Made by a program: the position numbers and the translations under genes. Below the pieces are notes generated by a model. That model was not told where the DNA came from and made no database searches. It saw only the letters and a list, made by a program, of their open reading frames with translations. Shown here piece by piece: positions 1 to 64,000 of a DNA stretch of 64,000 bases (position 1 is its first letter; each line of letters begins with the position of its first letter). Source of the DNA: Thermococcus sp. (lineage in GTDB: Archaea > Methanobacteriota_B > Thermococci > Thermococcales > Thermococcaceae); the NCBI RefSeq assembly GCF_027063845.1, contig NZ_JAMOQU010000072.1, forward strand, positions 57,071 through 121,070. Reading direction: 5' to 3'.

Positions 1-557
1 TCGACTATGGTGTAGTTAATCCTCTCGTAGGCCCTGCTTATGTCGTCGTTGCCCTCCTTCAGCTTGTTGTTGTCTATTGCTATTATTGAGTCGGCAATCT
101 TGGAGAGCTTGTCTATCGTTATGGCGGCGTTGATTGTGGGCCTTATACCCTCTTCCCTGAGCGGGAGCGCGCCGATGGCAACGACAAGCGAGTCTGGGTA
201 CTCCTCCTTCAGGGCTTCCGCGAGGACGGGCGTTCCGCCGGCACCGGTTCCACCGCCAAAGCCAAAGGTAAGGAAGAAGATGTCAACGTCCTCGTAGCCG
301 ACTAGGGAGTTTATCTTGCGCATCACGAGCGGTAGGTCGCGCTTCATGGCTTCTCTGCCCAGTATTGGGTTCGCATTGACACCCTTACCGCCTGTGAGAC
401 TCTCACCTATGAGTATCCTCCTGTCCTGTGGGACGTGCTTGAGGTACTCCAGGTCGCCGCGGGAGGTGTTCACCGCGAGGGTTTCAAAGTCAACTAGCGC
501 GAACAGGTCGGCTATCTTCGTCCCGCACTGGCCGATTCCTATTATCAGGGCCCTCAA
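1..557 (-). CDS. CetZ/FtsZ-like tubulin-superfamily GTPase (3' part cut by window edge)
   Basis: Minus-strand translation from TTG at 557: MRALIIGIGQCGTKIADLFALVDFETLAVNTSRGDLEYL...FGFGGGTGAGGTPVLAEAL; tubulin signature GGGTGAG. Confidence 0.9.
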   Translation of the reverse strand, partial: MRALIIGIGQCGTKIADLFALVDFETLAVNTSRGDLEYLKHVPQDRRILIGESLTGGKGVNANPILGREAMKRDLPLVMRKINSLVGYEDVDIFFLTFGFGGGTGAGGTPVLAEALKEEYPDSLVVAIGALPLREEGIRPTINAAITIDKLSKIADSIIAIDNNKLKEGNDDISRAYERINYTIV

Positions 558-563
558 GGGCCT

Positions 564-2804
564 TCACCCCACGACCTTCTGGATGAACCTGTCGTTTTTG
601 TACGTCAGCACCATTGCATCACCGCGAATGTAGCGTATGAAGCCCGTTGTGAAGAGCTCGACGGCCATCCACCTGCTCGATGGGGAGTAGAACACAAAGA
701 GCACGTTTCCGTCCGGGGTGTAGCCCGGAACCAGCACTATCGAGGAATCCACCGGCGCGGTGTAGTTGGCCACCACTACACTTCCGTTCTCAACGCGGAA
801 GTTGAGGTAGGGATTGTAGGCGGAGACGTTGTAGCTTCCGTAGGGCGCCACGACTAGGTAGTAACCCTCGCCTATTTCAGTCGTATTGGACACCACAAAG
901 GAGTTTCCATAGAGCCTGACGAGGGAGTTCACTATCTCGTAGGTCTCGTTCTTGGAGAGTCCGGATGTCACGATTGTAAAAAGCTCCGAACCGAGGGCCA
1001 GCCTGACGTCATCAAGGGTGACCTTCGGAACGAACTTGTAGCGGGAGAGGTACATCACTGCAAAGGCCGTCTCGACGGGCTTTCCGTTGATTTCACCGCT
1101 CTGCTTGGCCTCGATGACAAAGTTGAGGGTGTCCCTGCTGAAGTTGTAGCCGAACTCAGCCAGAACGTCGGTAACGCGAACGGTCAGCTCAACGGTGGGT
1201 TTCTCCCGGATAACGCGGCCGCTCATCGGGTCGTAGTAGGGCTTCCAGTAGGCCCATCCACCGTCAACGCGCTGGGAAACGAGCCACTCCGCGTGGGGCT
1301 TGAGCTCGTCCTTGGGCACGATTCCCCGAAGGGCCTCAATTATTGAAACGGTCGTCATGACGTCGGGCCTCAGCATGTAGGAGAAGTATGGAGTCGAAAC
1401 GTAGATTCCCCATCCCCCGTTGGAGGTGCCCAGAACCCACTTAACTGCGCGCTGAATCAGGGAGTCGTTGGCAGGAACGCCGAGGTCAAAGAGGGCCCTG
1501 ACGGCGAGTGCCGTCTGGTAGGGCTGGGGGCCGAGGTTGTTGCCCCAGAGGCCAATTCCATAGGGAAGCTGAGAGGAAATTATGTCGTTGATGGCCTTCT
1601 CCTTTTCCTCCGCCGAGAGGGCGTTGAAGTGGAGCAGTGTCTCGAGGGCGTAGAAGTAAGCGGGGGAGAACCTGTGGGTGCTCACCATCCTCGCCCCATC
1701 GACAGTGAGAGCTTCCCTGGCCCACGAGAGTGCCTTCTCGACGGACTCGTTGGTCGGAACGCAGTATTTGAGAGCGAGGAGGGCGTAGTAAGTTGCCTTC
1801 TCGTTTGACGGGCCGGGTTTGACAAGGGGCCAGCCCCCGTCGTCGTTCTGGAGCGACTCAAGGGCGGAGCACGGGGCAACGTAGGGGTTCTGCTCAGCAG
1901 GAAGCTGAGGGGTGTACTGCTCGAGATATGCAACAGCCATGAGTGCGAATGCAGACGTCTTGACTACCTCAGGAGTCGTGAGGGGATACGTTGGCGACGA
2001 GAGCCAGTAGGCGTAGTCGCCGGAAACGTTGGCGAGTTCGAGCAGTTTGCTCACGAAGAAGGACGTGGTGAAGTCAAGGGGCCTGACGAGCTCAAGGGCA
2101 TAAGTGAGCATGGTCCTGTCGAGGGTCGTTATAGAGTCGCTCCTGAGGAGTTCCTCAACGTTGGAGACAAGGTCCTCAGACACAGGGTAGTTAACGGCGT
2201 GGAGGGCTATAACCTTGAGCGCAAGAGCCTGGGGAGCGGGGAGGGTCGAGGGGGCGGAGAGGAGGAAGCCGACTGCGTTCTTTATTGGGTTCTCCGTATA
2301 GTAGTAGCCGTACTCACCGAGAGCCCAGACCGCCATGACGGTCGGGTAGAAGGCGGGAGCACTGTCCAGGACGTAGCCCCAACCTCCGTCGGACGAGGAC
2401 GTCAGAAGATAAGATACCGCACCCGAAACACCCTCGATGAGAGCGGAGCGATGAACCGGAGAAACGTACGGTTCTGCCTTAAGAAGGGCAATAAGGGCAT
2501 AAGAAGTGTCAACCACGTTGCTTGTCTCGTTCGGAAGGTAACCCCACCCGCCGTCAGAGTTCTGAAGGGAGAGCAGTCTCATGGTGAGGGAGTCGATTTT
2601 ATCGGCAGACGTGTTGCCAACGGCCTTCTGGGCACCGGAAAGGGCCATGAGAACGAGGCTCATTTCTCGAACGCTCTGAACGTTGGAAGAGGTATCTTCG
2701 AGAAAGTTAACGCTCCAGCTGATTTGGCCAGCGTAAGCGCCGGGAATTACCAGGAGGATGACCATTAAAACCGCCATTATCCTGTTCATATACTCACACC
2801 CCAA
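564..2804 (-). CDS. Secreted prenyltransferase/squalene-oxidase-repeat (alpha/alpha toroid) protein
   Basis: 746 aa, signal peptide MNRIMAVLMVILLVIPGAYA, repeated QxxDGGWGY motifs. Confidence 0.8.
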   Translation of the reverse strand: MGCEYMNRIMAVLMVILLVIPGAYAGQISWSVNFLEDTSSNVQSVREMSLVLMALSGAQKAVGNTSADKIDSLTMRLLSLQNSDGGWGYLPNETSNVVDTSYALIALLKAEPYVSPVHRSALIEGVSGAVSYLLTSSSDGGWGYVLDSAPAFYPTVMAVWALGEYGYYYTENPIKNAVGFLLSAPSTLPAPQALALKVIALHAVNYPVSEDLVSNVEELLRSDSITTLDRTMLTYALELVRPLDFTTSFFVSKLLELANVSGDYAYWLSSPTYPLTTPEVVKTSAFALMAVAYLEQYTPQLPAEQNPYVAPCSALESLQNDDGGWPLVKPGPSNEKATYYALLALKYCVPTNESVEKALSWAREALTVDGARMVSTHRFSPAYFYALETLLHFNALSAEEKEKAINDIISSQLPYGIGLWGNNLGPQPYQTALAVRALFDLGVPANDSLIQRAVKWVLGTSNGGWGIYVSTPYFSYMLRPDVMTTVSIIEALRGIVPKDELKPHAEWLVSQRVDGGWAYWKPYYDPMSGRVIREKPTVELTVRVTDVLAEFGYNFSRDTLNFVIEAKQSGEINGKPVETAFAVMYLSRYKFVPKVTLDDVRLALGSELFTIVTSGLSKNETYEIVNSLVRLYGNSFVVSNTTEIGEGYYLVVAPYGSYNVSAYNPYLNFRVENGSVVVANYTAPVDSSIVLVPGYTPDGNVLFVFYSPSSRWMAVELFTTGFIRYIRGDAMVLTYKNDRFIQKVVG

Positions 2805-2851
2805 CCAAAAATGGAGAGGAATCTAAATAAAGTTTTCCACGTGGCGTGGAA

Positions 2852-3862
2852 TCAATCAGAGATGAACCTTCCCGTCAATCCCCTTCCTCTGCCGTCCACG
2901 TCGTCGCGCATGATGAGAACGACCCTGCTCGGCTCGTACTCGTCCTCGATGTGGTAGCCGGGGAGGTGCCTCACGAGCTCCTCGGTGAAGGCCCTGATTT
3001 CCTCGTGCCTCGGCATGTTGTTGATGGTGAGCCTGTTCCGCGAGAAGCCGACGAACATGTAGGCTTTGGCCTCGACGAACATCGGGTTCGCTATCTTAAT
3101 CAGCTCGGCGTACTTTTCGGGACTGTGCATGTTCTCGCCTTTAACGAGGGTTAGCCTTATCACCGTCCTCGTTTCCGCGTCGCGCATGAGCCTGAGCGTC
3201 TCCATAATCCTTTCCCAGCCGTCGGGAATCATCGGGACGTTGACGCGGTTGTAGGTCTCGATGTCCGGAGCCGTGAGCGAGACGTAGAGCTGGGTCGGGA
3301 GCTTGTCCTCCCTTATCATCTCCTCCAGCCTCTCCGGAACGGTTCCGTTGGTGACTATGAAGGTAGTGAAACCGCGCTTGTGGAACTCCTCAACCAGGTC
3401 GCCCATGTAGGGATAGAGCATCGGCTCGCCCGAGAGACTAATCGCCGCGTGCTTCGGGTTCCAGGCCTCTTCGAACTTCTCCCTCGGAACCTTGGGGTTG
3501 CCCTTGTAGCCCACCAAAAGCTTCCTCTGGGCCTTTATGCTCTCCTCGACGATGAAAGCAGGGTCGTCCCAGGGCCGGGGAAGCTCTGTTCCCAGAAAGC
3601 TCTCCATCGGGCGCCAGCAGAAGATGCAGTTGTGGGTGCACCAAGCTAAAACTGGTGTCATCTGCAGGCAGCGGTGGCTTGCTATGCCGTAGAACTTCTG
3701 CTTGTAGCAGAATCTGCCCTTTGTGAGGCTCTCCTTGAGCCAGTGGCAGAGCTTAACGCCACTGTGCCTCCCAACGAGCTCGTAGTGCTGTTTTCGAAAC
3801 AAGAGCGCGATTTCCTCCGGCATGTTAGGGTTGGCCTTAACCACTATCGCCATTAGTCTCAC
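2852..3862 (-). CDS. twy1: tRNA 4-demethylwyosine synthase TYW1 (radical SAM)
   Basis: CTHNCIFCWRP radical SAM motif plus TYW1-type architecture; 336 aa. Confidence 0.9.
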   Translation of the reverse strand: MRLMAIVVKANPNMPEEIALLFRKQHYELVGRHSGVKLCHWLKESLTKGRFCYKQKFYGIASHRCLQMTPVLAWCTHNCIFCWRPMESFLGTELPRPWDDPAFIVEESIKAQRKLLVGYKGNPKVPREKFEEAWNPKHAAISLSGEPMLYPYMGDLVEEFHKRGFTTFIVTNGTVPERLEEMIREDKLPTQLYVSLTAPDIETYNRVNVPMIPDGWERIMETLRLMRDAETRTVIRLTLVKGENMHSPEKYAELIKIANPMFVEAKAYMFVGFSRNRLTINNMPRHEEIRAFTEELVRHLPGYHIEDEYEPSRVVLIMRDDVDGRGRGLTGRFISD

Positions 3863-3976
3863 CTAACCCAAACTCGGAGGAGGTTTTAAAAACCTGATTG
3901 GTCGCGACTGTGCATCGTCGAAAATTCCTTCGTCAATCTGCGAAAGGTTTAAAAGGTGGAGGCCGAGCCCACAACC

Positions 3977-4111
3977 ATGATGCGCATAAAACCCGAACCC
4001 ATGCTCAAGCCGAGGGAGATAGTTCTCTTCCCTGGAGAGGAGCCCGAGGAAGATAACGAGAGGCCTAAGGTAAAGCTCCTCCACGAGATAAGGCGCTACC
4101 GCTTGGCCTGA
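3977..4111 (+). CDS. Small protein, 44 aa (MMRIKPEPMLKPREIVLFPGEEPEEDNERPKVKLLHEIRRYRLA)
   Basis: Below the ORF-track cutoff; strong upstream promoter-like GCGAAAGGTTTAAAAGG (BRE/TATA); clean ATG and stop. Confidence 0.6.
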   Translation: MMRIKPEPMLKPREIVLFPGEEPEEDNERPKVKLLHEIRRYRLA

Positions 4112-4671
4112 ACAACCACGATGTCCTCAAAGAAGAGGTGCCTTTTGGCGACGACCTCAGCCCTAAGGCCGACTTTCCGGAAAAGATTCAGCGTTTCTTC
4201 AATCCCGGTTATCGAACTCTGGACGAGGTAAACCCTGCCGTTCTCGGTCAGGTAATCAGGCACCTCCCGGATGAACCGGTCTATCACCTCCCTCCCGGTT
4301 TCCCCCCCGACGAGGGCCAAATCTATCGGTTCCTCCGGCTCGCCCGGTAGGTATGGGGCGTTGAAGGTTATCACGTCGAACTTTCCAGAAACGTTCTCAA
4401 AGAGGTCGCTCAGGCGAAACTCGACGTTCCCGATTCCGTTCAGCAGGGCGTTCTTTCTGGCGAGTTCTACGGCCTTTGGGTTCACGTCAACGCCGAGAAC
4501 GCGTTTGGCTTTTCTCGCCATGAGGAGGGCTATAATCCCCGTCCCGGTTCCAACGTCGAGTGCAATCTCACCGGGCTTGACCTCAAGGGTCTCGGCGAGG
4601 AGAAACGTATCCTCCGCCGGCTCATAGACGTCCGGGTGGAGTTCAATCCTTATTCCGTAATAGACCGGCAT
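4096..4671 (-). CDS. HemK/PrmC-like N5-glutamine class I SAM methyltransferase
   Basis: DVGTGTGIIALLMA and NAPYLP motifs; start chosen at MPVYYGIRIELHPDVYEPAEDTF. Confidence 0.85.
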   Translation of the reverse strand: MPVYYGIRIELHPDVYEPAEDTFLLAETLEVKPGEIALDVGTGTGIIALLMARKAKRVLGVDVNPKAVELARKNALLNGIGNVEFRLSDLFENVSGKFDVITFNAPYLPGEPEEPIDLALVGGETGREVIDRFIREVPDYLTENGRVYLVQSSITGIEETLNLFRKVGLRAEVVAKRHLFFEDIVVVQAKR

Positions 4672-4700
4672 CGCCATCGCCAAGAGAAAAGAAAGGGAAA

Positions 4701-4874
4701 TCACTTCTTCCACTCGGTGTAGCCGCACCTTCCGCAGGACCAGCGGTCCTTGTGGTTGGCCATGAAGACGCCCGGCCCGCAGCGCGGGCAGAACTTGTTC
4801 TTCCTGACGACCTTTCCACCCTTAACCTCGTAGAGCTTCCACTTCTGGCTGGTCTTCTTCTTGCCCTTGGCCAT
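4701..4874 (-). CDS. rps27ae: 30S ribosomal protein S27ae
   Basis: [57 protein letters not shown]; zinc ribbon. Confidence 0.93.
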
Positions 4875-4884
4875 TTACACCACC

Positions 4885-5181
4885 TCACTCTTCCTCCTTC
4901 TGAATGAGGCCGTCCCTAACGAGGATGTACTCGGGCTCTATGTAGAGCATCCTCTCCCTCGTCTCGTAGGCCTTGGCGTAGCCCTTGCTGACGTGGCTTC
5001 CGAAGTAGCTCCTGATGTACTGGAGAACGGTGGTGTTCGGGTCGAGGTCGAGCATGGCAACGAGCTTACCCTTCACCGCTTCCCTGCTCGGGGTAGGCTC
5101 GCCCTCGTGGATGATGTCAAAGTATATCTCCTTTCTTCCGAGGAGCCTGTTCTCCCTTATCTCGGTCACCTTAATCTCCAT
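4885..5181 (-). CDS. rps24e: 30S ribosomal protein S24e
   Basis: [40 protein letters not shown]; adjacent to S27ae. Confidence 0.93.
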
Positions 5182-5698
5182 CACGAACCACCTCCATCTT
5201 GGCAAGTATTTGCGCACACCTGCGCTTGCATTCGGGTGTTACCTTTATAAGCACTACCCCCTCGTCGGGCTGGCCGTAGAGGACGACGGAGTTGAGAGGG
5301 GCGTAGAGCACCGCTGGAACAGCCCCCAAATCCTCCTCACCGCTGACGAGTATGTGAACCGGCCTGCCCCGCTCGACGAGGCGGAAGGCCTTTCTGACGG
5401 CGTCTAATAAAGCTTTCGTTATGGTCCCAGGGGGATTTGAAACGGTCATGAAGACGGCCTTCGCGTTTATGTCGGGAGAATAGTCGGTCCTCTTCGTCCT
5501 GAGGTCGTAGAGGGCAAGGGAAGGAGAAATGCCAAGCTTGAGGACGTTCTCGGTGACGACATCCCCAACGGTAATTACAGTTTTACCCCTAAGCTCGTCC
5601 TTAATCCGAAGGTAGGGCTCCGGAATCGGGCCCTTTATCAGCTCCCCCAGCGGTTTCTTGAGCTCTCTCCTGAGCTCCTTGGTTAGGCGGAACAACAT
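5171..5698 (-). CDS. GTP-dependent dephospho-CoA kinase (DUF359 family)
   Basis: 175 aa DUF359-type sequence ([33 protein letters not shown]), in the S24e/Spt4 operon. Confidence 0.85.
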
Positions 5699-5699
5699 T

Positions 5700-5903
5700 T
5701 CACCTGACCCTTATGGCGTATTTGCCAGGAACCTTCGCCGCCTCTGGTATGCTCTCGCGGAGCTTCTTCGCTATCCTGCTCTCGGTGTCGAGGATTATGA
5801 CGAGGTCGAACCAGTCGTCGCTCAAATCCCTGCTCCCGCAGACGGGACAGCGGTCCTCGGTCGTTATGTAGTGGCAGTGCCTGCAGGCCCTCTCCTTCGC
5901 CAT
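5700..5903 (-). CDS. spt4: Transcription elongation factor Spt4 (RNAP subunit E'')
   Basis: MAKERACRHCHYITTEDRCPVCGSRDLSDDWFDLVIILDTE; zinc finger. Confidence 0.92.
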   Translation of the reverse strand: MAKERACRHCHYITTEDRCPVCGSRDLSDDWFDLVIILDTESRIAKKLRESIPEAAKVPGKYAIRVR

Positions 5904-5905
5904 GC

Positions 5906-6466
5906 TCACTCCTCCTTGGCCTTTCTCTTCTCCTTCTCAATCCATTCGAACTTTCCGAGACCGGGCTGGCGCATGGTCATGTTAATCTTGTTCTCCCTGA
6001 TGATTCTGCTCTTGACGCTTATGCCGATTATCCTCGCCCTCACGAAGTCGCCGAGCTTGAGGACGCGGTTGGTTTCCTTGCCTATGAACTGCCTGTTCTT
6101 CTCGTCGAAGACGACGTAGTCGTCCATGAGCTGGCTTATGTGGACGAGACCGTCCATCGGACCGATTCTGATGAAGGCTCCGTAGGGCATCATCTCCACG
6201 ACTTCGCCCTCGACGACCTCCCCGTTCTCGGGCTTCCAGACGAGGACGTCAAAGGTGACCTCGTGGTAAGTGGCCCCGTCGCCTGGGACGATTATTCCCT
6301 GCCCCACGTCGTGAACGTCGAGGATTGCCAGGATTACTCCCTCGTCCCTATCGTAGATGCCCTCGTAGGTCTCGCGGAGGACCTTCTTGGCCGCATCCTT
6401 CGGGTCCATAGTGAACATCCTGGGCGGAATCCTGACGACGTCCTTAACCGTCAAAAGCTTGTACAT
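5906..6466 (-). CDS. rpo7: DNA-directed RNA polymerase subunit E' (Rpo7)
   Basis: MYKLLTVKDVVRIPPRMF...S1 domain; 186 aa. Confidence 0.95.
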   Translation of the reverse strand: MYKLLTVKDVVRIPPRMFTMDPKDAAKKVLRETYEGIYDRDEGVILAILDVHDVGQGIIVPGDGATYHEVTFDVLVWKPENGEVVEGEVVEMMPYGAFIRIGPMDGLVHISQLMDDYVVFDEKNRQFIGKETNRVLKLGDFVRARIIGISVKSRIIRENKINMTMRQPGLGKFEWIEKEKRKAKEE

Positions 6467-6496
6467 GGCCTAACCTCCAAAAAGAGTTGAAGGGAA

Positions 6497-7030
6497 TCAC
6501 TCCTTTCCAAACTTCTCCTTGTAGAGCTCTATGGCCCTAAGGATTTCCTTCTTGGCCTCCTCGGCGTTGCCCCAGCCCTCAACGGTGGTGACCTTGCCCT
6601 GGAGCTCCTTGTACCTCTGGAAGAAGTGGGCAATCTCGTCGAGGAAGGCCTTTGGAACGTCGTCTATGTCCTTCCAGTCCTTGAAGTACGGGTCCTCTAC
6701 AGGAACGGCGAGAACCTTCCAGTCCTTGTCTCCGCTGTCCTCCATCTTCATAATGCCTATCGGCCTGGCCTCGATGATGGTGAGCGGGTAAACCGGCTCG
6801 CGCATGATGACCATTATGTCAAAGGGGTCGCCGTCGTCGTACCAGGTCTGCGGGATTATTCCGTAGTCCACTGGGTAGAAGAACGGGCTGTAAAGGACGC
6901 GGTCAAGCTTGAGGAGTCCGGTCTTCTTGTCGAGCTCGTACTTGTTCCTGCTTCCCTTCGGAATCTCTATGAGAGCGTACACAACGTCCGGAACGTTCGG
7001 TCCGGGCTCAAGCTCGTGGAACGGGTTCAT
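6497..7030 (-). CDS. ppa: Inorganic pyrophosphatase
   Basis: 177 aa; [28 protein letters not shown] and DGDPFDIMV motifs. Confidence 0.96.
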
Positions 7031-7106
7031 CTCTAACCACCTCTAACCCTTTTAGAATTCCTAAGGTGGCTTTCCGCTTGGGCTTTTAAAGTTGTTGGTG
7101 TCCGGG

Positions 7107-8075
7107 CTAATTCGCCCGGTACTCGTAAACGGTTTCACCGTCGGTTATCGCGTAGACGTCAGTATCGCCGTCGCGGTAGTGTACTATAGGCCTGTCAACG
7201 AGCTCGAAGACCCTCTCAAGGTCCTTCGGGGAGGAAAGCTCAACGCGCCTCCCATCGGGGGACGTTCCCTCAACCGTGTACTTCTTCAGACTCTTCAACT
7301 CCTTGGGCTCGCGTTCCTTCTTTTCGCGCTTGGCGTAGATGAACCCCACCGGGGGAATCGCGAAAAGCAGTGCCATGGCCGGGAAAACGGTTCTGGCCGT
7401 TGAGACTCCGACGTCTGAGCCGGCAAAGGAAAGCGAGTTCGTGGTTGTGCTGACCGTTCTCACGACCTTCTGGTACTCCTTGTCCGTCCCGCTGAAGTAC
7501 AGCATCCCCGATGCGTCGCGCTTCAGCCGGATTTCCTGGGTGAAGGACTCCCTCCCGTTGGCCAGAACTTTCACGGTGACGTAAACTTCCCTCTCGGCAC
7601 GGTAGAGGCCCGTTCCTTCGCGAACCATCTGGAGTCTCTCGTTCAGCTCAGTAAAGTTCAGCTCAACTGGAACCTCGAAGGAATTCACGAAGGTACCCCT
7701 GGCGAGGAGCTCCGTGTCGTTGACGATGTAGACCCTCTTCTTGCCCGAGGTGACGTAGTAGTTGACGTGAAGAACGGCTTCGTAGCTTCCCCTAGCACCG
7801 TCCGATGAGAACTCGTATGTCCCAACTATCATGTCGGTTATCTTTGAGGGATAGTATTCAAGGGAAGTCCCGTTACCGTAAACGGTTTCGTTCGAGAACA
7901 GCCCATAGGCCGTAAAGTGTCCCTCCTGCGCGTAGGCTTTTGAGTAGGTTGCCTTCGTTGTTACGGGTTCCCTCGAGTAGGCAACGCCCGAGTAGAGGGC
8001 AAAGATGAAGGCGAGGGAAACCGAGAGGGCAAGACCTCCGAGGAGCGCCCGCTTTTTATCAATCTTCATAATCAA
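7107..8075 (-). CDS. DUF5305-like membrane protein of the fibre operon
   Basis: 322 aa; N-terminal TM, beta-rich ectodomain, C-terminal TM; linked to signal peptidase and DUF1102 genes. Confidence 0.6.
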   Translation of the reverse strand: MIMKIDKKRALLGGLALSVSLAFIFALYSGVAYSREPVTTKATYSKAYAQEGHFTAYGLFSNETVYGNGTSLEYYPSKITDMIVGTYEFSSDGARGSYEAVLHVNYYVTSGKKRVYIVNDTELLARGTFVNSFEVPVELNFTELNERLQMVREGTGLYRAEREVYVTVKVLANGRESFTQEIRLKRDASGMLYFSGTDKEYQKVVRTVSTTTNSLSFAGSDVGVSTARTVFPAMALLFAIPPVGFIYAKREKKEREPKELKSLKKYTVEGTSPDGRRVELSSPKDLERVFELVDRPIVHYRDGDTDVYAITDGETVYEYRAN

Positions 8076-8950
8076 CGACCTCCAGTTACGTGAACCGTGA
8101 TTTTATTCGAGACGACGTCGGTGCCGCACAGATGAGCCCCGCAGTTGAGGACGTAATCGCGCGGACAGTAAAAGATAACGCTCATTGGGATGTTCAGGGT
8201 TACCGTTTCTCCGTGAGCTACGTGGACGTGCCACACTATGAGCCAGCCCCAGCATCCACAGTGACCAACCCGGAAATGCATGTCTGCATCGCCGGAGCTC
8301 GCCTCTGGGTGGTGCACTATGTAAAACGCACTCCTCGGATATGGGATGAAGTCCTTTATGACGAAGTCGCCCTCCGGACCGTTGTTGGTAAAGTTGAGTT
8401 GCAGGGTTATTGAATACCAATTCCAAACAGTGTAGTTGTAAACGTCCCCAACTATGGCCTTCCTGAGCACGTAGGTTGGCTTCTCAACCTTAGCATACAT
8501 CGAGCAGTCCTTGAGCTCGGCGCTTCCGCCGTCCCACTCCGCATAAACGGTCAGGGGAACCTCGTAGGTGCCGTCATCAACGTCGTCATCCGCTGAGAAG
8601 CTCCCACCGATTGTAACCGACTCGCCCGGCTCAAGGGTGTAAGTTGAACCGTTAACGCTCCCGCTGAGGCCATCCGGAAGGGAGGAGTAGTTCCCCTCCA
8701 CGTGGAACGTTATCGGTCGGTCCATCAGGTTTTCAACTGTTATGGCCGTGAACTCCACGCCCGAGCTTGCGTTAACCGGAACCGGCTCCGACAGACAGCG
8801 GTACGCTATGTAGGAATCGCTTCCACCCACAACCTCAAACTCGGCACTCCTACTTGCCGTGTAAGCCCGAAAATTCCCGCTCGAACCCACTATCAGGAGC
8901 AGCCCGAGGAGGAAAGTCGTGATAAGTATGAATTTTCTCATGCTAACCAT
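8072..8950 (-). CDS. Secreted DUF1102/TasA-like surface protein (minor subunit?)
   Basis: Signal peptide followed by GNFRAYTASRSAEFEVVGGSD, like the two DUF1102 paralogues upstream. Confidence 0.6.
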   Translation of the reverse strand: MVSMRKFILITTFLLGLLLIVGSSGNFRAYTASRSAEFEVVGGSDSYIAYRCLSEPVPVNASSGVEFTAITVENLMDRPITFHVEGNYSSLPDGLSGSVNGSTYTLEPGESVTIGGSFSADDDVDDGTYEVPLTVYAEWDGGSAELKDCSMYAKVEKPTYVLRKAIVGDVYNYTVWNWYSITLQLNFTNNGPEGDFVIKDFIPYPRSAFYIVHHPEASSGDADMHFRVGHCGCWGWLIVWHVHVAHGETVTLNIPMSVIFYCPRDYVLNCGAHLCGTDVVSNKITVHVTGGR

Positions 8951-10001
8951 CTCCGAGTACCTTGGAGAGGATACTTCCCCTCCGTTTCCTGATTCTAAGA
9001 ACGTCCCCCTCCGAAATCCCCGCGAGATGGTAGAAGGCCAAGAGCACTGCCGAGATTAGCAGGGCGTAGGCTACGAACGGGAGATACGGGCTGAAGGAGT
9101 ACAGGAAAATCACGAGTGAAGCGGGAAGGATTGCCGGATAAGACCTGACCTGGAACTCCTCCCTGTAAATCTTTGTGTCCTCTGGAACGGTGACGTGGAC
9201 GGGAACTTCAACGCTTGAACCCCCACCAATGCGGAAAAACGTCGGCCCCAACAGCTGAGCCCGTTCTCCGTCGCCGCTGATGAAGTAGTAAAACGGGTAC
9301 AGGGCCTTGTTCTCGACGCTCAGGTTCTTATCGAAGGTTGAACCTGGCAGGTACCAGCCATCCCTCTGGCCGCCGGCGAGCGTTGAGGAGTAGCTGAAGG
9401 CTAGAGTTCCCCACGAGGCAACCGTCACGAAGAGAAAGCCTGCCACTATCATGACCGATGCAACCGCATATAGGGTTCTAATGCTCACGCGGTAGTACTT
9501 AACTCGCTTCTTCCTTTTGGAGTCCCCCGAAAACGTAAGGAACGCCCCGACGATAAGGAGGACCACTATCGCGTAGACGTTGCTGAGCCTTGCCCTCAGG
9601 GACTGGATTAAGTTCCCCCCTCCCCTCAGGACAAGGGGTTTGCCTAAGAGAACGACCACCTTTCCTGCCACGTCAGAGTTGTTTACGGGCGGATAAAGGC
9701 CGTCCTGCTGGTCGGTGGCAACGTTGTTGTCTCCCTTAGTTATGAATCCCTCATCGGTAACCGCGAAGACTCTGTGAACCGTCCAGCCGTCGCGCCTGTG
9801 GAAAACTATGATATCGCCAACCTCGAAGTTCTTCGCAAGGGGATTCATCAAGAAGAGGTCGCCCCTGTTTATGGTGGGCGTCATGCTATCGGAGTAAACG
9901 TACGAGAGAAACACGGGGCGGTCCAAGAAAAAGCCCGCTAACGAGCCAAGGAGAAAGGCAATCACAATGAAAGCAAAGGTGAACTCAAGTATTTTTTTCA
10001 T
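8943..10001 (-). CDS. SipW-like signal peptidase I with C-terminal extension
   Basis: SDSMTPTINRGDLFLMNP, VGDIIVFHRRDGWTVHRV, ITKGDNN motifs; 352 aa. Confidence 0.88.
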   Translation of the reverse strand: MKKILEFTFAFIVIAFLLGSLAGFFLDRPVFLSYVYSDSMTPTINRGDLFLMNPLAKNFEVGDIIVFHRRDGWTVHRVFAVTDEGFITKGDNNVATDQQDGLYPPVNNSDVAGKVVVLLGKPLVLRGGGNLIQSLRARLSNVYAIVVLLIVGAFLTFSGDSKRKKRVKYYRVSIRTLYAVASVMIVAGFLFVTVASWGTLAFSYSSTLAGGQRDGWYLPGSTFDKNLSVENKALYPFYYFISGDGERAQLLGPTFFRIGGGSSVEVPVHVTVPEDTKIYREEFQVRSYPAILPASLVIFLYSFSPYLPFVAYALLISAVLLAFYHLAGISEGDVLRIRKRRGSILSKVLGDG

Positions 10002-10047
10002 AGCAACTCCCCCTCAAAGGGGTTGGGGCAAAGGCCCCGAAAAGAAA

Positions 10048-10584
10048 TCACTGCTCGCAAGCTCCAGCAACCGCTTCAATGCTCATCTGGAATTGATACT
10101 CACCAATTGTTGAGTTCGTGTTGTCGAATATCATTCCAACCGGAATTGGGTTTCCATGCTCGACGGTGAACTGAATGTTGCTTGATGGTCCGGCTATGGG
10201 GCTGTCGTAGGTTCCCGCGAAGATTAAGACGTCATCGTGCTCGGTCTTGATGGTGACGCATATCGGGTAGCTGGTCTCGTTGTTCTCCCAGAGCTCGTTG
10301 CTGACCTCAAACATCTCCTCAAAGACGTAGGTCGTGTTCGGGCTCATACCGTTTCCACCGCCCGTCGGGTGGTTCGGGTTGTACTGGCTGATATCAACGT
10401 ACATCTTTCCAGCGTCGTAGGTCACATAGGGCTGAAGGGCGGTCAAATCAATCAGCTCGTTGTCGTCCGAGACGACATCGAAGCTCGCCTGCCTATCGGC
10501 AGAGTAATATCTGAAGTTTGCCCCGGCTCCAACCGCCAGGAGCATTCCAACCATCAGTAAAGCCAATCCAAACAGTTTATTCAT
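10048..10584 (-). CDS. DUF1102 family secreted protein (fibre subunit paralogue 2)
   Basis: 178 aa; GAGANFRYYSADRQASFDVVSDDNELIDLTALQPY, parallel to upstream paralogue. Confidence 0.75.
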   Translation of the reverse strand: MNKLFGLALLMVGMLLAVGAGANFRYYSADRQASFDVVSDDNELIDLTALQPYVTYDAGKMYVDISQYNPNHPTGGGNGMSPNTTYVFEEMFEVSNELWENNETSYPICVTIKTEHDDVLIFAGTYDSPIAGPSSNIQFTVEHGNPIPVGMIFDNTNSTIGEYQFQMSIEAVAGACEQ

Positions 10585-10598
10585 CTTTCATACCCCCT

Positions 10599-11198
10599 TC
10601 ATGACCCCTGACCGCATTTGCCGACTAGCTCGCTGGGCTCGGTGCCAAGCCTGTATGCCTGGATGTGTATGGTGCTGCTCTCGCTGTCTCCGGGGAGCGA
10701 GTTCCCAACGGTGAAGTCCATACCAACCTTAACGGCCTCTCCCGGACCAAGGACAAAGCAGACGTCGTTCTTGGCCATGTCGCTGGCGTAGACTATCTGT
10801 CCGGTATCAACATAGTGAACGTCGTGGTCTGCTCCATAGAACTGTATCGCGGTGTTGGCGTTGGTAATCCTGACGACTATGCTCATGTTGTCCTCCCAAA
10901 GGTCGTTGCTTACCTCAAAGACCTCGTCGAAGTTGTACTCCGAGTTCGGGCTGAGGCCCTTGCCATAACCGGGGTAGTTCGGGTTGTCCGGGCTTATATC
11001 AACGACAAGAACGCCACCGTCGTTTATGTACGCGTAGGGCTGAATGGGCGTCAGGTCAATGAGTTCAGTATCATCGCTGACGATGTCCCAGTGGACACTC
11101 CTGTCAGCGTTGTAGTCCCTGAAGTTGGCTCCAGCCCCTAACACGAGACCAAAGGCCACCAACAGGCCAAAAATTCCTAAGGCAAGATTCTTTCTCAT
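10599..11198 (-). CDS. DUF1102 family secreted protein (fibre subunit paralogue 1)
   Basis: MRKNLALGIFGLLVAFGLVLGAGANFRDYNADRSVHWDIVSDDTELIDLTPIQPY; start chosen by GGAGG 8 nt upstream. Confidence 0.78.
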   Translation of the reverse strand: MRKNLALGIFGLLVAFGLVLGAGANFRDYNADRSVHWDIVSDDTELIDLTPIQPYAYINDGGVLVVDISPDNPNYPGYGKGLSPNSEYNFDEVFEVSNDLWEDNMSIVVRITNANTAIQFYGADHDVHYVDTGQIVYASDMAKNDVCFVLGPGEAVKVGMDFTVGNSLPGDSESSTIHIQAYRLGTEPSELVGKCGQGS

Positions 11199-11206
11199 TT
11201 TTTTTC

Positions 11207-11338
11207 GCCTCCAGATTGGAGGCACTGTGGCAGAGAAGTCAGCGGTGAGAGTGAAGGTTCATCCCTAAACCAAGACACACTCACAACCACTGCAACGGTG
11301 AAATCAACGCAGTGCCTCAGCAACCCCCTCGGGTTGCT
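11207..11338 (-). promoter_or_regulatory. Structured 5' leader of the DUF1102 operon with competing helices
   Basis: SD hairpin 11207-11213/11217-11223; competing helix 11219-11227/11310-11318; hairpin 11319-11326/11331-11338; TATA-like TATATA at 11363-11368. Confidence 0.65.
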
Positions 11339-11420
11339 CACTAATTCCTTGGCCTGTTGGGGTATATATGAAATGTCGGATTAACGGCCGGTAATGGGAG
11401 ATTACCCAAGAAAAGAAGGC

Positions 11421-11861
11421 CTAAATGCGCTTCATTTTCCTGTGGTGAATAACCCCAACACCGGCGTAAACCAGTGATGCGATGGCAAGGTGAAGGTTGT
11501 TCAGGTAGAGGGCAGTTAGGAAGAACAGCAGGGAGAGCCCTATGTAAAAGGTGCTCCAGCTTATGTCGTTCTTCTTGACGGTCTCCATGTAAACGGTAAC
11601 ATCGTCAGGCACCTTCACGAGGGTTACAATGCCGTGCTTAAAGGTTATAACCCCCTCACGCTCGAGCTTCGGAATATGCGTCTGGACCAAGCTCACGTAG
11701 ACGCTCTTTCTGTGCTTCCGGTCAGTGTTTCCCTCGTTCTTGGCTATGTACTCAACCATATCCCTCAGCTCGGCCCTCCCGTCGGACTTCTGGAGGTACT
11801 CAATCATGAGCATCCTCCTGCTGTTTCCGAGTATGACCGAGGAGGTCCCCATGGCAATCAC
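11421..11861 (-). CDS. HTH-domain transcriptional regulator with two C-terminal TM helices (DUF7344-like)
   Basis: 146 aa; N-terminal winged-helix-like region, C-terminal hydrophobic hairpin. Confidence 0.6.
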   Translation of the reverse strand: MIAMGTSSVILGNSRRMLMIEYLQKSDGRAELRDMVEYIAKNEGNTDRKHRKSVYVSLVQTHIPKLEREGVITFKHGIVTLVKVPDDVTVYMETVKKNDISWSTFYIGLSLLFFLTALYLNNLHLAIASLVYAGVGVIHHRKMKRI

Positions 11862-12064
11862 CGTGCCAACCTGTAGTGTTTTCTACCGTTGTTGCCCACC
11901 CTCGTCTCGACGAGACCGGCCTTGGCCAACCGTCTGAGGGCCCGCTCGACCCCCTGCCTCGTGACGTCAAAGCCCCTTTCCATAAGAAAACGGGTGATGA
12001 ACGCAACGGTCAGCTCCCTCTCGCGGAGCATCTCAACCATTTCACTCTCAAAATCCCCCCTCAT
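11858..12064 (-). CDS. Small winged-helix DNA-binding protein
   Basis: MRGDFESEMVEMLRERELTVAFITRFLMERGFDVTRQGVERALRRLAKAGLVETRVGNNGRKHYRLAR. Confidence 0.65.
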   Translation of the reverse strand: MRGDFESEMVEMLRERELTVAFITRFLMERGFDVTRQGVERALRRLAKAGLVETRVGNNGRKHYRLAR

Positions 12065-12456
12065 GACTACGACCTCCCGACCGGAGTAAGACCCGGCCTT
12101 GGAAAAATAGGGGAAGGTAGTATTTAAACCTGCCTCAAAAGTTCGAGAAAGGAAGTTAGAGAAGAAGGGAAAGTGAATCAAGCAGAATTCGGGTAAAAAC
12201 GCTCAACAAAAGGACATATTCAAAAACAAAGGCAGAAATAGTCGGAACAGCAAACGGAATTCCACGGATTTTCCAAAATAAACGGGCAGAACTGTGCATC
12301 CAGCTCATCTTTGAAGGCGAATTCACGGGAAAGACCAGGAAAAATCGCGACGTGTTAGGATAAACATCAACGGCAAAAATACGTTTTGAAGTATAACACG
12401 AGGTTCGAGAAGGGAATTTAAGAGAGGGGGTTCGGGGTTCTGGAGCCCTTAAACGA

Positions 12457-12532
12457 TGGTAGCCCCGCGGGGATTCGAACCCCGGTCGCGGGATCCAGAG
12501 TCCCGCATGCTTGGCCGCTACACCACGGGGCT
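12457..12532 (-). tRNA. tRNA-Gln(CTG), CCA encoded
   Basis: AGCCCCGTGGTGTAGCGGCCAAGCATGCGGGACTCTGGATCCCGCGACCGGGGTTCGAATCCCCGCGGGGCTACCA; loop CT-CTG-GA. Confidence 0.95.
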
Positions 12533-12580
12533 GTGCCCGTTGAATAGCTAAAGGAGAGGATTTATAAATTTTACTCCCCG

Positions 12581-13430
12581 CAAGCTTTGCTTGCGCAAAG
12601 CTTGACCAAAATGGTCTAGCTATCCAAAAAGGCAGGAGAAAGTTGCATGCCTCATCAAGCACCCAATAGTTTTGGGGGTTTACCTCAAGGATAGCTTTGA
12701 GAGGAGGTGTCCAACTTAAAACAGCGCCCTTCGGGCGCTAATGGAAGAAACACGCTCCAGAATAGCAAGCTTAAAAGGAAACCCCTTGTGGAAACCAGCC
12801 ATTCCAATGAGCATGTCCACTTTGATACACACCCCCTATCGAGCAACTTCTCACCAGAAAATTTCCCCACTAGCGCTGAAACTTTGGTTTCATCAAAGTT
12901 TGTGATTCCTTTAACAAGGGCTTCTTCAAGAGCGTTTGCACTTTCAACATCTAGGAGATGTTTTGGAATTCTCACTTCTAGAGGCCTTTTAGTTTGGGTT
13001 TGCTTTTTATCGCGCTCCAAAGGAGCGCTTCTTAGAGAAACCCCCCTCAATAGCTCTTTTAAAGAGAATTCTCCCAAGAAAAATGGCCGTTTGAAAACGC
13101 AAACTCCTTAGAATTGCATTCTTAACGAAGAATCACGAGCCTTGGTCAAACTTCGCGAAGGCGAGCAAGCTTTAGGAAAGCTTGACCAAAGGATTGCCCT
13201 TATCACTAATGAGCAAAAAGTCAGTCGTGCACTAACCAAAGAGCAAATCCAAAGGGGTTTAACACTACAACAAAACCCCTCAGATAGTTTCAAATTGCCA
13301 TCGGCGCCCTCCGGGCGCCTTCTTAGAGTGAAACACTCTAAAGTGAAGCAAATTTAACAGAACCCTTCTGAAACTGCACTTTTCAGAAAGGCACATAAAC
13401 TTCCGCCAGCGCTTGCGAAGCAAGGGCTGC
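12581..13430. repeat. Intergenic island dense in short perfect palindromes (mostly 3-nt loops)
   Basis: CAAGCTTTGC-TTGC-GCAAAGCTTG; AGCGCCC-TTC-GGGCGCT; GCGCTCC-AAA-GGAGCGC; CAAGCTTT-AGG-AAAGCTTG; GGCGCCC-TCC-GGGCGCC; TTAGAGTG-AAA-CACTCTAA. Confidence 0.7.
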
Positions 13431-13432
13431 AA

Positions 13433-13510
13433 TGGTGGGCCCGCGGGGCTTCGAACCCCGGACCTCCCGCTTATCAGGCGGGCGCTCTGACCAGGCTGAG
13501 CCACGGGCCC
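13433..13510 (-). tRNA. tRNA-Ile(GAT), CCA encoded
   Basis: GGGCCCGTGGCTCAGCCTGGTCAGAGCGCCCGCCTGATAAGCGGGAGGTCCGGGGTTCGAAGCCCCGCGGGCCCACCA. Confidence 0.95.
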
Positions 13511-13520
13511 ATAAGAATTC

Positions 13521-13598
13521 TGGTGCCCCGGCCGGGATTTGAACCCGGGTCGCGGGATCGAGAGTCCCGCATGATTGACCGGGCTACACCACCGGGGC
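13521..13598 (-). tRNA. tRNA-Glu(CTC), CCA encoded
   Basis: GCCCCGGTGGTGTAGCCCGGTCAATCATGCGGGACTCTCGATCCCGCGACCCGGGTTCAAATCCCGGCCGGGGCACCA. Confidence 0.95.
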
Positions 13599-13641
13599 GT
13601 GTCCGAGATTAAGGGCGAGGGAGGGTTTAAAAAGTTTTCGG

Positions 13642-14586
13642 TCAGAGAAGCTCTCTAACTGTTCTCCTCACGGCCTCATAACTGTTCAACCTCGGCCTCC
13701 AGCCGGTGGCTTTTGCCTTCTCTATGCTCAGACGCATGAACTTGACGTCGCCCTTCCAGCCCCTGCCCCCGTCAACTCCACCAGTGAAGACGAACCTCGG
13801 CTTAAGGCCCATCTCCTCGCTCACTATCTCCGCTATCTCCCGAACGGTTATCCAGTCGTCGTTGCCGAGGTTGTAGAAGTCAACGGTTTTCCCGGTGCCT
13901 TTGAAGTGCTCGAATATTTTGAGCATTCCCTCAACGGTGTCGCTCACGTGGAGGTAGCTCTTCCTCTGCGTTCCGTCGCCGAGTATCTCAAGCTCTTCCA
14001 GATTTCTCCTGAGCTTGTTGATGAAGTCGTAAATCACCCCGTGGTTGGAGCGCTCGCCTATGATGTTAGCAAGGCGGAAGATTAAAGCCCTGAACCCGAA
14101 GGTGTGGGCGTAGCCGCTTATCAAAGCCTCTGCCGCGAGCTTCGCCCCGCCGTAGACGCTTATCGGTTCGAGCGGGGCGTAGTCCTCGGGAGTAGGTATG
14201 ACCTCGGCGTCACCGTAAACCGTTGAAGAGCTCGTGAAGACGATGTACTTGGCGCTCGAATTCCTCATCGCGTTGAGGAGGTTGTAGGTTATCAGCACGT
14301 TGGTCTCGTAGAGAAGTTCGGGGCTCTGAGAGCCGATTCTAACCTCCGGGTTGGCCGCGAGGTGGAAGATGACCTCAACGTCTTTAACGGCCTCCCTCAC
14401 AATTTCCGGGTTTCTCATGTCGCCTTTGATGAACTCAAAGCGCTCGTTATCGAGCCAGCGTTTTATGTTGTTTAGACTGCCTGCGCTGAGGTCGTCGAGA
14501 ACCCTGACCTCATGTCCGAGCTCCATGAGCTTATCAACGAGGTGCGAGCCTATGAAGCCAGCCCCACCTGTGACAAGAACTTTCAT
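13642..14586 (-). CDS. NAD-dependent UDP-glucose 4-epimerase-like (SDR) enzyme
   Basis: VTGGAGFIGSHLVDKL, SSSTVYG; 314 aa. Confidence 0.9.
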   Translation of the reverse strand: MKVLVTGGAGFIGSHLVDKLMELGHEVRVLDDLSAGSLNNIKRWLDNERFEFIKGDMRNPEIVREAVKDVEVIFHLAANPEVRIGSQSPELLYETNVLITYNLLNAMRNSSAKYIVFTSSSTVYGDAEVIPTPEDYAPLEPISVYGGAKLAAEALISGYAHTFGFRALIFRLANIIGERSNHGVIYDFINKLRRNLEELEILGDGTQRKSYLHVSDTVEGMLKIFEHFKGTGKTVDFYNLGNDDWITVREIAEIVSEEMGLKPRFVFTGGVDGGRGWKGDVKFMRLSIEKAKATGWRPRLNSYEAVRRTVRELL

Positions 14587-14664
14587 GGTATCACCATACG
14601 GAGTTTGAGCAACTGTTATTAAGCTTTGGGAAAGTTTTTTGTATCCAACACCATACCCACTACC

Positions 14665-15072
14665 ATGCAGGTTTACACGCTGGGGAAGGAAGAAAAAGAA
14701 AGGATTATCAAGTCACTCAGGGATTTCCTCTCAAGCCGGGACGAGATCGCCTTTGCCTACCTGCACGGCTCCTTCCTTGAGGATGGACCCTTCAGGGACG
14801 TAGATGTGGCAGTCTACGTAAGTTTTGAGGCCCACCCGTTCTACGAGGAGGAGCTGGAAGAGGAGCTCTCAAGAATAATCGGGCTTCCAGTTGACGTTAG
14901 AGTTCTCAACGACGCTCCTGTAACGTTCAGGTTCCGCGCCATTGGAGGCCTGTTGCTCTTCAGCAGGGACGAGAAAGCTCGGTGCGACTTCGAGGAGGGG
15001 ACGATGCGAGAGTATCACGATTACTCATACTACTTGAACATGTACAGGAGGGAGGCCCTTGGAATACGATGA
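14665..15072 (+). CDS. mntA: MntA-type nucleotidyltransferase antitoxin
   Basis: GSFLEDGPFRDVDVAVYV minimal nucleotidyltransferase motif, overlaps HepT. Confidence 0.85.
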   Translation: MQVYTLGKEEKERIIKSLRDFLSSRDEIAFAYLHGSFLEDGPFRDVDVAVYVSFEAHPFYEEELEEELSRIIGLPVDVRVLNDAPVTFRFRAIGGLLLFSRDEKARCDFEEGTMREYHDYSYYLNMYRREALGIR

Positions 15073-15490
15073 GGAGAAGGTAACTCGCCTGATGTCGGAG
15101 GCTAGGGCTGCTCTAGAAGCACTTTATGAGCTCTCGGAACTCCCCAAGGAGGAATTTCTTCAGAATAGACACTATGTTTCAAGCGCAAAGTACAACCTTC
15201 TCGTTGCAATCGAAGCGTGCATTGACATTGCTTATCACCTGATATCAAGGAACAAAATGAGGCTTCCAAAGGACTACGCAGATTCGTTCAGGGTTTTAAA
15301 TGAAAGGGGAATCATTAACAATGATTTAACCAAGAGACTTGTTCTCATGACGAGATTCCGGAACAGACTTGTCCACATTTACTGGGAGGTTGATGATGAG
15401 TTTATTTATAAGATACTCCAGGATAACCTGTCAGATATTGAGGAATTTATGAACTCGATTTCAAAGGAACTTCGGAGGGAAAACCCATGA
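15059..15490 (+). CDS. hepT: HepT-type HEPN ribonuclease toxin
   Basis: 143 aa helical; Rx4HxY motif RNRLVHIY. Confidence 0.85.
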   Translation: MEYDEEKVTRLMSEARAALEALYELSELPKEEFLQNRHYVSSAKYNLLVAIEACIDIAYHLISRNKMRLPKDYADSFRVLNERGIINNDLTKRLVLMTRFRNRLVHIYWEVDDEFIYKILQDNLSDIEEFMNSISKELRRENP

Positions 15491-16482
15491 AAGTCCTCAT
15501 AATGGCAGGTGGCTATGCCACAAGGCTGTGGCCAATAACGAAGGACAACCCAAAGGCACTGCTCCCGGTCGGGGAGAAGAGGATAATAGACCACATCCTT
15601 GAGAAAGTCCTAAGGCTCGACCTGCCGGTTTACATCTCCACCAACCGCTTCTTCGAGTCCCACTTCAGGCCAATCGCGGAAGAGTACGGCGTCGAGCTAA
15701 TCGTTGAGGACACTCTCCACGAGGAAGAGAAGCTCGGAACGATAGGGGCGATGAAGAAGGCCGTTGAAGAGCTCGGTTTAGATGATTACCTCCTCATAGC
15801 GGGAGACAACCTGTTTTCGTTCTCGCTGGAGGATTTTCTGGCGAGGCACTCTGGAGATACGCTTATAGCGGTTTACGACGTTGGAGACCTTGAGCTGGCC
15901 AAGCGCTACGGCGTTGTTGTCCTAGAGGGCGACAGGGTGGTAGCCTTCGAGGAGAAGCCGGCACAGCCGCGTTCGACGCTAATCAGCACCGGTGTCTACG
16001 TTTTTCCGAAGAGGGTTATGGGACTCCTCGACGACTACCTGAGCAACGGAAACCGGGATTCACCGGGCTACTTCGTCCAGTGGCTTCTCGCGAGGGGGGA
16101 GCCGATAAAGGCCTACCGCTTCTCCGAGTACTGGTACGACATAGGGAGCGCGGACAGCTACCTGGAAGCTTTAAGAACGCTTCTGAAAGAGAGCCACATT
16201 GAGGAAATCCAGATAAGCCCCTACTCCAAAATAATTCCACCTGTTGTGATAAAGCGTGGTGCGAAGATACTCGGCCGCTCTATTATAGGGCCCTTCGCCT
16301 ACATCGGCGAGGAGTGCGTTATAGAGAACTCCGACGTCAGCGACTCGATAATCTTCAGAAAAACCATAATCAGGAACTCCACCATATGGCGCTCCATCAT
16401 AGACGAGAAGTGCGAGATAAGGAATCTCGAGCTCAGAAAGAGTCTCGTTGGCGGTCACGCAAAGATACAGAGGGGTGAGTAG
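15487..16482 (+). CDS. Sugar-1-phosphate nucleotidylyltransferase
   Basis: MKVLIMAGGYATRLWPITKDNPKALLPVGEKRIIDHIL; C-terminal left-handed beta-helix. Confidence 0.92.
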   Translation: MKVLIMAGGYATRLWPITKDNPKALLPVGEKRIIDHILEKVLRLDLPVYISTNRFFESHFRPIAEEYGVELIVEDTLHEEEKLGTIGAMKKAVEELGLDDYLLIAGDNLFSFSLEDFLARHSGDTLIAVYDVGDLELAKRYGVVVLEGDRVVAFEEKPAQPRSTLISTGVYVFPKRVMGLLDDYLSNGNRDSPGYFVQWLLARGEPIKAYRFSEYWYDIGSADSYLEALRTLLKESHIEEIQISPYSKIIPPVVIKRGAKILGRSIIGPFAYIGEECVIENSDVSDSIIFRKTIIRNSTIWRSIIDEKCEIRNLELRKSLVGGHAKIQRGE

Positions 16483-16534
16483 AGGGTACCTGTTTCGGGT
16501 GGAGTCCAATGCTTTTTGACACCCCTCTCAGAGT

Positions 16535-16975
16535 TTTGAGTTCCTTGAGAGGGTTTTGAAGAGTATGGGTTGTCTGCAAATCCAAAGGAGATACTCTCTG
16601 CTATCAAGGCTCTCGACGGTGTACCCAGCTGGCTGACACATTACGGGGCAAGCAGAGTTGATGGGAAGACCCACTGGGATGCCATTCAGGACGTTCTTAT
16701 CGAGGCTGAGGGATACATTCGTTCGGAGTTTGAGGAACTGGACAGGGCTTCCCGAGGTACAGGGCTATTATGGAAATCGTGGCAGGCATCACTTCCAGGA
16801 AGAACTCCGCTTCCTGGACGGAAATAAAGAACGCCCAAGAACTCAGGGAAGGCAAGGAGATTGATGACAAAAATCTTAACCTACTCCCAAAAAAGCTCGT
16901 TAACTACGGCTTTCTGGAGCATGTGGGGAGGGGCACAGCATTCCCGACCCGGTAATTAAGAGAATCTTCCAAACC
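16535..16975 (+). pseudogene. C-terminal remnant of archaeal AAA ATPase (PF01637-type), frameshifted
   Basis: In three frames: SFEFLERVLKSMG / SANPKEILSAIKALDGVPSWLTHYGASRVDG / MEIVAGITSRKNSASWTEIKNA...KKLVNYGFLEHVGRGT; no P-loop. Confidence 0.75.
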
Positions 16976-17143
16976 TGACTTTTTTCCGTTAGCCCCCAAT
17001 AAGTTTTGAATCTACGATATGAGAAGAAGTGGGGAGCACCCGCGGACGAGACCAGAGTGAAGTTCCATTACGCAACGCTTTTATTACTTTACGAGGGTAG
17101 TAGACTGAAGGATAGATTACAATTACGCGAGAGGGGAGCTTTA

Positions 17144-19489
17144 ATGAGATGGCGATTGAAGTCTGAAACGGCGTCCCACCTTTACCGGAAACTCATCGAA
17201 CCGAAGTTCGCCGTCCCGATAATAGCCGTTGTGGCACTCATCCTCAGGCTCCTCCCCATGCGCTTTAAGTACCTCCTAGGTTACGACCCGTTCTTCCATC
17301 TTGCTTACATCAGGTACGCCCTAACGCACGGCTGGGTGAATTTCTTCCCCTACGCCCTCGGTCCCTGGGGTTATCAAGTTCATAATTTCCATCCCCTTGG
17401 CCTCTGGATGACGCCAGCTTTCATTTACAAACTCCTTCATCCATTTGGCGTTTCCCTCTACAATGCATTCAGGATAACCCCGGTAATCTTCGGCGTTCTA
17501 ACTGTTGTCCTTGTCTACATCTCCGTTCTCAAACTGTACGGGGAGAGAGAAGCCTTCCTCTCGGCATTCCTTCTCGCGGTGAGCTTTGGCCACGTCTTCC
17601 GCTCGATGGCGGGCTATTACAGGGGCGACAACTACATGCTCTTCTGGTACAGCGTGGCTCTTTTTGGAATCGCCCTTGGGTTGGCATGGAAGCCCAGGAG
17701 GTGGAAGTACGAGAGGTTCGCGTTCTACCTAATCCCCGGGATAGCGACGGGCTTATCTGCAATATTCTGGCAGGCGTACTACCCAATCTTCGCCTTCGTT
17801 CTGGCAAACGCGGTTCTTCTATCAATAGGGGCTTTTCTTCTCAGGGAAGACGAAAGAATTCTGGACGGACTGGCCATCGCGCTTTCAACGGCCTTTGGGG
17901 CCCTGATAGCCAACGCCCTCGGTGAAACCTTTGGCTACGGTATGGCTAGCTACAACAGATGGCTCGGCAAGAAGTTCGCCGAGGAGCTTGGACTCCAGTT
18001 CGGCCTTATAAAGGATGCCTTTCTGCTGTTGTACCTTAAGTACGCCGTTCCCGTTTCAGTTATTGCCATTGCCATCCTCCTTATCTCAGCGAGGTTAGTA
18101 AAAAGCTGGAAAATCAGGGCCTCAATCGTGGGAATTATTACCATAGCGGGCATTGCCCTAGCAGGTCATTACCATGGAATCGCCCAAAACCTTCTGGAAA
18201 AGATTTTTACCAAGGCCCCGATAGTAGAGACCCAGAGAACCGCCATGAGAGACCTGTGGGAGGCCTACGGGCCGGCTTTCGTTGCAGTACCCCTTTTTGC
18301 ATTGTCCTTTAGAAGGAGGAACCTGGGGGACTACGTTGCTCTCGGCCTCGGACTCGTGGCAATCCCCATGCTCCTTATATGGACGCGCTTCCTCTTCATT
18401 GGTTCCGTCGCCGTCGCGATTATGGCAGGTGTTGGGTTGGCTTCGGTCTTAGACCTCATAGAACTCTCTCCGGATTCCGTTAAGAGATACCTGTCCCTCG
18501 CACTGAGTGGACTCGTTATAGCCGTGCCCCTGACGACGGCCGTCGCGGAGGTTCAAAACACGCTTTCCATAAAACCCATCGTGAACGACAACTGGGAAAG
18601 GGCTCTGGAGTACCTCGGCAACCACTCAAACATCAACGATGTCGTTCTTACTTGGTGGGACGAGGGGCACTGGGTGACGTACTTTGCGGAGAGAGCGCCC
18701 GTTGCTCAGGGAAGCGCAAATGCATTCGTGGCCAGGTATTATCTAGGAAAAGTGACAGAGAAAAGCTTGATGAGCTCCGGAATTGACTACGTCATCGTTT
18801 CCCTCGATGCCGTTGAGAAGTTTGGAGCAATACTTGAAACGGCCAAGGAAAGCGGGTACGCCATGATTCTTCTGAAGCCGGTCCCAACCCCCGGTGTGCT
18901 AACGTTCATGGCTCCTGGGTACGCCATAATGGCAACACCGGGGGAGAGCTGGGACGCAAAGGTCAGGATTGGGAATGTATGGGGGGTTCCCGTCGAGCTC
19001 TTCATAGAGAAAGGGACGAAGGTTGAAAAGGTGCCGCTGAAAGAGAAGCCCACAATGGAGGCCTACGTTTACATAAACCTCAACTACGGCTACGCGGTGC
19101 TCATGAACGCCAAGGCCTTCAACACGAGCCTCGCGAGGCTGATGCTCACCGACGAGTATCCAAAGGACTACAAGCTCGTTTACTCGGACGGAGGAATCGT
19201 TAAGATATTTAGGTTCGTGCACCCGAATGTTATTGTTACGGCCGAGAACGGCTCGGTCGTGTTGAAGTTTGAGAACGCGACTGGAACTAGTCTTGGAATC
19301 TACGGCTTCCTCGACAACGGGACAAGGGTTTACAAGAAGTGGTTCAGCATTAAGGGCAAAGATGAGTTCATCCTGCCGGAAAACCTTAACGGGAGCGTTG
19401 TCGTGAGGTACACCTACTCAAAGGGCAAAACCGTGCTTGACAGGGGAGTTTTCAGGATTGAGGACGTTGTTGGAGGAGAGAAAAAGTGA
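17144..19489 (+). CDS. aglB: Oligosaccharyltransferase, STT3/AglB
   Basis: WWDEGHWVTYFAERAP (WWDxG motif), multi-TM GT-C fold; start at MRWRLKSET. Confidence 0.92.
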   Translation: MRWRLKSETASHLYRKLIEPKFAVPIIAVVALILRLLPMRFKYLLGYDPFFHLAYIRYALTHGWVNFFPYALGPWGYQVHNFHPLGLWMTPAFIYKLLHPFGVSLYNAFRITPVIFGVLTVVLVYISVLKLYGEREAFLSAFLLAVSFGHVFRSMAGYYRGDNYMLFWYSVALFGIALGLAWKPRRWKYERFAFYLIPGIATGLSAIFWQAYYPIFAFVLANAVLLSIGAFLLREDERILDGLAIALSTAFGALIANALGETFGYGMASYNRWLGKKFAEELGLQFGLIKDAFLLLYLKYAVPVSVIAIAILLISARLVKSWKIRASIVGIITIAGIALAGHYHGIAQNLLEKIFTKAPIVETQRTAMRDLWEAYGPAFVAVPLFALSFRRRNLGDYVALGLGLVAIPMLLIWTRFLFIGSVAVAIMAGVGLASVLDLIELSPDSVKRYLSLALSGLVIAVPLTTAVAEVQNTLSIKPIVNDNWERALEYLGNHSNINDVVLTWWDEGHWVTYFAERAPVAQGSANAFVARYYLGKVTEKSLMSSGIDYVIVSLDAVEKFGAILETAKESGYAMILLKPVPTPGVLTFMAPGYAIMATPGESWDAKVRIGNVWGVPVELFIEKGTKVEKVPLKEKPTMEAYVYINLNYGYAVLMNAKAFNTSLARLMLTDEYPKDYKLVYSDGGIVKIFRFVHPNVIVTAENGSVVLKFENATGTSLGIYGFLDNGTRVYKKWFSIKGKDEFILPENLNGSVVVRYTYSKGKTVLDRGVFRIEDVVGGEKK

Positions 19490-20742
19490 ACGCGGTAAGG
19501 AGAATCCTCGATGACTCCCTGTACAGGAACACGATTATAATGCTCACGGCCAGCGTGCTCTCAAACGGCTTTAACTACCTCTACCAGCTCATAATGGGAC
19601 GCCTGTTAACGCCAGTCCAGTACGGGGAGCTCCTGGCGTTGCTGTCGCTCTTCTACATGTTCTCCGTGGCATTCACGACAATCAACACATCAGTCACGAA
19701 GTTCGTCAACGTCTACGGAATCCGGGGGGAATTCGGAGTCGTCAGGAGCCTGATAGTCGAGTCAACGAAAAGACTGTTCCTGACCGGGGCCCTTGTGGTG
19801 CTCTTGGTGGCAATGATTTCCCCGGAGGTATCTAAATTCCTTAACATAGACAACCCTTGGTACCTAATCGTCCTCTTTGCGTCGGTTCCCTTCGGTCTTG
19901 TCCTACCAGTCTACCAGGGAGCGCTAAGGGGGCTCCAGAGGTTTGGGGCTCTTGGCCTGAGCACATCCTCGTGGTCGCTGTTCAAGCTCGTGTTCTCGGT
20001 TCTCCTGGTTATTGCCGGCCACGGTGTCATCGGTGGCGTTGGGGGGGTTTTCCTGGCCCACGTCATGGCGTTCGCTCTGACCCTCTGGCTGATAGCCGAT
20101 ATCCTTAAACTAGACGAACGCGCCAAGGTTCCCCTCCGTGAAATCCTACACTACAGCGGGGGAGCGTTTATAGCACTGTTCGCGTACACAACCCTGTGGA
20201 ACATGGATATGATTATCGTAAAGCACTACTTATCCCCCTCCGAGGCCGGTCTTTATTCCTCAATCTCCGTCCTCGGGAAGATAGCGCTTTTCGCGCCGGG
20301 AGCAATTGGGATGGTCATATTCCCAGAGGCGTCCAAGATTCATGAAAGGGGAGAAAACCCGATAAAGATTCTGATTAAGGGATTGCTCCTCGCAGGTGTC
20401 ATCGCCGGCGGTGTGGTGGTTGTGTATGCCCTATTTCCCGGAACGATACTCAGCATAGTCTACGGGGGCAAATACTTCGATGCCAGTCCATACCTCTGGA
20501 GGTACGCCCTCGCGATGATGTTCCTTGCAATGGTGTCAGTAATTCTCAATTACTCCCTCTCCATAAGGAACTTCAGGATAGGCGTTGCTCTCATAGCGTC
20601 CCTGCTTGTGGAGATAGTAGTGTTAATAAGCAAATTTCATTCAACAATTAGTAACATTATAACAGCACTTATAGTTGTTGGTGTAGTAACGTTTATAACT
20701 TCATTATTATCACTAATCTCCCGAGGAAGGGATGATGACTAA
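19486..20742 (+). CDS. Oligosaccharide flippase (Wzx/MATE-like)
   Basis: 418 aa polytopic, polysaccharide-transport N-terminus NGFNYLYQLIMGRLLTPVQYGEL. Confidence 0.85.
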   Translation: MNAVRRILDDSLYRNTIIMLTASVLSNGFNYLYQLIMGRLLTPVQYGELLALLSLFYMFSVAFTTINTSVTKFVNVYGIRGEFGVVRSLIVESTKRLFLTGALVVLLVAMISPEVSKFLNIDNPWYLIVLFASVPFGLVLPVYQGALRGLQRFGALGLSTSSWSLFKLVFSVLLVIAGHGVIGGVGGVFLAHVMAFALTLWLIADILKLDERAKVPLREILHYSGGAFIALFAYTTLWNMDMIIVKHYLSPSEAGLYSSISVLGKIALFAPGAIGMVIFPEASKIHERGENPIKILIKGLLLAGVIAGGVVVVYALFPGTILSIVYGGKYFDASPYLWRYALAMMFLAMVSVILNYSLSIRNFRIGVALIASLLVEIVVLISKFHSTISNIITALIVVGVVTFITSLLSLISRGRDDD

Positions 20743-21514
20743 AGTCTCCGTGCTGATGCCAGCGTACAACGAAGGCAAATATCTCCGCGAATCGGTCGTT
20801 AAAACAAAGAAGGAACTTTCCCGTATCCCTCACGAGATTATCATAATAAACGATGGCTCCTCGGACGACACAGAGAGCATAGCAATTGAGCTCAGCAGGA
20901 AATATAGAAACGTAAAAGTAGTGTCGTACACCAAGAACCGGGGTAAAGGGTATGCCCTGCGAAAAGGATTCCAGCACAGCACCGGCGAGTTCATCGTGTT
21001 TTTAGATTCCGACCTCGACATACCCCCTTCCCAGGTTCATCGTTTCATCAGTGCCCTTAATAACGGATATGACGTGGCAATAGGCTCAAAATACATCCCC
21101 GGTGCAAGGGTCAACTACACGTTCAAGAGATGGCTGTTCAGTACCGCCTATCGCAATCTCGTAAAAGTGCTTCTCTCACTGGACGTTTCAGACACTCAGG
21201 TCGGGTTAAAGGCGTTCAAGAGGCACGTTCTGGAAAACGTGTTTCCGAGGATAACGGTCAAGAGATACGCATTCGATGTCGAGTTACTCACGGTAATAAG
21301 CATGTATGGATACAGCATTGTAGAGATTCCCGTGAAGATTGAGCACAAGGTATATAACTCCTCCATTAATTGGAGGGCAATAGCGAGGATGTTCCTCGAC
21401 ACCATGGCTGTGTATTACAGGAAAAACGTTCTCCACTATTACAACGGTGGTATTCATGAGGATTCTCTGGCTCAACTGGAAGGATATCGAGCACCCCGAG
21501 GCGGGGGGCGCTGA
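20735..21514 (+). CDS. GT2 glycosyltransferase (dolichyl-phosphate glucosyl/mannosyltransferase-like)
   Basis: VSVLMPAYNEGKYLRESV, INDGSSDDT, DSDLDIPP, KRYAFDVELL. Confidence 0.88.
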   Translation: MTKVSVLMPAYNEGKYLRESVVKTKKELSRIPHEIIIINDGSSDDTESIAIELSRKYRNVKVVSYTKNRGKGYALRKGFQHSTGEFIVFLDSDLDIPPSQVHRFISALNNGYDVAIGSKYIPGARVNYTFKRWLFSTAYRNLVKVLLSLDVSDTQVGLKAFKRHVLENVFPRITVKRYAFDVELLTVISMYGYSIVEIPVKIEHKVYNSSINWRAIARMFLDTMAVYYRKNVLHYYNGGIHEDSLAQLEGYRAPRGGGR

Positions 21515-22541
21515 GGTATACACCCATGAGATAGCGGAGAGGTTAGTTAGGAATGGGCACGAGGTAACGCTGTTTACGTCCAGTTTCGAAGGTGCAAGTA
21601 CGAGAACTGAGATTAATGGAGTCCAAATAATCCGGAGAGGAAAAATCATCGGGCTGTTCAACACCGTGTACTCCCATGCAAAGAGGTTTTACCGCAAGCA
21701 TGAGGGAGACTTCGACATCGTTATCGACGAGATAAACACGCGACCGTTCTTAACCCCCAAGTACGTGAGGAAGCCCGTGGTTGCGCTCATTCACCAGCTC
21801 GCCGTTGAGTTCTGGGATTACAAGACGCCGTTTCCAATCAACGTCGTGGGCAAAAGGATACTTGAACCGTACTGGTTGAAGTTTTATCGGGAAGTGCCAA
21901 CTATAACTGTCTCAAATTCCACTAGGGAAGACCTGCTTCAGCTGGGTTTTAAAAACGTTGAAATCGTTTACAACGGTCTCAACGGAAACGTTCTCGAGAG
22001 AGTTCCTGAAAAATACGACGAGTTCACCGCAGTTTTCGTCGGCAGGATGACCCCCACCAAGAGACCCGAAGATGCCATAAAAGCCTCCATAATTGCGGAG
22101 AGCGGACAGTTAGTAATGATTGGGCGTGGTGAACTACTAGAAAACCTTAAAAAGCAATACAGTACTTACAACGTTGAATTCAAAGGCTTCGTTCCCGCCG
22201 AGGAAAGAGACGAGATTATGATGCGCTCACACGTCCTGCTCGTTCCAGGCATAAGAGAAGGATGGGGACGGGTCGTGATTGAGGCCAATGCCCTTGGAAC
22301 TCCCGCGATAGGTTACAACGTGCCCGGGCTGAGGGACTCAATCCAGGACGGCTACAACGGCCTGCTGTGCGAGCCAAACCCCCAAGCGATGGCCGAGAAG
22401 ATTAGACTGCTTTATGAGGACGAAGAACTCAGGATTAAGCTCAGCGAGAACGCGTTGGAATGGGCCCGGCGCTTCAACTGGGACTACAGCGCGGAGAGGT
22501 TTGAGAGGATTTTGAAGGAGGTTGGTGAAAAAAATGGATAA
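21456..22541 (+). CDS. GT4 family glycosyltransferase
   Basis: MRILWLNWKDIEHPEAGGAEVYTHEIAERL; VPGIREGWGRVVIEANALGTPAI. Confidence 0.9.
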   Translation: MRILWLNWKDIEHPEAGGAEVYTHEIAERLVRNGHEVTLFTSSFEGASTRTEINGVQIIRRGKIIGLFNTVYSHAKRFYRKHEGDFDIVIDEINTRPFLTPKYVRKPVVALIHQLAVEFWDYKTPFPINVVGKRILEPYWLKFYREVPTITVSNSTREDLLQLGFKNVEIVYNGLNGNVLERVPEKYDEFTAVFVGRMTPTKRPEDAIKASIIAESGQLVMIGRGELLENLKKQYSTYNVEFKGFVPAEERDEIMMRSHVLLVPGIREGWGRVVIEANALGTPAIGYNVPGLRDSIQDGYNGLLCEPNPQAMAEKIRLLYEDEELRIKLSENALEWARRFNWDYSAERFERILKEVGEKNG

Positions 22542-23364
22542 GACGCCGTTAGTGTCTATCATAATACCTACCTACAATTCGGGTAAAACCCTCGGGTTGT
22601 GTTTGGAATCCATAAAGAATCAAACATACCCAAATATTGAAACTATCGTGGTGGATAACTTCTCCCGGGATAATACTCCAGAGATTTGTAAATGGTACGG
22701 TGCTAGGTTAATTCAAGTTAAAGGCGAGCGGGCCAAAGCCAAAAACATCGGCACGATGGAGGCCCGTGGAAAGTACGTTCTCTTTGTAGATTCTGACATG
22801 GAGCTGACACCAAAGGTCGTTGAAGAATGCGTCACCCTTATGGAATCCGACCCCAAAATTGGTGGTATTGTAATACCCGAACGCTCAGTTGGAGATAGCT
22901 ACTGGGTCAAGGTGCGGGACTTTGAACGGCAGTTTTACGCAGGGACCTCCATTGAATCGGCAAGATTCTTTAGGCGGGAACTTGTGCTCAAGGTCGGAGG
23001 ATTCGATGAAAACGTGGTTTTTTTCGAGGAATCAACACTGCCCCAGAAAATAGAGAAGCTCGGATACGACGTGTGGGCTCGAATCTCAGCTCCAATACTC
23101 CACCATGAGGAAGGGTTCAGTCTCAGAAAGTGGCTGAGGAAGAAGTACTACTATGGTCAAACTGCAAGAGAATACAAAAGGAAATATCACGAGTTCGGGA
23201 GCAAGCAGATAAGCGCCTTATACAGGTTTGGCCTATTCTTCAAGAACAAAAGATTCTGGAGCCGACCCCATCTCGCGATTGGAGTGATAACGTTGAAACT
23301 CCTCGAATATGTTGCTGCTGGAGGGGGTTATATGAATTATCTCCAGACAGATAAAAAGAGGTGA
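22534..23364 (+). CDS. GT2 family glycosyltransferase
   Basis: VSIIIPTYNSGKTLGLCLESI, DSDME. Confidence 0.9.
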   Translation: MDKTPLVSIIIPTYNSGKTLGLCLESIKNQTYPNIETIVVDNFSRDNTPEICKWYGARLIQVKGERAKAKNIGTMEARGKYVLFVDSDMELTPKVVEECVTLMESDPKIGGIVIPERSVGDSYWVKVRDFERQFYAGTSIESARFFRRELVLKVGGFDENVVFFEESTLPQKIEKLGYDVWARISAPILHHEEGFSLRKWLRKKYYYGQTAREYKRKYHEFGSKQISALYRFGLFFKNKRFWSRPHLAIGVITLKLLEYVAAGGGYMNYLQTDKKR

Positions 23365-24380
23365 GCATTATGGATTATGTAACAATATCCCCTGAAGTTC
23401 TAAAGGCAAAATCAGGCATAGGAAAGATTCACTATTACTCTTTTGGCGAATTTCTAAGGGGAAACTGTGAGATTCCTCATGGGGAAAGAAATGCTGTCGT
23501 ATCAGTAAAATTCGAGATTGGAAGTACCAATGATGTCCCGAGCAATTTAAGATACAAATACTCAGATAGTATTTTACTGGATAATCTTCACGATAATATC
23601 GTCGTAAAGCTTGAGAAAGCCATTTCCCCAATTGGCAGAATTAAAGCCCTCCTTAAAATAGGGCCAGCAAATAAATTGTCCAATATTTCTCTGGTAGTTA
23701 ACAGGAGATATTATACAATATTCAAGATGAAAATAGAAAACGTCATCCCCCCAGGGATATTGCTCAAAGACGCTACGTATCTTTCGCTTATTCATAATAA
23801 CTTCATACCTCTACATTCTTCAGCATTTGCGAAGGACAAAAATGAGGGATACATAATAATGGCTCCCCCGAATGTGGGGAAAACTACCACAGTCTTAGAA
23901 GCTGTAAAAAATGGATTCTACGGGCTGAGTGAAGATATCTCAATAGCAAACTTAAAATCGAAAACGGTTCATGCGGTACCATGCACTGCCACCCAACATC
24001 ATGAAACAAAGATTAACAAACTGTTAGGTCCTCTTTCATACTTTACAGCTTCAAGCTTCAAAACATTTGGAGAGGAATACAGAGAGAGAATAATACCAAA
24101 GGCAAAAATCAAAGGAATATTCATCCTTGAAAAAGGGAACAGTCTTCTTCAAGAGCTCTCTTCAGAGGAAGCGTTTGAGAGGATTATCCTACTGAACAGA
24201 GATGAATTCAAATGGCACTCTGACATGATAATTACTGCTATTCAATACTATTTCCCTGAAATAAGGATTGAACATGTAGAAGAAGAAATAATAAATAATC
24301 TCGTCACCAGCATTCCTGTTTATTTGGTTAGAGAAAAATCTCCCTTTGAGTACTTTAGAAGCATCAGGGATGTAATATGA
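23361..24380 (+). CDS. HprK-like P-loop protein
   Basis: 339 aa; single Walker A APPNVGKTTTVLEA; AT-rich. Confidence 0.5.
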   Translation: MSIMDYVTISPEVLKAKSGIGKIHYYSFGEFLRGNCEIPHGERNAVVSVKFEIGSTNDVPSNLRYKYSDSILLDNLHDNIVVKLEKAISPIGRIKALLKIGPANKLSNISLVVNRRYYTIFKMKIENVIPPGILLKDATYLSLIHNNFIPLHSSAFAKDKNEGYIIMAPPNVGKTTTVLEAVKNGFYGLSEDISIANLKSKTVHAVPCTATQHHETKINKLLGPLSYFTASSFKTFGEEYRERIIPKAKIKGIFILEKGNSLLQELSSEEAFERIILLNRDEFKWHSDMIITAIQYYFPEIRIEHVEEEIINNLVTSIPVYLVREKSPFEYFRSIRDVI

Positions 24381-27300
24381 AAGCAAACAAAAGAATCGAA
24401 ATAGTAGGTCTAGTTATTACTAGTGTTGCACTTAGTATATTAGTTGGTAGAAAAGTACTATCAATGCCCGGCATCCCCATATTAGCAGAGCAAATAGAAA
24501 CATATACCGCGGATAATTTCTGGAAAGTTGTGTACCCCACATGGAATGAAAACACTGAAGTATTTAGCATAGCGGATTTCCCCAAACTATACTTGTATGC
24601 CATCATCAAGGGATTGAGCTATATATTTGGATTCTCCATTACAATTAAACTGTTCCTTATTCTGCCAAATGTGGTAGCTGTGCTCACTGCATATTACTTA
24701 GTAGAATATTTAATATTAAAAATAGGAAACAACAATGGCAAGTTTACTGAGATAATAAATAGGAATTCTTGGATATATCTCCTACTGCTCACCGTAAGCA
24801 TAACTTATGGGTTCAATCCATGGATTATGTGTCGAAGCAGGAACATAATACTAAGATGGCAGTATGCGCTAACGCCCCTGATAATCTATTTGTGGATGAA
24901 GATACTTACTGAAAAGAAAATCAAACCGACACAGATTGTAGCCATCTCTGCTATTCTGGCATTAGTCGAGACATCAAGGTTTATTGTAAAAATAGGTGTC
25001 CCATTAGCCGTATATATGCTTTCATATATAGTACTAAACCGCTCAGAGGTTAAAAAAGCGATAAAGAGAACGATATTAGTTGCATTGCTCTTTACAAGCT
25101 TTGTACTACCCATATATCTTCCTATTTTGTACCACTCAATGAACTCAGGAATACGAGCAGTCTCTGTTTTCAATCTTGATATGGTAGGTGGGGAAAAGCC
25201 CATTAATGTATTCTCCTTGTACTTTGTCCATTATATTGGAATAACATATAATATCCCCTTTGAATTAACAGAGAAATTCCCTTATTTTTTCATTACGATA
25301 TCAATTATATCCTTCATTGGGCTAATTTTATTAAAGAGGCATTTGTGGATTCCCCTAACAACAACAGTATTATTCCTTATTACCTTCATCTTTTCAGCGC
25401 TAAAGGATAGCCCGTTCTGGTTTATCCTTTCAACGGCATTTGGCGAGTATCCAACACTTGGAAGACTTTTCCGTCAGCCATACCACAACTCCCAAATGCT
25501 TCCATTATATTTGATAATACTCTTAGCATACACAGCAGGATACATCGTGCTAAAAAATTCAAAAAAGAACCGAACTATTGCAACGATATTTATGATTTTA
25601 GTCGGAGTTGCATCGCTGGCATCTAGTTGGCCGTTATTGACCGGAGATTTAAACGGATACTGGACCCCCTCTTCAATCCCTGAGGACTATATTAACGTTA
25701 ACAACTTGATTTCAAATAATACAACGTATCACGCACTATGGATTCCTGAATTCTGGGGAAGAAAGGCGGTATGGATAAAAGCCCAAAATCCATACAATGG
25801 ACCTCCAACAGGCATATTTGCAGTTAGGTCATCATCAATTCCCTCCTACGATTACCAACAATTCACATTCTTCAACTATTATTTCCCCATTCGCTCTCCA
25901 AATCCACGATATAATTTGACGTACCTTGGAGAATACTGGGATTTAATCTATGGAAGTCTTGGAATTAAGTACATAATAATTCATAATGATGTAAAATGGA
26001 ACAAAAATGATAGGTATTCAAGTGAACTCGTAGAACAAGCTATAAGGGAACTCTCAAAACTTGAAAGAATCCATGAAATATACTCCGGCGAATACATTAC
26101 TGTGTTCGAAATATCGAATGTGTCCCCACCAGTTTTGATAAGTGGACATCCAGTTATTGCATATACGGGTCTCACTGGATACCCCCCCGAAGTAGCGACT
26201 TTTAAAAAAGCCCCATTAGTATATAGGGAGCAGTATCTCAATATCCCACCATTAAACCAGGATATCGTACTAACATACAATGACATTTTCCCAAGTATCT
26301 TTGAACAAATAAAACAAAAATACATTGTTTCGCCAAGAATGCTTTCACAGGATTATTTTAAACCAAAAGATAATTGGACATATATTTATTCTTCTCAAGC
26401 AAGAGATTTCATCAAGTACCTAATCGACCTCAGACCACAATACACTTTCAATTTCGATTATGGGTTAGGGATAACATTTACAATGGCTCCAAATGCATCT
26501 ATCTCTTCAAGTATTCACATTGAACCTGGCCAATATGTACCGGTTATACGCCTATTAAAGAGCTCCATGGGAGGACTACTAAAGATAACTATAGACAATT
26601 ACACTTTCTACATAGATACTAATAGTACAATAAACTCTTTTGAGTATATACCACTATCCACAATATCCTTTAATTCCAAAGGTATTAAAATTAACATCAT
26701 TAATTTGAAGGGTCTAAATGCAATTAATTTCATAGCATTTATACCCAAAAATGAATATCAAGATGCGCTCAATCAGAGGGGCAAAAAACATGAAATGATA
26801 CTATACGAGCTTACACCTAATGTGTTTGAGCAGAAGGATGTAATATATGAGACTAATAAAAGTTCAATCACCGGATGGCAACTTAAGTTTACAAGCCCAA
26901 CGGGAGAACTTGTAGCTAATATAACTATTCCAAAAGTAGGGTTTTACAAAGTTAAAATTCAAGGTGACGGGATGTTTAGTGTTAAAATTTCAAACCAAAC
27001 ATTGATAATTAACACAATCAACTCATCTAGTGCAAATAGCACTCTTCTAAGACTATCCCCCGGCACAGACCGTATAGAGATAACCCCCTACCTGGGAATA
27101 CAATCGCTGCTCCCAGATTATTCTTTTGAAAACAACCTTAGCTCTTGGAGTTCAGGGAGTAACAAATTCACTAAGGAACTCTCAAACGACTCAATCCAAG
27201 GTAATCATAGCCTAATGGTTTATACTACCTCAACAAAGCCTCACACGTGGAGCTGGATTTGGAGTAATCCTATAAATGTAACACCTGGGAAAGAATACAT

Positions 27301-28090
27301 CATAATAACTCACGTCAAGATACAAAACACGAACGGAACTCATATTCCTATCGTTGGTTATTTCGAAAATCTTCACAAATGGAAACAGTTGAGGCAATGT
27401 CCCACAGGTAGAGTAGGAACAGGAACGTTTAACTGGACCGAGTATAAGTGTATAGTAAAAATTCCCGAGAACGTTACCAAAATCAGAATAGTCCTAAACG
27501 CAGGGTGGGTTCTCGACCCCTCCAAAGGGCCCGCAATAACATGGTTCGACGACATTGAAGTATATCCCTTAGATGAATTACCAACTATAGACTCAGTATG
27601 GCTCTACTCCGTCAACAATCCCAACGAGACCCTCGAGGACATCTTCAACGTCAACGAAACTCCCGCCACAGTCCAAAGCTACACAAAAATCAACCCAACC
27701 CTCTGGAAAGTCAAAGTCAGCGCCACGAAGCCGTTCTTCCTGACCTTCGCCGAGTCCTATGACCCGCTCTGGGAGGCGAGGGTCTACAAGGATGGAAAGC
27801 TCGTCGAGAAAGTCAAGCCCGTTCCAGTATACGGAGTCATAAACGGCTTCTGGATAAACCAGACCGGCAATTTAACAATAGTCCTCCGCTACACGCCCCA
27901 GGACTGGTTTGAGCTCGGCCTCAAGATTTCACTCACAATGTTTATCCTCAGCATGTTCTACATAATCCACGACTGGAGACGAGAAAAAGGGGACAGATGG
28001 GCGAGGAAGCTCGAAAAGATATTCACCAGAGCAATCACCGGCATTAAAAAGAGGTTCAAAAAAGTCATCGGAGGCGTGATTAAGAGATGA
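24377..28090 (+). CDS. Large multi-TM GT-C-like membrane protein with beta-rich extracellular domains
   Basis: 1237 aa; N-terminal TM segments, carbohydrate-binding-like beta domain, C-terminal TM + basic tail. Confidence 0.6.
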   Translation: MKANKRIEIVGLVITSVALSILVGRKVLSMPGIPILAEQIETYTADNFWKVVYPTWNENTEVFSIADFPKLYLYAIIKGLSYIFGFSITIKLFLILPNVVAVLTAYYLVEYLILKIGNNNGKFTEIINRNSWIYLLLLTVSITYGFNPWIMCRSRNIILRWQYALTPLIIYLWMKILTEKKIKPTQIVAISAILALVETSRFIVKIGVPLAVYMLSYIVLNRSEVKKAIKRTILVALLFTSFVLPIYLPILYHSMNSGIRAVSVFNLDMVGGEKPINVFSLYFVHYIGITYNIPFELTEKFPYFFITISIISFIGLILLKRHLWIPLTTTVLFLITFIFSALKDSPFWFILSTAFGEYPTLGRLFRQPYHNSQMLPLYLIILLAYTAGYIVLKNSKKNRTIATIFMILVGVASLASSWPLLTGDLNGYWTPSSIPEDYINVNNLISNNTTYHALWIPEFWGRKAVWIKAQNPYNGPPTGIFAVRSSSIPSYDYQQFTFFNYYFPIRSPNPRYNLTYLGEYWDLIYGSLGIKYIIIHNDVKWNKNDRYSSELVEQAIRELSKLERIHEIYSGEYITVFEISNVSPPVLISGHPVIAYTGLTGYPPEVATFKKAPLVYREQYLNIPPLNQDIVLTYNDIFPSIFEQIKQKYIVSPRMLSQDYFKPKDNWTYIYSSQARDFIKYLIDLRPQYTFNFDYGLGITFTMAPNASISSSIHIEPGQYVPVIRLLKSSMGGLLKITIDNYTFYIDTNSTINSFEYIPLSTISFNSKGIKINIINLKGLNAINFIAFIPKNEYQDALNQRGKKHEMILYELTPNVFEQKDVIYETNKSSITGWQLKFTSPTGELVANITIPKVGFYKVKIQGDGMFSVKISNQTLIINTINSSSANSTLLRLSPGTDRIEITPYLGIQSLLPDYSFENNLSSWSSGSNKFTKELSNDSIQGNHSLMVYTTSTKPHTWSWIWSNPINVTPGKEYIIITHVKIQNTNGTHIPIVGYFENLHKWKQLRQCPTGRVGTGTFNWTEYKCIVKIPENVTKIRIVLNAGWVLDPSKGPAITWFDDIEVYPLDELPTIDSVWLYSVNNPNETLEDIFNVNETPATVQSYTKINPTLWKVKVSATKPFFLTFAESYDPLWEARVYKDGKLVEKVKPVPVYGVINGFWINQTGNLTIVLRYTPQDWFELGLKISLTMFILSMFYIIHDWRREKGDRWARKLEKIFTRAITGIKKRFKKVIGGVIKR

Positions 28091-29406
28091 AGCGCCTATC
28101 AGCAATTGTGGTGGCTTTCTTTGTATTAACCCTTGCAACGGCCTCGGGGTGGTGGGGCAACGGGGTCCAAGTATCCGAAACTGACAGTACCACCAAGCTC
28201 ACCTCAAACTCAACGGGAATCCATACTGCAATATCCCCCAAACTTCCCGCCAATGAGACTTGGAACGTTTCCTTTGAAGTTAAGAGTTCCGTTAGCTCAC
28301 TTCTTGTCGAACCGGCTTACTTCAACGGTACGAAGTTCCTGTTCGCAAAGAGCCCCGTTCCAGTAAGCCTCAAAACCTCAGAGTGGGGCAGGGTGTCTGT
28401 AATCATCCCCTCTGAAGAGAAAGCCCAGTTCTCCGCACTCGTGTTCATAATAAACGGAACTGGAACCGTTGAGGTTAATGACTTCAGCGCCAGCAAAGCG
28501 AAGGGTCAACAGACCAGCCAGACCCAGACAGGGACCCTCCAACCAACCGCACAGAAAGGAGGAATAAGCAACGTTACCGGAAGCAACTCGGACATAATCG
28601 TTACCGTGATACTTAACGGAACGTATAAGTCCGGGGGCACGTTAAGGGCAGACTTCTATATAACCAGCCGGGAGAAAACGTTCACTAGGGTAGATATTAG
28701 CCTTAAGGTGTACTATCACGGGATTAAGGTGTTTTCATACTCCCATCCTTCTTGGAGAGAGTACAGACCCGGAAAAACCGTCCATATCTACAAGGAATCC
28801 CGGCTACCGATTCTAACTCCTCCGGGCAGGTATGAACTCATCTTCACAATAACTCCCGAGGGGGGAACCCCCCTAACGTTAACGGCGGAGATTCAGGTAA
28901 AACCCACCATTGAATGGTTCGTTCTAGTATTATTCTTCGTGGGCGCAATCGTGGGACTTATTTACGTTCTCATCCGGCACAAATGGGTTCTTAAAAATGC
29001 CTTCAGATGGTACTCCAAGCTCTCTATAGGTCAGAGGTTCGTACTTTATGCGGTTATAGGCCTGAGCACCTCAGCGCTCATACTGGCCGCGGGAGCAGAG
29101 AACCTCGCAAACGACGTGGCAATTTTTGTTTACTATCTCCTCCTTATGGGAGTGCTAAACCTTTGGGTGGAGTACTTTGAACCAAAGCGGGATAACCCGG
29201 AACTTCGCTTTGGGTTCAGTCTCATCCTCATTGGGTGCCTCTCGTACCTGTCAAGGGATACCCTCATGAAATATCCAGCGTTTTTGCTGTGGTTGCTGGG
29301 AACAGCTCTCATAGTCAAAATGGTCCTCCGTAGTATAATAGATAAAAGAAAACCCTCAACCCCCAGCACCATAAAAAATATCGAAGGATTGAAACAATCG
29401 AAATAA
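28087..29406 (+). CDS. Secreted/membrane protein of unknown function
   Basis: 439 aa, signal peptide, beta-rich ectodomain, C-terminal TM cluster; translationally coupled to upstream ORF. Confidence 0.55.
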   Translation: MKRLSAIVVAFFVLTLATASGWWGNGVQVSETDSTTKLTSNSTGIHTAISPKLPANETWNVSFEVKSSVSSLLVEPAYFNGTKFLFAKSPVPVSLKTSEWGRVSVIIPSEEKAQFSALVFIINGTGTVEVNDFSASKAKGQQTSQTQTGTLQPTAQKGGISNVTGSNSDIIVTVILNGTYKSGGTLRADFYITSREKTFTRVDISLKVYYHGIKVFSYSHPSWREYRPGKTVHIYKESRLPILTPPGRYELIFTITPEGGTPLTLTAEIQVKPTIEWFVLVLFFVGAIVGLIYVLIRHKWVLKNAFRWYSKLSIGQRFVLYAVIGLSTSALILAAGAENLANDVAIFVYYLLLMGVLNLWVEYFEPKRDNPELRFGFSLILIGCLSYLSRDTLMKYPAFLLWLLGTALIVKMVLRSIIDKRKPSTPSTIKNIEGLKQSK

Positions 29407-29454
29407 CCGGGAAACGGAAGAAGGCTTTATAATCATCAGAAAGGGTGGGCAATG

Positions 29455-30819
29455 ATGAGCCGGAAGAGAGTCTTAGCACTCCTGTGGGCAACCCTAATCC
29501 TAGCACCGTTTCACCTGCTCAGGCTTTTTCAGGATGAAATGTTGTATATGATACTCTCAAGAGATGCTTGGCATCTGATAATGAGACCAAGGTCATCACT
29601 GGTATTCATCCTAACGTCTCCACTGACAGCCATCGGAAACGTCGATGTGTGGGTAACTCTCCTCAGGCTCTCAACGTCCTTTGTAACCCTTGCCAACGTT
29701 CTCCTAGTGTACGAGCTCGCCAAGAAGAGGTTCGGAGAAAAGCCCGCGTTCATAGGAGCCCTGCTATTTATAACTTCATTCACGGTCCTACGGTACGGAG
29801 CTCGCTACACCCTCGAACCTTGGGGAGTCTTCTTCGTGCTCCTGGCGATATACCTGACAGAAAAAAGCCCCGCGCTCGCCGGCCTGTGCATCGGTCTTTC
29901 ATTTGCGTCGAGGGAAACGTGGCTCACGACGATTCCCTTCTTCCTGCTGTACCTGAGAATCATAAGAAAAAGGGACTTCTGGCGGGCGCTGGTAACCGCG
30001 AGCGCGCCCGTCCTCCCAACGTTCCTGCTGATGGCCGGGATAGGGATTCAACGGAGCCCTATTGAATATAACTCAAGAATTTTCATCCAGTGGGGATTCG
30101 AGGCAGTGGAACTCGAAATACGGGCGTGGGGCCTGTTCGCCATAGCATACCTCCTGATAACACTTGGGTTTCTCGGGGCGCTACTCTTCGCCGAAAAAAG
30201 GCTACGCAGGGAGATAGCCCTGCTGGCGCTTCCCTCAGTTCTCACGCTGGGAGGAGTTTTCGGCTTCCTCCTAAACGGGCCCTTTGAGAGGTACACCTAC
30301 GGACCGCTCGCACTCATGAGCATTTACTCTGGCTGGGGTCTCCTCAGGGCGTATGATTGGGCTAAAAACCACGTCCCTGTAATCAAGCCAGCGCTCAAGA
30401 AGGTAGTTGCCCTCTTCATAGGCCTCCAGCTCATCGCTATGAACATCGCGGTCGTTGAAATGAGCAACATCGGGGCGAAAGGAATCCAGGATTACGGATA
30501 CTGGCACGACAGAAAGGTGTTCAGAATTCTAGAGGAATACGCCAAATCGACGGACTCTTTCGGGGGAACACCACACCCGGGGCTCCTAGGCTTTGAAAAC
30601 TGGACATGGGCGGACAGAAACCTCACGCGCGTTCTTCTGAAGAACCCAGACTGGCTGATAACGTTCAGGGCCTGGGCGGAGGTGAACCAGAGCGCTGTAC
30701 ATGATGGCGCCGTTGAGGTCTGGGAGACTGGACCGTACCTGATAGTCCACCGAAAAACGAGCCTCCCGATGAAGAACTGCGTCATTCCGAGGAATTTCAC
30801 GTTCTGGAGGAAGCCGTGA
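29455..30819 (+). CDS. GT39-like / dolichyl-phosphate-mannose mannosyltransferase-like GT-C protein
   Basis: 455 aa polytopic; LFQDEMLYMILSRDAWHL near N-terminus. Confidence 0.7.
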   Translation: MSRKRVLALLWATLILAPFHLLRLFQDEMLYMILSRDAWHLIMRPRSSLVFILTSPLTAIGNVDVWVTLLRLSTSFVTLANVLLVYELAKKRFGEKPAFIGALLFITSFTVLRYGARYTLEPWGVFFVLLAIYLTEKSPALAGLCIGLSFASRETWLTTIPFFLLYLRIIRKRDFWRALVTASAPVLPTFLLMAGIGIQRSPIEYNSRIFIQWGFEAVELEIRAWGLFAIAYLLITLGFLGALLFAEKRLRREIALLALPSVLTLGGVFGFLLNGPFERYTYGPLALMSIYSGWGLLRAYDWAKNHVPVIKPALKKVVALFIGLQLIAMNIAVVEMSNIGAKGIQDYGYWHDRKVFRILEEYAKSTDSFGGTPHPGLLGFENWTWADRNLTRVLLKNPDWLITFRAWAEVNQSAVHDGAVEVWETGPYLIVHRKTSLPMKNCVIPRNFTFWRKP

Positions 30820-31864
30820 GGGCCTCAAAGCGCCTCCTAGCGAGAACACCCATCTTTCTGAGGAGTTTTCTGTTGGAGAGCAGTTCTCGTAGGGCCCTCT
30901 CAAGGGAGTCCTTGTCGGCATCAACGAGAACCCCACCCTTCCCAGCCTCAACGATAATAGGAAACTCCCCGGATTTGCTAACGAGCACTGGAGTTCCAAA
31001 GGCCATGGCCTCAACAACGACCTTACCAAAGGCCTCGCTTTCGGAGGAAGGGAGGGCAAGAAGGAGAGCATTTCGGTAGAGCTCTTCGAGCTCGTCGTCT
31101 TCAACGAAGCCCTTAAAGACAACCTTCCCCTCAATGCCGAGCTCCTCTACCAGTGCCCGATAGTGGGGCACCATATCACCCGAGCCCACGACCACGAGGG
31201 TGACGTCTGGAAATGAGTTGCGAAGCCCACTAAAGGCCCGCAGGAGAAGCTCAAGGTTCTTCCAGCGGTGGGCCCGCGTCAGCTGACCGACGAAGAGAAC
31301 GTAACGTCCGCCGTAGTGGGGAGTGGCTTTGAGATACCGCTCCTCAACCGGGGGGTACCTGACCCGCGACCTGAAGCCCTTGGCGCGGAGAACCCTAGAA
31401 ACGTACCTTGAAACGGCAACGAGTTCAACGCCCCTGAGAGTCAGCCTCTCTACGGTCCGCTCGTATAGACCGGCGAGAAAATCGATGAGGGAGCCCTTTT
31501 TGAGGGAGCCGGTGTGGTAGAAGACCGTCACTGAGACTCCAAGGAGTTTTCCCACAAGGGAAGCAACGTCGGCGTAAAAGGGAACGGGGGTATGGGCGAT
31601 TATCCGGTCAAAGCCCTCTGCCCTCACGAGAGAAATGAGTTCAAAGGGAAGGGTCAGCCGGACGGGTGTGTTTGAGATAATGACGTGAGGACGCTGGCGT
31701 ATAACCCGGACATTCCCGAGGGTCTCGACCCGGGGCTTTCCCCTGGTGGCGCACAGGACGGTAACCTCTCCCTCCGATGCAAGCTCCCTGGAGAGGGCGT
31801 GGGCGTAGCGTTCAAGCCCGCCCCCCTCCGGAAAGAAATAGGGAGACACCGCGAGAACCTTCAA
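30797..31864 (-). CDS. GT4 family glycosyltransferase
   Basis: MKVLAVSPYFFPEGGGLERYAHALSREL; PSSESEAFGKVVVEAMAFGTPVL. Confidence 0.9.
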   Translation of the reverse strand: MKVLAVSPYFFPEGGGLERYAHALSRELASEGEVTVLCATRGKPRVETLGNVRVIRQRPHVIISNTPVRLTLPFELISLVRAEGFDRIIAHTPVPFYADVASLVGKLLGVSVTVFYHTGSLKKGSLIDFLAGLYERTVERLTLRGVELVAVSRYVSRVLRAKGFRSRVRYPPVEERYLKATPHYGGRYVLFVGQLTRAHRWKNLELLLRAFSGLRNSFPDVTLVVVGSGDMVPHYRALVEELGIEGKVVFKGFVEDDELEELYRNALLLALPSSESEAFGKVVVEAMAFGTPVLVSKSGEFPIIVEAGKGGVLVDADKDSLERALRELLSNRKLLRKMGVLARRRFEALTASSRT

Positions 31865-31867
31865 TGG

Positions 31868-32983
31868 CTAACCCTCCTTCAGCATAAGGATGCTCACGAA
31901 GAACGAGAAGAAGGCGAGCTGTATTCCGAGCGCTATCAGTGTCATGACGAGCACCGCCTGCTTTATCTCAAATAGCGCACCGTAACCGCTGGAACGCCAC
32001 TTGAGGAAAATCATTAATCCCAGGACGAGGCCCGCGCCGATGAGCACCGCTGAGAGGAGCAGTCCTTCTTCAAGGATGGAATACCTCATAAAGAACTTTG
32101 TAATCCTGTCCGGCTTTTCGAGACCCTCTCTCGCGGCGTAAACCTTGCTGAATATTCCAAAGTTGATAATGTGGAAGCCAACAATCACGAGAAGGCTGGC
32201 GAGGATTAGGGAGTGAACCCTAAGGGGGTTGGTGTTGTAGGCGTATACCATAAGACCCATGCCAGAAAGGACGAGAACGATTCCAGGAAGCAGGAAAAGA
32301 TATGACGGCGAGTAAAGCAACATGAGGCGGAGGTGGCGCCAGCCGTCGCGGAAGGAGCTGAGCTTTGATTCCCCGATGCGGGGGTGGTATGTTATCGGGA
32401 CCTCCTTAATCCTGAGCCCCGCCTTCGCCGCCTCGATGACCATCTCGCTCGCAAACTCCATTCCTCTGCACTTCAGCGGAAGCTTCTCCAGGGCGTCCCT
32501 GCGTATGGCCCTGAACCCGCAGTGGGCGTCGGACACGTTAGTCTTAAAGAGAACGTTCAGGATTTTCGTCAGAAGGGGATTCCCTATATACCTGTGAAGC
32601 CAGGGCATGGCACCCCTCTTGATTTCACCTCTGAGGCGGGTGCACATAACGAGGTCAGCCTCGTCCCTAAAGAGGGGCTCCAAGAGCTTTGGAAGCTCTG
32701 AGAAATCGTAGCTACCATCCGGGTCGCCCATGACTATGTACTTGCCCCTGGCGTGTTTGAACCCGGTGATATAGGCGTCCCCATAACCCTTGTCCCCCTG
32801 CCTGATTACGATAGCACCAAGGGAGCGGGCTATTTCAGGGGTTCTGTCCGAGCTCTTGTCGACAACGATTATCTCGTACGACAGACCCATCCTCTCAAGT
32901 GCTTCTCTCACCTTGGGCAATACAACTGAAATTGCCTCTTCCTCGTTCATTGTTGGGAGCACTACGGAAACGTCAACGCACAT
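31868..32983 (-). CDS. GT2 family glycosyltransferase (DPG-synthase-like with TM domain)
   Basis: DVSVVLPTMNEEEAISVVLPKV, VVDKSSDRT, GDPDGSYDF. Confidence 0.9.
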   Translation of the reverse strand: MCVDVSVVLPTMNEEEAISVVLPKVREALERMGLSYEIIVVDKSSDRTPEIARSLGAIVIRQGDKGYGDAYITGFKHARGKYIVMGDPDGSYDFSELPKLLEPLFRDEADLVMCTRLRGEIKRGAMPWLHRYIGNPLLTKILNVLFKTNVSDAHCGFRAIRRDALEKLPLKCRGMEFASEMVIEAAKAGLRIKEVPITYHPRIGESKLSSFRDGWRHLRLMLLYSPSYLFLLPGIVLVLSGMGLMVYAYNTNPLRVHSLILASLLVIVGFHIINFGIFSKVYAAREGLEKPDRITKFFMRYSILEEGLLLSAVLIGAGLVLGLMIFLKWRSSGYGALFEIKQAVLVMTLIALGIQLAFFSFFVSILMLKEG

Positions 32984-33122
32984 AGCACTTCCCTCGCCAG
33001 ACTCATGGGGTATACCACCGAATCGTTTTTAGGATTTGCCCACATAAATACTCTAACAAGTAGAAACATTTTTAAGGGAAACAGGCGTATTATCTCCGTA
33101 ACTACAACTGGAGGCTGTAAAA

Positions 33123-33689
33123 ATGAGACGAACAATAGTTGGTATACTCCTGCTGGCAATACTCGCCCTGGCAGGAGTGGCCAAATCCCACTTCACAGAC
33201 ACGGCAATCTCTAAGGGCAACACCGTGACAACCGCCGAGTTCGACATCGCCATAAGTAAGGACGGAAAGCGCTTCTACAACGAGCTTAAGCTCTTCGACC
33301 TGAGCAACCTGCTCCCGGGGGAGAAGAAAAACGTGACATTCCTCGTCAAGAACAGGGGCACGGTCACGATGAACCGGCTGACACTGACGCTGAACGTCCG
33401 AAACTACGAGGTGAAGATGTCCCCGGCGGAGAAAGCCGTTGATTCAACACCCGAAAAGGGAGAACTCGGAAAGTGGCTGGTTCTGAAAACAATCAGCGTG
33501 AACGGGAAGCCCGTGCTCGTGAACAAAACCCTCGACGAGCTCAGCGGGAAGACGATATCCCTGCCGGTAAAGCTCAAGCCAGGGGAGAAGGCCGAAGTAA
33601 GGATGACCTTTGACCTCCCGGTCGAGGCGGGCAACGAGTGTCAGACCGATGGAATAGACGTGACGCTTAGGCTCGACGCGAGCCAGTGA
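33123..33689 (+). CDS. TasA/camelysin-like secreted protein
   Basis: Signal peptide then SHFTDTAISKGNTVTTAEFDIAISKDGK...NLLPGEKKNVTFLVKNRGTV. Confidence 0.75.
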   Translation: MRRTIVGILLLAILALAGVAKSHFTDTAISKGNTVTTAEFDIAISKDGKRFYNELKLFDLSNLLPGEKKNVTFLVKNRGTVTMNRLTLTLNVRNYEVKMSPAEKAVDSTPEKGELGKWLVLKTISVNGKPVLVNKTLDELSGKTISLPVKLKPGEKAEVRMTFDLPVEAGNECQTDGIDVTLRLDASQ

Positions 33690-33728
33690 GCTTTTATACT
33701 TCCCCCACCTTCTCCCTCAGGTGGGAGC

Positions 33729-34522
33729 ATGATTGGAATCGTATTCGACATGGACGGCGTCATCTACCGCGGAAACCAACCAATTGAGGGTTCGCGGGAG
33801 GTAATCGAATACCTGAGGGAGGAGGGTATTCCATTCGTCTTCCTCACCAACAACTCGACCAGAACGCCCAGCATGTACAGGCAGAAGCTCCTCTCGATGG
33901 GAATAGACGTCCTGGCGGAGAGAATAGTTACCTCGGGCCTCGCCACGAGGCTCTACATGGCCAAGCATATGGAACCCTGGAAAATCTTCGTCATCGGTGG
34001 AGATGGCCTCCACGAGGAGATGGAAAAGCTGGGCTGGGGCGTTGTAAGCCTCGAAGAGTGCAGGGAAGGAAAATGGAAGGAAATCGGGCACGTTGTGGTT
34101 GGTCTCGACCCCAAGCTAACCTACGAGAAGCTCAAGTACGGGACGCTCGCAATAAGGAACGGGGCGACATTTATAGGAACGAACCCCGACACCACTTACC
34201 CGGCGGAGGAGGGGCTCTACCCCGGAGCGGGGGCAATAATAGCGTCGCTGAAGGCCTCAACCGACAGGGAGCCTATAATAATCGGAAAGCCCAACGAGCC
34301 CGTGTATGAAATCGTGAGGGAAAAGCTCGGACCAGTTGATGAAATCTGGATGGTGGGGGACAGGCTTGACACGGACATTGCCTTTGCGAAGCGCTTCGGC
34401 ATGAAGGCGATAATGGTTCTCACAGGTGTGAGCACCTTAGAGGACGTCGAGCGGAGTGGTGTTAAGCCCGACCTCGTTCTGCCAAGCGTGAAGGAACTCC
34501 TAGACCACCTGAGGGTTGTGGA

Positions 34523-34526
<4 letters not shown>
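33729..34526 (+). CDS. HAD-IIA family phosphatase (NagD-like)
   Basis: IVFDMDGVIYRG, FLTNNSTR, GKPNEPVYEI, MVGDRLDTDI. Confidence 0.92.
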
Positions 34527-38315
<3,789 letters not shown>

Positions 38316-38476
38316 GGGTTTCTTTTGTTTTCTTTGCACTCTAACCTCGCTCCCCCCTGACATCTTTTAACATTCTCCTGCCAAAATAGGTTTTTTAAGG
38401 CCTTTCTTTTAACTTCCACCACTCACCCAAAGCTTAAGTTCGGCGTTGAGAACTCATGCTATTCGGAGGTGTTCCC

Positions 38477-38941
38477 ATGGACAAGGTTTACCTGACCTGG
38501 TGGCAGATTGATAGGGCCGTCTTCGCGCTCGCCGAAGAACTGAGAAAGCACTTCATGCCCGACGTGATAGTCGGAATCGCGAGGGGCGGGCTTATTCCAG
38601 CGGTGAGGCTGAGCCACGTTTTGGGCGATGTGGAGCTCAAGGTCATAGACGTAAAGTTCTACAAGGGCATAGACGAGAGGATGGAGAAGCCTGTCGTTAC
38701 GATTCCGCTCCACGGCTCACTGGAGGGCAAGAAGGTAGTTATCGTGGACGACGTCAGCGACACAGGGAAGACCCTCGAAGTCGTCATCGAAGAAGTCAAG
38801 AAGGCAGGGGCGAAGGAGGTTAAGGTCGCCTGCCTCAGCATGAAGCCCTGGACCAAGGTAGTGCCAGACTTCTACATCTTCAGAACAGACAAATGGATAG
38901 TCTTCCCCTGGGAGGAGTTTCCGGTCGTGGTGAGGGAGTAA
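38477..38941 (+). CDS. Purine/xanthine phosphoribosyltransferase
   Basis: MDKVYLTWWQIDRAVFALAEEL; PRPP motif VVIVDDVSDTGKT. Confidence 0.9.
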   Translation: MDKVYLTWWQIDRAVFALAEELRKHFMPDVIVGIARGGLIPAVRLSHVLGDVELKVIDVKFYKGIDERMEKPVVTIPLHGSLEGKKVVIVDDVSDTGKTLEVVIEEVKKAGAKEVKVACLSMKPWTKVVPDFYIFRTDKWIVFPWEEFPVVVRE

Positions 38942-38981
38942 CCCCTTTTAATCCCTCCCCCCAACTTTTCTCGGTGGTGGT

Positions 38982-39536
38982 ATGAGGGCGTTCATAGCGA
39001 TAGATGTGAGCGACGAGGTTCGCGACAACCTTCTGAAGGCCCAGGAGAGGATAGGGAGCAAGTCAGCGAGGATAAAGTTCGTTGAACGAGAGAACTTCCA
39101 CGTGACGCTCAAGTTCCTCGGGGAGATTGACGAGGTAACAGCGGAAGAAGTTAAGAAGGCCCTGGCGGAGATAGCGAGAAAGCACAAAAAGCACCGCGTT
39201 CGCGTTAAGGGAATCGGCGTCTTCCCGAACCCGAACTACGTGAGGGTGATATGGGCCGGAATCGAAAACGACGAGGGGATAAAGGCGATAGCGAACGACG
39301 TCGAGCGCGAGATGAGGAGGCTCGGCTTCAAGAAGGACAAAGACTTCGTGGCCCACATAACAATCGGGCGCGTCAAGTTCGTTCGCGATAAGGTTGAACT
39401 GGCGATGGCGCTCAAAGACCTTGCCAACGAGGACTTCGGCGAGTTCGAGGTTGAGGCGATAGAGCTGAAGAAGAGCACTCTTACTCCAAAGGGTCCGATT
39501 TACGAGACGGTGGCAAGGTTCGAGCTCGCGGAGTGA
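38982..39536 (+). CDS. thpR: RNA 2',3'-cyclic phosphodiesterase (2H family)
   Basis: [10 protein letters not shown] and HITIGRVK motifs. Confidence 0.93.
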
Positions 39537-40906
39537 GCGCAATGGAGATGGAAGAAGTCCTCAGCGAGGTCCTCCAAAGGATAAGGCCGAGCAAGGAGGA
39601 GAGAACCTTCGTTAAGGCCCTCATGAAAGAACTGAGAACAATCGCTGAGGAGAGAATAGAGGAGCTCGGCCTCGACGTCAGGCCCTACTTCGTCGGCTCG
39701 CTCGCGAAGGACACTTATCTGGCCGGAGACCACGACGTTGACCTTTTCCTCGCCTTTCCCCTCGATACCCCCCTCGAAGAGCTGAGAGAGAGGGGTCTTG
39801 AGCTCGGAAAGGCCATTGCTGAAAGCCTTGACGGCTATGAAGTGGCCTACGCTGAGCACCCCTACGTGAGGGCCAAATATAAGGGTGTGAGCGTTGACCT
39901 CGTGCCCTGCTACGACGTCAGAACTTGGCGGGACGTTAGAACCGCAGTGGACCGCTCGATACTCCACACGAGGTGGGTGAATGAGAACCTCAGGGGACGG
40001 AACGACGAGGTAAGGCTCCTCAAGCGCTTCCTGAAGGGTATCAACGCCTACGGGAGCGAGATTTACGTTAGGGGCTTTTCCGGCTACTTGGCCGAAATCC
40101 TCATCATCAAGTACGGCTCCTTCCTCGATGTTGTCAAGAAGGCTGACTTCATCCTAAGGCAGAAGATAATAGACCCCGCAGACTGGCTGAGGAAAGAGCC
40201 AGAGGTTGCGCTCAAGACCGTGAAGAGGGAAACCGAGGAGGACAGACCGCTGATAGTGATAGACCCCGTCGACCCGAGACGGAACGTTTCGGCCAACCTG
40301 AGCTGGGAGAAGTACGGGCGCTTCTACTTCAAGAGCATGGAGTTCCTTGAGAATCCCTCGGTCAAGTTCTTCTTTCCGTCCGAGAAGCCCAAGGGAAACT
40401 ACCTCGACGAGCTGAGGAAGAGGGGAACCGCCCTTGTAACGCTCCTAATCGATGCCCCAGATATGGTGGACGACATACTTTTGCCCCAGCTGGAGAGGAG
40501 CGCGAGGGGCTTCGAGAAGACCCTTGAGAGGGAAGGCTTCCGCGTCCTCGGCTGGGACGTCGGAAGAAAAGGGAAGGCCTTCATAATGCTCGAACTCGAC
40601 AGGGATAAAAGGGAGAGAGTGAAGATTAAGCCCGGCCCGGAGTTCTTTACCGAGCGGGGGCGGAACTTCTACAGGAAGAACGGGAAGGTCTGGCTAATCG
40701 GGAAGAGGCTCTACTCCGAAAAACCCGTCCAGGAGAGCGTAGTGGAGGTTATCCTCGAACTCCTCGAGAAGAACCAGGTGGCTTTGGGGAGGGGAATAAG
40801 AGACGCGGTGAGAGACGCGGATATACTGTTAAACTACGTTCCTAAGGAGCTGGAGCGCGAGGCCTATCTCTTCCTGAGCCGAGAGAAGTGGAATCTCAAA
40901 GAGTAG
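39533..40906 (+). CDS. cca: Archaeal CCA-adding tRNA nucleotidyltransferase
   Basis: [21 protein letters not shown]; 457 aa. Confidence 0.95.
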
Positions 40907-41047
40907 GAGAAGGCCCTTTTTTCCAACAATCTTTTTGACCCGCTCCAAAGCGGACCTGAGTTCAAGGGCACTCTTACCATCGAAGCCCCTCTCGAGGAGC
41001 TCAACCAGCCGTGATTCCCTCAGCTCGAAACCCTTTTTGGGCTTCAT
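40829..41047 (-). CDS. Small protein, 72 aa, overlapping 3' end of cca antisense
   Basis: MKPKKGFELRESRLVELLERGFDGKSALELRSALERVKKIVGKKG...; upstream GGTGGTTTT SD-like. Confidence 0.45.
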   Translation of the reverse strand: MKPKKGFELRESRLVELLERGFDGKSALELRSALERVKKIVGKKGLLLLFEIPLLSAQEEIGLALQLLRNVV

Positions 41048-41088
41048 TAAAACCACCGGTTATAGAGTTAGGGAAACAAAATATAAAC

Positions 41089-42882
41089 TTACCCCCCGCG
41101 GTGCTCGCAGTACTCTGGGTTCTCCCAGAGGCCGTGTCTTTCGCCGGGGATGTGGCCGGTGTCCGCGGTTGCCCACTCAAGGTTGTAGCCCTCAATGAGG
41201 CTTCTCAGGTCGCCCCAGAGGTCATGTTTTCCTACGTAGAGCGCGGACCTCGTCACGACGTTGTAGCCGCTCGTTGGAACCTCAGGCTTCAAGGCCTCGC
41301 GCCAGGCCTCTTCACCCGTCTCCCAGCCCTCGATTGACGGCATCGCGGAGAGGTTCCATACGTGGTAGAGGTCATCAAAGCGGAGCATCTTGAGATACGC
41401 CCCGATAAAGAGCGACTGAAGCTCGCTTTCCTCGAAATACTCCATCAGCTCAATCAGAGCCTTTGCCATGACCGAGACGTTGGAAAAGGTAACACGGGTG
41501 TCAAGGTTCTCCCAGAAGCGCGGACAGGAGTGGTTGGCGAGGAGCATGAGATAGTAGGCCCTGCCGAGCGGTAGGGCGTCCCTATCGCCGTTGGCAGGCT
41601 CGAGGACGTAGTTGAGAGACGTGCTCAGGCCGAAGTAGTCGTAGTAATCCCTGAAGAAGACCCTGGCGTATCTGACCAAGAACTCCTCCGGGTCGGCGTT
41701 AAGCTCTTTCAGGCCCGTTAAAACGCCAAGCCTTACCGTCCTGTTGAGCTCGCCGAAAAGGCGCATGAAGGCGACCTTCCAGAGCTGGGAGATTTTTCTT
41801 CCGTTTATTTCCCTTGCGAAGACCCGTCCATCGGCCCTCCTGTAGCCGAGCCAGCGCGAGTCGCTCGTCTTGCCGTCGAGGCTCAGGTCGAGGTAGTCGC
41901 TCCAGCTGGAGAACTCCTTGACGGGCATCTCAAAGGAGCACTCGCCCTTGAGGCGCCTGAACTCACCAGAGAGCTTCCTCCAGACGAAGGAAGGCGCAGA
42001 AATCCGTTCAACTCCGTTTCTCTCAAGGCCCCCCATCCATGCAACGAATCGTTCGAGCTGTGCAGGATTTCCGAGCAGACTCTCAAGGTCGCTCGCGGTG
42101 AAGACCAGGTAGGGAACGCCTAGGTTCTCCTTGTAGTCGTCCCTCCGCGAGAGGGTCTCGCTCACCAGCCCCGGAACGTCGAGGGTGTTGAAGGTGAAGG
42201 CGTCGCTCAGGCCCCACTCACGGCCGAAGACGAAGGAGTTCGAGTAGCGGTTGCATGAGTACTTCGCCTGCGGAAAGTCGTAGAGAAGTTGCCTTTCATC
42301 GAGCAGGAAGACGAGCTTCCTATCGGTGAGGGATTCAATGAGGTGAACGGTCTTTCTCGTTATCACAGCCTCAGGAAGCCAATAACCAATAACGCTCTTG
42401 TCGCCAATCAGCGGAGCGTAGAAGTCAAAGGAAACCCTTGCAAGGATTTTCTGCTCAAACTCGTCGAGATGGGGCATTATCGGGTGGAAGGGAACCGTCG
42501 GAACGGCGTCGAGGGTCTTAAGGAGCTCAACAGTCCTCTCAAAGGCCCTCCTTCTGTACCGGAGGAGCATGAGGAACGTGAAAGGCTCTATATCGACGCT
42601 GACTCCCTTGAGCCGTGATAGAACATCGGAAATTCTCTCATAGGAGTAGAGCATTACCCGCGTCCAGTTCTCGCCCCTAACTTCCTCATCGCCGATTCTA
42701 ATCGCGACCGGGCTTTTCCGCTCCCCGTACTCTATCGGGCCGGACCCGTCGCCGTCCTCAACGTAAACTATGTCGCCCGGCTGGTAGGCGTGAAAGTGAT
42801 GGGCGTACTTCATGAACATGGTCTCACCGATAGTGATACGTCTCCAACCCTTATCGCCTTTTCTTACCCATATCTGCCCCAT
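41089..42882 (-). CDS. GH57-family-like protein
   Basis: 597 aa; MKYAHHFHAYQPGDIVYVED N-terminus, PHLDEFEQKI, GYWLPEAVI typical of GH57 relatives. Confidence 0.75.
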   Translation of the reverse strand: MGQIWVRKGDKGWRRITIGETMFMKYAHHFHAYQPGDIVYVEDGDGSGPIEYGERKSPVAIRIGDEEVRGENWTRVMLYSYERISDVLSRLKGVSVDIEPFTFLMLLRYRRRAFERTVELLKTLDAVPTVPFHPIMPHLDEFEQKILARVSFDFYAPLIGDKSVIGYWLPEAVITRKTVHLIESLTDRKLVFLLDERQLLYDFPQAKYSCNRYSNSFVFGREWGLSDAFTFNTLDVPGLVSETLSRRDDYKENLGVPYLVFTASDLESLLGNPAQLERFVAWMGGLERNGVERISAPSFVWRKLSGEFRRLKGECSFEMPVKEFSSWSDYLDLSLDGKTSDSRWLGYRRADGRVFAREINGRKISQLWKVAFMRLFGELNRTVRLGVLTGLKELNADPEEFLVRYARVFFRDYYDYFGLSTSLNYVLEPANGDRDALPLGRAYYLMLLANHSCPRFWENLDTRVTFSNVSVMAKALIELMEYFEESELQSLFIGAYLKMLRFDDLYHVWNLSAMPSIEGWETGEEAWREALKPEVPTSGYNVVTRSALYVGKHDLWGDLRSLIEGYNLEWATADTGHIPGERHGLWENPEYCEHRGG

Positions 42883-42923
42883 AGGTTAATAAACCTGTCC
42901 AGCAAAGTACAGTCGGTGGGAGA

Positions 42924-43232
42924 ATGAAGAGGCTCTTGAGGGAACTCCTTGGGGAGGAGCTGGCCAACTACCTCGAACTGCTAAGGGCGAAGCTGGCCTT
43001 CGCGGAGGAGCTTTACGGAATAAAGATGAACTACGTCCCGCTCATTACCGAAGGAGACGTCGTAATCCTCGACAAGAGGGACGGGCTGATAAAGTGGCTG
43101 AAAACGAAGAAACCGCTCGAAGAGGAGGAGCTCAGAAAGCTGGCCGGTAAAATCCGCCAGAACCTCGAAAGCGGTTACGTGGAGATGCTCCTTTCAATGA
43201 ACATGTCCTGCATCAACGGACCTGGAGAGTAA
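42924..43232 (+). CDS. Conserved hypothetical protein, 102 aa
   Basis: Clean ORF, own promoter region, Thermococcales-like codon usage. Confidence 0.6.
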   Translation: MKRLLRELLGEELANYLELLRAKLAFAEELYGIKMNYVPLITEGDVVILDKRDGLIKWLKTKKPLEEEELRKLAGKIRQNLESGYVEMLLSMNMSCINGPGE

Positions 43233-43262
43233 ATTTTTAAATCATCTTTTTAACTCGGCTCG

Positions 43263-44090
43263 ATGAAAAGGGCCGAGCTTATACTTCTCACGATAACCGC
43301 CATGTGGGGCTTCACATTTCCGGCGATGAAGGTCAGTCTGGACTATCTTCCGCCGATTCTCTTCCTGGCTTATCGCTTCGGTATCGCGTCGCTTCTAATG
43401 CTAATCCTTTTCCGCTCAAAGGTCCTCAGGAAGGAGACCCTGCGCGAGGGCTTTCTTCTCGGGCTCACGCTATTCTTCGGCCACAGCTTCCAGATTGTCG
43501 GCCTCAAGTACACCACCGCATCGAACTCGGCCTTCATAACGTCTCTCTACGTCGTGTTCACGCCCTTCATAGCCTATTTCCTCCTCGGGGAGAGGGTAAA
43601 AGCAAGAGACGTTTTGTCGCTCGCCATCGCCCTCACAGGACTTTACCTGATTTCAGGGGGTATGAGTGGTGTGAACTACGGCGACCTCCTCACGGCCCTC
43701 TGCGCCGTCAGCTTCGCCTTCCAGATAGTCCTCGTCCAGCGCTTTGGCGAGAAGGACTACCTCAGCCTGGCCTTCTGGCAGATTTTCTGGAACTTCATCT
43801 TTTCCTTAATCTTCGCGCTGGCGTTCGAGCCCAAGGTTCTTCCAAGGGAATTGCTCCCCTGGCTCGGACTGCTCTACACGGCCGTCTTCGGGACTGTTGT
43901 GGCGTTTACACTTCAGGTCAAGTACCAGAAGCACACGACGGCCTACAAGGCGGCGCTCATCTATTCGATGGAACCAATCTTTGGTTCCCTGTCGGCGTTC
44001 TTGATTCTCGGCGAGAGGTTTACTAAGAGGGCCTTAGCGGGCGCGTTCCTCATAATGGCGGGCGTTTGGAACAAGATAAAGAAAAACTAA
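43263..44090 (+). CDS. EamA/DMT superfamily transporter
   Basis: 275 aa, 10 TM, EamA repeats. Confidence 0.9.
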   Translation: MKRAELILLTITAMWGFTFPAMKVSLDYLPPILFLAYRFGIASLLMLILFRSKVLRKETLREGFLLGLTLFFGHSFQIVGLKYTTASNSAFITSLYVVFTPFIAYFLLGERVKARDVLSLAIALTGLYLISGGMSGVNYGDLLTALCAVSFAFQIVLVQRFGEKDYLSLAFWQIFWNFIFSLIFALAFEPKVLPRELLPWLGLLYTAVFGTVVAFTLQVKYQKHTTAYKAALIYSMEPIFGSLSAFLILGERFTKRALAGAFLIMAGVWNKIKKN

Positions 44091-44141
44091 CGAAAGGTTA
44101 ATAAAAACTTCCACCTTATTCTTAAAGCGGAGGTGATGGTC

Positions 44142-44519
44142 ATGGTGCACGAGTACATAAAGAACCGCACCAAGGAGTTATCAAAGGATGAGAAGGAGAA
44201 GCGCTACAAGTACCTCGGAAAGGAGGTCATAGACGTCGGTGACCCGGGACTCGACAGCATCCCCGAGTTCTACGGCATAGCGAACGCCATATGGCGCGAC
44301 TGGAAGAACGGAGAGATAAGCACGAGGACGGCCCTTGGAAGGCTCGCGCTCCTCAAACTGCTCACATACAAGAGCAAGAACAAAAAGATTCAGGACATCC
44401 CGGAGGAGGAGCTTGAGGAGGTCAGGAAGTTCATAGACTACGTGATACAGGTCATCAAGAACGAGAGCAGGAGAAAGGGCGAGCCCGAGGAGGAGAGGCA
44501 GGTCGAGGAGAAAGCTTAA
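44142..44519 (+). CDS. Conserved hypothetical protein
   Basis: MVHEYIKNRTKELSKDEKEKRYKYLGKEVIDVGDPGLDSIPEF; promoter CGAAAGGTTAATAAAAAC upstream. Confidence 0.6.
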   Translation: MVHEYIKNRTKELSKDEKEKRYKYLGKEVIDVGDPGLDSIPEFYGIANAIWRDWKNGEISTRTALGRLALLKLLTYKSKNKKIQDIPEEELEEVRKFIDYVIQVIKNESRRKGEPEEERQVEEKA

Positions 44520-44544
44520 AATTCTCACCGACTTAACCGTAACC

Positions 44545-44601
44545 GCCCTCCCCTCTCACACCCCCGTGATGAATGAGCGGGGGACGGTCGGGGAGGGCAC
44601 A
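44545..44601 (+). ncRNA. H/ACA guide RNA (single hairpin with K-loop and ACA)
   Basis: GCCCTCCCC[TCTCACA]CCCCCG-TGATGAATGAG-CGGGGG[ACGGTC]GGGGAGGGC-ACA; lower stem 9 bp, upper stem 6 bp, K-loop GTGATgAATGAGC, ACA directly 3'. Confidence 0.82.
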
Positions 44602-44604
44602 GCC

Positions 44605-45147
44605 TCATTTTCTCCCGAAGAACAGCTCCTGATTCATCCTCGGTATCATCGCCATCAGGACTGCAATCTCGTTGAGTTCCGTCCTCGTGAGCAATCCTTT
44701 ACTCAGAACGCCTATCGCACCAACCTTTCTCTTGAGTTTAGGGTCTTTGACGAGCTCGCCCATCGCCACACCTGCCTCAACACCCTCCTTAAGGATTCTC
44801 TCGATTACAACAGGCGGGTACTCAAAGCCCGGTCCGTGACCTATCGTTATCCTCCCATCGGGACTAACAACTGCACAGACCTGAACGTCGAGGTAGCCGG
44901 TCACCGTTCCCGGGAATGGATAGATTCCCGCCTCGATTCCGACGCCGAGGTCTGCTCCTGTCTTCTCCAAAGCCCTCTTCGCCCTGTTTATAGCACCCCT
45001 TACTATCTCCTCGATTCCAATCGGCTGGTCTGAAACACCGCTGTCAACCTCAACGCCGACCACCTCGACGTCGCCGTAAATCCTTCTCATAACCCTCTCA
45101 ACGGCATTAACCTTTGTCGGATTAGTAGAGCCGACCGCGATTCTCAT
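44605..45147 (-). CDS. Inosine/xanthosine triphosphatase (DUF84/YjjX)
   Basis: [30 protein letters not shown]. Confidence 0.9.
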
Positions 45148-45307
45148 GCCACCACCGAAAAAACTCGGCAGAAAACCTTATAAACTAACTTCCCAATTCT
45201 GCCCCGATACCCATGAGGGGGGAGTGTTTTATCCTTCGCTCCGCCCGTTTCGAGGCTTGAGCCCTCTTCTGGGTTAGACTTAACTATCACTTCTGGAGGG
45301 TTCTGGG

Positions 45308-48300
45308 ATGATTAAGGAGCCAGAGTTTAGGGAATACAACCCGGGCAAGCTGGAGGAGAAGATAGAAGCCTTTTGGAAGGAGAACGACACCTACGAGAAG
45401 GTCAAGGCCAGCAGGGCGAACGGCCCAAAGTACTACTTCCTCGACGGACCGCCGTATGTGAGCGGTGCGATACACCTCGGAACGGCCTGGAACAAGATAA
45501 TCAAGGACATGATAATCCGCTTCAGGACCATGCAGGGCTACAACGTTCGCAGACAGCCGGGCTTCGACATGCACGGCCTTCCGATAGAGGTTAAGGTCGA
45601 GCAGGCTCTCGGCCTTAAGACCAAGAAGGACATAGAGACCGAGATAGGCGTCGACAACTTCATCAAGAAGTGTAAGGAGTTCGCCCTCAACAACCTCAAG
45701 GTCATGACCGAGCAGTTCAAGATGCTCGGCATCTGGATGGACTGGGACAACCCCTACATGACCATAAAGAACGAGTACATCGAATCGGGCTGGTTCACGC
45801 TCAAGAGGGCCTGGGAGAAGGGGCTTTTGGAGAAGGACAAGCGCGTCCTCCACTGGTGCCCGCGCTGTGAGACTGCCTTGGCCGAGCACGAGGTCCGCGG
45901 CGAGTACAAGGTCAGGAAGGACCCGAGCATCTACGTCAAGTTCCCTGTGGAGGGCAGGGAGAACGAGTACCTCCTCATCTGGACTACCACCCCCTGGACG
46001 CTTCCTGCCAACTTAGCCGTTACCGTTCACCCCGAGTACGACTACGCCAAAGTAAAGGTCGAGACAGAGAACGGCGAGGAGTACTGGATAATCGCGAAGG
46101 CCCTCGTCGAGCGCGTTCTGAATGAGGTCGGGGTCAAGGGAGAGGTAGTCGAGGAGTTCAAGGGCAAGAAACTTGAAGGGCTCCGCTACGTCCACGTCCT
46201 AATGGACGAGTATCCACGGCAGAGAGAGTTCCGCGAGAAGTACGAGTGGGCACACAGGGTTATCCTCGGCGAGCACGTGACGCTTGAGGACGGTACAGGA
46301 CTGGTTCACACCGCGCCGGGCCACGGTGAGGAGGACTTCGAAGTCGGGCAGAAGTACGGTCTGCCTGTTTACAGCCCGGTCGACGACCAGGGTCGCTACA
46401 CTGAGGGCAGGTGGAAGGGCGTCTACGTCAAGGACGCAGACCCGGAGATAATCGAGCACCTCAAGGAGAAGGGCTACCTCGTGAAGGCGGGAACGATAGA
46501 GCACAAGTACCCGCACTGCTGGCGCTGTAAGACCCCACTTATCTTCCGCGCCACTGACCAGTGGTTCCTCAAGGTCAGCAAGGTCAAGGACAAGATAATC
46601 AAGGAGAACGACGAGAAGGTTACGTGGTATCCCGAGTGGGTCAAAGTAAGGTACGACAACGGCGTCATGAACTCGGGTGACTGGGTCATAAGCAGGCAGA
46701 GGTACTGGGGAATACCGCTCCCGATATGGCAGACCGAGAACGGCGAGATATACGTCGTTGGCTCTTTCAAGGAGCTGGTCGAGCTTGCCGTCGCGATAGA
46801 GGTGGACGGCGAGCGCGTTGAACTCCCAGAGGACTACAACGAGAAGCTAAGGGTCATAGAGGAGAAGCTTGGCCCAGAAGATTTGCACAGGCCCTACGTC
46901 GATGCCTTCATCATAAAGGTTAACGGCAAGGAGATGAGAAGGGTAAAGGACGTCGTCGACGTCTGGTTCGACAGCGGAATAGCAAGCTGGGCGTCGCTCG
47001 ACTACCCACGTAACAAGGAGCTCTTTGAGAAGCTCTGGCCGGCCGACTTCATAGTCGAGGGCGAAGACCAGGTCACCAAGTGGTTCTACTCCCAGCAGGC
47101 CGCGAGCGTCATAGCCTTCAACACCGTGCCTTACAGAGCCGTTGCCATGCACGGCTACGTCCTCGATGAGAAGGGAGACAAGATGAGCAAGAGCCTCGGC
47201 AACATCATAAGGCCCGAGGAGGTCGTCCAGAAGGAGGGAAGGGACCCGTTCAGGTTCTACATGCTCTGGGCCACCAACCCCTGGGAGAACCTCCGCTTCA
47301 GCTGGAAGGGCCTGGCTCAGGTTAAGAGAATGCTCAACATACTCTGGAACGTCTACGTGCTCAGCGCAACCTACATGAGCCTCGACAACTTCGACCCGAC
47401 CAAGCTCAAGCCCGAGGAGCTTCCGTTCCGCGAGGAGGACAGGTGGATACTCAGCAGGGTCAACGGGCTCATAAAGGACGTCGAAGAGGGTATAGAGACC
47501 TTCAGGCTGACGAAAGCGACGAGAGCCATCTACAACTTCGTCGTCGAGGACCTGAGCAGGTGGTACATCAGACTAATCAGGAAGCGCATGTGGGTCGAGG
47601 GAGATGACCCAGACAAGTTAGCGGCCTACTACACCGTCTGGAAGGTCTTCGACGTCCTCCTCAGATTGATGGCCCCGTTCACGCCCTACATAGCCGAGGA
47701 GATATACCAGAACATGCTCAGGCCGTTCCTCGGCGTGGAAAGCGTCCACATGCTCGACTGGCCGAAGCCTGACGAGGAAACCATAGACGAGGAGCTTGAG
47801 CGCGAGATGGAGTACGTCAGGAGGATAGTCGAGGCCGGCTCTTCGGCGAGGCAGAGGGCCAAGATAAAGCTCCGCTACCCGGTCAGGAGGATAATAGTGG
47901 AGACCGAAGATGAGACCGTCAAGAAGGCCGTTGAGAGGCTCAACAGAATCCTGCGCGACCAGCTCAACGCCAAAGAAGTAGTCGTCGAAAAGGTCGAGCG
48001 CGAGCTCGTCATCAAGCCCAACTTTGCCAAGGTCGGGCCCGAGTTCAAGGGCGACGCCAAACTCGTGATAGCCTGGATAAACGAGCACGGAAGGGAACTC
48101 TACGAGGCCGGCGAGATGGACGTTAAACTCGAAGGAAAGACCTTCCACCTCACGAGGGAGCATCTGACAATCGAGGAGAAACTGCCGGACTTCTTTGTCG
48201 CCGAGGACTTCGAGGGTGGAAGGGTCTTCGTGGACAAGACCCTCACGAGGGAGCTCCTCGCGGAAGGCCTCGCCAGGGAGTTCGTCAGGAGGATACAGGA

Positions 48301-48508
48301 GATGCGCAAGCGCCTTGATTTGGACGTGAACGACAGAATCGTTGTCACCATAGAGACCACCGACGAGAACCGCGAACTGCTCAGTGAGAACCTCGACTAC
48401 ATAAAGAAGGAGACCAGGGCGACCGAGATAATCTTCGGCGAGGCGAAAGGATTCGTCGTCGAGTGGCCCGAGGTTCAGGCGAAGATAGGGATTGAGAAGG
48501 TGGAGTGA
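45308..48508 (+). CDS. ileS: Isoleucyl-tRNA synthetase
   Basis: 1066 aa; PPYVSGAIHLGTAWNKIIKD (HIGH-like), KMSKSLGN. Confidence 0.97.
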   Translation: MIKEPEFREYNPGKLEEKIEAFWKENDTYEKVKASRANGPKYYFLDGPPYVSGAIHLGTAWNKIIKDMIIRFRTMQGYNVRRQPGFDMHGLPIEVKVEQALGLKTKKDIETEIGVDNFIKKCKEFALNNLKVMTEQFKMLGIWMDWDNPYMTIKNEYIESGWFTLKRAWEKGLLEKDKRVLHWCPRCETALAEHEVRGEYKVRKDPSIYVKFPVEGRENEYLLIWTTTPWTLPANLAVTVHPEYDYAKVKVETENGEEYWIIAKALVERVLNEVGVKGEVVEEFKGKKLEGLRYVHVLMDEYPRQREFREKYEWAHRVILGEHVTLEDGTGLVHTAPGHGEEDFEVGQKYGLPVYSPVDDQGRYTEGRWKGVYVKDADPEIIEHLKEKGYLVKAGTIEHKYPHCWRCKTPLIFRATDQWFLKVSKVKDKIIKENDEKVTWYPEWVKVRYDNGVMNSGDWVISRQRYWGIPLPIWQTENGEIYVVGSFKELVELAVAIEVDGERVELPEDYNEKLRVIEEKLGPEDLHRPYVDAFIIKVNGKEMRRVKDVVDVWFDSGIASWASLDYPRNKELFEKLWPADFIVEGEDQVTKWFYSQQAASVIAFNTVPYRAVAMHGYVLDEKGDKMSKSLGNIIRPEEVVQKEGRDPFRFYMLWATNPWENLRFSWKGLAQVKRMLNILWNVYVLSATYMSLDNFDPTKLKPEELPFREEDRWILSRVNGLIKDVEEGIETFRLTKATRAIYNFVVEDLSRWYIRLIRKRMWVEGDDPDKLAAYYTVWKVFDVLLRLMAPFTPYIAEEIYQNMLRPFLGVESVHMLDWPKPDEETIDEELEREMEYVRRIVEAGSSARQRAKIKLRYPVRRIIVETEDETVKKAVERLNRILRDQLNAKEVVVEKVERELVIKPNFAKVGPEFKGDAKLVIAWINEHGRELYEAGEMDVKLEGKTFHLTREHLTIEEKLPDFFVAEDFEGGRVFVDKTLTRELLAEGLAREFVRRIQEMRKRLDLDVNDRIVVTIETTDENRELLSENLDYIKKETRATEIIFGEAKGFVVEWPEVQAKIGIEKVE

Positions 48509-48683
48509 GATCAACTGCTTTCTCCTTTTATTACCTCGGACTTCAACGACACCATACAGAGTAGTATGATATAATTAATTCATCAATGGAACGTCTCCAA
48601 GGGATAATGGCTTTGGAGGATATTCCAACAGAGAAAGTACAAGATAAAGCTTTTAATGTATTAGCAAACTAATAAGTAACTGT

Positions 48684-50108
48684 ATGTATGACAAAATTGT
48701 AGCGTATTTCGGGAAGTTCTTAAATAGTTTAGATTGTATATTACAATCTCACGAGAAAGAATTTTGGAGAGATTATACACTAGAAAAGCATAATCAACTA
48801 AATTATTCTAAACTCGAATATTCATTGTTTTTAACAATAGGTATTCTCGGATCTTTAATTCTGAACTCGCTCTCAGGAAATCACACAGATTCATTAAGCA
48901 CTTTGGATAAAATACTTGTAAATGCCAAGTATATTTGGTTAGCATATTCTCCAATTGCAGCTCTATCAAGCTATGGCCTCCTTAGATATAATGCAAAGGA
49001 TGATTTTCAATTAGAGAGGAAGGTTCAGTCTGAGGATTATAAGGTCATTTTTCAGATTACGACGAGGGGGTTTAATAAGGATGCTGTGAGGAGGGGGGTG
49101 AAGTCTGTAGCCTATTGGGCGCCTAAATATCTTAGAGATTACGAAATTTGGGTTGTTACTGAAGATGATGTAGACAAGTCCTTCTTTGATAAGCTAAAGG
49201 AGATAGATGATAATGTCAGGATTATTTATGTTCCGAGAGATTATAAAACGAAGAATAATACGAAATATAAGGCGAGGGCTTTAAACTATGCATTAGACGT
49301 TAGAAGAGAAGAAGGTTATATTTCAGATAAAACTTGGATTTATTTAATGGACGAAGAGAGCATCGTCGGAGAGGATACTATACTCGGGATAATAGATTTC
49401 ATCGAAAACGAAGCCAAAAAAGGCAAACTAATAGGGCAAGGCTTAATAGTCTACTCAAACTTCTGGGGCAAAAACCTCCTAACAAGCTTAGAAGACAGCC
49501 TAAGAGCAGGAGACGATATAACAAGATATAAAATACAAGCAAGGTACGGAAAAGTTATCGTTGGAATACATGGTTCTCATCTCCTATATAGATCTGATTT
49601 AGAAGATATAATCGGATGGGACTTTGGCGAAGTAAGGGCAGAAGATGCATACTTTGGATTACTCATAAACAAATACTTTAATAAAGCATGGGGTTGGCTA
49701 AAAGGAAAACTATATGAGCAAAGTCCTTATTCGATAAAAGACTTTTTAAAACAAAGACGGAGATGGTTATGGGGAAAACTCGATATTTTACTTAAAAATA
49801 AAACGGTAGGAGTAAAATACAAGCTAATTCAGGCTATACACCTAATTTCATGGTTATCATCGCTACCTTCAATCATTATAACATATATAAATATTGCATA
49901 TCCTACTCCGGTCCCTCATAAGATAACCTCTGTTGCCTTTGGATATTCTATAGCAACATTATCTTACTTATACTGGGAAGGCTCAAAATTAAATCTAGAA
50001 CCAAGCAATGCGAGTTCACGTTTAAAAAGAGTGCTAAATATATTAGCTATTCCGATAATAGCCCCACTAGAAGGCTTATCTATATGTAGCTCCTGTAGAT
50101 GTATATAA
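48684..50108 (+). CDS. AT-rich GT2 (cellulose-synthase-like) glycosyltransferase, probable C-terminal frameshift
   Basis: 474 aa; MDEESIVGEDT, QRRRWLWGK (QxxRW); reading continues in the +1 frame past the stop. Confidence 0.7.
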   Translation: MYDKIVAYFGKFLNSLDCILQSHEKEFWRDYTLEKHNQLNYSKLEYSLFLTIGILGSLILNSLSGNHTDSLSTLDKILVNAKYIWLAYSPIAALSSYGLLRYNAKDDFQLERKVQSEDYKVIFQITTRGFNKDAVRRGVKSVAYWAPKYLRDYEIWVVTEDDVDKSFFDKLKEIDDNVRIIYVPRDYKTKNNTKYKARALNYALDVRREEGYISDKTWIYLMDEESIVGEDTILGIIDFIENEAKKGKLIGQGLIVYSNFWGKNLLTSLEDSLRAGDDITRYKIQARYGKVIVGIHGSHLLYRSDLEDIIGWDFGEVRAEDAYFGLLINKYFNKAWGWLKGKLYEQSPYSIKDFLKQRRRWLWGKLDILLKNKTVGVKYKLIQAIHLISWLSSLPSIIITYINIAYPTPVPHKITSVAFGYSIATLSYLYWEGSKLNLEPSNASSRLKRVLNILAIPIIAPLEGLSICSSCRCI

Positions 50109-50227
50109 AATAGCTGTTACCTTAGTTAAATCGATCCTATCGTTACCACTATTCATAAATCCGAGGGTTATCTGAGTTATTGCCACTATCTAAGTTCGCT
50201 TTAATTTAATAATATTTACATATTTAT

Positions 50228-50368
50228 TTACATATTTACAGAAGCAGCACCGAGACAGCTTGTTTTCTGTTGAACGTATTGTCTTCCCCACCCAATGATC
50301 ATGGCTCCGATTGAAACTGTTAAGGTGATTAGCAATATCGATGCGATCAATGGTGATACGGGCTTCAT
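50228..50368 (-). pseudogene. Truncated archaeal type IV pilin-like ORF (46 aa)
   Basis: MKPVSPLIASILLITLTVSIGAMIIGWGRQYVQQKTSCLGAASVNM; archaeal pilin/archaellin-like hydrophobic N-terminus. Confidence 0.6.
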
Positions 50369-50520
50369 TATATTTTTAACTACACGCCCTTATTTAAAGG
50401 TTTTAAATCACTACAAATCTTAGAGAACTTTTAAAAGATTAAGGACATGAAACTTCAATGGAAAAATTGGGACTCTCCGTCTATCAAGGAAGAGATTGGA
50501 GAAAACTAGTCAAACTTTTG

Positions 50521-50785
50521 CTATTTCTCCAAAACCTTCACTTTCAGTCCGTATTCTTTGAAGCGCTCAAAATCGCTATGGTGGATAAAAAGGTTCTATA
50601 TGAATACCTCAACCGGAGCACGGGACCCCCTCGTTCATCCACTCCTCAACTTCTTTCAGCGTTTTTCTGAGTTTCTCAACTTCTTCCTCGGTCATACTTC
50701 CGAACGCAATCATCAGAACGTCAATGTTACCTTTCTTCTCCTTCTTCCGCTTAGAAGTGCGTTTCTCATCCTCTGTCATGTCAAA
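50521..50785 (-). pseudogene. Decayed VapBC toxin-antitoxin remnant
   Basis: VapB-like [39 protein letters not shown] and VapC tail DFERFKEYGLKVKVLEK; both match the intact pair at 52.1-52.7 kb. Confidence 0.8.
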
Positions 50786-50923
50786 AATTGATCTCTCGCT
50801 TACTTAACGTTTCTCCTCATTCAAAAACCCCAGCCTCCACACCACCCAGGGCTGGGCAACGATTATGGTTAGAAGTAGGGGAACCGTCAGTTTTCAACTT
50901 TTCTTGGCGCGTGGAAGTTAACT

Positions 50924-50970
50924 AACCCTTTCGAAGCCCTTATAACTTATGCCCCCGTAAGTTACTTACG
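50924..50970 (+). repeat. 47-bp direct repeat, copy 1 (ATPase promoter)
   Basis: AACCCTTTCGAAGCCCTTATAACTTATGCCCCCGTAAGTTACTTACG; 43/47 identical to 53510-53556. Confidence 0.9.
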
Positions 50971-50979
50971 GTGGCGTAA

Positions 50980-52035
50980 GTGCTGTTCGACCTCAGACCG
51001 AAGGAGAGGAGAGAGGATATTTTCGACAGGGAAAAGGAGTTCAAGGACCTTGAGAAAAGCGTTGAGAAATATCCACTGACTCTCCTTCTCGGAATAAGGC
51101 GCGTGGGCAAGAGCTCGATACTCAGGGCTTACCTCAACGAGAATCCCGGGATTCTGATAGACTGCAGGGAGCTCTACGCCGAGAGCGGGCACATAACGAA
51201 AGATGGCCTCATAAGGGAAATTCAATCGAAGCGAGGGCTACTCCAGAGAACCCTCACCAAGTTCAAAATAAAGCTGAGCCTTCGATTCCTTGAGATAGAA
51301 CCGGAGGAAGCCTCGCTGAGGGAGATCTTCAGAGAGCTGAACGAGCTCGGTGAAAAAACCGCGAGGTTCATAATAGCCTTTGACGAGGCCCAATACCTGC
51401 GCTTCTACGGCTCACGGGGCGGGAAGGAGCTTTTGGCTTTGTTTGCCCACGCCTACGACAGTCTGCCGAACCTCAGGATTATCTTAACCGGCTCGGAAGT
51501 TGGCCTGCTCCACGACTTTCTTGGCATAGACGACTACGAGAGCCCGCTTTACGGCAGGGTTGGGGGCGAAATCTACGTTAGGCCCTTCGACGAAAAAACC
51601 TCAAAGGCGTTCCTGAGAACAGGCTTTAGAGAAGCCGGCCTTGATGTGTCCGAGGACACCATAGACCGCGCCGTATCACTCCTTGATGGAATCCCTGGCT
51701 GGCTCGTCCTCTTCGGCGTGAAATACCTTGAAGCGAGAGACTTCGAAAAGGCGATGGAAGCAACGCTCAACGTTGCAAAGGGCCTGCTGTTCGGCGAGCT
51801 GGGGGAGCTTGAAAGGAGGAGCAGGAGGTACACGGGGATTTTACGGGCGATAGCGCTCGGCTACAACAGGTGGAGCCTGATAAGAGACTACCTCGCCGTG
51901 AAGGGTATGAGAACCCCTGGACCACGGTTATACGAACTTCTCAAGAACCTGAAGAAGATGGGGTGGATTGAGGAGGAGAACGAGAAGTACAGACTGGCCG
52001 ACCCCGTGGTTAAGCTAATCCTGAGAGGACCGTAG
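50980..52035 (+). CDS. Archaeal AAA ATPase (PF01637/DUF234-type)
   Basis: LLLGIRRVGKSSILRAY, FIIAFDEAQYLR, LTGSEVGLL; GTG start. Confidence 0.88.
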   Translation: MLFDLRPKERREDIFDREKEFKDLEKSVEKYPLTLLLGIRRVGKSSILRAYLNENPGILIDCRELYAESGHITKDGLIREIQSKRGLLQRTLTKFKIKLSLRFLEIEPEEASLREIFRELNELGEKTARFIIAFDEAQYLRFYGSRGGKELLALFAHAYDSLPNLRIILTGSEVGLLHDFLGIDDYESPLYGRVGGEIYVRPFDEKTSKAFLRTGFREAGLDVSEDTIDRAVSLLDGIPGWLVLFGVKYLEARDFEKAMEATLNVAKGLLFGELGELERRSRRYTGILRAIALGYNRWSLIRDYLAVKGMRTPGPRLYELLKNLKKMGWIEEENEKYRLADPVVKLILRGP

Positions 52036-52086
52036 AGCCTGATTGTACTGGTTGGGCTTTTGCTTTTCCTTTTCCATTCAGTCGCA

Positions 52087-52464
52087 TCACTTTTCCAAAA
52101 TTTTTACCTTCAATCCGTACTCCTCGAAGCGCTTGAAGCCCTCATCGCAGGTGTAGAGCGTTGCGTTGTGGGCTATGGCAGTGGAAGCTATGAGAAGGTC
52201 TTTCAGGGGAGGTCGTTTTCCCTTCTTCATAAGGTCTCTGAAAATCGCTCCCGCTACCTTTGCGGAGTTTTCGTCGAACTCAACCTTGGGCATCATCTCA
52301 AGCATGAGCCCCTCCCGCTCTTTCAGGTGACCGCAGTGAAGCTCAAAGAGAACAATGGTTGGTAGATGATACTCTCTGTCTCCTTCTTGGTAAAGTTCTT
52401 CTACAACCTTTCTGTTCCCGCCGAAGAGCTCGATTACCACGCTGGTGTCCAGGAGTCCATCCAT
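52087..52464 (-). CDS. vapC: VapC PIN-domain toxin
   Basis: [16 protein letters not shown]...[21 protein letters not shown]. Confidence 0.92.
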
Positions 52465-52664
52465 TCTTCAACCTCCTTCAATTCCTTCTTGAGCTCTTCA
52501 AGCTCTTCGGGGGTTCTCGTCCCGAAGGCAATCATTAGAACGTCCAGATTGCCCTTCTTTTTCTTGCCTATGAGCTCTCTCAAAAGCTCAGAAAAGCTCT
52601 TGTTCCCCTTCATCTTGACGAGCTCGTAGTAAACGTCATCGGCTATCGTAATTGTCTTGCCCAT
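52434..52664 (-). CDS. vapB: VapB-type antitoxin
   Basis: [31 protein letters not shown]. Confidence 0.9.
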
Positions 52665-52700
52665 TTTTCTCACCTATAAGTGCATGCATGCACGAAATAT

Positions 52701-53483
52701 TTAAAACTTGCCCATGAGAACCCTCCAGATGAGCAGGATTTGGGTCAGAACGATCAGCGTTAAAGCCAGAGCGGTCAGTTTCCTCGATTTCTTCGGGAGA
52801 TAGAGGCCAGTAAGGCAGTAAAGGAAGTTCAGGCCCGAAAGCTCCAAGAGAAACTTCACCAGACCAGTTTTCCTGCCGATGGTCATTACCTCACCTATGG
52901 GGTCATTACCAGCTGGGTAACTCGAATAGAGCGCTATGAGCCTGACCGCGATAAGGATTGCCGTGTAGATGAGGTTCTGCCTTATCATCTCAACTAAAAA
53001 GTCTCTACTCAGGTCCCTTCCTTTAAAGAGTTTGTAGAGTGCGAATGGAAAATCCATGACCCATAGAACCATCGAGACGAAAAGAACGAAGAGGGCAAAG
53101 ATACGTACAAATATCGCGACCCCATTGAGAAGCCCCTTTAGCGGATTTTCCGTCATCACAACGGCCGTGGCAACCAATCCCCAGAACATCAGGGCTCTGG
53201 TTACTGTTTCGAAGACTTCCTTTGGAAGGTAGAGCCTGCCGTGGGTTTTCTCGATTATCTCAGGAAGGCGCCTTATGTCCTCCCGCGAATAGCCGTAGCG
53301 TTCAAGGGTCTTTCCAACGAAGTGAAGCGCCACGAGGAGAAACGGAATGAGAAGGAGGAAAACCGCGAAGATGTTCACGGCGTTTAGGCCTTCCCTCGTT
53401 GGGGGAACGAGAAGCCAGAGAACGAGCCAAAACCCCACCGCCAGCAACCACGGGAGGAGGTAGTCCCTAACAAAGACCCTCAT
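52701..53483 (-). CDS. Polytopic membrane protein of unknown function
   Basis: About 260 aa with multiple TM segments; start chosen at MRVFVRDYLLPWLL. Confidence 0.6.
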   Translation of the reverse strand: MRVFVRDYLLPWLLAVGFWLVLWLLVPPTREGLNAVNIFAVFLLLIPFLLVALHFVGKTLERYGYSREDIRRLPEIIEKTHGRLYLPKEVFETVTRALMFWGLVATAVVMTENPLKGLLNGVAIFVRIFALFVLFVSMVLWVMDFPFALYKLFKGRDLSRDFLVEMIRQNLIYTAILIAVRLIALYSSYPAGNDPIGEVMTIGRKTGLVKFLLELSGLNFLYCLTGLYLPKKSRKLTALALTLIVLTQILLIWRVLMGKF

Positions 53484-53509
53484 GGCCGTTAATATTCCCG
53501 GGGGTAAAT

Positions 53510-53556
53510 AACCTTTTCGAAGCCATAACAACTTATGCCCCCGTAAGTTACTTACG
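53510..53556 (+). repeat. 47-bp direct repeat, copy 2 (no ATPase gene downstream)
   Basis: AACCTTTTCGAAGCCATAACAACTTATGCCCCCGTAAGTTACTTACG. Confidence 0.9.
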
Positions 53557-53597
53557 CCCCCATGAGTAACAACTCAAAAGAGTAACAAAGGAGAAAT

Positions 53598-54695
53598 TCA
53601 GGGCAACGGAACCCTCTCAACCTCAATCCGGTCGAAGGTCGGGTACTCCTCCACGAGGAAGAACCTCACGTCGCCTTCGATGGCCTCGGCCAGCTCTAAA
53701 GCCACCTCCTCTGGCATCTCTATTCTGCCCTTCTCCCTGTTCACGTGGAGCCACTCCTCTGGAACTTCGGCTTCCTCAACGAGGAACTTGTAAAGCTCGT
53801 CGAGGTCGTCGTATTCGGCAATCCCAAAGCGGAGCGTCCCGTCCTCGGTTATCTCCATGTAGGGCCTTGCCACGTTCCTCGCCATCCTCCTGAGCCTGTT
53901 CCTGAGCTGGACGGCGTCCTTGAGCTTGGCCGTGCAGAGGTGGTAGCTCAGCGAGGTGTTCTCCTCGCCCCACTTGAGGAGTTTGAGCCCGAGTTCGAGC
54001 GAACCCTTTATGGCCGAGCTCTCATCGCTTATCGGCCTGTAACCCCTGTCGAAAAGGTTTCTGAGGTTGGTCTCGCTGAACTCCAGCTCGTTCACGTTGA
54101 GGAACTTCGCGCCGAGGTTGTCGAGGAATTCGGCGTACCACTTCATCCTCTCAAACTGGCCCGGGACGGAGGGAATCTCCCCCCCGACGTCCCAGTCGAA
54201 GTCAAAGGCATTCTTTATGTTCTCAATTTCCACCCTGAAGAGCTTCGAGTCGGGGTTGAAGAGGTCTGGATGGAAGCGTATCTCATCTAATCCCGCATCG
54301 TAGAGCTTCTCAAGGTTCTTCTTCGTGGCCAAAGCGCCGGTAGTGTAGAGATGAACGTGAAAGTCCTCGCCAAAGTTCTCTTTGAGGGCGCGTATGTATT
54401 GAACGGTCCTGTCGAGCCTCACGAGAGGGTCTCCACCGGTGACGCCCGCGCCTTTTGCCTCTTGAATCACCGCTTCCTCAATGATGTCATCAACGCTCCT
54501 AACCGGCCTCTCGTTGGCGTAAACAACATCCTCCCTCCTCCAAGGGCTCAGCGGGCAGTAGAAGCAGTCCCTCGGACACTTTCCTGTGGTGAAGAGGACG
54601 AGCTTCTCACCCCTAACGCAGAGCTGACAGCCCTTCGGAAGTTCCCTCACGGCGTATGAGAAGTAAGGGGTTTCCCATACCATAGCCCTCGCCAA
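53598..54695 (-). CDS. Radical SAM protein
   Basis: [16 protein letters not shown] (CxxxCxxC); [11 protein letters not shown]. Confidence 0.9.
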
Positions 54696-54744
54696 CCCTA
54701 ACCTGAGGGCAGGCCTTAAAAACGTTGGCGGGCAAAGTTGTCCG

Positions 54745-55113
54745 ATGCCTATGAGGGAGAAGCCGAAGTACCTTCCACCGACGCTCCGCGAGAAGCACCG
54801 CTACATAGCCTTCCAGCTGATTGGGGAGAGGCCCTTCCGGAAGGACGAGGTTAAGAAGGCGATATGGGAGGCGAGCCTCTCAACCCTCGGAGTCCTCGGC
54901 TCGGCCAAAGCAAAGCCCTGGTTCATACGCTTCGACGAGAAAAGCCAGACGGGAATCGTCAGGGTCGACAGGGAGCACGTCGAGGAGCTCAGGTTTGCAT
55001 TAACCCTTGTAACCGAGATAAACGGCTCGAAGGCAATCTTCAGGACGCTCGGGGTTTCGGGGACGATAAAAAGGTTGAAGAGGAAATTTTTAGCCGAGTT
55101 CGGCTGGCGTTAG
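54745..55113 (+). CDS. rnp2: Ribonuclease P protein component 2 (Pop5)
   Basis: [40 protein letters not shown]. Confidence 0.92.
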
Positions 55114-56453
55114 AGCAGGAAGGGCATAGCCTTGTCTACAGCACCGGTGTAAACGAGCAGGTAGCGCCTGCAGGCCTTCTCCCAGGTGAAGTCCCTTCTC
55201 GCGCGCTTTTTGGCGTTCTCGCGGAGCCTTGTGAGGGTTCCCTCGTCGAGCTCTTTAGCTGAAACCATCGCCCTCGCAAGGGCGAATGCATCTCTCGGCG
55301 GGACGAGGATTCCGGTGGCGTTCTCCGGGTCGGTGTTGAGGTCGATTATCGTGTCCTTGAGTCCACCGATGGCGCTCGCTATTGGAACCGCTCCCAGGCA
55401 CATCGCCTCAAGCTGAACTAATCCAAAGGGCTCAAAGTAAGACGGAATCACCACGAAGTCCACCGAGCCGTAGAGTTCTCTAACGGTTTCCCTCGGCAGG
55501 ACGTCGGTGATTACCCTGACGTTCTCCGGGAAGCGGTTCTCAACGGCCCTGGCCCAGGCCTCCAATCCCGGGTCGCCCTTGCCGACGATGATGAAGCGCA
55601 TCTCCCTAAAAGATGGGTCGCCGGAGAGTATCTCTATCGTCCTGAGGAGCGTGTCAACGCCCTTCTGGGCCCTGTCAAAGCGACCGATGAACATGAAGGC
55701 CCTTCCGTCGCTCAGGCCGAAGCGCTCAAGGATTAACCGTCTCCGCTCCTCCCTCGGCCTATCGGCGTTCTCAAGGAGCTCCTCACTCCAGAAGGAGCAG
55801 TCTATGCCGTTGAAGACGTGCGTCACCTTGCCGTCAAAGTTCCTGAAGAAGTCCCACTCCTCGAGGAGATAGCTTTTGCTAACGGTCGTTACGGCATCGG
55901 CTATGTAGCAGGCGGTGTGCTCGGGGTCTATCTCGGGGTAAGGCGCGAGCTCGCCCAGGTTGGCCTCGTGGAAGTAGCCCGCTGGAATCCTGGCCTTGTT
56001 GAGCCTGTGGACCGTGAAAACGGTTTTGGGAGAGAAGTACTTCTTCAAAAGTCCGAGGGCGAAGACCGTATGCCAGTCGTGGGCGTGGACAACGTCGGGC
56101 TTAAAGGTCGAGACAAGGTGGTTGAGCAGACCGGCCGAAGCTTTGCCGAAGAGGACGGCCTTCCGGAGGAGGGTCTCCCAGTCGGGATAGACGTCGGTGT
56201 CGAGGAGGTCGCCGGAGAGCGTGTAAACCGTGACCCCATTCTGCTCCCGCTTTCTGGCGGTTACCTCCACGGTTCTACCCTCGAAGGAGAGCCTGAAAGT
56301 GAGAAACGGCTCGCCGAGGCTCCGCCCGTGGTCGGGGGTGAAGACGATTACCTCGTTGTCCTTGGCTAACCCCTCGGCTACGTTCGTCACCGCCTCGGCG
56401 AGTCCGCCGACCTTAACGGGCAGGTACTCGAAGGAGAGGATGAGGACGCGCAT
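55110..56453 (-). CDS. glgA: Glycogen synthase (GT5)
   Basis: [37 protein letters not shown] motif. Confidence 0.93.
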
Positions 56454-56458
56454 AGGCA

Positions 56459-57493
56459 TCACTCGAGGAGTATGAACTTCTCGCCCTCGACGTCCTCGAC
56501 GTAACTGCTTATTCCGCCAACCTTCCAGCGGTTGCCGCCGGCCTCTATCGTCACGTTGGCCACGAGCGGGGTGTACTCGTAGTCCACTATCTTTCCGTGG
56601 AGCTCCACCGGCTCCCTCGTATCGACGAGCTTTCCGGTGATTTCGGCCTCCCTCGGGAGACCAACGTGCCTTAGTATCGTGATGAGGGTTCTAATGTTTA
56701 CGATGGGCAACGGCTTGGGGAGGGCCTCGTAGTTAATTGGCTTCACAATCTCGCTGTTGTCGAAGTAAATCGTATAGAACCAGTGCATGTACTGGAAGAC
56801 AGCCCTCGGGCTCTTGGCCCAGAAGGAGTAGAACTTCTCCCGCCTCCTGTCCTTGGGAATCGCACCGAAGAATATCGAGTAGTCATCATCTCCAATTATC
56901 CAGCTCGCCATGAGCCAGGGGGCGCCACTGCTTCTCGCGAGGAGTATGTTGTCCGCCTTGAGCCAGTCGGGAATTTCATCAGGCAGGTTGGTGATTATCA
57001 CGAAGATTACGTCCTTTCTGGCCTTTATGTCCCGTCTGAGAAGCTCGAGGAACTCGTAGGGCGTGTTGATTAGAACCTCGTAGCGGGCGGTCCTTATTAT
57101 GTGCTGAACCCTCTCAAGGGTGTTGTCGAACCCGAGAATCGTCCATATCTCGGGCAACTCCTGCCCGTGGGTCTGCTTGTAAAGCTCGACAAACGCCTCC
57201 TTGAGTTTCTCGATGTCCTCTATGAACTCCTCCTTTATGCGCTCAAGGACGACCTCGGGGTTAACCGGGCGGTAGAGCCTTGGAGTCCCGTGCATAACAT
57301 CAACGAAGCCCTTCCTGTGGAGCGAGCTGAGGACGTCGTAGACCCTCGTGTGCGGAATTCCGCTCTCCTTGGTTATGTCGGTGGCCTTGCTCGGGCCGAG
57401 CTTGAGAAGGGTTATGTACGCTAAGCTCTCGTACTTCGTGAGTCCGAGCTTCTGGAGCTTCTCAATGATTTCCTCCTCCCTCATTTTCGTCAC
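56459..57493 (-). CDS. TrmB-family transcriptional regulator (sugar-responsive)
   Basis: N-terminal TrmB HTH (LGLTKYESLAYITLLKLGPSKATDI), C-terminal sugar-binding domain; overlaps glgA. Confidence 0.9.
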   Translation of the reverse strand: MTKMREEEIIEKLQKLGLTKYESLAYITLLKLGPSKATDITKESGIPHTRVYDVLSSLHRKGFVDVMHGTPRLYRPVNPEVVLERIKEEFIEDIEKLKEAFVELYKQTHGQELPEIWTILGFDNTLERVQHIIRTARYEVLINTPYEFLELLRRDIKARKDVIFVIITNLPDEIPDWLKADNILLARSSGAPWLMASWIIGDDDYSIFFGAIPKDRRREKFYSFWAKSPRAVFQYMHWFYTIYFDNSEIVKPINYEALPKPLPIVNIRTLITILRHVGLPREAEITGKLVDTREPVELHGKIVDYEYTPLVANVTIEAGGNRWKVGGISSYVEDVEGEKFILLE

Positions 57494-57594
57494 CTATTCA
57501 CTAACGTTAGTTTGTTCATCCTTAGTGGTATATGGTCACGGTGAGTGTATAAAACTTTTGCTTAACTTTTTAAGGGGCATCAAAAACACCCTAC

Positions 57595-57993
57595 ATGCTT
57601 GAGAAACTGGCGGAGTTCATAGCGGAGAACTTCTCACAGGGAAAGGCCGTTGAACTCGGCATAGGCTTCCAGACGAAGGTAGCTTTAAGGCTAATAGAGC
57701 TCGGCTACGACGTTCTGGCTATAGACTGGAACGAAAAAGCTGTAGAGAACGCGAGGAAGGCCGGCATAAAAGCAGTCCGCGACGACCTCTTCAGGCCGAG
57801 GCTCGGCCTTTACAGGGACGCGGTCCTTCTCTACTCAGTAAGACCAACGCCCGAGATAATGAAGCCCATCGTTGAGCTGAGCCGGAAGACAGGCGTTCCC
57901 CTCGTGGTTCTGCCCCTGAGCGGTGATTCCGTGCCCAGACCGCTAAGGCTTATGAACTACAAAGGACTGGCGATATACGTTTATAAGCCATGA
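57595..57993 (+). CDS. UPF0146 family protein
   Basis: MLEKLAEFIAENFSQGKAVELGIGFQTKVALRL; LLYSVRPTPEI. Confidence 0.85.
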   Translation: MLEKLAEFIAENFSQGKAVELGIGFQTKVALRLIELGYDVLAIDWNEKAVENARKAGIKAVRDDLFRPRLGLYRDAVLLYSVRPTPEIMKPIVELSRKTGVPLVVLPLSGDSVPRPLRLMNYKGLAIYVYKP

Positions 57994-58015
57994 GCGAACT
58001 AAAGCCGGTGGTGGT

Positions 58016-59365
58016 ATGAGGCTCTTCGGCACCGCGGGAATTCGAGGGAGGCTCTGGGAGAAGGTGACGCCCGAGCTCGCATTGAAGGTCGGAATGGCGA
58101 TTGGAACGTACAAAGGTGGAACGGCTGTCGTCGCGAGGGACGGGAGGACTTCAAGCGTCATGCTCAAGAACGCGGTGATAAGCGGTCTGCTCGCGAGCGG
58201 AATGGAGGTTTTAGATGCCGATTTGATTCCAACACCAGCCCTGGCCTGGGCCACCCGGGAGCACGGCGACGCTGGAGTTATGATTACCGCGAGCCACAAT
58301 CCGCCGACAGACAACGGTATAAAGGTCTTCAACGGCGATGGAACGGAGTTCTACGTGGAACAGGAGAGGGAGCTTGAGGGGATAGTCTTCTCTGGGAACT
58401 TCAGGAGGGCCGAGTGGAACGAGATTAAAACCGTCAAGCCCCTCGACGTTATAGACGATTACATCGGAGCGGTTCTTGACTTCGTGAACCACGAGACGGG
58501 CCTTAAAGTTCTCTACGACGGGGCCAACGGCTCCGGGAGCGTTTTAGCGCCTTACCTGCTCCGCGAGATGGGGGCCAAAGTTATAAGCGTGAACGCCCAC
58601 GTTGACGGCCACTTCCCGGGAAGGAGGCCCGAGCCGCGTTATGAAAACATCGCCTACCTCGGGGAGCTTGTTAAAGAACTCGGCGTCGATTTGGCGATAG
58701 CGCAGGACGGAGACGCCGACAGGATAGCGGTCTTCGACGAGAGGGGTAACTACGTTGACGAGGACACAGTTATAGCGCTCTTTGCCAAGCACTACGTCGA
58801 AGAGAACGGCGGGGGAACGGTCGTTACCTCGATAAACACCGGCTCAAGGATAGACGAGGTCGTCGAGAGAGCAGGGGGAAAGGTCGTTAGAGTTCCCCTT
58901 GGCCAGCCCCATGACGGCATAAAGAAATACGGAGCCATCTTCGCCGGCGAACCCTGGAAGCTCGTCCATCCAAAGTTCGGCAACTGGATTGACAGCTTCG
59001 TGACGATGGCGCTCCTGATTAAGATGATTGACGAGAACGGCCCCCTCTCAAAGCTCGTCTCGGAGATTCCGGTCTATTACCTGAGGAAGGAGAACGTTCC
59101 GTGCCCGGACGGGCTTAAGGGGAAGGTCGTTGAGAGGGCCAGGGAAGAGCTTGAGAAGGCCTTGGGGGAGGAAATCAAAGAAATTCTCACGATTTCGGGC
59201 TACCGCTTCCAGCTGAGGGACGGCTCGTGGGTTCTTGTCAGGCCGAGCGGAACGGAGCCAAAGATTCGCGTTGTCGTCGAGGGGCCAAGCGAAAAAAGAA
59301 GGGACGAACTCTTCGAGTTAGCTTACAAAACGGTTGCAAAAGAAGTGGAAACAAGGATTAATTAA
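58016..59365 (+). CDS. glmM: Phosphoglucosamine/phosphohexomutase
   Basis: MRLFGTAGIRGRL, ITASHNPPTDNGIKVF, DGDADRIAV. Confidence 0.93.
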   Translation: MRLFGTAGIRGRLWEKVTPELALKVGMAIGTYKGGTAVVARDGRTSSVMLKNAVISGLLASGMEVLDADLIPTPALAWATREHGDAGVMITASHNPPTDNGIKVFNGDGTEFYVEQERELEGIVFSGNFRRAEWNEIKTVKPLDVIDDYIGAVLDFVNHETGLKVLYDGANGSGSVLAPYLLREMGAKVISVNAHVDGHFPGRRPEPRYENIAYLGELVKELGVDLAIAQDGDADRIAVFDERGNYVDEDTVIALFAKHYVEENGGGTVVTSINTGSRIDEVVERAGGKVVRVPLGQPHDGIKKYGAIFAGEPWKLVHPKFGNWIDSFVTMALLIKMIDENGPLSKLVSEIPVYYLRKENVPCPDGLKGKVVERAREELEKALGEEIKEILTISGYRFQLRDGSWVLVRPSGTEPKIRVVVEGPSEKRRDELFELAYKTVAKEVETRIN

Positions 59366-59368
59366 TAA

Positions 59369-60607
59369 TTAAATAAACGAGCTTAAAATCCCAATTATTA
59401 TTTCTTCAATATTATCAACCATAGCATTGACAAATTTGCCATCTTTTAATTTATTGCCTATAGCACTGGGTGTTAACTTGCGAACATCTTGATATACATC
59501 ATCAATCCATGGAGGATACTCTTTAGTCTGGCGAGGTTCTATCTTAAGTCCCCATGAAGGAAGTTTGTAGATAATAAAACTTAACGCAATGTCTACAAGG
59601 TAATACGTAATCTTAGAAGCATCGATAGATTTAAAGTATTCATATAGAATTGTCCGATAAAAGCTAAATCTAAATCTATCAAATCCATTAATCTCCTTAT
59701 TTGAGGACAAAGAACGCAAACTATCAGCACGAGATTCTATAAAACCAACTGATGACATGTATTTACTCGAAGACAGTATTTTCTCAAAATTCTCTCTGAA
59801 TTCGTTTAAGTCGATATACTTTATTTCAGAATTTACACAACCGCCGAGTGGAGATGAATATATCCATCTTTTATGATTTTTGATAGAGAGGGGATTAATA
59901 TAGTTAGTACATTTAGTTATCTTGTGATTGTATGATAATCGAAGCAAATCAAGCATAGAATAAAATACCGGAAAAGCATACGTGACAACAGAAGGTATTT
60001 GACTAGAAGTTGTCACAGCTTTTTCAAGAGCCATAAGAGTAGCATGTTGGTTTATATTTTTACAAAAATCATACCAAAAGACCAGATTTTGATTATTTGT
60101 ATATGCCTTATAATCATAACATTCATAATTACTAAAGTTAAACAATGAGTTGCATACATTAGTGTTAGTGGGCAACAGCGGTTTAATAATCGAACTCTTA
60201 GTAATCCATTGGTTGTTAGTCTTTTTCTTCCAGATTCTAACAATAGATGAAGGAAGTTTATATTGAATAAAGATATCTGACGCAACTCCCGACGAAATGG
60301 CAAATAAGGGAATTATATATTGTAAATGTTTCACAGTCTTGTTTATAATATTCTGTACATTATTGATGTTATTGTATATCAAATTTTTGATATTATTAGG
60401 GTTATTAAGACAGCTAAACAAACATTGATAAAAATGAGCTGGGCGGAATACAGGTGACGAAAAAGGGATTATACAGCCACAAACATCAAACCCCAATCCT
60501 TTCTCAGAATTCTGAGTGGGAACAAAAAATAATCTATCTTTATAAAAAAGCTCCATATTGTGATGTTGCTCATACATTCTTTCCGAAAACTCAACCTTAA
60601 TTGCTCT
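59369..60607 (-). CDS. AT-rich orphan protein, unknown function
   Basis: ~412 aa; TTG start (LRAIKVEFSERMYEQHHNMELFYKDRLFF) with GGGTGAT SD; no recognised motif. Confidence 0.6.
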   Translation of the reverse strand, partial: RAIKVEFSERMYEQHHNMELFYKDRLFFVPTQNSEKGLGFDVCGCIIPFSSPVFRPAHFYQCLFSCLNNPNNIKNLIYNNINNVQNIINKTVKHLQYIIPLFAISSGVASDIFIQYKLPSSIVRIWKKKTNNQWITKSSIIKPLLPTNTNVCNSLFNFSNYECYDYKAYTNNQNLVFWYDFCKNINQHATLMALEKAVTTSSQIPSVVTYAFPVFYSMLDLLRLSYNHKITKCTNYINPLSIKNHKRWIYSSPLGGCVNSEIKYIDLNEFRENFEKILSSSKYMSSVGFIESRADSLRSLSSNKEINGFDRFRFSFYRTILYEYFKSIDASKITYYLVDIALSFIIYKLPSWGLKIEPRQTKEYPPWIDDVYQDVRKLTPSAIGNKLKDGKFVNAMVDNIEEIIIGILSSFI

Positions 60608-60680
60608 CAAAGATATCACCCAACACATTAACATATATAATATTTAAAAGTTACGATTCCATTAAAAATTATTAAAAAGC

Positions 60681-61496
60681 TCAGACAAAGCGCGCAGGCC
60701 TCAAAGTCCTGACTGCTATTTCCCTTTTGTCTACCATGACCTTGAAGCCCTCCTTGGCGACGTAGGTCTTAACGCCCGTTACCGTTTCGATGTATTTCGC
60801 CTCCTTGTAGGGGTTGGCGAAGTGCATCTTCATGCCGATGTGACTCATTATCAGGACTTCGGGTTTTTTCTCCATGCTCTTGAGCATCTCAACGGCATCG
60901 TCGGTGCTGAGATGGTAGGGGATTCCCATATCCCTCGGGCGCGTTATCGCCGCTATGAGAACCCTCGCCCCGTCGTGCCACTCTATAAGGCCGTCGAAGT
61001 AGGCCGTGTCGGGAATGTAGGAGATGTCGCCGTAGGCAGTCTTCATGCGGAAGCCGATGGTAGTGGGGTCGGAGTGCTGGCTCGGGGTTATCAGGAACTC
61101 CTCCTCACCTATCGCTATCTTGTTGCCGGGCTCCGGAGTGTGGACGCTCTCAAGGACCTCAATGTGATACTTGCTTATCGCCGGTGTATGAGTCTCGTCG
61201 CCGTAGACGACGCTCTTCGAAGCTATGAGCACTCCCCTCTTCTTGAGCGCGCCACCGGTCATGGCCTCGACCATGACCTCGAGGTCGTTGCAGTGGTCGA
61301 CGTGCCTGTGGGAGACGAAGATTGCATCGAGCCTCCTCGGGTCGAGCTTGTAGCGCCAGCTTCTAACCAAAGCACCCGGCCCAGGGTCAACGTAAACGTT
61401 CCTGCTCGCCCTTATGTGGAATCCCCCAGTGGAGCGGAACTGGGTTATTGTGATGAACCTCCCGCCTCCGCTCCCGAGGAAGGTTATCTCTATCAC
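60681..61496 (-). CDS. MBL-fold metallohydrolase
   Basis: VSHRHVDHCNDLEVMVEAM; 271 aa. Confidence 0.9.
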   Translation of the reverse strand: MIEITFLGSGGGRFITITQFRSTGGFHIRASRNVYVDPGPGALVRSWRYKLDPRRLDAIFVSHRHVDHCNDLEVMVEAMTGGALKKRGVLIASKSVVYGDETHTPAISKYHIEVLESVHTPEPGNKIAIGEEEFLITPSQHSDPTTIGFRMKTAYGDISYIPDTAYFDGLIEWHDGARVLIAAITRPRDMGIPYHLSTDDAVEMLKSMEKKPEVLIMSHIGMKMHFANPYKEAKYIETVTGVKTYVAKEGFKVMVDKREIAVRTLRPARFV

Positions 61497-61610
61497 TCCC
61501 TCACCTCCGTATCCTCTGCGGACGGTGAAGTATACGGCCGGGAGTATATAAGGTGTTTGGGTGGCCGAAAGCAGTTTAAGCCCTCAGAAGAAATAGGGTT
61601 GGTGATTCGA

Positions 61611-62876
61611 ATGGTCCAACTTGAGAAGGTTTTGAGAGAAGTCGAAGGCCTGAGGGACGAGATGGTAAAGACGCTCGTCGAGCTGATTAAGATTCCGGCC
61701 ATAAGCCCCGACTACGGTGGTGAGGGCGAATACGACAAGGCCCAGAAGCTTCTTGAGATTATTAAGGACTGGCCCTTCGATAAGGTCGAGGTCTACAACG
61801 CCCCCGATGAGAGGGCCAAGAAGGGGGTCAGGCCGAACATATTGGCCTATTACTACGGCGAGAAAGGCGAGGAAAGCGAGAGACTCTGGATTCTCACCCA
61901 CCTCGACGTCGTTCCGCCCGGGGACCTGAGCAAGTGGACCGTTACGGAACCCTTCAAACCGCTCGTCAAGGACGGCAAGGTCTATGGGCGCGGAAGCGAG
62001 GACAACGGGCAGAGTTTGGTTGCTTCGCTTTATGCAGTGAAGGCCATGATGAACCTCGGAATAAGGCCGAAGAAGACAGTTATCCTTGCCTTCGTCAGCG
62101 ACGAGGAAACCGGGAGCAAGTACGGAATCGAATGGTTGATGAGGGAGCACCCGGAGCTCTTCAGGGAAGATGACCTCGTTCTCGTCCCCGACGGTGGAAA
62201 CGAGGACGGAACGTTCATAGAAGTCGCTGAAAAGGGAATCCTCTGGTTCAAGCTAAGGGTCAGGGGCCAGCAGGTGCACGCGAGCATGCCGGACAAGGGC
62301 CTGAACGCACACCGCGTTGCACTTGATTTGGCCTACAACCTCGACAAAAGGCTTCACGAGAAGTACAGCGAGAGGGACGAACTCTTCGAGCCAGCTGAGA
62401 GCACCTTCGAGCCGACGATGGGAGGGAATCCAGCAGACAGCCCCAACATAATCCCCGGTGAGCACGAGGTCGTTTTTGACTGCAGGGTTCTGCCGAGGTA
62501 CAGCCTCGACGATATCCTCAAGGACATCGAGGGCATCGTGGAAGAAGTTAAGGAAAGGCACAGGAAGGAGCTTGACGGGAAGGTTCTCCCAGAAATCGAG
62601 GTGGAGATTCTTCAGAGGGCAGACCCGGCCCCGCCGACCGACCCGAAGGGCGAGATAGTGAAACTCCTGAAGGAGGCGATAAAAGAACTCCGCGGAAAGG
62701 AAGCCAAGGTCGGTGGAATAGGCGGTGGAACCTTCGCGGCGTTCTTCAGGAGGAAGGGGATTCCAGCGGTTGTCTGGGCGACGCTCGACGAGATGGCACA
62801 CCAGCCCAACGAGTACGCGAAGATTGACAACATGGTCGAAGACGCCAAGGTAATGGCCTACCTCGCCCTGCGCTGA
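61611..62876 (+). CDS. M20 family metallopeptidase (dipeptidase/DapE-like)
   Basis: MVQLEKVLREVEGLRDEMVKTLVELIKIPAISPDYGGEGEY; THLDVVPPGD; start internal to long ORF 60822-62876. Confidence 0.9.
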   Translation: MVQLEKVLREVEGLRDEMVKTLVELIKIPAISPDYGGEGEYDKAQKLLEIIKDWPFDKVEVYNAPDERAKKGVRPNILAYYYGEKGEESERLWILTHLDVVPPGDLSKWTVTEPFKPLVKDGKVYGRGSEDNGQSLVASLYAVKAMMNLGIRPKKTVILAFVSDEETGSKYGIEWLMREHPELFREDDLVLVPDGGNEDGTFIEVAEKGILWFKLRVRGQQVHASMPDKGLNAHRVALDLAYNLDKRLHEKYSERDELFEPAESTFEPTMGGNPADSPNIIPGEHEVVFDCRVLPRYSLDDILKDIEGIVEEVKERHRKELDGKVLPEIEVEILQRADPAPPTDPKGEIVKLLKEAIKELRGKEAKVGGIGGGTFAAFFRRKGIPAVVWATLDEMAHQPNEYAKIDNMVEDAKVMAYLALR

Positions 62877-62912
62877 GCGAAAGCCTTTTCTTTCCAGTTT
62901 CCACCTCTTTTC

Positions 62913-63656
62913 ATGCCCCTCTGGAAGGACGGGAAGCTCGGACTGCCGGTAAAGGAAGCAGTAAAGCTCTTTCCGGAGCTGAAGGACTACCTTGACGAGC
63001 GAGGAAGGCTCGACTTCTCGAACAGGAAAGCCAGAATACTCTACAACAGGGTGATAGCGAAGGCCCTCTTTGGGCTTGATATCGACTATCACCCGCGTGG
63101 ACTTGTAACGCCTCCAATATCGCGCTACCTCTTCCTCAAGACGTTTCTCAAGGGAGGAGAAAAGGTTCTGGAGATTGGAACCGGGCACACCGCGATGATG
63201 GCGCTTATGGCCGACAAACTCTTCAATTGCGAGGTAACGGCCACGGAGCTGGACGATGAGTTCTTCGAGTACGCGCGGAGGAACATCGAGCGGAACCTCG
63301 CCAAGGTCAGGCTAATCAAGAGCAACGGGGGGATAATCCGGGGAGTAGTTCCCGAAGACGAGCGCTTCGACGTAATTTTTTCGGCTCCACCATACTACGA
63401 GAGGCCGACGAAGGGAGTTCTCACGGAGGGGGAAGGCGTTGGCGGGGGAAAGTACGGCGAGGCCTTCTCGGTAAAGCTGATAGAGGAAGCGAGGGACTAC
63501 CTGCGGCCCGGCGGAAGGGTGGCCCTCTTCCTGCCCGACAAAGAACCGCTAATCAGGGCGATATCAGAAAGGGGAAGCGAGCTGGGCTACTCGGTGAGGG
63601 ACGTTCGGTTTAGAGCTGGAACGAGGTGGAGGCACAGTTTGATATTGGGACTGTGA
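62913..63656 (+). CDS. RlmF/PrmC-like SAM-dependent methyltransferase
   Basis: VLEIGTGHTAMMALMADKLF; FSAPPYYERPTKGVL. Confidence 0.85.
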   Translation: MPLWKDGKLGLPVKEAVKLFPELKDYLDERGRLDFSNRKARILYNRVIAKALFGLDIDYHPRGLVTPPISRYLFLKTFLKGGEKVLEIGTGHTAMMALMADKLFNCEVTATELDDEFFEYARRNIERNLAKVRLIKSNGGIIRGVVPEDERFDVIFSAPPYYERPTKGVLTEGEGVGGGKYGEAFSVKLIEEARDYLRPGGRVALFLPDKEPLIRAISERGSELGYSVRDVRFRAGTRWRHSLILGL

Positions 63657-63670
63657 AGAAGAAAAGCGAA

Positions 63671-63736
63671 GGGACTCCGACCGTGGGCGTCTCAGCACTT
63701 GGCCCTCAGTGGAGGTGCTTTCTCGTCATCGTCCCG
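63671..63736 (-). ncRNA. Probable C/D box guide RNA
   Basis: Minus strand GGGAC-GATGACGA-GAAAGCACCTCCA-CTGA-GGGCCAAG-TGCTGAG-ACGCCCACGGT-CGGA-GTCCC; terminal stem GGGAC/GTCCC, C, D', C', D-like boxes. Confidence 0.45.
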
Positions 63737-63740
63737 AGTT

Positions 63741-64000
63741 TCAGTGCATATCCTCAACGTAGAGGAAGAGGCACTTAAGGTATTCGGTGTCCTTCGAGGC
63801 CATGAGTATCGGGTGGTCAGGGGCCTGAGTCCTGTAGGGCTCAAGCATCTTGAGGAACTTGCCGGCCTTTGCGCCAGCGGCGATTACCATATCCTTGAAG
63901 GCCTGCATGTCAACGTGCTGGGAGCAGGAGCATGTTACGAGGATTCCGCCCTCCTTAACGAGCTTCAGGCCGGCGTAGTTCACGTTGAAGTACGCCCTGA
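63741..64000 (-). CDS. Class I SAM rRNA (cytosine-C5) methyltransferase, RlmI-like, C-terminal part
   Basis: YAGLKLVKEGGILVTCSCSQHVDMQAFKDMV...YRTQAPDHPILMASKDTEYLKCLFLYVEDMH; start beyond window. Confidence 0.88.
   Translation of the reverse strand, partial: RAYFNVNYAGLKLVKEGGILVTCSCSQHVDMQAFKDMVIAAGAKAGKFLKMLEPYRTQAPDHPILMASKDTEYLKCLFLYVEDMH

Follow-up and report, generated by a model that had tools for sequence, protein, structure and literature searches.

The locus considered here raises the question of whether the 5′ leader of a DUF1102 gene of Thermococcus controls translation by enclosing its Shine-Dalgarno (SD) sequence in one fold and releasing it in another. The gene lies on the minus strand of the window, which is the whole 64,000-nt stretch of DNA that was analysed. 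The mRNAs of T. kodakarensis have a median 5′ UTR of 16 nt, with 50–300 nt in approximately 20% of them, and the 2014 transcriptome paper on this species stated that neither attenuators nor riboswitches of archaea had direct support in vivo (PMC4247193). Archaeal cis-acting RNA switches are scarce; since the leader is compact, covaries and has genetically tractable relatives among Thermococcus, the question can be put to the test with standard reporter constructs. No mention of DUF1102 was found in the literature searched.

Re-reading of the minus strand confirmed to the base every coordinate that a preliminary description had assigned to the DUF1102 leader, and these are collected with the neighbouring features in Table 1. 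We infer a transcription start near 11340 from the TATA distance and from the covariation of the 5′-terminal hairpin P0, which suggests that P0 is transcribed. The leader would thus be ~140 nt long in the window and precede the ATG of DUF1102 gene 1 at 11198 (−). Its GCCUC strand (11223–11219) can pair either with GAGGC at 11318–11314, which is the lower half of the long-range helix P1, or with GGAGGC to form the SD hairpin. Since both helices use this strand, they exclude each other, and the mutual exclusion proposed in that description is therefore borne out. Across the window, GGAGG is followed by T in 9/21 cases and by C in 4/21, and a C at this position lengthens the SD hairpin.

Table 1. 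Positions of the leader elements, promoter elements and first gene of the DUF1102 locus in the window.
Feature	Position	Strand	Basis
Promoter palindrome GGTAAT-CTCCC-ATTACC, candidate operator	11390..11406	-	only exact match in genome
TATA box TATATA	11363..11368	-	sequence; nearly every orthologous promoter has CTATATA or ATATATA
Predicted transcription start region	11338..11342	-	TATA distance
P0, 5′-terminal hairpin AGCAACCC-GAGG-GGGTTGCT (3′ arm also listed as GGGUUGCU)	11319..11338	-	sequence; core stem in 34/34 class A leaders
P1 5′ arm GAGGCACUG (anti-anti-SD; DNA GAGGCACTG)	11310..11318	-	96.7% of cells paired; three pairs changed on both sides
P2 arm inside P1, GUGAGUG...CACUCUCAC, sequence variable	11245..11284	-	window MFE; resembling GAGUG:CACUC pairing in several relatives (by eye)
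P1 3′ arm CAGUGCCUC (DNA CAGTGCCTC), overlaps anti-SD arm	11219..11227	-	UGCCUC invariant in 34/34
SD hairpin GCCUCCA-AUC-UGGAGGC	11207..11223	-	99% of cells paired, 34 genomes; loop length and sequence vary
Shine-Dalgarno GGAGG	11208..11212	-	sequence; ATG 9 nt further on
DUF1102 gene 1 (199-aa product, probably a bundling-pilus subunit)	10599..11198	-	PF06510 E=9e-56; Foldseek top match 7ueg

Taken singly, the pairings were only moderately unusual when compared with dinucleotide shuffles of the window alone. Of 5000 shuffles, 85 contained a 9-nt stretch complementary to the anti-SD arm, 21 a 7-nt complement of the SD within 33 nt, and 86 an 8-bp hairpin, which corresponds to ~0.4–1.7%. The folding z-score of the leader was −3.4, with the SD hairpin formed in the fold. 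Such single-sequence odds are unusual and not decisive by themselves; judged from the alignment of orthologues, it is conservation that settles the reality of the helices.

DUF1102 (PF06510) was detected in 87/94 Thermococcales genomes, and leaders were extracted for 77 orthologues. The layout of the window is found in 34 of these 77, all belonging to the genus Thermococcus as does the window, and they were defined as class A and aligned (alignment A1). Their order is P0, a GGGGCACUG-like 5′ arm, a variable interior, CCACAGUGCCUCC, a short variable loop, GGAGGCGAAAAA and the start codon, which is often UUG; many class A orthologues begin with UUG after an invariant GGAGGCG. P0, P1 and the SD hairpin were all retained in 34/34 class A genomes, for which reason we accept the helices as real. 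The three P1 pairs that changed on both sides account for nine cells in total, and the clearest compensation is GGCAUC:GAUGCC in two genomes (G074 and G008), where C-G is replaced by U-A and U-A by C-G. Overall, the P1 exchanges are C-G to U-A or U-G and U-A to C-G or U-G, and they are located above the strand common with the SD hairpin, so that they are evidence for P1 itself. The P1 covariation score was 0.207 against at most 0.042 with one side slid, and 0/500 shuffled-letter controls, which leave phylogeny in, reached this value. On the gene tree, the two variable P1 pairs changed 4 and 8 times; clear compensation is confined to two P1 pairs and occurs partly among related species. The SD hairpin persists in 34/34 leaders despite the variation of its loop, and changes are confined to one of its six pairs, as expected where one side is set by the SD. 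Like this hairpin, the GGC:GCC pairs are almost constant, and neither therefore carries covariation. The P0 core stem shows A-U/G-U/G-C exchanges at two pairs. Compensatory changes in orthologous leaders, whose absence had been named as a refutation in the preliminary description, are therefore present in P1 among the 34 leaders, and together with the conservation they support the SD/anti-SD/anti-anti-SD arrangement that it proposed, as one under selection. Chance pairing in a GC-rich leader, to which the odds of only ~1–2% for P0 and P1 in the single sequence lend something, is extremely unlikely in view of the conservation and compensatory changes across 34 genomes, and that conservation refutes it for the three conserved pairings P0, P1 and SD hairpin. 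On comparative sequence evidence, the three helices are very probably real and conserved.

A covariance model built from A1 was run on the 94 Thermococcales genomes (E ≤ 0.1) and matched 34 of them, with one convincing copy each, always 5′ of the first DUF1102 gene. One additional match in G094 was weak (E 0.055, 19.5 bits) and is probably due to chance; the model did not find the class A arrangement in other Thermococcaceae among these genomes. The other 43 leaders are shorter, at 64–97 nt from the TATA box versus a class A median of 163, and most Thermococcaceae outside class A have only such a shorter leader, with a 5′ hairpin. In Pyrococcus-like and related genera, a single hairpin with very different arm sequences stands at the predicted 5′ end and the SD is mostly unpaired, this hairpin being the sole structure of the leader in Pyrococcus-like genomes. 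One genus shuts the SD in another, small hairpin, and the 5′ hairpins are weak in one divergent Thermococcus group. Archaeoglobales also carry DUF1102 genes (L123–L132, L140; ~55–70% identity); a homologous leader is absent there, and their leaders are AT-rich and weakly structured. As the 5′ hairpin is widespread and the SD/P1 pair is found only in class A, the hairpin appears to be older and more general, with the SD/P1 pair as an elaboration in one Thermococcus group.

The gene that follows this leader probably encodes a bundling-pilus subunit. An AlphaFold2 model was constructed from 19 relatives (mean pLDDT 79), and its best solved structure in Foldseek was 7ueg of Pyrobaculum calidifontis (E = 1.2e-5, probability 1.00, TM 0.32–0.35, 15% identity), followed by FimA pilins. 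The 7ueg record reads bundling pili, and we take this entry to be the bundling pilin AbpA. Downstream, another DUF1102 gene lies at 7107–10584 (−) in a cluster with genes for a SipW-like signal peptidase, an unassigned protein and a DUF5305 protein, an arrangement that resembles a TasA-type fibre operon. The AbpA and FimA structure matches, though of low TM for AbpA, together with the second DUF1102 and signal-peptidase-like genes make the earlier assignment as a fibre subunit a reasonable one. On the promoter side, the strict palindrome GGTAAT-N5-ATTACC occurs in 49/77 orthologous promoters and weaker forms occur in most others, at a median of 20 bp from the TATA box; lying 5′ of this box, it looks like a dedicated operator. 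Directly upstream, 11421–11861 (−) encodes a DUF7344 winged-helix protein with C-terminal hydrophobic segments, a homologue of which is present at 72/77 loci; this protein may be a membrane-bound regulator that binds the palindrome. A second small winged-helix gene (MarR/GntR-like, 11858–12181 (−)) overlaps the start of the DUF7344 gene.

The balance between the two folds was evaluated by enforcing each state in the 34 leaders and subtracting the energy of the SD hairpin state from that of P1, where nearest-neighbour energies far above 37 °C are extrapolated. The median difference was +2.8 kcal/mol at 37 °C; at 85 °C (extrapolated) it was +1.0, within a range of −1.7 to +3.5. For the window leader the two values were +8.1 and +2.0 (the latter extrapolated). 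The computed energies thus place the two folds near balance at the temperature of growth. When the RNA was cut before the SD, the leaders with a P1 probability above 0.5 numbered 32/34 at each of 37, 60 and 75 °C, and 20/34 at 85 °C, which follows largely from the complementarity itself. With the full-length leader they numbered just 3–6/34, and the closed SD was preferred. These energetics agree with a leader whose SD is exposed at first and closed later; they agree also with a heat-biased balance and are proof of neither. An anti-P1 hairpin (CACUGC:GCAGUG), seen in the window MFE and in close relatives, was no better than shuffles over 34 species (median z −0.36) and is therefore not claimed. 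Its role would have been to hold the 5′ arm of P1 while the SD is closed, and its failure counts against the explanation that we consider best.

From the observed sequence, conservation, covariation and single genomic context, and from the computed balance of folds and P1 formation in truncated transcripts, we infer how events proceed in the cell, how translation is affected and what P0 does, as follows. In one state P1 (GAGGCACUG:CAGUGCCUC) would be formed and the SD free; in the other the GCCUC strand would pass to the SD hairpin and the SD would be closed. Since P1 should be complete before the SD is transcribed, the nascent leader would offer an open SD to a coupled ribosome, and a leader not promptly engaged would settle into the closed form. 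The balance between the states could shift with heat or with a bound factor. P0 would cap the 5′ end and probably protect the mRNA. We assign a probability of about one half to this reading, in which the leader is a bistable cis-acting translational-control element set by co-transcriptional folding, including its heat- or factor-modulated versions. That the conserved helices act as a switch on translation, all forms being taken together, is likely. The leader might further represent a new class of ribosome-site switch in archaea that works without a ligand, its co-transcriptional folding being tuned to hyperthermophilic temperatures, with the SD open during transcription and closing itself afterwards; we put this forward tentatively, with the odds against it. 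If true, such a self-closing SD would time the translation of a surface-fibre mRNA.

The open or the closed form might also be stabilised by a protein or small RNA acting in trans on P0, P1 or the interior arm, which would set fibre synthesis. This would agree with the conservation of the P0 core GC(A/G)(A/G)CC and of the segment UUCCACAGUGCCUCC, and an archaeal precedent exists in L7Ae, which binds its own leader and occludes the ribosome site (PMC6298567). However, no k-turn is conserved in A1, including one overlapping the SD, and most close relatives have CUGG in place of the CUGA seen in the window, as judged by eye; in addition, Rfam 15 gave no match to the leader at the gathering threshold or at E values up to 10, and we regard a bound switch as rather unlikely. 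C/D, H/ACA and k-turn RNAs were rejected as identities of the leader, with no Rfam match and motifs that are not conserved in A1. An RNA thermometer, whose SD hairpin would melt close to the top of the growth range with P1 aiding the transition to an open SD, would suit the calculation for 33 leaders, in which the SD is half open at a median of ~95 °C (extrapolated energies); the computed open fraction of the window SD rises from 0.08 at 85 °C to 0.48 at 100 °C. The opening is gradual, however, with the midpoint spread from 37 to 105 °C between species, and the plain version needs no P1, yet P1 is conserved, which leaves the thermometer improbable.

The leader could alternatively serve to stabilise an abundant structural mRNA, its 5′ hairpin guarding against 5′–3′ decay and the internal pairings being secondary. 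The hairpin at the predicted 5′ end of most other Thermococcaceae, with its dissimilar arms, and its solitary occurrence in Pyrococcus-like genomes speak for this, but the weak hairpins of the divergent Thermococcus group do not, and the anti-SD GCCUCC with its competitor in 34/34 class A leaders is left unexplained; we give this reading a small probability. The preliminary description had named a riboswitch beside a thermoswitch or a protein-bound leader. A metabolite riboswitch with its aptamer between the P1 arms would share the layout of an enclosed domain joined to an SD expression platform, and there is a helical arm within P1. The interior is nevertheless very variable in sequence and length (leader ~110 to 180 nt from the TATA box), P0, P1 and the SD with its anti-SD hold almost all invariant columns, and no Rfam riboswitch matched. 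The metabolite riboswitch was not upheld, because almost no unpaired core is conserved in A1, and we consider it very unlikely. A leader-peptide attenuator was rejected, as frames, starts and peptides differ among species; the window ORF is open for 48 codons and ends at AUGA.

For the bistable translational-control reading, several known systems provide a comparison. In bacterial riboswitch expression platforms, anti-SD and anti-anti-SD helices share the anti-SD strand, and the DUF1102 leader likewise has two exclusive helices on one such strand; it differs in its archaeal host and has neither a conserved aptamer core nor a ligand. ROSE, FourU and similar RNA thermometers close the SD in a hairpin, as does this leader, which unlike them has a competing long-range helix and no match to Rfam families. 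Surface-protein mRNAs of the ompA type are stabilised by a hairpin at the extreme 5′ end, a feature shared by the DUF1102 leader, which would add an SD switch. The L7Ae-regulated l7ae leader is also an archaeal 5′ leader whose fold governs access to the ribosome site (PMC6298567). It requires an L7Ae-bound k-turn and is unstructured without L7Ae, whereas the DUF1102 leader has no conserved k-turn and is computed to be stably folded. The sscA (sRk33) leader of the aEF1-alpha gene is likewise a conserved structured 5′ UTR in Thermococcales (PMC4247193, PMC3124441), but it belongs to another gene and location, and the DUF1102 leader matched none of the Rfam models. According to the text of the P. 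abyssi report, the leader RNAs sRk28, sRk33/sscA, sRk61 and sRkB sit at other genes (PMC3124441). Set beside these systems, the DUF1102 leader looks like a previously undescribed translation switch, of which very few are known in archaea, and if real, it would tie RNA folding at 80–90 °C to the control of a surface fibre.
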